From: Chloroflexota bacterium
GTDB lineage: Bacteria; Chloroflexota; Anaerolineae; Promineifilales; Promineifilaceae
Assembly (NCBI GenBank): GCA_029559155.1
Contig: JAKQCM010000340.1
Span: 1 to 32,482 of the forward strand
Reading direction: 5' to 3'
Length of the DNA: 32,482 nucleotides
Shown here: positions 1 to 32,482 of the stretch, one piece after another
Layout of the letters: each line of letters opens with the position of its first letter
Position numbering within the stretch: the stretch's first letter is position 1
Notes under the pieces: model-generated
Seen by the model: the letters and a program-made list of their open reading frames with translations, nothing else
Database searches by the model: none
What the model was told of the DNA's origin: nothing
Made by a program: the position numbers and the translations under genes

Positions 1-48
1 GCGCCAGAAAGCGATTTTTGTGCCATCGTTTGAAATAACTTGTTCCAT
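1..48 (-). CDS. N-terminal fragment of probable alpha/beta hydrolase
   Basis: Only the first 16 codons are inside the window (MEQVISNDGTKIAFWR); the rest lies beyond position 1. The ATG at 48-46 is preceded by GGAGG about 8 nt upstream (plus-strand 55-62), and an ATG slightly upstream runs straight into TGA, so the start is well determined. The pattern 'V.S.DGT.IAFWR' is the usual first beta-hairpin of small alpha/beta-hydrolase-fold esterases and haloperoxidase-like enzymes, which continue into an HG motif. That assignment is a family resemblance from 16 residues only; no catalytic residue is visible. The gene is followed on its upstream side by an AT-rich gap, so it probably has its own promoter. 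Confidence 0.5.
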   Translation of the reverse strand, partial: MEQVISNDGTKIAFWR

Positions 49-60
49 CACATTTTCCTC

Positions 61-400
61 CAATTAAAAAGAGCGTTAAGCTGCTTCAATATAAGTCAGG
101 ATTCGGATTCATACTGCTTGCCTGTTCTGGCGGCCAGCGGCCAGCGGCCAGCGGAAAGTCATCTATTTCTTATGGATTTGCCATTTGTTCGCTCTTTTTA
201 AATTTCTCTATCACATTGTTTATCTGACCCACTCAAGAAAAATAACAACTTTAGACTTAACTATATTGAAATACTGTCACTATTTCGATATGTCACAGAT
301 ATAAATGGCAGATACAAGTTTTTATACCTTGATATATATCTTAGGACTTACGCAATTCTGTGGGAATTTGTGATAATGGGTGAATAAGCAAGTTAACCCA
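61..400. other. AT-rich intergenic stretch, no gene
   Basis: This stretch separates the hydrolase start from the transposase remnant. It is clearly more AT-rich than the rest of the window and holds no credible reading frame. The promoter of the leftward hydrolase should lie here, but I could not pick a convincing -35/-10 pair. The sequence GGACTTACGCA at 344-354 resembles the outer end of insertion-sequence terminal inverted repeats and could be the left end of the decayed element that follows. No matching right end was seen near 1166. Confidence 0.5.
131..154. repeat. Short tandem repeat, 7-bp unit CGGCCAG x3.4
   Basis: Three consecutive perfect copies of CGGCCAG plus a partial fourth. It sits as a GC-rich island inside an AT-rich intergenic stretch. 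It is probably a slippage-prone microsatellite; no function is evident. Confidence 0.85.
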
Positions 401-420
401 CTTGGATTACTGTCAATTCT

Positions 421-1166
421 TATTGGTCAGCCAGGAACGAAGTTCGATCCGAAATCCACCCCTCTGTAGACGTCCTTGTACAACGTGGATCGCAACGTAT
501 GTTAGAAGCCGCCTTAGACGCCGAGGTAGAACACCACCCGCAGCGTCATCGCCAGCAGCGAGACGAAAATGGACACGCCCTGGTGGGGCGTAACGGCCGT
601 GCGCAAGAACAAACCGTGCATTGCAGGGCTGGGCAGCTCAAGTTACGCTCGCCCCCCCCGCGTCCACGACAAGCGAGAGTTGTACCTGCGCGGCTTGTCC
701 ACCGGCGATTTTCAGCAAGCCCTAAGCGCCTGGCTGGGCGAAGAAGCCATTGCCGGCTTCTCGGCCACCACCATCACCCGCCTGCTCTTTGTCTGGCAGG
801 ATGAGTACAAAGCGTGGCGCAAACAGCACTGGCCATTGCCGATGGCGCCTTAGGTTTTGGGGCCGCCTTATCGCCAACGTTCTAGACAAGCTGCCGCAGC
901 GACTCCAGCCCCGCGCCAAATCCTATCTCCATGAAATCATGCGTGCCCCTGATAAGCAAACCGCACTGGCTGAACTGGCCCTCTTTCAGGAAGAGTACGC
1001 CGCAAAATTTGCCAAAGCGGTCGATTGTCTATCCAAAAACAAAGAAACCCTCTTCACCTTCATGGACTATCCCGCCGCCCACTGGCTGCATTGGCGCACT
1101 TCCAACACTATCGAATCCATGGTTGCTACTTATAGACAGCAATCAGTCTTTTCTTCATGTCCATAA
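421..1166 (+). pseudogene. Decayed IS256-family (Transposase_mut) transposase
   Basis: Pieces of one IS256-type transposase appear in order in all three forward frames. The first (about 421-660) carries the N-terminal 'MLEAALDAEVEHH...GRNGR' segment. The second (about 646-840) reads 'VHDKRELYLRGLSTGDFQQAL...TRLLFVWQDEY..W'. The third (about 870-1166) reads 'IANVLDKLPQRLQPRAKSYLHEIM...HWLHWRTSNTIESMVATYR'. Lesions visible: a frameshift at a run of eight C (652-659); an internal deletion after 'KQHW', where the sequence jumps to an 'AIADGALGF' remnant around 831-860; a second jump from there to 'IANVLDKLP'; and loss of the C-terminus after 1166. The deletions remove most of the catalytic DDE core, so the element is dead. 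The family call rests on the conserved 'LYLRGLSTGDF', 'NVLDKLP' and 'WRTSNTIES' blocks. Confidence 0.85.
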
Positions 1167-1186
1167 AATTTGGGGAGAATTAGGCG

Positions 1187-1993
1187 TTAATCAACACGCG
1201 CTCTCATGGCCCAAGCCCGCGCCTTGAGCGTTATCGAACCATCTTCCGCACCGGCAAGTTCGTGCCGTAGCTTTTCCCGTAAGCGTTCCCTTGAGTTCGG
1301 ATCGAGACTGGCGCAGTAACCTGGCGCGGGACCCGCTCCCAGGGTAAACGGCTGCCAATAATCCTCGAAGTCGCGGAAGGCTGTGTTTATTTCAATTTGT
1401 GTGATTTCAATTTCCCGCAGCCCGGCGTTCTGGGTAATTTTCATCAGACCTTCGCGCGTGCAAAATGGAAACCGCACATCTTCTGCAAGATCCACAGCGC
1501 TGGGATTGAGAGAAATGGCAGCTTGCCAAAACTTATGCATGAACCCGACGCCGCCACCTGGATAATCCCATACGAAGAAGGCAATAACTCCACCCCGGCG
1601 ACAGATCCGGCGCATTTCCAACAGAGCTTTGTGACGGTCAGGAATAAAATTTAAGACCAATGCTGAGACAACCACATCGTGACTGGAAGCTTCAAATGGT
1701 AGATCTTGCGCATCTGCAACACAAAAATTAATACGAGGGTCCTTTTCCTTCTGCATGGCGAGATTGATGAACCCTTCAGATGGGTCAATACCAACTTGAC
1801 TTCGAGGTTGGCATCGAGCGAGTATCTCTCCGGACAAGGCGCCTGTGCCACATCCCACTTCTAACCAATCACGCCCTGCCTGAACCCCAAGCCATGCTAG
1901 AAATCGGGGCGCGAGATAACGACTCCAGCGGCCCATATACCTGTCATAGCTTTCTCCGGTACTCCAAGCATCATGTCGGGAATTTATGCTCAT
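1187..1993 (-). CDS. Class I SAM-dependent methyltransferase
   Basis: 268 residues. It probably methylates a small molecule in the cytoplasm using S-adenosylmethionine; the substrate cannot be told. Motif I (EVGCGTGALSG, residues 45-55) is the SAM-binding glycine loop. It is followed by an acidic residue in 'VGIDPSEGFI' (motif II) and by 'DAQDLPFEASSHDVVVSALVLNFI', the Methyltransf_11 style strand-4 region. The N-terminus 'WSTGESYDRYMGRWSR' is common in a widespread ubiquinone/menaquinone-methyltransferase-like group. I chose the ATG at 1993 because it has GGAGATAAGG just upstream; an in-frame ATG 30 bp further out lacks this. It is third in a row after the reductase and exporter genes (99 bp after the latter) and may be cotranscribed with them. 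It contains none of the ACGGCCGT octamers that mark the window. Confidence 0.85.
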   Translation of the reverse strand: MSINSRHDAWSTGESYDRYMGRWSRYLAPRFLAWLGVQAGRDWLEVGCGTGALSGEILARCQPRSQVGIDPSEGFINLAMQKEKDPRINFCVADAQDLPFEASSHDVVVSALVLNFIPDRHKALLEMRRICRRGGVIAFFVWDYPGGGVGFMHKFWQAAISLNPSAVDLAEDVRFPFCTREGLMKITQNAGLREIEITQIEINTAFRDFEDYWQPFTLGAGPAPGYCASLDPNSRERLREKLRHELAGAEDGSITLKARAWAMRARVD

Positions 1994-2092
1994 CGTCCTT
2001 ATCTCCGTTAGTGCATCAAGCACTCATCGCCTAAATCTCCGATAAGCTACGCTAACCGGCCACGGTCGTTTCCCTTCCCACTCATGCGCGTT

Positions 2093-3682
2093 TCATCGGT
2101 TGTTAGACGGCCGTTCCCTCCAGCGCAAAACCCATAACGGTAATTCGGGTAAGCAGAGGATAGGTCGCTCCCCTGTATGTATATCCACCGTTTCCAAAAT
2201 GCTGAAGGTATCTCGTTCGGCAGGTAATTTTCTGAGCGTGTCAATATCCATCGGGAAGGAAAGCCTGCTCGGTGCAGCTTTTTCGGGCACTTCATCATCC
2301 ACAGAAATTTGGGGGATGGTTGCAATCAGGAGGAGTGAAATCGTCATCGCCACCGCTCCCATCAGAAAGACAAGTTGCAAACCGCTTTCCAGGTCCGGGG
2401 CGCTGCTTTGTACCAGACCGAGGATAGCCGGCGCAACGGCGATCCCGACCATCTGGAAAAAGAAGATCGCGCCCACCGCCACGCCAAGCAGGCGTCTGGG
2501 CACGGCAAATTGCGCCACCAGGGTATTAACCGTGGGAATGACGCCCAAGCCAAATCCGGCCACGCCGGTAACGAGGACATAGAACCAGATCGGCGTGCTG
2601 GCGGTAAAGCGCCACATGGCAAACAGCGACAACGCCACAATAGGGTAGCTGATCAGGTACATCCACTTGTATCGTTTGGTTTTGGCGATTAGAAAACCGG
2701 CCGGGATGCCCATAAAGGCGGACAGCACCGTGTAAGGCGTCAACATCGAACCGCTGACGGCCGGACTGACCTGCATCACACCCTGCACGAAGATAGGCGA
2801 ATAGGCCACAATGCCCACTATCCCAAAGAACGACAGCAAACCGGCACTGGCGGCTGTGATAAACGTGCGGTTGAAGAGGACCTGTGGGTCCAGGATGGGC
2901 GCTTCCGCTCGTTTTTCGATCTGGACGAAGCCGACCCAGGCGACAACAGACAAAATTAACAGCATGACGCCAACCAGAGCCTGACCCGGCGCTCCCACGC
3001 GTGAGAATCCGATGATAAGCATGGTTGTGGCGATGGCCATCACCAAAGCGCCGAGCCAATCAATTTTAGGTTTTATGTGTTGGGTATTTTTGGGCAGGGT
3101 CACAGCAACCAGAATGCCCGCTACACCGATGAGCGGGATCGTGCCCCAATAGAGACCGCGCCAGCCGAACACGCTTTGGGCCATGATCCCGCCCAGCACA
3201 GGGCCGATCAGGGCCGCCACGCCGCCGGGCAAATTGAGCAGCCCTGTCCATTTGGCGCGCTCGGATGGTGCAAAGAGATCGCCAATGGCGGCGAAGCAGA
3301 AGGGCACGATGGGAAAATGGCCGATGCTCATGAAAGTTGCTGCGGCTACCAGGAAGACCATCGACGTGCTTTGGGTTGTCAGACCTAATCCCAATAGAAA
3401 AATCCCGATGCAGAGCAAGAGAATGGCGCGACGGCCGTAAATGTCCGAGAGCTTGCCAAACAGCAGCGTCGCAATCGAACCGGCCAGGGCAGGCAGGGCA
3501 ATCAGCCAGGCGAACAGCGCCATGCCGTCAAATTCGGCAATCATTTGCGGTTGGGCAATGTTACGGCCGTTGATAAATAGAAAACTAACGAACTGGGTGA
3601 TGAAAACGGCCGTTACACCCAATGCTACCTTCCGTTTCGCCTCTACACTCTGTGCAATGGGGGGTACATGCATGTAGGTCAT
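2093..3682 (-). CDS. MFS drug/solute exporter, DHA2 (EmrB/QacA) type
   Basis: 529 residues, an integral membrane antiporter probably expelling a toxic or secondary compound with proton exchange. Residues 76-85 read GKLSDIYGRR, the MFS motif A loop between TM2 and TM3. The many hydrophobic stretches fit a 14-helix DHA2 topology, ending around residue 465. A soluble tail of about 60 residues follows ('VDDEVPEKAAPSRLSF...RWRERPSNNR'), longer than usual. The start is supported by GAGGGA shortly upstream. The gene begins 43 bp after the aldo/keto reductase stop and is followed by a methyltransferase, so the three may form a small detoxification or tailoring unit. The transported compound is unknown. 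Confidence 0.88.
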   Translation of the reverse strand: MTYMHVPPIAQSVEAKRKVALGVTAVFITQFVSFLFINGRNIAQPQMIAEFDGMALFAWLIALPALAGSIATLLFGKLSDIYGRRAILLLCIGIFLLGLGLTTQSTSMVFLVAAATFMSIGHFPIVPFCFAAIGDLFAPSERAKWTGLLNLPGGVAALIGPVLGGIMAQSVFGWRGLYWGTIPLIGVAGILVAVTLPKNTQHIKPKIDWLGALVMAIATTMLIIGFSRVGAPGQALVGVMLLILSVVAWVGFVQIEKRAEAPILDPQVLFNRTFITAASAGLLSFFGIVGIVAYSPIFVQGVMQVSPAVSGSMLTPYTVLSAFMGIPAGFLIAKTKRYKWMYLISYPIVALSLFAMWRFTASTPIWFYVLVTGVAGFGLGVIPTVNTLVAQFAVPRRLLGVAVGAIFFFQMVGIAVAPAILGLVQSSAPDLESGLQLVFLMGAVAMTISLLLIATIPQISVDDEVPEKAAPSRLSFPMDIDTLRKLPAERDTFSILETVDIHTGERPILCLPELPLWVLRWRERPSNNR

Positions 3683-3725
3683 CCCAATTCCCTCATGTTT
3701 CGAATGGTAATTTTGACGCGCTCAC

Positions 3726-4724
3726 TCACTGACCACCGTACGGAATCAAGCCCACGATGGGATGTGGCACATAAGGCTCTTCTAGATAAGCCACATCTTC
3801 GGCCGTCAACCGGACCGATAAAGCGCCAACGGCGCTTTCTAAATGCGCAAGTTTCGTCGCGCCGATGACCGGCGCGACCACCGGGTTCTTCTGTAACAGC
3901 CACGCCAGCGCCACCTGCGCCATGCTCACCCCATGCTGCCCGGCCATCTCGCCGACGCGCTCGACAACCCATCTATCGGCGTCTGCGGTTGCGTCGTACT
4001 TGCGCTTGGCAATCGGGTCGGCTTCAAGGCGCGTCGTCGTGGCGCTCCACGGCCGTGCCACCCGGCCAGACGCCAGCGGGCTGTATGGGGTCACAGCGAT
4101 TCCTTCTTCAAGGCAGAGCGGCAGCATCTCCCGCTCCTCTTCGCGGTAGAGCAGATTCATGTGGTTCTGCATAGAGACGAAGCGGGTCCAGCCGTGCTTT
4201 TCGGCCGCATACAGCGCCTTCTGAAACTGGAACGCATACATCGCCGACGCGCCGATGTAGCGCGCCTTGCCCGCCGTGACCACATCGTGCAGCGCCGCCA
4301 GCGTTTCCTCGATTGGGGTGTCGTAATCCCAGCGGTGGATGATGTAGAGATCGACGTAGTCGGCGCCCAGCCGCCGCAGGCTGGCGTCGATTTGCTGCAT
4401 GATGTGCTTGCGCGACAGGCCGCCACCGTTGGGACCATCGTGCATGCGCCCGTGGACTTTGGTGGCGATGACGACTTCATCGCGGTTGGCGAAATCGTTC
4501 AGGGCACGGCCCAGAATTTCCTCGCTGACGCCGTAGGCATAAACGTTGGCCGTGTCAAAAAAGTTGACGCCCAGTTCCAGCGCCCGTTTGATGATGGTGC
4601 GGCTCTCTTCCTCGTTCAGCGCCCAGGGGTTATGAACCCAGTTTTCGGCCGTGCCAAAGCTCATGGCGCCCAGACAAATCGGCGAAACATCCAATCCTGT
4701 GTTGCCAAGTTTGACATAGTTCAT
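3726..4724 (-). CDS. Aldo/keto reductase
   Basis: 332 residues, a cytosolic NADPH-dependent (beta/alpha)8 oxidoreductase reducing aldehydes or ketones. The catalytic tetrad is visible: D57 (FFDTAN), Y62 (VYAYG), K89 (IATKVHG) and H130 (YIIHRWD). The N-terminus 'YVKLGNTGLDVSPICLGAMSFG' and the C-terminal 'LQKNPVVAPVIGATKLAHLESAVGAL' cofactor segment are typical of the AKR11/YajO-like group. I prefer the ATG at 4724 over one 36 bp upstream because GAGGAAA lies at proper distance and homologues begin at this point. It lies 180 bp after the beta-glucosidase stop and 43 bp before the MFS exporter. The physiological substrate is unknown. Confidence 0.92.
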   Translation of the reverse strand: MNYVKLGNTGLDVSPICLGAMSFGTAENWVHNPWALNEEESRTIIKRALELGVNFFDTANVYAYGVSEEILGRALNDFANRDEVVIATKVHGRMHDGPNGGGLSRKHIMQQIDASLRRLGADYVDLYIIHRWDYDTPIEETLAALHDVVTAGKARYIGASAMYAFQFQKALYAAEKHGWTRFVSMQNHMNLLYREEEREMLPLCLEEGIAVTPYSPLASGRVARPWSATTTRLEADPIAKRKYDATADADRWVVERVGEMAGQHGVSMAQVALAWLLQKNPVVAPVIGATKLAHLESAVGALSVRLTAEDVAYLEEPYVPHPIVGLIPYGGQ

Positions 4725-4773
4725 TGCAAATTTCCTCTTTACACGCTGATTGACTGACAAATCTCAGAATTTT

Positions 4774-4844
4774 ACCGCGGAGAGCGCAGGGAACGCGGAG
4801 GTTTTCTCTGGTACAAACTCCGCGTTCTCCGTGTTCTCCGCGGT
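4774..4844. repeat. Imperfect inverted repeat between genes
   Basis: Two 27-bp arms (4774-4800 and 4818-4844) built from 'CGCGGAGAACGCGGAG'-like motifs pair with about five mismatches around a 17-nt loop. It lies between the beta-glucosidase stop and the reductase start. The transcript could form a long hairpin, but there is no T-tract for classical termination. The motif style resembles the stem-loops in the 17.2-17.7 kb array, suggesting a dispersed intergenic repeat class. Confidence 0.75.
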
Positions 4845-4904
4845 TAGATAAGTTTTGTCAGCCAATCAGCATTCCCTGTTTGATTGGTCCAATCTCGTAA
4901 ATTC

Positions 4905-7202
4905 TCAAGCGACCGGCTGTCGCGTTGCACGTTCAAGCAGTTCGGCCACAATATCTTCCGGATGTTTGTCAAAGGTGTCCGCCTGCCACAGCATGACACT
5001 GACCAGCGGCATATCATTGAAGCCCAACATGAGATCCATGTCGTCGTTCTCCGCCGGCCCCTCGCCGGCAGCGACGATACCGGCAAACATGGCGATTACG
5101 TTGGCGCGAATCTGCTCCAGGACAGGCTCCGCCAGCGCCCTGCCGCGCGGGTCGGCGAGCCATTCGCGGATGGTCGATTCTTTGTCGAGAAGGCAGGGCA
5201 GGTCGAGCGTCGAGCGCAAGGTGACGGTGAGAGAGTGGCGAATATCGGCCGCACTTGCCCCAATCAGCAGGTCGAACGCGCCGTCTTCTGTAATCCACTG
5301 CTTGTATTTGGGATGGTAAAAAGCAAAGGCGCGGAAATCGAGTCCAATGTTGACCGTTTTGGTTTCGCCGGGCGCCAATGCTACCTTGGCAAATCCCTTT
5401 AGTTCTTTGTCCGGGCGCACCAGGCCGGCCTCGTGGTCGTGGACGTACAGCTGCACAATCTCCTTGCCGGCGACCGCGCCGGTGTTGGTGATGTCGACGG
5501 AGACGGTCACGCCGTCGGTATCGTCGAACGATTCGGCCGAGACCCGCGCATTGCTGTAGGCGAACGTCGTGTAGCTCAGCCCGTGCCCAAACGGGAACTG
5601 GATGGGCAGCTTGCGGGCGTCATAGTAGCGATAGCCAATAAATAACCCTTCTCCGTAGCGAACTGTGCCTGCCCCACCCGGCCAGTTGAGATAGGCCGGC
5701 GTGTCCTCCAGGCGCAGCGGGAAGGTTTCGGCCAGCTTGCCGCTGGGGTTGACTGCGCCGAAGAGAATGTCGGAGATGGCGCCGCCGCCCGCCTGGCCCA
5801 TCATGTACGCTTCCAGCACGGCGGCTACGCCATCGATCCAGTCGCCCATCACCACCGGCGCGCCATTGTTGAGGATAACGGCCGTATTGGGCTGCACCGC
5901 AGCGACCGCCTGAATCAGGGCGATTTGCTGCGCGGTCAGGTCGAGGTCGGTGCGATCATACCCTTCCGACTCCTTATAGGTGGGCAGGGCGATGAAGAGC
6001 AGGGCAACTTCGGCCGCACGCGCGGCGGCTACCGCCTCGTCGATCAAATCCTGGCGAATACGGTTGTCGGCCGGGTAGCCATCGGCGTAGGTCAGCTTAG
6101 CGTCACCGGCGTGTGCCTGTAACGCCTCAAACGGGACGGTCACCTGGGTTGGGTTGATGTGCGAGCTGCCGCCGCCCTGGAAGTGGGGCTGGCGAGCCGA
6201 TCGGCCGATGACAGCGATCACCTGCTGTCCCTGAAGCGGCAAGATACCGTCATTCTTGAGCAGCACCATCCCATCCGCCGCCACGCGCCGCGCCAATTGG
6301 TGATGCGCTTCGGCGTCGAACTCACCCCCTTTTGGTGTCTGCTGGGTCTTGGTTACGATGCCCAAAATGCGCCGCACCGACTCATCCAGTACCGCTTCGT
6401 CCAGCACGCCGGCGTTGACGGCATCGATGACTTCCTGCACGCGCCGCGCTTGCGGGCCGGGCATCTCCCAATCGAGGCCGCCTTTGAGCGCCGCCACCCG
6501 GTCGCGCACCGCACCCCAATCGGAAACCACCAGTCCCTCTAAGCCCCACTCGTCCTTAAGAATACGGTTCAGCAAGTAGTCGTGCTCTGAGGCAAACGTG
6601 CCGTTGACTTTGTTGTAGGCGCACATCACTGTCCATGGCTGTGCCTGCCGGACTGCTTTCTCGAAGGCGGGCAGATAAATCTCGCGCAATGTGCGTTCGT
6701 CGATTTCCGCGCTGATGGTGAAGCGCTGAAATTCCTGGTTGTTGGCGGCAAAATGCTTGAGCGACGTACCGACGCCCTTGCTCTGCACGCCGTTGATGTA
6801 GGCGGCGGCCAGTTCACCGGCCAGATACGGGTCTTCGGAGAAATACTCGAAGTTACGGCCGTTCAGCGGTGACCGCTTCATATTCGCCCCCGGGCCGAGT
6901 ACGACGTCGACATGCTGGGCGATGCATTCTTCCGCCAACGCCGCACCCAACTCATGGATCAGCTCGCCATCCCATGTCGCGGCCAGCGCAGACGCGGTAG
7001 GAAAGCACGTGGCAGGCAAACTCTCCGCACCCATCTGGTGGACATCAGGCTGGCGGCGCACGCCATGCGGTCCATCAGAGACGACCATCGCTGGTAAGCC
7101 AAGTCGTTTGATAGGTGTCGTCGTCCACGCGCTGTCGCCGGTGCAGAGGGCGGCTTTTTCTGCTAAGGTCATCTGTTCAATAATCGCTTTGACATCAGTC
7201 AT
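4905..7202 (-). CDS. Glycoside hydrolase family 3 beta-glucosidase
   Basis: 765 residues. GH3 enzymes cleave terminal beta-D-glucosyl (or xylosyl) residues with retention. The N-terminal barrel holds the substrate-binding 'SLKHFAANNQE' (K149, H150) and the nucleophile D228 in 'GLVVSDWGA'. The second alpha/beta domain spans roughly residues 300-520, with 'ESEGYDRTDLDL' in the region that supplies the acid/base glutamate. A fibronectin-III-like domain follows ('GKEIVQLYVHDHEAGLVRPDKELKGFAKVAL', about 580-660), plus an extra C-terminal stretch of about 80 residues. No signal peptide is seen, so it probably acts on imported oligosaccharides. AAGGAG precedes the ATG. A ParB-like gene ends 66 bp upstream on the same strand. 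Natural product glucosides are also possible substrates. Confidence 0.93.
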   Translation of the reverse strand: MTDVKAIIEQMTLAEKAALCTGDSAWTTTPIKRLGLPAMVVSDGPHGVRRQPDVHQMGAESLPATCFPTASALAATWDGELIHELGAALAEECIAQHVDVVLGPGANMKRSPLNGRNFEYFSEDPYLAGELAAAYINGVQSKGVGTSLKHFAANNQEFQRFTISAEIDERTLREIYLPAFEKAVRQAQPWTVMCAYNKVNGTFASEHDYLLNRILKDEWGLEGLVVSDWGAVRDRVAALKGGLDWEMPGPQARRVQEVIDAVNAGVLDEAVLDESVRRILGIVTKTQQTPKGGEFDAEAHHQLARRVAADGMVLLKNDGILPLQGQQVIAVIGRSARQPHFQGGGSSHINPTQVTVPFEALQAHAGDAKLTYADGYPADNRIRQDLIDEAVAAARAAEVALLFIALPTYKESEGYDRTDLDLTAQQIALIQAVAAVQPNTAVILNNGAPVVMGDWIDGVAAVLEAYMMGQAGGGAISDILFGAVNPSGKLAETFPLRLEDTPAYLNWPGGAGTVRYGEGLFIGYRYYDARKLPIQFPFGHGLSYTTFAYSNARVSAESFDDTDGVTVSVDITNTGAVAGKEIVQLYVHDHEAGLVRPDKELKGFAKVALAPGETKTVNIGLDFRAFAFYHPKYKQWITEDGAFDLLIGASAADIRHSLTVTLRSTLDLPCLLDKESTIREWLADPRGRALAEPVLEQIRANVIAMFAGIVAAGEGPAENDDMDLMLGFNDMPLVSVMLWQADTFDKHPEDIVAELLERATRQPVA

Positions 7203-7224
7203 GGTTTGGAACTCCTTACACTAA

Positions 7225-7255
7225 AATTATTTGTCGCTCTTTGGTAATTCGTCAA
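7225..7255 (-). promoter_or_regulatory. Candidate promoter for the GH3 gene
   Basis: On the minus strand TTGACG (7255-7250) is followed after 19 bp by ATAATT (7230-7225), about 22 bp before the beta-glucosidase ATG. The spacer is longer than optimal, so this is only a candidate. Confidence 0.3.
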
Positions 7256-7268
7256 CTATCCTAATCAG

Positions 7269-7820
7269 TTATGCCGCAAAGCAGGCACACGGGCAGAAAT
7301 AAGGTGTGCTCGGGCAGGATTTAGGCTCATAAACATCCCACTGAGTCACTTTTGCGTCGATAAAAGTTTGGCCCATTGTCCGCGCTACAGAGATACGATG
7401 ATGACCATCACGAACAAAATAGAGATCATTGACCTGAACAACTTGCACAGGCGGCAAGGAAACATCGGTCAGCCAGGCCCTGGCAACAGTCATCCAACGC
7501 TGTTTAGTGTGTTCCTGGAGCGGGTGGAATTGGCTGTCAAAATCCTGGGCCCGACCTTCACTGCCACGAATTTGAGCCAACGGGATGGCCTGCGTCCCCT
7601 CGTCATGGCTGGCGACGACTACTTTACGGGTCTTCACGCCGGCCAGGTCGAGTAAATAGGGTGAACGCCCGGTCAGTTTAGCCCACACTTTTCTTCGCTT
7701 CCCTTTTAGAGCAGCGTGCCGAAAAAGCGCCTGGGCTTTCGCCAATAATTCGATGTTGTCGTCGCGGTTGGCCTCGCTCAACATGTCCAGTTGTAAGCGG
7801 GAAACTTGAAAAGTAAACAT
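7269..7820 (-). CDS. ParB/Srx-fold (ParB-like) protein
   Basis: 183 residues. The segment 'VVQVNDLYFVRDGHHRISVARTMGQTFIDAKVTQW' (129-161) matches the conserved core of ParB-like nuclease domains, with the G-H-H-R box at 139-142 and the following small-residue helix. Up- and downstream partners of a chromosome-partitioning ParB (HTH, dimerisation domain) are absent, so this is not a segregation ParB. Free-standing domains of this sort are common in Chloroflexota and their role is generally unknown. The protein ends in an odd Cys-rich tail with cysteines at 169, 176, 178 and 180. It is divergent from the LuxR-type regulator, with about 200 bp between them, and precedes the beta-glucosidase. AGGAA lies upstream of the ATG. 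Confidence 0.7.
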   Translation of the reverse strand: MFTFQVSRLQLDMLSEANRDDNIELLAKAQALFRHAALKGKRRKVWAKLTGRSPYLLDLAGVKTRKVVVASHDEGTQAIPLAQIRGSEGRAQDFDSQFHPLQEHTKQRWMTVARAWLTDVSLPPVQVVQVNDLYFVRDGHHRISVARTMGQTFIDAKVTQWDVYEPKSCPSTPYFCPCACFAA

Positions 7821-7935
7821 GGTTTAATTCCTATAATCTTTAGTTTAGGGGCAAATTCTTCGTGTGAATATCGCCTGTAGGGAGGGTTCCGGGGTAGTAA
7901 CGACACCCCAAAACGAGGTTTGTTTGCGAAAGTGG

Positions 7936-7983
7936 TTGACAAGTTACCCAACAGGAAGTAACAATATCCCCATTGGGTAACTT
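7936..7983 (+). promoter_or_regulatory. Promoter with overlapping palindromic operator for the LuxR-type gene
   Basis: TTGACA (7936-7941) and TAACAA (7959-7964) are spaced by 17 bp and point to the regulator gene at 8022. A perfect inverted repeat AAGTTACCCAA (7941-7951) and TTGGGTAACTT (7973-7983), 21 bp apart, straddles the -10 box. The arrangement suggests an operator where a bound protein would block or modulate RNA polymerase; autoregulation by the downstream gene product is plausible. A run of T follows the right arm, so read as RNA it could also be a weak terminator hairpin for transcripts arriving from the left. None is expected, because the neighbour is divergent. Confidence 0.55.
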
Positions 7984-8021
7984 TTTTGCTAATAACTCCT
8001 CTATCAACTTGCGAGTAAACG

Positions 8022-11000
8022 ATGGGAAGAAAGAAACCGATAGTAGACAAAGGGCATTTAACTGCCTACGACACGGAGACCGGCCTGTCCTATTCGGTGC
8101 AATTGGGGTCGAGGCGATGGTATGAGTGGCTGACTGACCACAAGCAGTTTTTTTACGAAGGTGAATCAGGCCAATTTTCAGCTCGGTGTGAAACGCGGCG
8201 GGGGTTGCCGTATTGGTATGCCTATCGCCGGCGAGAGGGCAAGTTGCACAAGGCATATCTGGGCAGAGCCGAAGAGCTGACTGTAGACCGACTTGAACAG
8301 ATAGGCGCTCACCTGGCGGGAAAAGCCAGCGCCCGTCGCTTGCCAGACAAACCCAACTCGCAGGCGTTGATCGCCTCGCTGGAAAAGGCCCAGCCCTCGG
8401 CATCTCGCCTGGATGAATCCGCCTGGCCGACAGCGCCCTTTTTACTGGCGACAAAAGTTAATCCGCCTGCATTAACGCAACACCTGGTTACTCGTCCTCG
8501 CCTTATACAGCGGATTACCTTGCCGTTGACCTTGATTCACGCTCCCGGTGGGTTTGGCAAAAGCACGTTGCTAAATGAATGGCAGTCGCAATTCGAACCC
8601 CAAAACCGGAAAGCGGCCTGGGTTTCTTTGGATGCTGATGATAATGAGGCAGGTCGTTTTTGGATGCTGGTGTTATCAGCCATGCGAAAAGCACATCCCC
8701 GTATCGGCCGAAAACTGCCCACATACCTGCCTGATCCCACGCCGATTGCAATACGGCAATTGGTTATCAGCCTGATCAACGACATCACCCAGGATACAGC
8801 TGAGTCTGGTGGGCCCCAACTCAACGCCCTCATTCTTGATGATTATCATCACATTCAAACTGAAGCTATTCACCAATCCATTTCCTTTTGGGCAGACAAT
8901 TTACCCCAGGGGCTGCAACTCATCATTGCCAGTCGCACCAAACCCCCATTTCCGTTGGGACGGCTTAGGGCAAAAGGCATGGTTAGCGAACTGAATACTG
9001 AAGATTTGCGCTTTACAGAAGCGGAAGGGATCGTCCTGTTACAGCGGCAAATTCCGGATAATCCGTTAGGGATCAGCGAGATGCGCGTGTTGGTCAATCG
9101 CACTGAAGGCTGGGCAGCCGGTCTTAATCTGGTTGCTCTGGCCTTGAATCAACAGGCCGATAAACATCGCTTTATAGCAACTTTTACGGGAGAACATACC
9201 TATCTGCACGAATACTTTATGGAAGATGTGTTACAACAGCAGCCGCCATTAATCCAAACCTTTCTGCTAAAAACCTCCATCCTTGAGCATCTAACCGGCG
9301 ACCTGTGTGATGCCGTTACCGGCCAAACTGGCGGGCAACAGGTATTGCAGCGCTTGTGGCAGGACAACCTGTTTCTGACCCAACTGGGGGATGGGCAGAG
9401 CTGGTACCGGTATCATGACTTGTTTGCCCAGGCTTTGCGCAGCCAGTTGCAAACCCACTTCCCGGCAGAAATTCACCCATTACACCGGCGGGCAGCACGC
9501 TGGTATCAGGCTCAGGATGCGCCGGCGGACTCAGTGCGCCATTTGCTGGCAATTGAAGCGTGGGAAGAGGCGGCGACGCTGATTGAAGCCGTTGCACTGC
9601 GGGAGTTGCAGCAGTATGGCGAGGATTCTCGATTATTGCGCTGGCTAAAACAACTGCCGGCCCCAGTGGTGCAACAACACAAAACCTTGCTGGCGGTTTA
9701 TATCCGGTTGGCCAAGGCAGCTTTGTCGCCAGGGGAGTTGGCGCAGTTCTTGCAACATGTTGAGCAGAATATCAGGGGTAAACCCATCGCGGAACAAACA
9801 CCAAATGAGCAAGAGGTGCTGGCTGAGATCAACCGGTTCCGCCAACTCCAGGCCGCGGGTGAGCCGTTTCTTTTGCAGAGTGAAGCTGCCGGGGGTAACG
9901 ATGAGGTATGGCAAATGATGGATCTGCTGGTGCAAAGCGACACATTTTTTCACCAGCAAACTTACGACAAAGCTGAAGCAGTAGCCTTCCGCAATCTTGA
10001 CCTGGCAAAAGCCCGGGGCAATCTATTCGTCGCAGTGATGGCGGGAGGGGTATGCGCCCTTTGTCTGTTTCTACAGGGAGAATTGGGTCGCAGTGAGCAA
10101 CTTGCGCATCACGTACTCCAGTGGATTCTGGCGCAGCGAGACACGTTACCAGAAACGGCCAGCGTTTTGTTGACGGTTCTGAGCGAGATCCATTTTGCGC
10201 GAGATGAGGTTGCCCAGGCTCGTCGCCTCTTGACCCAGGCCAGGGAAGTCGACCCAAATCCAACCAGTTCAAACATACCGGTGATGACTTCCCTTCTACT
10301 GGCGCGCATACAAGTTGCCCAGGGGGAATTTGACGCAGCCCGGGCAACCATAGAGTCCACCCTGCGTTTGAATCAAGAAAGACCTTCGAGGATGTGGACA
10401 AGCCAGGATTTAACCGCGTATCAAGCCTTGTCTTATATTCGACAAGGTGATTTGTTCGAGGCTGAGCGTGTGCTGAATGCGTTGGGCGAAACAGAGGCCC
10501 ATGATGTTGCCATGCTGACCCAGGCAGAAGTTTTTCTGGCGCAAAAGCAGTATGGTTCGGCCGAAAATATTCTGGCCATACTCATCGAGCGGTATCCTTA
10601 CGGATTAAAGAACGAGCCGCTGCTGGGAGCGCGTTTGATGATGGCTATATCGCTGCTAGGCACAGGGAAGGTAAACCAGGCACGCCAGTTGATGGCCAAA
10701 GTGATCCGGTTGGCTGAGCCGGAAGAATTTACCCGCCCTTTCCTGGATCGGGGGCCTCAGATTGTGCCTTTGCTCACACTCGTCTTGGAGACGGAAAGGT
10801 TAACAGCTAAAGCGCAGCAATTTATCAAAAACATCCAGCAAAAAATGAGGGACAGTTATGGGGCCGAGGTTGCGGTTTCCAAAAAAGCGATTTCCGTGCT
10901 GTCTGCCGCCGCTTCTATTAGCGAACGAGAGCAAGAGGTGTTGCGGTGTTTGGAGGCGGGGTTGTCAAATAGGGAAATTGCAACCAAGATGTGGGTGGCT

Positions 11001-11102
11001 GATAGTACGGTAAAAACGCATTTGAAAAACATTTACCGCAAGCTAAATGTCAATAGCAGAGTGCAGGCTGTGATGCGCGCTCAGACGTTGGGGCTGCTGT
11101 AG
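8022..11102 (+). CDS. LuxR-family large ATP-binding (MalT-type) transcriptional regulator
   Basis: 1026 residues. LAL/MalT-type activators are STAND NTPases that bind ATP and an inducer, oligomerise and recruit RNA polymerase. Domains in order: an N-terminal region of about 100 residues ('FYEGESGQFSARCETRRGLPYWYAYRR..GKLHKAYLGRAEELT') often seen in front of Chloroflexota LAL proteins; an NTPase with Walker A APGGFGKST (174-182) and Walker B NALILDDYHHI (268-278); 'ASRTKPPFPLGRLRAKG' sensor region; a winged-helix part; TPR-like repeats (about 500-900); and a C-terminal LuxR HTH (about 965-1020, 'SEREQEVLRCLEAGLSNREIA...VKTHLKNIYRKL'). The ribosome site is weak. The gene has no ACGGCCGT octamer in 3.1 kb and looks lower in GC than its neighbours, suggesting later acquisition. 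Its regulon is unknown; the divergent ParB-like gene is a candidate. Confidence 0.92.
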   Translation: MGRKKPIVDKGHLTAYDTETGLSYSVQLGSRRWYEWLTDHKQFFYEGESGQFSARCETRRGLPYWYAYRRREGKLHKAYLGRAEELTVDRLEQIGAHLAGKASARRLPDKPNSQALIASLEKAQPSASRLDESAWPTAPFLLATKVNPPALTQHLVTRPRLIQRITLPLTLIHAPGGFGKSTLLNEWQSQFEPQNRKAAWVSLDADDNEAGRFWMLVLSAMRKAHPRIGRKLPTYLPDPTPIAIRQLVISLINDITQDTAESGGPQLNALILDDYHHIQTEAIHQSISFWADNLPQGLQLIIASRTKPPFPLGRLRAKGMVSELNTEDLRFTEAEGIVLLQRQIPDNPLGISEMRVLVNRTEGWAAGLNLVALALNQQADKHRFIATFTGEHTYLHEYFMEDVLQQQPPLIQTFLLKTSILEHLTGDLCDAVTGQTGGQQVLQRLWQDNLFLTQLGDGQSWYRYHDLFAQALRSQLQTHFPAEIHPLHRRAARWYQAQDAPADSVRHLLAIEAWEEAATLIEAVALRELQQYGEDSRLLRWLKQLPAPVVQQHKTLLAVYIRLAKAALSPGELAQFLQHVEQNIRGKPIAEQTPNEQEVLAEINRFRQLQAAGEPFLLQSEAAGGNDEVWQMMDLLVQSDTFFHQQTYDKAEAVAFRNLDLAKARGNLFVAVMAGGVCALCLFLQGELGRSEQLAHHVLQWILAQRDTLPETASVLLTVLSEIHFARDEVAQARRLLTQAREVDPNPTSSNIPVMTSLLLARIQVAQGEFDAARATIESTLRLNQERPSRMWTSQDLTAYQALSYIRQGDLFEAERVLNALGETEAHDVAMLTQAEVFLAQKQYGSAENILAILIERYPYGLKNEPLLGARLMMAISLLGTGKVNQARQLMAKVIRLAEPEEFTRPFLDRGPQIVPLLTLVLETERLTAKAQQFIKNIQQKMRDSYGAEVAVSKKAISVLSAAASISEREQEVLRCLEAGLSNREIATKMWVADSTVKTHLKNIYRKLNVNSRVQAVMRAQTLGLL

Positions 11103-11326
11103 TTTTACCTTGGATTGAGGTTTCAGGATGGGTATAGAATGACCCAGCCGTGGCAGTATTCTCGTCCCAAGTGGACACGGCCGTTACAATCTACTCATGT
11201 TTATCTTTGGCGTGAAGCGTATTCAATTTCTAATTTTTTTGCGTCCATCTTTTTGGGGAGCCCCAGTTAACGATTTACCCGATTGCCCTAAACACCGGAG
11301 ACGGCCGTTGCCCAGGCGTTTACAAT
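11103..11326. other. Intergenic stretch after the LuxR-type gene
   Basis: No credible gene and no convincing intrinsic terminator. Two ACGGCCGT octamers (11177, 11301) reappear here after a gap of 4.3 kb, marking the return of the typical sequence style of this genome. Confidence 0.5.
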
Positions 11327-11356
11327 TGTGGTAGGCTTGGGAGATACGGCTATAAT
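11327..11356 (+). promoter_or_regulatory. Candidate promoter for the 11430 gene
   Basis: TATAAT (11351-11356) is a perfect -10 box, with TTGTGG (11327-11332) 18 bp upstream as a weak -35. Transcription would start near 11363, inside an apparent upstream extension of the reading frame. This supports translation from the ATG at 11430 rather than an earlier one. Confidence 0.5.
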
Positions 11357-11429
11357 TTCAAGCATCAATCCCTCATCATCTACCGATGAGATTGTCAGCG
11401 CAAAGAAGCAAAAAGGAGCGGAAACTTAC

Positions 11430-12194
11430 ATGACTGTACACCTGTACCTGTCCCTCATACCAGAAGCCCTCATCGCCTCGATGTATCCACCAGAAGAGTT
11501 TGGCGTCTACTACACCGTCGGCTACAGCAAGAAACAACGCGGGCAAGCCATGTTTATCGAGCTAGACCCGGATTTCCGCCACGATTTTTTCCGTATCGAC
11601 GAAGGGATTGCCCGCTGCGTGCCACACGAAGACGGCCGCCCCAAAAAATCCGTCTATATCGCCACTTACCGCGTTCTGGAACACATCCCCCTCACCAACA
11701 TCGACACCCTCTACCTCGTCACCAAATTTGGCGAAACCCTGCCCCTAAAACGCAGCAATGCGTTTCCCAAAGATGACGCCGGTTTATACATGTACCAGGA
11801 AATCGCCCCCGTTTCGCCGTTGGTCGTCAGCACGCTGGACCCCTTATCGTTATACGAATTCCTGACCCAAGACCCCGACAGCATGATCCACCTGCCGGCC
11901 GTCTGCTTCGTCGATTTACGCCTGGGCGAACTGGCTAAAAACCCAGAATATGGCTCCATCGGCGACCTGCCCTACGACTATATTCACCAGCTGCGCGAAG
12001 GCCTGGTCGAACTACAAACCAAACCGGTACACACCAAAATGATCGACCGCACACACACCGTCGAATACCCCTACCGCATGATCAGCAACGGCGTCTACCT
12101 GGGCAACACCAGTGAATTGGCCTATTTCCCCTTGCCCTCGCGTGACGACCTGCGTAAAAATCACCCTCGTTGGTGGCGTTCTGCTAACCAATAA
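11430..12194 (+). CDS. Unrecognised conserved-looking protein
   Basis: 254 residues; I do not recognise the family. The ATG at 11430 is chosen because AAGGAG lies 11 nt upstream and a TATAAT box sits inside the longer reading frame. The product is soluble, mixed alpha/beta, with no signal peptide or membrane helix. It is rich in aromatic and charged residues ('GVYYTVGYSKKQRGQAMFIE', 'KKSVYIATYRVLEHIPL', 'LYLVTKFGETLPL'). Two ACGGCCGT-derived or related sites nearby and typical codon use suggest it is native. It stands alone between its own promoter and a strong bidirectional terminator, so it forms a single-gene transcript. The convergent neighbour is acetyl-CoA synthetase. No function is proposed. 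Confidence 0.85.
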   Translation: MTVHLYLSLIPEALIASMYPPEEFGVYYTVGYSKKQRGQAMFIELDPDFRHDFFRIDEGIARCVPHEDGRPKKSVYIATYRVLEHIPLTNIDTLYLVTKFGETLPLKRSNAFPKDDAGLYMYQEIAPVSPLVVSTLDPLSLYEFLTQDPDSMIHLPAVCFVDLRLGELAKNPEYGSIGDLPYDYIHQLREGLVELQTKPVHTKMIDRTHTVEYPYRMISNGVYLGNTSELAYFPLPSRDDLRKNHPRWWRSANQ

Positions 12195-12195
12195 T

Positions 12196-12238
12196 AAAAA
12201 AAGAGCCTGGCATTTCAACAATCGCCAGGCTCTTTTTT
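12196..12238. terminator. Bidirectional intrinsic terminator
   Basis: A perfect 9-bp GC-rich stem (GAGCCTGGC 12203-12211, GCCAGGCTC 12224-12232) with a 12-nt loop is flanked by seven A on the left and six T on the right. It terminates the 11430 gene starting 2 bp after its stop and, read the other way, the acetyl-CoA synthetase transcript. Confidence 0.95.
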
Positions 12239-12291
12239 GTTCAGCTTAACAAATCCGCTGCTGTTTCAGTGGCTGATGGTGGAAACGGCCG

Positions 12292-14196
12292 TTAATCGGC
12301 CAGCGTCGACAAATCCCCCACATCCTGACCCATCACCCGGGCCTTCAAAATGCGCCGCATAATTTTACCCGATCGCGTCTTAGGCAAATTATCCACAAAC
12401 TCAATCGTCGATGGTTTGGCGATTGGTCCCATCTCGTGCGCCACATGATCTTTGAGCATGTGCTCCAGCTTTTCGCTGCCTTCCCAACCCTGCCGCAAAA
12501 TGCAATACGCCTTGATGATATTGCCGCGCAGCTCATCCGGCACGCCAATCACCGCCGCTTCGGCCACCGCCGAATGGCTCACCAACGCACTCTCAATTTC
12601 GGCCGTGCCCAATCGATAGCCCGACACCTTAATCACGTCGTCGATACGGCCGATGACCCAGATATAGCCATCCTCGTCCTTCTTGGCGCTGTCACCCGGT
12701 AAATACCAGCCCTGTTCGGCAAAACGGCTCCAATACTGCTGCACATACCGGTCAGGATCGCCAAAAATCGTCCGCAGCATCCCCGGCCAGGGCGATTTGA
12801 TCACCAGGAACCCTTCCTCATTGGCCGCCACCGGATGACCATCCTCATCCACTACATCAATATCCACTCCAGGAAAAGCGCGTGTCGCTGAGCCTGGTTT
12901 GAGGGGCACGCAGGGCAGCGGGGTAATCATAAACCCGCCGGTTTCCGTCTGCCACCAGGTGTCCATGATGGGGCATTTTTCTTTGCCGATAACTCGATGG
13001 TACCAACGCCAGGCTTCCGGATTAATCGGCTCGCCGACAGAGCCGAGCAGGCGCAGCGTCGATAAATCATGCTTGTTGGGCCAGCTTTCGCCAAAGCGCA
13101 TCAGGCCGCGAATAGCCGTGGGAGCCGTGTACAAAATAGTGACGCCATATTTGGCAATGAGCGACCACCAGCGGTCCGGATAGGGATAGGTAGGCGCGCC
13201 TTCATACATGACGCTGGTCGCCCCCAAAATCAGGGGCGCATAAACAATGTAACTGTGGCCGGTAATCCAACCAGGATCGGCCGCGCACCACCACACATCT
13301 TCCGGTTTGATGTCGAACACCCACTTCAGCGTGGTTGATGTCCAGACCATGTAGCCGCCATGTGTGTGCAAAATAGCCTTAGGTTTGCCGGTGGTGCCAG
13401 AGGTATACAAAATAAACAGCGGGTCTTCGGCATCCATTACCTGCGTCGGTGCAGTCGGATCGGCGATGGGCAAGGCCATCAGGTCGTGGTACCAATAATC
13501 ACGCCCCTGCACCATTTCTACATCCATACCGGTGCGCTTAACACAAATCACCGATTGGATGGTTCCGGAGCGATCAACCGCTTCGTTGGCGATTTTTTTC
13601 AGTTCGATGATCGTGCCGCGCAGCCAGGCGCCGTCACAGGTGATGAGGACTTTGGATTGGCTGTCGTCGATGCGCTCATGGAGCGCTTCGGTGGAAAAGC
13701 CGCCATAAACCACGGAGTGTATGGCTCCAATTTTGGCACACGCCAGCATGGCGATGATTAATTCGGGAATTCGTCCCATGTAGATGGTAACGCGGTCCCC
13801 TTTTTGCACGCCCATAGCCCGCAGGACGCTGGCAAATTTGCTAACCTGGTAATGAAGTTGTTGATAGGTGTAGACTTTGGTGTCGCCCGGTTCCCCTTCA
13901 AAAATGAGGGCGGCTTTGTTGCGCACGGCCGTGCGCATGTGCCTGTCCAACGCGTTATGGACGATATTGACCTTCGCCCCCTTAAACCATTTATAAAATG
14001 GGGCATTGTCATCATCCAGCGTTTGTTCCCACGGCTGGAACCATTCGTAATTTTCTGCGGCTACCTTGCCCCAGAATTTTGCCAGGTCCGCCGATGCATC
14101 CGCGTGAACCTTCTCATAATCGCGAATGTGCGCGTGGGCAACTACCTCGGGCGCGGGGTAATAGACTTCGCCTACCATCTTTTTCTCGTCTGCCAT
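12292..14196 (-). CDS. acsA: Acetyl-CoA synthetase (AMP-forming)
   Basis: 634 residues, normal family length. It converts acetate, ATP and CoA to acetyl-CoA, AMP and PPi in the cytoplasm. Visible motifs: the N-terminal ACAS domain ('FWGKVAAENYEWFQPWE'), the P-loop-like YTSGTTGKPKA (264-274), 'WWQTETGG' (ATP/adenine motif), 'YLPGDSAKKDEDGYIWVIGRIDDVIKVSGYRLG' (hinge region) and the C-terminal 'PKTRSGKIMRR', whose K611 is the catalytic lysine that is acetylated to switch off the enzyme in characterised Acs proteins. GGAGGACGAC precedes the ATG. It is divergent from the GH4 gene and ends at a shared terminator. Propionate or other short acyl chains could also be used, but the overall match is to acetate enzymes. 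Confidence 0.96.
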   Translation of the reverse strand: MADEKKMVGEVYYPAPEVVAHAHIRDYEKVHADASADLAKFWGKVAAENYEWFQPWEQTLDDDNAPFYKWFKGAKVNIVHNALDRHMRTAVRNKAALIFEGEPGDTKVYTYQQLHYQVSKFASVLRAMGVQKGDRVTIYMGRIPELIIAMLACAKIGAIHSVVYGGFSTEALHERIDDSQSKVLITCDGAWLRGTIIELKKIANEAVDRSGTIQSVICVKRTGMDVEMVQGRDYWYHDLMALPIADPTAPTQVMDAEDPLFILYTSGTTGKPKAILHTHGGYMVWTSTTLKWVFDIKPEDVWWCAADPGWITGHSYIVYAPLILGATSVMYEGAPTYPYPDRWWSLIAKYGVTILYTAPTAIRGLMRFGESWPNKHDLSTLRLLGSVGEPINPEAWRWYHRVIGKEKCPIMDTWWQTETGGFMITPLPCVPLKPGSATRAFPGVDIDVVDEDGHPVAANEEGFLVIKSPWPGMLRTIFGDPDRYVQQYWSRFAEQGWYLPGDSAKKDEDGYIWVIGRIDDVIKVSGYRLGTAEIESALVSHSAVAEAAVIGVPDELRGNIIKAYCILRQGWEGSEKLEHMLKDHVAHEMGPIAKPSTIEFVDNLPKTRSGKIMRRILKARVMGQDVGDLSTLAD

Positions 14197-14420
14197 TGCG
14201 TCGTCCTCCTACTATAAATTTAGTTTGGCTGTTTTGGGTGAAAATCCTGAATCGGGTTTCGGGAAAGAAACCTGCTCAAACATTGGGCATTTTTAAGTAT
14301 ATTGGCAAATCCCCAAAGTGTAAAACGAATTCATTTTTTCATTAGGCGCAACTTTACGTGTTATCATACGCATTCACACCCATGCATATATTTTTGCTTG
14401 CAAACCAACGGAGAAAACGT

Positions 14421-15806
14421 ATGTCTTTAAAACCCAAAATTGTCATTATCGGCGCGGGCAGCGCCAGTTTTGGCCCGTCCACATTGGCAACAATTGTCCG
14501 TGACGGCCGTTTACGTGGCAGCGAGTTAGCCCTGGTAGATTTTAATGAGTCCGGCCTGGAAATTGTCGCCAAAGTGGCGCAACGGATGAGCGACGCCTGG
14601 GACGCCGACATGCGCATCAGCGCCAGCACAAACCGGCGCGATGTGTTGCCTGGGGCAGATTTTGTCATTGTGTCGATTGAAGTGCCGCCGCGCGAGAAAT
14701 TGTGGCGGCTGGACTGGGAGGTTCCGCTGAAACATGGCCTGCGCCAGGCCTATGCTGAAAACGGCGGTCCCGGAGGCCTGATGCACGCCTGCCGCCAGAT
14801 TCCGCCCTTTTTAGACATTGTGCGGGATATGGAAACGCTTTGCCCAACGGCCGTTCTCATCAATTTCAGCAACCCGCTGCCGCGCATTACCCGCGCTGTC
14901 ACAAAATACAGCCACATCAACATCGTCGGCAAATGCCATCAGATTCAGATTGGGTATGCGCTTACGGCCGTTCTGCTGCGCAACCGCTACCACATCCCCG
15001 TGCCTGAATCTATTTCGCTGCGTTCTGACCCGGCCAATACGCCCATTGCCCATCAGTTGGCGGCATACGGCCGTCAACACATCGACATCAAATCGGCCGG
15101 CCTCAACCACTTTATCTGGCTGGTAGACGTACGCGACAAACTCACCGGCGAAGACCTCTACCCCGCCCTCCGCGACGCGCTGGCCGACGCGCCGCCCACG
15201 CTGGAGCCATTGTCGCTGGACCTATTCCGCACATTCGATCTGCTGCCCATTCCCGGCGACACGCATCTGGTGGAATATCTGCCTTATGGCCACAACGCCC
15301 AAACCAGGCCGTGGGAAACCTACGACCTGCGCCTGTATGATTGGGACGGCAACGAAGCCAGCCGCGACTTTATGAACCACATGCTGGCGGAAATGGCCGC
15401 CGGCAACCTGTCGGTGGATGGGATGCGCGACGCTGAAAGCGAAGGCGCGGCCGAACTCATCGCGGCCATCACCCACAACGAAAATTATTTCGACGAAACG
15501 GTGAATATCCCCAACCACGGCTCCATCGCCGGCCTGCCCGACGAGACAATTGTGGAAGTTCCGGCGGTGATCAGTCGGCTGGGCGTGCGCGGCATCCAAA
15601 TTGGCGAGCTGCCGGCCGGTATTACGGCGCTGCTGCGGCGAGAAGCGGAGTTGGTGGAAATGGTGGTGGAAACGGCCGTTACCGGCAATCGTCGCCTGGC
15701 CCTGCAAACCCTGCTGCTCGACCCGATGATCAATGACATTGGTCAGGCGCGGGCTATTCTGGACGATTACCTGACAACGTTTGCGCCATATTTACCCCAG
15801 TTCTGA
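14421..15806 (+). CDS. Glycoside hydrolase family 4 (NAD- and metal-dependent)
   Basis: 461 residues. GH4 enzymes cleave glycosides by an oxidation-elimination route requiring NAD+ and Mn2+. The Rossmann motif 'IVIIGAGSASFG' (8-18) binds NAD. 'NFSNPLPRIT' (148-157) matches the conserved NxxNP. Metal ligands appear as C172-H173 in 'VGKCHQI' and as H230 in 'GLNHFIWL'. The dipeptide after Cys is informative: phospho-glycosidase members have CDMP or CNVP, whereas CH-type members act on unphosphorylated alpha-glucosides, galactosides or uronides, so a non-phosphorylated substrate is likely. The start at 14421 has CGGAGAAAA upstream; an earlier in-frame ATG does not. It carries five ACGGCCGT octamers. 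It is divergent from acsA and convergent with the sugar operon, so a link to that operon is not shown. Confidence 0.9.
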   Translation: MSLKPKIVIIGAGSASFGPSTLATIVRDGRLRGSELALVDFNESGLEIVAKVAQRMSDAWDADMRISASTNRRDVLPGADFVIVSIEVPPREKLWRLDWEVPLKHGLRQAYAENGGPGGLMHACRQIPPFLDIVRDMETLCPTAVLINFSNPLPRITRAVTKYSHINIVGKCHQIQIGYALTAVLLRNRYHIPVPESISLRSDPANTPIAHQLAAYGRQHIDIKSAGLNHFIWLVDVRDKLTGEDLYPALRDALADAPPTLEPLSLDLFRTFDLLPIPGDTHLVEYLPYGHNAQTRPWETYDLRLYDWDGNEASRDFMNHMLAEMAAGNLSVDGMRDAESEGAAELIAAITHNENYFDETVNIPNHGSIAGLPDETIVEVPAVISRLGVRGIQIGELPAGITALLRREAELVEMVVETAVTGNRRLALQTLLLDPMINDIGQARAILDDYLTTFAPYLPQF

Positions 15807-15826
15807 TAGCCTTGGAAGATGGGATG

Positions 15827-15891
15827 GGGAGACTGGAGACTGGGAGACTAAAAGTGTAATATCTCCACCAATCTCCAGTCTCCAATCTCCC
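15827..15891. repeat. Inverted repeat between convergent genes
   Basis: Purine-rich 'GGGAGACTGGAGACTGGGAG' (from 15827) pairs with 'ATCTCCAGTCTCCAATCTCC' (ending 15891) with few mismatches around a loop of about 22 nt. It lies between the GH4 stop and the stop of the minus-strand membrane protein, so it could serve as a two-way terminator-like hairpin. It has no T-tract. Confidence 0.7.
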
Positions 15892-15895
15892 GCCC

Positions 15896-16480
15896 TCATT
15901 CCTTGGCGCCCTGCCAGGTGAGCAAATTAACCAGGTATCGGCTCCACGCGCCGACGATCACGGCCGTTAACAACAAAATTACCGTGTAAAAAGGCGCGTT
16001 AAACGTAAGATGGGATAATGTGGCCGGGTCGTAGGCCGCATACCACCCGGCATACGTTGCCCAGGCAATGGCCCACACGGCCGTTGCACACACCACGGCC
16101 ACCGCCATTCCCCACCCAAAACCCAAACAACAGGCTGCCAGCACAACCGGCAGCACAAACGCCGCCGCCCCAGGCGCGGCCAGGCCATAACTGGCCGAAT
16201 CCAGGGCAATAAGCAGTGTCAACAGACCCACCATCAACCCGGCGGCTAGCCGCACACGGCCGCTGCGAGCCAGCGCGCCCAGCCCCAACACGACGCCACT
16301 AAATACCAGGCCGGCCATCACCGTCGCTCCTTCCAAATCGCCGCTGATCAGCCAGGTGAAAATGAGGAGCCACACGGCCGTTACCAACCCCACACTCACC
16401 GCCAGCAGCAGGGCGGCCTGCCCACGGGCGACCGGCTCCGCGATGGGTACAGCAGTTATTTTGCGCAGCGGGCTTGTCAT
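15896..16480 (-). CDS. Small multi-pass membrane protein, unknown function
   Basis: 194 residues, almost entirely hydrophobic, with about six predicted transmembrane helices separated by short loops ('RSGRVR', '[11 protein letters not shown]'). The layout resembles the membrane-sensing N-terminal half of some histidine kinases and GGDEF proteins, but no signalling domain follows; it ends at '[12 protein letters not shown]'. The start ATG overlaps the stop of rph in an ATGA, so translation is probably coupled to RNase PH. It could be a truncated sensor or a stand-alone membrane protein. I do not recognise a family. Three octamers lie inside and a fourth (16481) immediately precedes the start, so it looks native. 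Confidence 0.75.
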
Positions 16481-17199
16481 ACGGCCGTCAGCGCCTCGCG
16501 TTGTTTGGCGGCCAGCATCTGAATGCCGCCCGTCGCCAAATCCAGCAGTTGGTCGAGGTGCGCGCGGGGAAATGGGGCTTTTTCGGCCGTGCCCTGCACT
16601 TCTATCAATTCGCCGGCGGCGGTCATCACCACGTTAAAATCCACTTCGGCGGCCACATCTTCCGCGTAAGGCAAATCGAGCAGCGCCACGCCATCGACGA
16701 TGCCCACGCTGATGGCCGCCACTTGCTGACGCAGCACACTCTCCGGTAGTTCGCCGCTGATGATGAACGGCCGTAACGCCAGATTCACCGCCACCCAGCC
16801 GCCGCAAACGGCCGCCGTGCGCGTGCCGCCATCCGCCTGCAGCACGTCGCAGTCGATGGTTAGTGTGCGTTCGCCCAGGGCAGCCAAATCAACGGCCATG
16901 CGCAGGCTGCGGCCGATCAGCCGCGAAATTTCCTGGGTGCGCCCTTTCGGCCAGCGCTGTTCGCGGGCAGTGCGGCTGTGGGTGCTGCGCGGCAGCATGG
17001 CATATTCGGCCGTCAGCCAGCCTTGCGGAGTTTCACGGCCGCGCAGCCAGTTGGGCACGGAATTCTCCAGAGTCACGTTGCACAATACATGGGTATCGCC
17101 AAATTGAACTAGCACGGAGCCTTCAGCCCATTTGGTGAAATTGGTTTCGAAGTGAATAGGCCGCAGTTGGTTGGGGGAACGGCCGTCTTGCCTGATCAT
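16477..17199 (-). CDS. rph: Ribonuclease PH
   Basis: 240 residues, full length. RNase PH is a phosphate-dependent 3'-5' exoribonuclease that trims tRNA precursors and works as a hexamer. The N-terminus '[38 protein letters not shown]' and '[18 protein letters not shown]' are diagnostic. The phosphate-binding 'GGTRTAA' (124-130, R127) and '[11 protein letters not shown]' are present. I chose the ATG at 17199, with AGAGGAG upstream; the reading frame extends 48 bp further but into repeat DNA. The start codon sits in register with the repeat array upstream (120 bp from the nearest mini-ORF start), so the ribosome site of rph itself belongs to that repeat family. It follows the phosphorylase gene and overlaps the downstream membrane-protein gene by 4 bp. 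Confidence 0.95.
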
Positions 17200-17295
17200 A
17201 CATTTTCTCCTCTGAAAAGAATTTAACGCAAAGGCGCAGAGGTGCAAAGGTGCAGAGAAAAATCTGCGTCATCTGCGAAATCTGCGGATTTTCAT

Positions 17296-17319
17296 TCATG
17301 GTGTTGAGCTTGCGCTCAT
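17296..17319 (-). other. Mini-ORF MSASSTP, array copy nearest rph
   Basis: Seven codons and TGA, with GAGGAGGAG about 6-14 nt upstream. The stop overlaps a following ATG context (CCATGAATGAA). It could be a leader peptide, a re-initiation site or a by-product of a conserved RNA hairpin. Expression is unproven. Confidence 0.35.
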
Positions 17320-17416
17320 GTCGTCTCCTCCTCTGAAAAGAATTTAACGCAAAGGCGCAAAGGCGCAGAGGTGCAGAGAAAAATCTGCGTCATCGGCGAA
17401 ATCTGCGGATTTTCAT

Positions 17417-17440
17417 TCATGGTGTTGAGCTTGCGCTCAT
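17417..17440 (-). other. Mini-ORF MSASSTP, second copy
   Basis: Identical seven-codon frame with AGAGGAG upstream. The nucleotide sequence of the frame is the same as the copy at 17296-17319. Confidence 0.35.
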
Positions 17441-17530
17441 GTCGTCTCCTCTGAAAATGGGACACGGATTAACGCGGATGAACACGGATAACAATTCGTG
17501 AAAATCCGTGTTCATCCGTGTCCCTTTCGT

Positions 17531-17554
17531 TCATGGTGTAGAGCCTGCGCTCAT
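17531..17554 (-). other. Mini-ORF MSAGSTP, third copy
   Basis: Same length frame with GAGGGAG upstream. It differs by one missense change (Ser4 to Gly) and one silent change (TCA to TCT). The GAGC/GCTC pairing is kept while the loop becomes GCAG. Confidence 0.35.
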
Positions 17555-17644
17555 GTCGTCTCCCTCGAAAATAATCCACAGATGACACAGATGACGCAGA
17601 TTAGAAATAAATCTGTGTCATCGGCGAAATCTGCGGATTTTCAT

Positions 17645-17668
17645 TCATGGTGTTGAGCCTGCGCTCAT
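17645..17668 (-). other. Mini-ORF MSAGSTP, copy nearest the phosphorylase gene
   Basis: Same frame with CGGAGGAA upstream and AACAAC instead of GACGAC before the ATG. It lies about 50 bp after the phosphorylase stop. Confidence 0.35.
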
Positions 17669-17688
17669 GTTGTTTCCTCCGAAAATAA

Positions 17689-17717
17689 ATTTGTCAAACC
17701 TTTGAGATTTGACAAAT
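17689..17717 (-). terminator. AT-rich hairpin just after the phosphorylase stop
   Basis: ATTTGTCAAA (17689-17698) and TTTGACAAAT (17708-17717) form a perfect 10-bp stem with a 9-nt loop, starting directly after the stop codon of the phosphorylase gene. The stem is AT-rich and lacks a U-tract, so it is more likely an mRNA 3'-end or processing element than a strong terminator. Confidence 0.45.
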
Positions 17718-17718
17718 C

Positions 17719-19422
17719 TTAACCCAAACCGCCTTGCAGCCAAATTGTTTGGTACGGCCGTATCGTCACCGGCTCCGAAGCTGAAAACGGCCGTTGTCCC
17801 AACAAATCCGTAAAATGTCCAGGCGGCAGGGTGACAACCACCGGCTCGCGGCTGACATTGTGCAGGCACAGCGCCTGCGCCGCGCCGTCCGGGGCCGTGC
17901 GCCGCACGACAAACAGCGCCGGATGCCAAAACAAAATTTCCTGCTCGCCGTTGGGATGGAACGCCGCGCTGCGGCTGCGGGCCTGCAGCAGCCCGCGATA
18001 CCCGGCGAACACCTGCTGGCGCAGCGAACCGGCGCGGCCTAATTCGGCCGTCAGGTGGGCGGCGTCCAGCTTTTGCCGGTTGATGGTCCGGGCGCGGCCG
18101 GTCGTTTGCACGCCATCCGGCCAGCCGCGCGAGCCGAACAGGCTGTGAAAGTAAATGCCCGGCACGCCGCGCAGGGCCAACATGATGGCTTGCGCCGTTA
18201 AAAAGCGGCGGGCAATTAGATTGATGGATTCCTCGGGCACATCCGGATCGGCGAGAGCGTCGAGGTAGTTGATGTTTAGTTCATAGGCTGTCTGGCTGCC
18301 GTCGGGGTTGGCGCGATAGGACACCTGCCCGCCGAGGCGCAGCACGCGGGCCGCCATGTCGGAAACGGCCGTTTCCGACAGCAGCCCGCGCGCCGGAGTC
18401 AGCCCAATGCCATCATGCGAAGCAAGAAAGTTGAAAAAGGTCGTCCGGTCGGAGGGCAAGGTCAGGGTTTGCGCCCAATTCGAGAGAATGTCGGCACGGC
18501 CGTTGTGGAAAGCGTGCAGGGTCAGGGGCGGCAGCGAAAAGTTATACACCAGCTGGGCTTCGTTACGGCCGTTGCCAAAATAGGCGATATTGTCCTGATG
18601 GGGCACATTCGTCTCGGTGATCAGCGCCACCTGCGGCGCAACCAGGTCCAAAATGCTGCGCCATAGTTGAATGATGCGATGCGTTTGCGGCAAGTGCAGG
18701 CAGCTCGTGCCGACCTCCTTCCACATAAAGGCGATGGCATCCAGACGGATCAGGCGCGCGCCTTGCGCCACATAAAACAGCAGCAGCTCGCTGATTTTTA
18801 GCAGCACGTCCGGATTGGCAAAATTCAAGTCAATCTGGTCGGCGCTGAACGTGGTCCAGACGCGGCGCAGTCCGGCGGCGGTTTGCACATCGGTCAGCAG
18901 CGGCAGGGCGCGCGGGCGAAAAACGGCCGTCACATCCGCTCCCGGCTCCGGCACGACAAAATAATCGGTAAAGGGCGGCTCGCCGCGCAAAAACCCCTGG
19001 AACCAATCACTCTGCGCCGAAATGTGGTTAATCACGGCGTCAAACATCAGGCGAAAATCGTGGCCGATTTCGGCCACATCGGCCCAGGTTCCCAGCGCCG
19101 GGTCCACCGCCCAATAATCAATCACCGAAAAGCCATCGTCCGAGGAGTAGGGATAAAAGGGCAGCAGGTGGATGGTGTTGACCACGCCGGACACCTGCCG
19201 GCGCAAAAACGAGGCCAGGGTGTGCAACGGCCGTTCCCCCGCCGCCTGCACCATATCCCCATACGTAATCAGAACCGCGTCCCGTTCATCAAAAAAATCG
19301 GTCGCGCCGCCGGTTAACAGGAGTTGATACCGCTCTATCAGTTCGTCCAGGCGCGGCAAAATCTCCTTCGCCGCCTCTGGCCCGTACAAAAAGTTTAGAT
19401 GCTCTATGATGGTCAAATTCAT
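17719..19422 (-). CDS. GH13_18 phosphorylase, probably glucosylglycerate phosphorylase
   Basis: 567 residues. GH13_18 enzymes split an alpha-glucoside with phosphate to glucose-1-phosphate plus the acceptor. Catalytic residues: nucleophile D228 ('LIRLDAIAF'), acid/base E270 ('ALITETNVPH') and D337 ('LASHDGIG'). The region after the nucleophile, 'MWKEVGTSCLHLPQTH' (233-248), resembles glucosylglycerate phosphorylases (E. coli YcjM type) more than true sucrose phosphorylases; this is from memory of the family. The start codon overlaps the glycerate-kinase stop in an ATGA, and this pairing supports 2-O-alpha-glucosylglycerate as substrate: its products would be glucose-1-phosphate and glycerate. 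Eight octamers lie within the gene or at its edges. Sucrose or glucosylglycerol remain alternatives. It has no signal peptide and is cytoplasmic. Confidence 0.85.
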   Translation of the reverse strand: MNLTIIEHLNFLYGPEAAKEILPRLDELIERYQLLLTGGATDFFDERDAVLITYGDMVQAAGERPLHTLASFLRRQVSGVVNTIHLLPFYPYSSDDGFSVIDYWAVDPALGTWADVAEIGHDFRLMFDAVINHISAQSDWFQGFLRGEPPFTDYFVVPEPGADVTAVFRPRALPLLTDVQTAAGLRRVWTTFSADQIDLNFANPDVLLKISELLLFYVAQGARLIRLDAIAFMWKEVGTSCLHLPQTHRIIQLWRSILDLVAPQVALITETNVPHQDNIAYFGNGRNEAQLVYNFSLPPLTLHAFHNGRADILSNWAQTLTLPSDRTTFFNFLASHDGIGLTPARGLLSETAVSDMAARVLRLGGQVSYRANPDGSQTAYELNINYLDALADPDVPEESINLIARRFLTAQAIMLALRGVPGIYFHSLFGSRGWPDGVQTTGRARTINRQKLDAAHLTAELGRAGSLRQQVFAGYRGLLQARSRSAAFHPNGEQEILFWHPALFVVRRTAPDGAAQALCLHNVSREPVVVTLPPGHFTDLLGQRPFSASEPVTIRPYQTIWLQGGLG

Positions 19423-20714
19423 GAGTCTGTCGCATAGGTTAGCGCCACCAACAAATCGTTGACGTTGGTGCCGGTGGGCGCAGACAGATGCCCCGCGCCC
19501 AGCCGCTGGAAAAAGTGATAGCTGTCGTTGTTGGCCAGATAAGCGGCCGGGTCCAGGCCCGATTGGGCCGCCTGCACGGCCGTTTCCCCCGAAACCACCG
19601 CCCCGGCCACCGGCGTCGGCCCATCCTCGCCATCGGTGGCGAAGCTGGCCACCACGCAGCCGGGCGCGCCGGACAGAGCCACAGCGGCGGCCAGCGCCGC
19701 TTCTTGATTGCGCCCGCCCAAACCAGCGCCTGTGACCGTGACCGTGCTTTCGCCGCCCCAGATCAGGCAGCGGCCGGGCGGCGTTTGGCGCGCCACGTCG
19801 GCGGCCATGCGGCCAATGTCCCGCGCCTCTCCGGTGAGCGTGGTAGAGACGACGGCCGTTTGGAACCCAAGCTGTTCGGCCCGCCGCGCCGCCGCCTCAG
19901 CCGCCAGACTCACATCGCCGATGATGTGGTTGCGGATAAAGTTGCCGGCGGCTGGTTGATGGGGAATGGCGGCGGCGAGGTGACGGGTAACGGCCGTAGC
20001 CGTGGCCTCATCCAGCCGCGCCCACACCTGGTAGGCATCCAAAATCGCCTGCGCTCGCTGCGGGTCCGGCGGTGTAGGCACCGTGGGGCCGCTGCCGATA
20101 TGCGCCAGCCGGTTGCCGATCACATCACTGAGAATAAGACTGACGCAGGCCGCCGGAGCCGCCCACTGCGCCAATCCGCCTCCTTTCACCGTGTCGAACT
20201 GCTGGCGGATGGTGTTGATGTCGTTGATGGCGCAGCCGCTGCGCAGCAGAGCGTCGTTGAGCGCCTGCCACTGGGCCAGCGGCAGCACAGGCCGCGTTAG
20301 CAGCGCCGACGCGCCGCCGGAGACCAGACACAAAACCAGGTCATCGGGCTGCGTTTCGGCCAACAGTTCGTAGACGGCCTGGGTGGCCTGGAGGCTGAGC
20401 TGGCTGGGCAGCGGGTGGCTGCCCGGAAAATATCGCAGGGGCGGCGGCAAATCGGGCACGGCCGTTGCTTTGCTGATGACAACACCGGCGGTCAGTGTAT
20501 CGCCAAGAATGCTGGCCGCGGCCGCAGCCATGGCCACCGCCGCTTTGCCCACACTCACAACAAAAATCCGCGCCGGGGCATACGACTCTCCGGCAACCGT
20601 GACCGCACCGGGCGATGCGGCAATTTGGCTGCTGACGCGCGCGGCGGGGTTGGCGGCCGTCACCGCAGCCAGCGCCAGGGCGGCGACATCTTGTTCAAAC
20701 GTAGCAAAAGACAT
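19419..20714 (-). CDS. Glycerate 2-kinase (GCK/MOFRL family)
   Basis: 431 residues. It phosphorylates D-glycerate with ATP, in this family to 2-phosphoglycerate, feeding lower glycolysis. The N-terminal domain carries K57 ('SVGKAAVAM') and 'CLVSGGASALLTRP' (129-142). The C-terminal MOFRL domain holds 'GAGLGGRNQEAALAAA' (329-344) and 'FATDGEDGPTPVAGAVV' (358-374). The ATG at 20714 has AGGAAG at proper distance; the open frame runs 87 bp further but through intergenic repeat. It lies 135 bp after the GH38 stop and overlaps the phosphorylase start by 4 bp. Hydroxypyruvate reductase annotations are common for this family but the MOFRL motifs indicate a kinase. Confidence 0.92.
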   Translation of the reverse strand: MSFATFEQDVAALALAAVTAANPAARVSSQIAASPGAVTVAGESYAPARIFVVSVGKAAVAMAAAAASILGDTLTAGVVISKATAVPDLPPPLRYFPGSHPLPSQLSLQATQAVYELLAETQPDDLVLCLVSGGASALLTRPVLPLAQWQALNDALLRSGCAINDINTIRQQFDTVKGGGLAQWAAPAACVSLILSDVIGNRLAHIGSGPTVPTPPDPQRAQAILDAYQVWARLDEATATAVTRHLAAAIPHQPAAGNFIRNHIIGDVSLAAEAAARRAEQLGFQTAVVSTTLTGEARDIGRMAADVARQTPPGRCLIWGGESTVTVTGAGLGGRNQEAALAAAVALSGAPGCVVASFATDGEDGPTPVAGAVVSGETAVQAAQSGLDPAAYLANNDSYHFFQRLGAGHLSAPTGTNVNDLLVALTYATDS

Positions 20715-20768
20715 GCTGAGCTTCCTGGTAAGGCTAATTCTGCGGTAATTGTTCCGGTTTCTTTGGCA

Positions 20769-20828
20769 AGACCCCAAGGGTTTTATACCCAAATAATCCA
20801 AATTCTCACGAGCAAACCCTTGGGGTCT
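20769..20828. repeat. 15-bp perfect inverted repeat between GH38 and kinase genes
   Basis: AGACCCCAAGGGTTT (20769-20783) and AAACCCTTGGGGTCT (20814-20828) are perfect complements separated by 30 nt. In the operon transcript this makes a stable hairpin in the 135-bp gap between the GH38 stop and the kinase start, where it could tune mRNA decay or downstream translation. Confidence 0.8.
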
Positions 20829-20849
20829 GTACAGTCACTCGAGTTTTAC

Positions 20850-23561
20850 TTAAAGCACGGTCACAATGTAGTCGTAGATGCGCCGCTTGATGCGCAGGCG
20901 GTTGAGCGCCGCGCCAATGGCGGCGATTTCGGCATCTGGTTCATACAGGTAAGCGTAACGCAGCCCGCCCTGTTGCGCCAGTTTGCGCGAATTAAGCAGA
21001 TGAGCAAGCTGGTACTCCAGCTTTTCGCGCTCCAGAATGTAGCAGCGATGCTGCTGGCGCAGGCGGTCGGTTCCGTGGCTTTGAGTAACGGCCGTTTCCG
21101 CCGCCGCCAACTGCTCCGTCAGCTCGTCAATTTGCGCCTGGAGACGAGACAACACGGCCGTATCCGGCAGGCTGGCGCTTTCACCCACGCGCCACGCAGG
21201 ACGATTGCGCCAGGTAACCGGCTGGCCGCCGCCAGCGACGACAGGCGGCAGGGTATGCGGCAGCTGCAAGGTGACGATATGTTTGGGGGCCACGGCCATG
21301 CGCCAACCCACCGGGCTGCCCCAGACATCGGTTTGCCGGTAACTGTGCGCGAGCGGCTGAACGGCCGTTGTCGGATTGTACAGGCGGGCCAGGATACGGC
21401 CGTCGCGGACAGAAAGGCTGCTTAACGGCAGCGATTCTTGCAGCAGCGGCCAGGCGCGCCGGTTGCCCGCGCTCTGCTTGCGCGCGATGAGCGGCGGCGT
21501 TTGATAGGCGGCGTTTAGCTGCTGCAAGGCCATGCTGTCCGGGGTAAACGCGCCGACGGCGACGGCGACTTCGTGGCGCACAGGGCGCTCGCAGCGGGCG
21601 TCGGGCACGTAAAAGAAGGGGCCGGCGTCGCCTATTCTGTCGGGCAAATCGGCTTTGGTGAGCCATTCCACCGACCGGCGCACAATCAGAGACAGATCGC
21701 CGGAGCTTGTGGCGGCGTAGGCGTGCAGACCTTTGGCGAGAACGGCCGTGCTGCGCTCACCATTGGTCACGGCAATAAAATCGTGAAACGGGAAATCGGT
21801 CACGCAGCCCAATTCGCGCTGCCCGATCAGGACCTTTTGCAAGTCGGCGGGAAGCTGCCGGGGCAGTAAATCGTCGTCTACCGGCGCGCGCGACACCACA
21901 TCGAAAGGCATTCCCGCCGCGATGTCGCCGGGCAGGCCAGTGGCAAAGGCCATCTCCACCCGCAAATCCGTGCCGCGAGAGTCCAGATCAACCTGCCAGC
22001 GTAACAGTGGGGAATGGTCGAAAATCAGTCGAATGTCAGCTTTGACATTTGCCGATTCGTTTTGCCAGGCAGCCGAGAAGGTGATTTCGCAGTGCTGGGC
22101 GGATTTTTGGGCGATGATGGGAGGCGCAGACGGCCGTAATTCGCCCAACAATTCCCCTTTTTGCGCGGAGTATGTATCGCCGGCTTCGGCCCAAACCAGC
22201 AGCCGACCCATGCTTTGCCCGTCGAGCAGCAGCTGCCCATCAGGCGAGAGAACGGCCGTGTAATGCGCGTTTTGCCAGACAAAGGGCGTCGTGACGGCTT
22301 CGTTTACCAGAGTAATGGGCAGTCGTTTTTGCACCGGCCAGACGCCGATGCCCTCGGTTTCGGCCCAAAGCAATTCGCCATTCACGGCCTGCCAAACGGC
22401 CGTGGCAAACGGCTGCGTGCTGATGGCGTAATCGCCCGGGGCGAAATCTTGCAAGATCGCCGCCAGCGACGATTGGGCATCGTCGGCGATGGCGTCGAAC
22501 GCCAGCCGGTAGCTGTATTCCATCTTTTCATGCACCTGATCGATGCTGACGCCGCAAATGCAGTCGTGGACTGCGTTTTGCAGCAGCAGGCGCTCCCAAC
22601 GCTCAATGTCGGCGGCGGGAAAGGCGCGCCCGCGCAGCCGGGCCATTGCGGCCAGCGGCTCGGCTACCCGAAACAACATCCGCTGGCAATCGTGGGCCAT
22701 CACCTTCAGATAGGTGCGTGTGGAATACACGCCGGGGAACGTGGCCCCAAATTTGCCGGAGTTGAGTTCGCCACTGATGACCGGCATGGGCACATGTTGC
22801 TGCGCGATGTGGCGGACAAAGGAGGTGGGCGTGGCCTGCTGAAGCGTGATGTCTGGGTTGATTGGACCGGCTTGCCGGAAGAACGTCAGGGGATCTTCGG
22901 GGTTGTCTTCCAGGTCGTAGCCGTCGAAGAGGGGGATGTCGGGTGTGGGGTAGAACGGCCGTAACTTATCTACCTCTCCTTCTAACCGCTGCACCGCTAT
23001 CTCCGGCGCATGGGTCACGCCATACAGGTTGCGATAGCCGCCAAACAAATCCACGGCCAACAATTTGCTGCCGTCTGCGCCCTGCCACTGAAAATAGGGC
23101 GCCAACTGCGGCACGCCGCGCCAGACGAAGACGGCATCCAGACCAAACATGCGGTGAAGCTGTGGTGATTGGCTGATGTGACCGAAGGTGTCCACCAGCC
23201 AGCCCGTTTCCATTGCTGCGCCAAGACGCTGGAGGTCGAGACGGCCGTTCATCAAATTACGAACCAACAACTCCCCACTGCTGATCTGCCAGTCCGGCTG
23301 GCAGTAATAAGGGCCAATCAACAGTTGGTTCTGTTTAACCAACGCCGCCACCCGTGCCGCATATTCCGGCGCCACAGCCAACAAATCCTCAATTACCAGC
23401 GTCTGCCCATCCAGCAAATAACAAAAATCAGGGTTTTGCGCTACCAGTTTCTCCAGCTTATCAATCAGGCCAGGAATCCAGCGGCTGGTATACACCGACG
23501 TTAAAAACCACTCGCGGTCCCAATGAGTATGATTGATGACATGAGCAAGGGTCTCAGGCAT
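20850..23561 (-). CDS. GH38 alpha-mannosidase (MngB-like)
   Basis: 903 residues. GH38 enzymes are zinc-dependent retaining alpha-mannosidases. Zinc ligands H13 and D15 sit in 'NHTHWDREW' (10-18), and the nucleophile and ligand D124 in 'GWLVDTFGHISQSPQL'. A later ligand His is likely in 'NAVHDCICG'. The length and the simple layout match bacterial MngB-type members, one of which hydrolyses phosphomannosylglycerate in E. coli. The start at 23561 is preceded by AAAGG and lies inside the end of the ABC ATPase gene (8-bp overlap), implying coupling. Its neighbours (glycerate kinase, phosphorylase) suggest mannosylglycerate or mannosyl-glucosylglycerate as substrate. Mannan oligosaccharides are an alternative. 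It has no signal peptide. Confidence 0.92.
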   Translation of the reverse strand: MPETLAHVINHTHWDREWFLTSVYTSRWIPGLIDKLEKLVAQNPDFCYLLDGQTLVIEDLLAVAPEYAARVAALVKQNQLLIGPYYCQPDWQISSGELLVRNLMNGRLDLQRLGAAMETGWLVDTFGHISQSPQLHRMFGLDAVFVWRGVPQLAPYFQWQGADGSKLLAVDLFGGYRNLYGVTHAPEIAVQRLEGEVDKLRPFYPTPDIPLFDGYDLEDNPEDPLTFFRQAGPINPDITLQQATPTSFVRHIAQQHVPMPVISGELNSGKFGATFPGVYSTRTYLKVMAHDCQRMLFRVAEPLAAMARLRGRAFPAADIERWERLLLQNAVHDCICGVSIDQVHEKMEYSYRLAFDAIADDAQSSLAAILQDFAPGDYAISTQPFATAVWQAVNGELLWAETEGIGVWPVQKRLPITLVNEAVTTPFVWQNAHYTAVLSPDGQLLLDGQSMGRLLVWAEAGDTYSAQKGELLGELRPSAPPIIAQKSAQHCEITFSAAWQNESANVKADIRLIFDHSPLLRWQVDLDSRGTDLRVEMAFATGLPGDIAAGMPFDVVSRAPVDDDLLPRQLPADLQKVLIGQRELGCVTDFPFHDFIAVTNGERSTAVLAKGLHAYAATSSGDLSLIVRRSVEWLTKADLPDRIGDAGPFFYVPDARCERPVRHEVAVAVGAFTPDSMALQQLNAAYQTPPLIARKQSAGNRRAWPLLQESLPLSSLSVRDGRILARLYNPTTAVQPLAHSYRQTDVWGSPVGWRMAVAPKHIVTLQLPHTLPPVVAGGGQPVTWRNRPAWRVGESASLPDTAVLSRLQAQIDELTEQLAAAETAVTQSHGTDRLRQQHRCYILEREKLEYQLAHLLNSRKLAQQGGLRYAYLYEPDAEIAAIGAALNRLRIKRRIYDYIVTVL

Positions 23562-24645
23562 ATAAAACCTTTCCGCTTTCACGGTCTACCCACCGTATCT
23601 TATCGGCCGGAAAACGCAGCCAAATATCTTCATCCGGCGCAGTGCGAAATGTTGGGTGTGTGGCTACTTTCACCGTATCCTGACCAATCTTCACCGTGAG
23701 CAAATTCTGCGAACCTAACGGTTCTACCACCAACACACGCACCTTCAAGGCCTCGTCCTGCGGCGCATTAAATGCCTCCATATTTTCCGCGCGAATACCT
23801 ATCGCCACCTGTCGGCCATCATACGGCTTAAGCATCGGCAGCATCGCGCTGCTCGGCTGCAACGAAAACTCGCCAATCTGCACAGACAGATCCCCATTCT
23901 CGCGCTGCACCTGCCCCACCATAAAATTCATCGGCGGATTGCCAATAAAACCACCCACAAACTGGTTAGACGGCAAATCATACACCTTTGTCGGTTCATC
24001 AATCTGCTGGATAACGCCATCCTTCATAACGGCAATCCGGTCGCCCATGCTCAAGGCTTCAATTTGGTCATGGGTCACATAAATCGTTGTGGCGTTTAGC
24101 TCGTGGAGCAGGCGTTTCAGTTCGGCGCGCATCTCCAGCCGCAGCAGCGCATCCAGATTACTAAGCGGCTCGTCCATCAACAACACCTCAGCGTCCATGG
24201 CGATGGCTCTGGCCACGGCCACGCGCTGCCGCTGCCCACCGCTCATCTTGCTCGGAAAACGATCCAACATTTTCTCTATATGCATCATTTCCGCCGCCCG
24301 ATTGACCCGCCTTTTAATTTCCTGGTCCTCAGCTTTGCGCATTTTCAGGCCAAAAGCGATGTTATCGTAAACCTTCATGTGCGGAAAAATGGCGTAACTT
24401 TGGAAAACCATTGAGATATTGCGGTCGCGGGGCGGCAAATAGGTCACGTCACGGCCGCCAATGCTGATGCGCCCTTCGTCGGCCATGCCTAAGCCGGCGA
24501 CCGCGCGCAGGAGCGTGGTCTTGCCGCAGCCGCTTGGCCCCAACAGCACCACAAATTCTCGTTCGGCAATCGTCAGGTTTGCTTTATCCACAGCGACAAA
24601 ATCACCAAAACGTTTGACTACATTTTCAATCTTGATCTCAGCCAT
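23554..24645 (-). CDS. ABC transporter ATPase, MsmK/UgpC/MalK type
   Basis: 363 residues, the energising subunit of a CUT1 carbohydrate importer. Walker A GPSGCGKTT (36-44), Q-loop Q82, signature SGGQRQ (135-140), Walker B VLLMDEP (154-160, E159 catalytic) and switch H192 are all intact. The C-terminal part (about 240-363) is a TOBE/OB regulatory domain as in MalK ('VAIGIRAENMEAF', 'LVVEPLGSQNLLTVKIG'). AAGAGG precedes the ATG. It lies 41 bp after the second permease and overlaps the GH38 gene by 8 bp, so the ATPase is dedicated to this importer rather than shared. It carries no octamer. Confidence 0.96.
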   Translation of the reverse strand: MAEIKIENVVKRFGDFVAVDKANLTIAEREFVVLLGPSGCGKTTLLRAVAGLGMADEGRISIGGRDVTYLPPRDRNISMVFQSYAIFPHMKVYDNIAFGLKMRKAEDQEIKRRVNRAAEMMHIEKMLDRFPSKMSGGQRQRVAVARAIAMDAEVLLMDEPLSNLDALLRLEMRAELKRLLHELNATTIYVTHDQIEALSMGDRIAVMKDGVIQQIDEPTKVYDLPSNQFVGGFIGNPPMNFMVGQVQRENGDLSVQIGEFSLQPSSAMLPMLKPYDGRQVAIGIRAENMEAFNAPQDEALKVRVLVVEPLGSQNLLTVKIGQDTVKVATHPTFRTAPDEDIWLRFPADKIRWVDRESGKVLYA

Positions 24646-24686
24646 TTTAATCCTCTTAACCCGATCGTACGTGTATCAATGGGTGT

Positions 24687-25571
24687 TTACTTGGTGATCT
24701 GACCCCACATATTGAACAAATAGCGGCGAATGATAAAGATGAAGATCATCGAAGGGATCAGCATAAAAAACGCGCCGGCAAACTGGTAAGCCTGGGATGA
24801 TTGTCCCAGGGTATTAAAGACTTGCGCCGGTAACGTGCGGTGCTGGATAGTTAACACACTGGCCGCAAATACCTCATTCCACGACATGACAAAGGTAAAG
24901 ATGGCCGACGCCGCAATACCCGGCAGCACCAGTGGAAAAACCACCTGGCGGAACGCCTGAAAGGGCGTGCAGCCAAACACTTTGGCCGCTTCTTCCAGTT
25001 CATAAGGCACGCTGGCGAAAACGCTGCCGATAATCAGGATGGTTGTCGGCAGGGTTAAGGCAGTGTGCATCAACGCCAAACTGTAGATGCTGTCGAAAAT
25101 GTTGAAATTGATGAAAACCACGACCAGCGGAATCGCCAACACGACGATGGGAAAGGCGCGGACCATTAAAATTGCCAACCGGTAAGTATCACGGCCGCGA
25201 AAAATGTAGCGAGAGGTGGCGTAACCGGCCGGGGCGGCAATCAAAGTAGAAAGTACCAGGGTAATCAAGGCGACCAGGACACTATTGATGATCCCGGGCA
25301 CAATGCCTTCCGAAGCCAGGAAAAATTTCAGGGTGGTCAGAGAAAATTCAATGAACGGCAGCACGCCTTTGGGGTAGGCGCGCACATTTTCCGGCGTGGT
25401 CAGAGCCATGGAGGCAATGAACCAGATGGGAATGAGAATCCACAGAACAATGAGGATGGCGACGAGGTAAGTGAAGCCGCGCCGTATTTTTTGCTGCCGC
25501 AGCATTTTGCGATGGATCGCCCGCACTTCCGGGGACACCTGAACAGGATTATTTTCAGTTAAGGCGCTCAT
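24687..25571 (-). CDS. ABC sugar permease, MalG-like (CUT1)
   Basis: 294 residues with six predicted membrane helices, the first at about 33-56. The cytoplasmic EAA loop 'YELEEAAKVFGCTPFQAFRQVVFPLVLPGI' docks to the ATPase; it has the usual EAA...G spacing. The start overlaps the stop of the first permease in ATGA and has GGAGGAGG upstream. It works as a heterodimer with the 25568-26962 product to import the bound sugar-glycerate or oligosaccharide. Confidence 0.95.
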   Translation of the reverse strand: MSALTENNPVQVSPEVRAIHRKMLRQQKIRRGFTYLVAILIVLWILIPIWFIASMALTTPENVRAYPKGVLPFIEFSLTTLKFFLASEGIVPGIINSVLVALITLVLSTLIAAPAGYATSRYIFRGRDTYRLAILMVRAFPIVVLAIPLVVVFINFNIFDSIYSLALMHTALTLPTTILIIGSVFASVPYELEEAAKVFGCTPFQAFRQVVFPLVLPGIAASAIFTFVMSWNEVFAASVLTIQHRTLPAQVFNTLGQSSQAYQFAGAFFMLIPSMIFIFIIRRYLFNMWGQITK

Positions 25572-26962
25572 CCTACTGCCTCCTCCTGGGTACGAATGGT
25601 GCGCAGGTAGAAAATGGCGCTGACCATGGATATGAGCAAAATTAATCCGGCATACGAGGCAGCCACATTGAGATTACGAAAATCGTAGTATTGGCGGTAG
25701 GTTTCGTTTGCCAGCACCGTGACCACGTCGCCGCCACTCAGGGCGACGACGACGGCGAAGACTTGCAGGGCGAGGATGGTGCGTAAAATTAAGGCCACCT
25801 GCAAACTGGGCCGCAGGAGGGGCAAGATGATGTACCGCAGCCGTTGCCAGAGGCCGGCGCCGAACAGTTCGGCCGCTTCCAACACTTCGGTGGAGATGGC
25901 TTGCAGGCCGGAAACGACAATGACCATCACAATGGATGTGGCGCGCCACACTTCAGCCAGGACAATGGCGATGATGATCCAATAACGGGTTTCGGCCGAA
26001 AGATAGGTGACCGGCGCGTCGATGAGTCCCAGGCCTTGCAAGATGGTGTTGAGATAGCCGTTGGTGGTGAAAATGGAAAACCAGACGATGCCGATAGCCA
26101 GGTCGGAGGCGGCGAGGGGAATGGCAAATATATAGAGGAAAAGGCTGCTCAGTTTCAGATTAGCCTGGATAACCAGGGCCATGATAATGGCCAGGACAAA
26201 CTGAATGGGGATGATGATGACGATGAGTAACAAGGTGGTGCGCACGGCCGGCCAGAAGAAGCGGTCGTTGACCATGCGGGAGAGGTATTTGGAGGTGAGT
26301 TCGCCGGTGTTGCCGCGATCGACACGGCCGTTTTCCCCCTCACCAAACACCTGAATATACCGCGACTGCGCCCAGCCTTCGATCATCTCCCCGTTGGCCG
26401 TTTCACCGGCCACCCGGTACCACACTTCCAGAACCACTTGCTCGGAAATGTCTACCTCTGCTCGCGCTTCGAGTTGACCGATGATGGGGCTGTCTTCATT
26501 GGCGTCGGCGTAAACGGCCGTTAACGGGTCCGACTCCGCCCCTAATTTCGACCTCACCGTGCCCAGAACCGGTGTGCCATCCACGGCCGTCTCGCGAATA
26601 CGAATCCGGCTCTCCGCCACCCATCCGGCCACCGCCTGACCATCCGGGCCAACCCCGCTGATCTTAAACCAGGTGTCCGTCAGCAGATTTTGCTCCGCCA
26701 AATCTTCCGGCGGCACAAAATTGCCCTGCCTATCAGAAATTGTCACCGACGCGCCTTGCGGCAATAAGCCCACCAACGCGCTGTCCTGGGATGCCTCGGC
26801 GTTCAACGACAGCGACGCTTCATCATCCCACACCGCCAGCGCTAACCCACGTACCATCGGCCAGGCAAAAAACAAAACCAGATAGATCAACGATGGCAGG
26901 ATAAGCAGATACGGGGCCCAAACAAACTTCTTCCGATTCACAGTCTGTTGTGCTGCGCTCAT
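25568..26962 (-). CDS. ABC sugar permease, MalF-like, with inserted SH3b-like pair
   Basis: 464 residues, much longer than normal (about 300). TM1 (about 15-37) is followed by an insertion of about 190 residues before TM2 (about 241). The insertion contains two similar segments (about 51-123 and 146-206). Each has a 'G.L..GA.V.I' beta start, a 'WF/WY+(I/V)' middle and a closing 'GWVAESRIRI' or 'GWAQSRYIQV', the pattern of bacterial SH3 domains. It should lie outside the membrane where the binding protein docks. The EAA loop 'STEVLEAAELFGAGLWQRLRYIILPLL' is normal. The ATG at 26962 is preferred over an upstream GTG because AAGGGG lies between them. It is cotranscribed with the solute-binding protein and coupled to the next permease. 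Confidence 0.9.
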   Translation of the reverse strand: MSAAQQTVNRKKFVWAPYLLILPSLIYLVLFFAWPMVRGLALAVWDDEASLSLNAEASQDSALVGLLPQGASVTISDRQGNFVPPEDLAEQNLLTDTWFKISGVGPDGQAVAGWVAESRIRIRETAVDGTPVLGTVRSKLGAESDPLTAVYADANEDSPIIGQLEARAEVDISEQVVLEVWYRVAGETANGEMIEGWAQSRYIQVFGEGENGRVDRGNTGELTSKYLSRMVNDRFFWPAVRTTLLLIVIIIPIQFVLAIIMALVIQANLKLSSLFLYIFAIPLAASDLAIGIVWFSIFTTNGYLNTILQGLGLIDAPVTYLSAETRYWIIIAIVLAEVWRATSIVMVIVVSGLQAISTEVLEAAELFGAGLWQRLRYIILPLLRPSLQVALILRTILALQVFAVVVALSGGDVVTVLANETYRQYYDFRNLNVAASYAGLILLISMVSAIFYLRTIRTQEEAVG

Positions 26963-27003
26963 GGCAAACCCCTTCACAAATCTCTTGTACTGCGGATAAA
27001 CAT

Positions 27004-27031
27004 GGCGGGGCGTGTTTTGGCACGCCCCGCC
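27004..27031 (-). promoter_or_regulatory. Strong GC hairpin between binding-protein and permease genes
   Basis: GGCGGGGCGTG (27004-27014) and CACGCCCCGCC (27021-27031) form a perfect 11-bp stem with a 6-nt loop, about 10 bp after the binding-protein stop and 41 bp before the permease ATG. With no U-tract, it is best read as a 3'-end protecting or partial-termination element. It would keep the binding protein more abundant than the membrane subunits, as known for malE-malF. Confidence 0.75.
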
Positions 27032-27041
27032 GTTTCTAAAA

Positions 27042-29678
27042 CTAATCGTTCACCTGGCAAGGCCCGGCGCTGGCCGGATCAGGCGCCCAGCAAGGCGCGC
27101 CTGTTTCGTCCATCAGGGCTTGCAAGTTTGCGGCTTCCTCATCCAAAACAGTCTGGATGTCTTCACCGTTCAAAACGACACGATCGAACGCATTGCGGAA
27201 GATCTGGTTAATCTCCCCGCCGCGCTCGCCCAAACCAACCGGCAGCAGAGCCGGTAAGGCGTCGGCGGCGTTGGCCTGCGCCGAAACCGCGCCCGCTTCG
27301 ATGCCGATACCTACCGGCAAGTTACTGGTATCCACACCGCCAACCACCGGGAAAAAGCCCAGTTCGTTCAGGACCAATGCCTGGACATACGGCCGTGTCA
27401 GATACTCTATCACCGCTGCGCCTGCTGCCGGGTCTGGCGCGTCAGCCGGAATGCCCAGCCCAACGACCACCGGCATAAAGCCGCGCCCGGCCGGACCGGC
27501 CGGGGCCGGAAACGCCACAAACTGCTCAGGCTGCGTGTTAAACGCGTCCAACAAACGCGCCGTATGGTCAAACGCCACCCAAACCTCGCCCGCCAACAGC
27601 GGCTCCTGCATAAACTCATAATTGATCGATTCCGGATGAATCGTCGGCCACAGGCTGTCACGCGCCCAGGCCAGCATCGCCGCCGCGTCGGCGCTCTTGA
27701 AGTTCGTCACCATGCCGCCGGTAAACGAAGGCCACATGTACCCTTCCAGGAAGCGATGGAACAAACCCGCCTGCGGCAAACCGCACTTTGGCTCGCCCGT
27801 TTCATCCAACAAGTTTTGGCACCACTGGCCGAATTGTTCCCAGGTCAGCGCATTGACATCCGCGCCGTCGGGCAGGTAAGCCAGCGCATCCACGTTAGCG
27901 GCCATAATGTAAGTCGCCTGCATCCAGGGAACGTAATTCAAAAAGTCATCGGTTCCCAACAGCCCGGTTTCCAAGAAGGCAGGAGCCAAATCCCGATCGG
28001 CCATCAGGTCATCGGCCACGTCAATAACGTTCATCAGCGCATTTTCGCGGGCCAGAGGTGGGAATGTGCCGTGCAGCGCCCCAATCACGTCGATTTCGCC
28101 TTTGCCCGACTGGGCGCCGGCCAAAACCAGATCGATCAGTGGGCCTTCTTCGGAGCCGGTGAAATCAAAGCCGCCCTGTTGCAAAATGGCGCGGAACTTC
28201 TCCTGCTCTTCAATCGGCACAAACTGCGTGGAGAAGAATACGGCCGTGCTTGTTCCCGCCGGAGCCATAGCCGCTTCCGACACTTCGCCCAAAGGCGCTA
28301 CCTGGCACGGGCCATCACTCGGCGCATCAGGCGCCCAGCAGGGCGCGCCAGTTTCATTCATCAACGCTTGCAGATTGCCGCCTTCTTCGGCCAGAACAGC
28401 CTGGACATCTTCACCATTCAGAACCACACGGTCGAAGGCATTGCGGTAAATCTGGTTGATTTCGCCGCCGCGATCGCCCAAGCCAACCGGCAGCAGGGCC
28501 GGTAAGGCGTCGGGGGAATTGGCCTGCGCGGCAACTGCGCCAGCCTCAATATCCACGCCAGCCGGTAAATCCGACGTGTCCACGCCATCGACCACCGGGA
28601 AGAAACCCAAATCGCGCAAGACCGCGCCTTGTACGTCTGGCCGAGTCAGGAATTCAATGACCGCTGCGCCAGCTTCAGGATCGGGCGCATCGGCCGGAAT
28701 GCCTAAACCAACCACAACCGGCATAAAGCCGCGTCCGGCCGGGCCGGCGGGCGCGGGGAAAGCAATAAATTGGTCTGGCTGGGCGTTAAAGGCGTCCAAT
28801 AACCGGGCCGTATGGTCAAACGCTACCCAAACTTCGCCGGCCATCAAAGGTTCTTGCATGAATTCATAGTTGATGGATTCGGGGTGGATGGTGGGCCACA
28901 AGGTATCGCGCGCCCACACCAGCATATCCATGGCCGCTGTACTCTGGAAATTGGAGACCATGCCGCCGGTAAAGGAGGGCCACATGTACCCTTCCAGGAA
29001 GCGGTGGAACAGACCGGCTTGCGGCAAGCCGCACTTCGGTTCGCCGGTTTCGCTCAGGATGTTTTGGCACCATTGGCCAAATTGTTCCCAGGTGAGCGCG
29101 TTGATGTCTGCGCCGTCTGGCAAGTAAGGCAAGGCCTCTGTATTGGCGGCCATGATGTAGGTGGCCTGCATCCAGGGGATGTAATAAAGGAAGTCTTCGG
29201 TGCCGAGCAGGCCGGTTTTGAGGTAAGCCGGGGCAAGGGTGCGGTCGGCGGATAAATCGTCGGCGATGTCGATCATGTTCATCAGGGCGTTTTCACGCGC
29301 CAGGGGTGGAAAAGAGCCGTGCAGCGCGCCAATCACGTCGATTTCGCCTTTGCCAGACTGCGCGCCGGCGAGAACCAGATCGAGCATGGGGCCTTCTTCG
29401 GAGCCGGTAACGTCAAAGCCGCCTTCCTGAAGAATGGCGCGGAATTTCTCCTGCTCTTCTACCGGCACAAACTGAGTCGAAAAGAAGACAGCGCTGGTGG
29501 AAGTTGGGCTGGTCGTATCGGCGGGGGGTTCTACGGCCGTTTCTGCTGCCACAACCGCTTCTGTGGCCGCTGGCGGCACGGCCGTTGCCGGTTCCTGTGT
29601 GGTTGTGCTGCCGCCGCAAGCAGCCAGCAGCATAACCATGACAATCAGGAACGCAAAAACTTTTAGAGATTTGGACAT
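27042..29678 (-). CDS. Lipoprotein with two tandem solute-binding domains
   Basis: 878 residues, about twice the normal size. The N-terminus is a lipoprotein signal with lipobox LLAAC (C21), then a Pro/Thr/Ala-rich linker (about 22-60). Two complete extracellular solute-binding domains follow, residues 62-460 and 478-876, aligned without a gap at an offset of 416. I count about 60 differences in 399 positions (about 85% identity). Each domain repeats two cysteine pairs (204/216 and 447/458; 620/632 and 863/874). A short linker 'APLGEVSEAAMAPAG' joins them. It should be anchored outside the membrane and deliver sugar to the two permeases. AGGAGGAG precedes the ATG. It is the first structural gene after the LacI regulator (100 bp) and is followed by a strong hairpin. 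Family SBP_bac_1-like; the ligand is inferred only from the operon. Confidence 0.93.
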   Translation of the reverse strand: MSKSLKVFAFLIVMVMLLAACGGSTTTQEPATAVPPAATEAVVAAETAVEPPADTTSPTSTSAVFFSTQFVPVEEQEKFRAILQEGGFDVTGSEEGPMLDLVLAGAQSGKGEIDVIGALHGSFPPLARENALMNMIDIADDLSADRTLAPAYLKTGLLGTEDFLYYIPWMQATYIMAANTEALPYLPDGADINALTWEQFGQWCQNILSETGEPKCGLPQAGLFHRFLEGYMWPSFTGGMVSNFQSTAAMDMLVWARDTLWPTIHPESINYEFMQEPLMAGEVWVAFDHTARLLDAFNAQPDQFIAFPAPAGPAGRGFMPVVVGLGIPADAPDPEAGAAVIEFLTRPDVQGAVLRDLGFFPVVDGVDTSDLPAGVDIEAGAVAAQANSPDALPALLPVGLGDRGGEINQIYRNAFDRVVLNGEDVQAVLAEEGGNLQALMNETGAPCWAPDAPSDGPCQVAPLGEVSEAAMAPAGTSTAVFFSTQFVPIEEQEKFRAILQQGGFDFTGSEEGPLIDLVLAGAQSGKGEIDVIGALHGTFPPLARENALMNVIDVADDLMADRDLAPAFLETGLLGTDDFLNYVPWMQATYIMAANVDALAYLPDGADVNALTWEQFGQWCQNLLDETGEPKCGLPQAGLFHRFLEGYMWPSFTGGMVTNFKSADAAAMLAWARDSLWPTIHPESINYEFMQEPLLAGEVWVAFDHTARLLDAFNTQPEQFVAFPAPAGPAGRGFMPVVVGLGIPADAPDPAAGAAVIEYLTRPYVQALVLNELGFFPVVGGVDTSNLPVGIGIEAGAVSAQANAADALPALLPVGLGERGGEINQIFRNAFDRVVLNGEDIQTVLDEEAANLQALMDETGAPCWAPDPASAGPCQVND
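27051..28247. repeat. Direct repeat, second binding domain
   Basis: Encodes residues 478-876 of the lipoprotein. Its partner lies exactly 1248 bp away (28299-29495) in the same frame with no indel at protein level. Many codon differences are silent, so the duplication is not brand new. Confidence 0.9.
28299..29495. repeat. Direct repeat, first binding domain
   Basis: Encodes residues 62-460 of the lipoprotein. The repeat excludes the signal peptide and the Thr/Pro linker, so the duplication joined the end of one mature domain to the start of the next through a 17-residue linker. Confidence 0.9.
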
Positions 29679-29778
29679 TTTCTCCTCCTATCAGAGATAT
29701 TCACAAGTGGTTGAAATACGAGGTTGGTTAGACTTTAATGGGGGTACAGTTGGTTTGTTGTCTCGATTGCCACCTCCT

Positions 29779-30795
29779 TTAGCGGGGTGCGCCTGTTGAT
29801 TGTCGGACGATGATCGAAGGGGTCAAAATGACCTGATTTTGTTCGATTGGTTGGCCATTGATGATTTTGGTCAGCATTTGGGCGACCATACCACCCATTT
29901 GTTGGGCGGGTTGATGGACGGTGGTCAGGGGCGGGTTGGCGTACTCGGCAAGCAAAATGTCATCGAAACCGGTAATGCTGACATCCTGACCCACAACCAG
30001 CCCGCGTTCTTGCACAGCGCTGATCGCGCCCAACGCCAGGAGGTCGTTGCAGGCGACAATCGCAGTCGGCGGCGTCGGTCTATCCAGTAATTGCAAGGCG
30101 CTCTGGCGGCCGGACCGTTGACGGAAATTGGATTCGACGATGAGGTCGGGAGTGTAGGGCAGGTTGTGGGCTTGCAGCCCGTCGATAAACCCCTGGACGC
30201 GGTGAAAAGATTTAGTGAGGTCAGTCGGTTCGGCGATGCAGGCCAGGCGGGTGTGCCCCAGGGCAATAAGATGATCGACAATCTGCCGGACGCCGGAACG
30301 GCCGTCTTCATCCACCAGATGAAAATCATTGCCTTGCTCTGTCCGGCCAAAAGCCACAAAAGGCACGCCATGCTTTTGCAGCAGGTTGATCCGGTTATCT
30401 TCGCGGTGAGTACGCACCAGGATAAACCCATCAAACTGGCGGCTGCGAATATGCTTCAGATAAATGTCTTCTTCATCGCCGGCGTCGGCCGTGGAAATGT
30501 TCAGGTTATAGCCGCGTTCACCTAGGTACTCCACCACTCCGGAGAGGAACTCGCTAAAAAACGGATCGGAAAAACGCAGGGTGTTGGCTGAAGGGAGAAT
30601 AAGGGCGATGCTGTCGGTGCGCTGTTTTTGCAGATTGCGGGCGGTGATATTTGGCTCGTACCCCATTTCTTCCGCGACTCGCTGAACTTCCCGGCGCGTT
30701 TGCGGGCTGATGTCGTCAAAGTCGGCCAGAGCGCGGGACACGGTCGGAATCGATTTCCCGACCCGTTCGGCGATGTCCTTGAGCGTTACCGGCAT
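29779..30795 (-). CDS. LacI-family transcriptional regulator
   Basis: 338 residues. The N-terminal HTH 'TLKDIAERVGKSIPTVSRAL' (4-23) and hinge helix ('ITARNLQKQRT', 50-60) bind a palindromic operator. The remainder is a periplasmic-binding-protein-like sugar sensor ('SIALILPS', 'DGFILVRTH', 'AIVACNDLLALGAISAVQERG', 'ITGFDDILLAEYANPPLTTV'). GAGGAG precedes the ATG. It is the first gene of the sugar operon on the same strand, and its own promoter carries two matching LacI-type operators, so it very likely represses itself and the operon until the imported sugar or a breakdown product is present. An odd unused AAAGGAGG lies just after its stop. Confidence 0.95.
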   Translation of the reverse strand: MPVTLKDIAERVGKSIPTVSRALADFDDISPQTRREVQRVAEEMGYEPNITARNLQKQRTDSIALILPSANTLRFSDPFFSEFLSGVVEYLGERGYNLNISTADAGDEEDIYLKHIRSRQFDGFILVRTHREDNRINLLQKHGVPFVAFGRTEQGNDFHLVDEDGRSGVRQIVDHLIALGHTRLACIAEPTDLTKSFHRVQGFIDGLQAHNLPYTPDLIVESNFRQRSGRQSALQLLDRPTPPTAIVACNDLLALGAISAVQERGLVVGQDVSITGFDDILLAEYANPPLTTVHQPAQQMGGMVAQMLTKIINGQPIEQNQVILTPSIIVRQSTGAPR

Positions 30796-30841
30796 TTTCA
30801 GCTCCTCTGGGAATATCTTTGTAAAAAGTGTACAAAGTCAG

Positions 30842-30855
30842 TTAAAACGTTTTAG
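30842..30855. promoter_or_regulatory. LacI-type operator O2
   Basis: TAAAACGTTTTA (30843-30854) is a perfect 12-bp palindrome with the central CG typical of LacI-family operators. It sits just downstream of the predicted transcription start of lacI. Its centre is 33 bp from the second operator, about three helical turns. Confidence 0.85.
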
Positions 30856-30866
30856 ATATTGTGACC

Positions 30867-30895
30867 ATCATAATCTAAAACGTTTTAGCTGTCAA
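30867..30895 (-). promoter_or_regulatory. Consensus promoter for the lacI-led operon
   Basis: On the minus strand TTGACA (30895-30890), a 17-bp spacer and TATGAT (30872-30867) make a near-perfect sigma-70 promoter. Transcription would begin near 30860, giving a leader of about 65 nt before the lacI ATG. Confidence 0.85.
30875..30888. promoter_or_regulatory. LacI-type operator O1 inside the promoter spacer
   Basis: CTAAAACGTTTTAG is a perfect 14-bp palindrome fitted between the -35 and -10 boxes. A bound repressor would directly exclude RNA polymerase. Confidence 0.88.
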
Positions 30896-31130
30896 GATTC
30901 TCAAGATGTCGCTATTGGGCGGTAATGAGTGCGTGCTTTGGGCGAGCGCACGGCCGTATCGTTGCAGCAAGTATCAGGGGCCAGGCGCACACCGGCGATA
31001 ACCTGCGGCGCGCCTGCCGCGCAAAACAAGAGGCAATGAAAACCGGAAAGCGAAAGCGCGGGATGGTCTGGCGGGCACAAAACGCCAGAGCGGAGCTGCT
31101 ACGTTGTGGGAACGGTTCTTTTTAGACTCG
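30896..31130. other. Intergenic stretch upstream of the lacI promoter
   Basis: No credible gene. A 66-codon forward frame at 30925-31125 has a composition unlike a real protein and no ribosome site. One octamer occurs at 30950. No terminator for the minus-strand gene ending at 31131 was identified. Confidence 0.5.
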
Positions 31131-32114
31131 CTAAATTGATGGCGCTTCGTCGGCCACTCTGCTTATGATGCGCCACGCCATCAACGTCAGCCAACGCGAG
31201 GGCTGTTTCTTTTGCCCAAACTCCCATTCGTTCCAGGCTGTCCAGATGGACTCGAGGGTAAATTTTCCCTGCGGACCGGCCTTCCCCTGCACAATTTGCA
31301 GCATATCCCGCAAGCGCGGATCTTGCCTGAGCCAGGGAAAGCGGGTCAGCACATCGAGAACGTGCAGGATGTCGTACCAGACAAAGGGGACTTTAAGCTT
31401 ACGAAAATCGGTTCCCATAAAAAACATGTACGGATGCCGCGCCGCGCTTTCGCTCCATAACGCGAGGAGCGTCTCGGCTCCAATGTGGGCGGCAGGGCTG
31501 TCGCGCCATGTGTCCAACTCGGACAATGCCTTGAGCATCGCCAGATTGGCAAATGGGCAGGGATCGTCTTTACGCCCCGGGCCACGAAATTTGCCCAGTT
31601 CTTTGGAGACAACACAGGGCCAGCCGTTTTCGCGCACCAAATCGGCCAGGTGGGTAACGGCCGTTTGCACTTCCGGCTCATCACCCAAGCCAAATTTTGC
31701 CAGGGCATAAAGGATGAGCGGCGCATCACACAACGCCCAGGCCCATTGCTCCTGGCCGGTTCCCCCGTAGGCGGGCGCGATGTTCATGGGCAGTTGAAAC
31801 GGCCCTTCTTCAGACTGGCGGGCCAAAATGCGGGCGACGATTGTTTCCACCCCGGCATCCTGAATGGTAAGCCCTAAATCGGCGAGGAAGGTCAATTTGT
31901 GAAAGGGCTGGCCGGCGCTCTTGTGGCTGGCAATGACCACGCCCGGCCACGCCGCAAGCCCAGAGACGAGAGATTGCACGCCCGCATCGGCCAGCATGGC
32001 GTCCCGGGCCACGCCGACCAGGGGATCGGTTTCAGGCGCGCCCAACAGATCGCGCCAGGTGCGGTATTGAATCCATGGTTCACCTTCAAGCAGCCAATCG
32101 ATTGGCGCATTCAT
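31131..32114 (-). CDS. Unrecognised soluble alpha-helical protein
   Basis: 327 residues. I do not recognise a firm family. The protein is helix-rich with Trp-rich segments ('IDWLLEGEPWIQYRTWRDLLG' at the N-terminus, 'ESIWTAWNEWEFGQKK' near the C-terminus). Internal helices are loosely repeated ('ILYALAKFG', 'LADLVRENGWPCVVS', 'AMLKALSEL'), reminiscent of the alpha-toroid fold of prenyltransferase/squalene-cyclase-like repeats, but no DxDD motif is visible. There is no signal peptide. The ATG at 32114 is favoured because AAGGTG sits 6 nt upstream; a GTG 9 bp earlier overlaps that site. It is on the same strand as the sugar operon but ends about 235 bp before the lacI promoter, so it is probably separate. 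Confidence 0.8.
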   Translation of the reverse strand: MNAPIDWLLEGEPWIQYRTWRDLLGAPETDPLVGVARDAMLADAGVQSLVSGLAAWPGVVIASHKSAGQPFHKLTFLADLGLTIQDAGVETIVARILARQSEEGPFQLPMNIAPAYGGTGQEQWAWALCDAPLILYALAKFGLGDEPEVQTAVTHLADLVRENGWPCVVSKELGKFRGPGRKDDPCPFANLAMLKALSELDTWRDSPAAHIGAETLLALWSESAARHPYMFFMGTDFRKLKVPFVWYDILHVLDVLTRFPWLRQDPRLRDMLQIVQGKAGPQGKFTLESIWTAWNEWEFGQKKQPSRWLTLMAWRIISRVADEAPSI

Positions 32115-32158
32115 AATCTTCACCTTGCCTCAGTCGGCCGTACCGGCCAGCAATAAAT

Positions 32159-32482
32159 CTACGGATTCAACGATTCTACAGCCAGCGGATAGGCGTCAAA
32201 GATAACCGCTCCTTGCAGATCGTCGGGCAGTACGGTCCCGGTCGGAATGGTCAGGGTGATGGTGGCGATGCTGCCATCAACCGATGTGCTGAGTAAGTCC
32301 AGATAATTTAAGTACACCGCCTCCGTTGCTGCGCCATCCAACAACAAAATCGCCGGGCGGTGGCTTGCCAGGTCAAAATTGGCGGGCAGTTGCAAGGTGG
32401 CCGTCACCTGCCCGTCGCTCGCCTCGCCCGGCGGCGTAAACGCAAAGGCGCTGACCGAAACGCCAGACGGCCGTTTGTCTGC
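32159..32482 (-). CDS. C-terminal fragment of an unrecognised protein
   Basis: The frame is open from the window edge to the stop at 32159, giving the last 107 residues. The sequence is beta-rich with alternating hydrophobic residues ('TATLQLPANFDLASHRPAIL', 'GSIATITLTIPTGTVLP', 'GAVIFDAYPLAVESL'). This suggests an Ig-like or other beta-sandwich C-terminal domain of a secreted or surface protein. The family is not recognised, and the start lies outside the window. It precedes the 31131-32114 gene by 44 bp and may share its transcript. Confidence 0.6.
   Translation of the reverse strand, partial: ADKRPSGVSVSAFAFTPPGEASDGQVTATLQLPANFDLASHRPAILLLDGAATEAVYLNYLDLLSTSVDGSIATITLTIPTGTVLPDDLQGAVIFDAYPLAVESLNP

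Follow-up and report, generated by a model that had tools for sequence, protein, structure and literature searches.

What does a pair of SH3 domains do on the outside of an ABC importer? The question is raised by the 32,482-nucleotide stretch of Chloroflexota DNA analysed here (the window), which encodes an importer whose MalF-like permease carries such a pair (Table 1). What is known of the purpose of such additional outer domains in ABC importers comes mostly from the P2 domain of MalF.

The SH3 pair and its place in the permease

The first-pass annotation had placed two SH3b-like segments on the outside of a MalF-like subunit and had named a profile search as a way to check this. In Pfam, two stretches of the permease were matched by SH3_3 (PF08239; 45.5 bits, 8.5e-12, cut-off 27), and residues 255-452 by BPD_transp_1 (44.5 bits, cut-off 26.4). 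When the domains were scored separately in a six-frame scan of the whole 5.8-Mb genome, the SH3 domain at 26351-26518 was above the cut-off (30.5 bits) and that at 26609-26800 was below it (22.4 bits, E 7e-4). Among the 54 permease matches and 24 SH3_3 matches of this genome, the two were combined in one ORF only here. The ORF starts with the ATG at 26962; an alternative in-frame GTG is at 26977.

Table 1. Features of the importer locus (window coordinates)
Feature	Position	Strand	Basis
GH13 subfamily 18 phosphorylase, glucosylglycerate-phosphorylase motif ITETN	17719..19422	-	44% identity to E. coli YcjM
Glycerate 2-kinase family (DUF4147/MOFRL)	19419..20801	-	profile match, below equivalog cut-offs
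GH38 glycosidase related to mannosylglycerate hydrolase	20850..23582	-	far below equivalog cut-off of that model
Importer ATPase, UgpC/MalK-type	23554..24645	-	profile matches
Second permease subunit, MalG-type, no insert	24687..25571	-	ORF, Pfam; start codon overlaps stop of first permease
CUT1 (MalF/SugA-type) permease with SH3 pair, 464 aa	25568..26962	-	ORF; Pfam BPD_transp_1 and SH3_3; AlphaFold2 model
Permease membrane core TM2-TM6, residues 231-460	25583..26272	-	Pfam, sequence and structure comparison
Second SH3 domain of permease, residues 147-208	26339..26524	-	Pfam, six-frame scan, model
First SH3 domain of permease, residues 49-125	26588..26818	-	Pfam, six-frame scan, model
Permease TM1, residues 16-44	26831..26917	-	AlphaFold2 helix 16-44; hydropathy
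Lipoprotein, two tandem solute-binding domains, 878 aa	27042..29678	-	ORF, Pfam, model; lipobox LAAC
SBP domain 2, residues 479-876, about 85% identical to domain 1	27051..28244	-	self-comparison, model
SBP domain 1, residues 63-460	28299..29492	-	self-comparison, model
LacI-family regulator	29779..30795	-	profile match

SH3_3 was also matched by 57 of 58 aligned relatives, thus the SH3 pattern of the insert is not due to chance. In an AlphaFold2 model of the full-length permease, built on the alignment of these 58 relatives, residues 45-222 were modelled as beta strands, mostly with a pLDDT of 84-91 (69-72 in two 10-residue blocks). The strands are flanked by the TM1 helix (16-44) and, with helices from residue 225 on, by TM2 (236-266); the membrane part is less sure (pLDDT about 50-85). 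The SH3 pair had no sequence match in the PDB (best E 0.86).

Since the N-terminus ahead of TM1 is rich in Lys and Arg across the whole permease family and the core can be aligned to SugA and MalF, the insert is predicted by homology to lie on the outer face. The closest solved permease by both sequence and fold is SugA of the mycobacterial LpqY-SugABC system (5e-21), whose residues 17-293 aligned structurally with the model (Z 20.3); unlike the window's permease, SugA has no insert. In structural alignment (Foldseek, VIA-align 2) residues 10-456 of the model were matched to 58-509 of MalF, which has eight helices, on both sides of the insert, although the full-length Foldseek matches had an rmsd of 11 Å or more. 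Sequence comparison, in which the match to MalF was confined to the core, aligned residues 235-454 to MalF 281-507 in the same register. By both alignments, the insert occupies the position that the P2 loop has in MalF. P2 is a domain of about 180 residues between helices 3 and 4 (PMC2246101); thus E. coli MalF, also a CUT1 permease, has an extra extracytoplasmic domain at the same site after the first core helix, where the window's permease has two predicted SH3 barrels. Pfam, the model and homology therefore bear out the earlier claim of an outer SH3b-type pair. The insert does lie between TM1 and TM2 as proposed, but comparison with SH3-less orthologues gives it about 171 residues (from about 49 to about 219) instead of the suggested 190 or so.

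Orthologues and origin of the insert

Orthologues were sought in 396 genomes of the class and in all GTDB species genomes. Permeases with two SH3 domains are about 460-500 residues long, those with one about 376-405 and those with none about 290-350; in the alignment TM1 of the SH3-less proteins runs nearly straight into TM2. In a tree computed from the membrane core alone, without the insert, permeases bearing SH3 domains formed one clade (100/99) nested among SH3-less orthologues and divided into a one-SH3 branch (99/96) and a two-SH3 branch (99/93). The SH3 region was thus gained once in this family. Between the two groups the SH3 copies are 24.6-28.2% identical, a comparison that yielded no copy-to-copy assignment.

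Two-SH3 permeases were found in Chloroflexota and in Acidimicrobiia. A few metagenome-assembled genomes (MAGs) labelled Synergistota, Planctomycetota or Cyanobacteriota also bear one, but these labels may be wrong and at least one is doubtful. No description of SH3 domains in ABC permeases was found in the open-access papers that were searched. The SH3-bearing design is conserved, belongs to two phyla and has been little noticed. As a side observation, two-SH3 importers are frequent among Acidimicrobiia (L124-L159), which suggests transfer between phyla. In three of the MAGs labelled Planctomycetota or Synergistota (L127, L128 and L134) a solute-binding protein (SBP) free of a lipobox is nested among lipobox-bearing ones.

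Cargo and binding proteins of the importer

The signature (T/S)ETN marks glucosylglycerate phosphorylases (PMC7178133). The GH13 protein of the window contains ITETNVPH, [S/T]ETN is present in all 49 linked GH13 homologues, and over 564 residues the protein shares 44% identity with YcjM of E. coli, which is annotated as glucosylglycerate phosphorylase. On this motif it is predicted to be a glucosylglycerate phosphorylase (GH13_18). Because such an enzyme and a glycerate kinase are predicted in the operon, the importer probably carries glucosylglycerate; mannosylglycerate is perhaps an additional cargo. In ycjMNOP of E. coli, too, a glucosylglycerate phosphorylase adjoins a CUT1 importer, but YcjO (293 residues, 25% identical to the window's permease) has no SH3 domain and YcjN is single. 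An ORF of 330 residues at 31131-32123 (minus strand) had no match in Pfam.

The SBP of the window was modelled by AlphaFold2 as two full domains with a disordered tether (residues 22-58) and a short linker (467-474). It had no sequence match in the PDB; the solved folds nearest to the model are sugar-binding proteins. Its halves are 84.5% identical over 401 aligned residues and 77.6% identical as DNA, but only 54% at third codon positions, hence the duplication is not recent. Of the 137 positions conserved in the family, 134 have the consensus residue in both copies, and the remaining three show swaps among V, I, L and M. Lactococcal GlnPQ likewise has two binding domains in tandem, but these differ in specificity and are fused to the membrane domain (PMC8025302), whereas the window's protein is a separate lipoprotein ORF with its own lipobox and with copies about 85% identical.

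Single SBPs accompany all SH3-less and one-SH3 permeases where the SBP was seen, and most two-SH3 permeases. Of the two-SH3 loci in the GTDB scan whose SBP did not run up to a contig end, seven had a double and three a triple SBP; in three more, at a contig end, the SBP was at least double. In trees the copies of one protein mostly grouped by their own lineage, which implies repeated duplication or repeated homogenisation. The triple proteins (about 1290 residues) were seen in other Chloroflexi, in the operon orthologous to that of the window (L039 10357-14220; L105, L109 and L120). Tandem SBPs look habitual in the window's lineage, two further ones occurring in the same genome (L210 2208-4826, contig C497; L211 900-3350, contig C132); the halves are 88.8% identical in one and 34.9% in the other.

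The one with halves 88.8% identical, 873 residues long, adjoins ordinary permeases of 319 and 316 residues that have no SH3_3 match, which means that tandem SBPs do not need an SH3 permease. The tandem arrangement is a separate, later elaboration that arose repeatedly after the SH3 gain; it probably raises the local number of receptors.

SBPs also differ in anchoring. A lipobox was present in all 30 readable SH3-less systems and in most crown two-SH3 systems, and in none of the one-SH3 or basal two-SH3 systems. In six genomes of this lipobox-free kind (G055, G083, G107, G127, G232 and G279) the other readable SBPs (28 of 28; L179-L208) also lacked it. As the absence is lineage-wide, the idea that the SH3 domains replace the lipid anchor of the SBP was rejected. 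Loss of the lipoprotein pathway was rejected as the cause of the missing lipoboxes, since all 19 genomes examined have Lgt and 18 of them LspA. The sugar SBPs of the six Chloroflexi look secreted.

What the SH3 pair may do

Of the explanations considered, the best is that the SH3 insert is a docking aid for the SBP that resembles P2 by convergence, in line with the first-pass suggestion that outer domains may position the binding protein; we give it about even odds. P2 is not known to have an SH3 fold; SH3 barrels at the P2 site would most likely serve a similar purpose with a different fold. The pair would project from the membrane, contact the SBP, and either hold it over the gate or guide it there. 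Contact between P2 and MalE has been published, to judge from titles cited in PMC3328499, whereas in the window's permease both the contact and a benefit of holding the SBP are inferred by analogy of position. Such an aid would help the one-SH3 and basal two-SH3 importers, because their SBPs have no lipobox. The wider reading, in which a P2-like device was invented a second time through SH3 insertion, came to serve free, single, double and triple SBPs and moved between phyla, is nearly as likely as not. Several observations count against docking: other importers in the same genomes manage without SH3 domains, the missing lipoboxes are a trait of the lineages and not of this importer, and the insert is variable, with a mean pairwise identity among relatives of 41-43% as against 71% in the membrane core.

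To see how the divergence of the insert relates to that of its partners, pairwise distances were compared among 39 two-SH3 loci by partial correlation, with the other importer parts held constant. Insert and SBP gave 0.56 (permutation p ≤ 0.001), close to nothing was seen between the insert and its own membrane core (0.09), and the value with the ATPase was -0.22; the two permeases, a known contact pair, gave 0.51. With the cytoplasmic LacI regulator added as a fast-evolving control, insert-SBP was 0.545 and insert-LacI -0.04. Within Chloroflexota the insert-SBP value fell to 0.31 and within the crown group to 0.22; for crown Chloroflexota (n=18) it was only 0.08, and for Actinomycetota (n=13) it was negative (-0.18). 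Since the correlation vanishes within crown groups, the signal rests on a few deep splits, and as a sign of contact the covariation is suggestive only.

That the pair instead binds peptidoglycan or a wall polymer and so fixes the importer in the wall appears unlikely. SH3_3 is a general bacterial SH3 family, some members of which bind the cell wall, and anchoring in the wall is assumed for many bacterial SH3 domains; the hosts are thought to be monoderm, and the nearest match found outside permeases is a surface protein that is anchored in the membrane and has SH3-like segments in tandem. Against a wall ligand speak the variability of the insert, whose invariant residues are mostly Trp and Gly of the fold type, its divergence, which follows the SBP and not the LacI control, and its persistence in Acidimicrobiia, which have a different wall, as well as in MAGs labelled Synergistota or Planctomycetota (if those labels are right).

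We consider it similarly improbable that the pair is a spacer or an assembly module with no ligand of its own, acting through contacts with the second subunit, folding or stability. High variability with conserved fold positions would suit such a role, and the divergence of the insert within crown Chloroflexota goes with that of the second permease subunit (partial r 0.31, p 0.003) and not with that of the SBP; yet a plain spacer should at times have been lost, and the pair is kept throughout the two-SH3 clade seen.

The permeases of this one orthologous family have zero, one or two SH3 domains, and their SBPs are free or anchored and single, double or triple; this natural series lends itself to comparative study of how permeases catch and retain their SBPs.

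Least probable, and by a wide measure doubtful, is that the SH3 pair evolved together with the tandem SBP as parts of a single device, as the first-pass annotation had suggested: tandem and triple SBPs of this importer family do occur, repeatedly, only in the two-SH3 clade, but the SH3 domains are older, their single gain provides no independent replication, and most two-SH3 importers have a single SBP. Strict coupling of the two features is largely refuted by these single-SBP importers and by the tandem SBP that stands beside plain permeases in the same genome.

Follow-up and report, generated by a model that had tools for sequence, protein, structure and literature searches.

A lipoprotein with two tandem solute-binding domains in a Chloroflexota ABC importer, and the recurrence of this architecture in unrelated binding proteins of one Anaerolineae family

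Importers with more than one binding domain have been studied mainly on GlnPQ and OpuA, two systems in which the number, the position and the specificity of the domains are hard to separate. The GlnPQ permease carries tandem binding domains as a fusion, and these are unlike each other in specificity, in affinity and in how far they lie from the permease (PMC8025302). In OpuA, one domain is fused to each permease chain, so that each importer has two equivalent binding domains, and the cargo is a compatible solute (PMC11065425). A literature search on tandem or fused solute-binding lipoproteins, which covered few subscription papers, returned permease-fused cases only; no paper in it described similar domains in two or three copies on a lipoprotein separate from the permease, or such tandem proteins recurring throughout a lineage.

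Here, we describe a locus in a window of 32,482 nucleotides from a Chloroflexota bacterium (contig JAKQCM010000340.1; the window is the whole stretch of DNA that was analysed). The locus resembles GlnPQ in providing two tandem binding domains in one chain for one ABC importer, but the chain is a separate lipoprotein, the permeases are encoded by separate genes and the domains are 85% identical. It resembles OpuA in offering more than one apparently equivalent binding domain per importer, again probably for a compatible solute, but the OpuA domains are fused to the permease chains and form no lipoprotein tandem. With ordinary SBP_bac_1 sugar-binding lipoproteins (UgpB/MalE fold) it shares the fold of each domain and an ordinary sugar-importer operon, whereas in the window type each anchor holds two or three complete domains. 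The features of the protein are:

27042..29678, minus strand: tandem solute-binding lipoprotein of 878 aa (open reading frame with two SBP_bac_1 matches and an 85% internal repeat)
29616..29678, minus strand: hydrophobic signal peptide ending in the lipobox LLAAC (Cys21), read from the translation
28299..29495, minus strand: binding domain 1, residues 62-460 (self-alignment; AlphaFold2 model)
28248..28298, minus strand: linker of 17 residues, APLGEVSEAAMAPAGTS, without a second lipobox (from the sequence)
27051..28247, minus strand: binding domain 2, residues 478-876 (self-alignment)

About 40 low-complexity residues lie between Cys21 and domain 1, and two residues after domain 2 close the 878-aa chain. 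As the linker lacks a second lipobox, domain 2 would be left without an anchor if the chain were cut. When the protein was slid along its own sequence one residue at a time, a single shift stood out, that of 416 residues, with 344 identities (53 at the next best offset). Residues 62-460 and 478-876 align without a gap and are identical at 339 of 399 positions (85.0% at the amino acid level and 77.8% at the nucleotide level), a recomputed value that reproduces the gap-free identity of about 85% reported in the first-pass annotation. The SBP_bac_1 match (Pfam) of the 878-aa protein covers two stretches and scores 122 bits against a curated cut-off of 26, which each domain also exceeds on its own. 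The AlphaFold2 model of domain 1 (residues 63-460; mean pLDDT 93.6) has the two-lobed binding-protein fold, and its best matches among solved structures, all sharing less than 20% sequence identity with the domain, are UgpB (Foldseek E 1.3e-17, TM about 0.66) and other sugar-binding proteins. Open reading frame, coordinates and self-alignment agree on the architecture, which is established: one lipoprotein-like ABC-importer binding protein with two intact full-length domains, as had been claimed from the first reading of the sequence.

At the codon level, the two domains are separated by 155 silent and 60 residue-changing differences, with third positions differing in 182 of the 399 codons (46%). 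Nei-Gojobori estimates for this pair are a dS of about 1.5, a dN of 0.093 and a dN/dS of 0.06. A genome of the same genus, G031, carries a two-domain gene too, 98% identical to that of the window, and its domains differ from their window counterparts by a dS of 0.22-0.26 each.

The differences between the domains were set against conservation in 60 single-domain relatives, whose alignment has 107 columns with a conservation of 95% or more. Only 1 of the 59 aligned interdomain differences falls on these 107 columns, where 15.9 are expected (P 4e-8), and entropy among the single-domain relatives is 1.67 at differing positions versus 0.93 at matching ones, establishing that the domains share constraint. 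The residue present at a differing position also occurs in single-domain relatives in 53 of 59 cases for domain 1 and in 54 of 59 for domain 2. The first-pass annotation had noted that substitutions cluster and had taken this as a possible mark of changed specificity. The clusters are real, with 8 differences in residues 242-260 and 12 in residues 351-390, but changed specificity is unsupported, since the differences shun positions conserved in single-domain relatives and the clusters lie where those relatives vary as well (mean entropy 1.37 and 1.24, respectively, versus 1.04 overall). This pattern of constraint favours two copies with one and the same function, although their affinities may still differ. 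The sequence comparison is best read as a doubling of one binder, which would provide each anchor with more capture sites.

The SBP_bac_1 gene is encoded together with two permeases and an ATPase in the window operon. The surrounding features are:

29779..30795, minus strand: LacI-family regulator (Pfam LacI, Peripla_BP_3), kept upstream of the binding-protein gene in most Chloroflexota loci
25568..26977, minus strand: permease 1, with an extra SH3-containing segment (Pfam BPD_transp_1, SH3_3)
26351..26518, minus strand: SH3_3 match (Pfam) at permease 1 residues 154-209, in a region missing from outgroup loci L117-L123
24687..25571, minus strand: permease 2 (Pfam BPD_transp_1)
23554..24645, minus strand: UgpC/MalK-type ATPase (Pfam ABC_tran, OB_MalK; NCBIfam UgpC closest, 399 bits, below the cut-off of 432)
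20850..23582, minus strand: GH38 enzyme resembling mannosylglycerate hydrolase (Pfam GH38; NCBIfam PRK09819)
19419..20801, minus strand: glycerate 2-kinase (DUF4147/MOFRL; phmmer to PDB 2b8n, E 3e-76)
17719..19422, minus strand: GH13_18 phosphorylase, probably a glucosylglycerate phosphorylase (TETN motif and loop-A Glu)
18607..18618, minus strand: TETN motif of the GH13_18 phosphorylase, residues 269-272 (from the sequence)

Several specificities occur within GH13_18. Glucosylglycerate phosphorylases carry (T/S)ETN at strand 5 and a Glu replacing Gln in loop A, often adjoin a glycerate kinase, and include the GH13_18 enzyme YcjM of E. coli, for which this activity is described (PMC7178133). 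TETN is present in every operon GH13_18 relative examined, and the loop-A stretch, with the loop placed by eye, reads YELN or YEMN in all full-length aligned GH13_18 relatives. The GH38 enzyme scores 243 bits against PRK09819, far below the cut-off of 1138, and does not qualify as an MngB equivalog. On a Roseomonas plasmid, a single-domain protein with 51% identity to the binding domain is followed by permeases, an ATPase and a hydrolase-like enzyme; the best NCBIfam match of this enzyme is glucosylglycerate hydrolase (348 bits, below the cut-off of 550), and it also has a strong Pfam MGH1-like_GH match and matches PDB 2z07 at E 1e-127. Based on the phosphorylase signature, the glycerate kinase and the Roseomonas relative near a glucosylglycerate-hydrolase-like enzyme, that is, on gene neighbours in several phyla, we infer that the cargo of the window importer is probably glucosyl- and/or mannosylglycerate. 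The E. coli ycj operon is alike in holding a GH13_18 glucosylglycerate phosphorylase, as predicted in the window; it also holds the genes of an ABC importer, whose binding protein has a single domain.

The extra segment of permease 1 comprises about 160 residues with the SH3_3 match, and outgroup permeases are without it. A tie between the SH3-containing permease and the domain duplication was rejected, as single-domain relatives also carry the segment.

Taken as a whole, the following account of the importer seems to us reasonably likely. The 878-aa protein would serve an ABC importer for 2-O-glycosylglycerates as its lipid-anchored binding component and would have two functionally equivalent domains joined by a flexible linker, and either domain could capture the solute. 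The domains would load in parallel and dock by turns on the permease pair, and one anchor and one export event would thereby place two binding sites near the translocator, a capacity benefit that we infer along with the docking in turn. In type I importers such as MalFGK2-MalE, a docked binding protein spans the two permease subunits; with one docking at a time, two domains cannot deliver simultaneously, and a tandem serving both permease faces is unlikely. To our knowledge, Chloroflexota are without a classical outer membrane; if so, binding proteins need anchors, and a second domain doubles the sites without a further anchor or export event. The binding domain would have been multiplied in frame, presumably by recombination, again and again in unrelated importers of this bacterial family, the tandem expanding to three domains and contracting to one, with the copies kept alike by shared constraint and by repeated duplication or exchange.

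A search for the architecture in related genomes, which the first-pass annotation had called for, found it in G031 and in further contigs, with one to three domains. The window-type importer is present in about 75 contigs, mostly of Anaerolineae and Acidimicrobiia, and forms a mosaic of copy numbers. Two complete domains are found in the window and in L048, L049, L053, L056, L058, L059, L062 and L067, three in L061, L063 and L065 (1288-1305 aa), and at least two in L051, L052/L116 and L055, where contig ends intervene; the Acidimicrobiia and most remaining loci have one, a few contigs being cut and undecided. Since one-, two- and three-domain versions occur in otherwise conserved operons, this importer would allow the contribution of copy number to be measured in isolation.

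On a tree of 92 domains, a minimum of six changes between single and multiple domains is required, with or without L057. The domains cluster mainly by lineage rather than by position. An AU test in which first domains were constrained together and second domains together, 11 versus 11, rejected (p 5e-38) the idea that domains 1 and 2 have descended independently from one ancient duplication. Over shorter spans, position does hold: window domain 1 clusters with domain 1 of G013 (97/89), and the first-domain and second-domain groups of L058, L059, L062 and L067 are separate (84/96 each). The single domain of L050 clusters with the second domain of L049 (100/99), which suggests a contraction from two domains to one. 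As read from the tree, the history appears to be one of repeated gain, loss or exchange rather than one old event. Shared codon use may account in part for silent sites diverging less between the copies of one protein than between genera.

A scan of the window gene for gene-conversion tracts turned up none beyond chance (the longest stretch of identity is 26 nt, versus 23.4 in shuffles; P 0.29). Recent gene conversion was rejected for this gene, identical tracts being no longer than chance, and the absence of a tract together with the clustering of first domains in the close group indicates that exchange has not been recent there. In L059 (6775-9198), the two domains are separated by a dS of 0.27, unusually low for a dN of 0.08 (dN/dS 0.30), making this gene a candidate for recent exchange between copies. 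Near-identical single-domain operons in L095, L097 and L098, labelled Synergistaceae and Phycisphaerales, are placed among Chloroflexota tandem first domains, which would reflect genome contamination or horizontal transfer.

Tandem binding proteins also recur outside the window-type importer. An SBP_bac_1 search of the window genome returned two further two-domain frames: C497 (L182, 4208-6826), of 873 aa, with copies 91% identical and two permeases beside it, and C132 (L183, 900-3350), of 817 aa, with copies 33% identical and domains that have position-specific orthologues in other genera. Long frames from related genomes were tested by comparing their halves, and groups were formed at 40% identity; several long ORFs first suspected as tandems failed the half-versus-half comparison. 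The tandem binding proteins fall into 19 groups unrelated to one another; internal identity is 77-93% in 16 of them and 29-33% in the other 3. Their types include SBP_bac_1 and Peripla_BP_6 (branched-chain amino-acid type). Permeases or ABC ATPases, plus other genes, neighbour the three tandem groups checked. In L208 and L213, the copies are 89-93% identical within the protein and 62% identical between the two genera for any copy pairing, a pattern that points to independent duplication or homogenisation. Two groups followed across 52 family genomes have doubles and singles mixed, even inside one genus (single in G001, double in G002-G006). Between genera, copy number toggles, and copies cluster by lineage more than by position. 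A separate 960-aa ORF (L215, 1762-4641) joins SBP_bac_1/8, pullulanase X25 and Peripla_BP_6, with two binding folds in one chain.

Recurrence on many unrelated capture proteins suggests a general, apparently undescribed way to raise nutrient capture. The wider proposal, that this Anaerolineae family has multiplied binding domains in frame, to two or three similar copies on one lipid anchor, in no fewer than 16 unrelated importers with two classes of fold, and that more sites per anchor pay, is put forward tentatively, as one that could fail about as easily as hold. If true, binding domains would undergo repeated gain, loss and homogenisation, the payoff would come from the envelope and habitat of these bacteria, and the diverged class and the chimera of two binding folds would represent this process at a later stage. 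If the recurrence holds, a single lineage would have arrived repeatedly at one architectural change in unrelated transport systems, which would be unusual.

A different division of labour, in which the domains bind the same ligand type with different affinity or docking and so widen the concentration or cargo range, has a precedent in GlnPQ (PMC8025302) and is consistent with the position-specific domain groups seen within short spans and with the diverged tandems (29-33%) that have position-specific orthologues in the same genomes (L183/L211/L214). We consider it rather unlikely for the window protein, because the window differences avoid conserved positions and the differing residues are mostly known from single-domain relatives. 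Somewhat less likely still is a neutral origin, by which a duplication bias of the lineage makes tolerated in-frame fusions that are later lost, the second domain bringing no benefit. The mixing of doubles and singles between and within genera, and the many unrelated binding proteins affected, would fit such a process, but the low dN/dS at a dS of about 1.5 and the conserved positions, intact in nearly all copies, argue that selection has long maintained both copies. An assembly artefact, in which separate genes or alleles were joined during metagenome assembly, is scarcely credible and, for the window gene, is rejected on third-position divergence and on separate genomes with the same architecture: all the genomes are metagenome-assembled, and a 100-N scaffold gap inside a domain of L057 shows that such repeats trouble assemblers, but a dS of about 1.5 makes the copies neither two alleles nor a mis-joined repeat, the window and the 17 tandem loci checked contain no N, and a 950-aa tandem of another group is present in G032, a three-contig genome. 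Two equivalent copies of one binder remain the preferred reading of the window protein. In L042 (10711-12134)/L057, the 100-N gap inside the binding domain is followed by a second C-terminal fragment, probably a collapsed tandem, and tandem copy numbers may be underestimated in draft genomes.

The frequency of tandems was counted as two matches in one open frame, repeat identity being checked only for some. In the window genome and six relatives, 22 of about 141 SBP_bac_1 frames had two matches; as these genomes were partly chosen for tandems already seen, the count was repeated on seven unselected genomes, taken by rule as the most complete of unused genera, in order. This set gave 12 of 126 frames with two matches (0, 0, 0, 1, 2, 2 and 7 per genome). 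As controls, none of 68 SBP_bac_1 frames in eight Acidimicrobiia genomes was tandem, and no tandem occurred among the best 150 of 261 SBP_bac_1 matches in ten genomes of other Anaerolineae families. Fisher P values for the unselected set were 0.009 versus Acidimicrobiia and 6e-5 versus the best 150 of 261 matches of the other Anaerolineae, and are optimistic, since frames within a genome are non-independent. The tandem trait is enriched in the window's Anaerolineae family and is not exclusive to it, window-type tandems being present outside the family in G106, G220 and G269.
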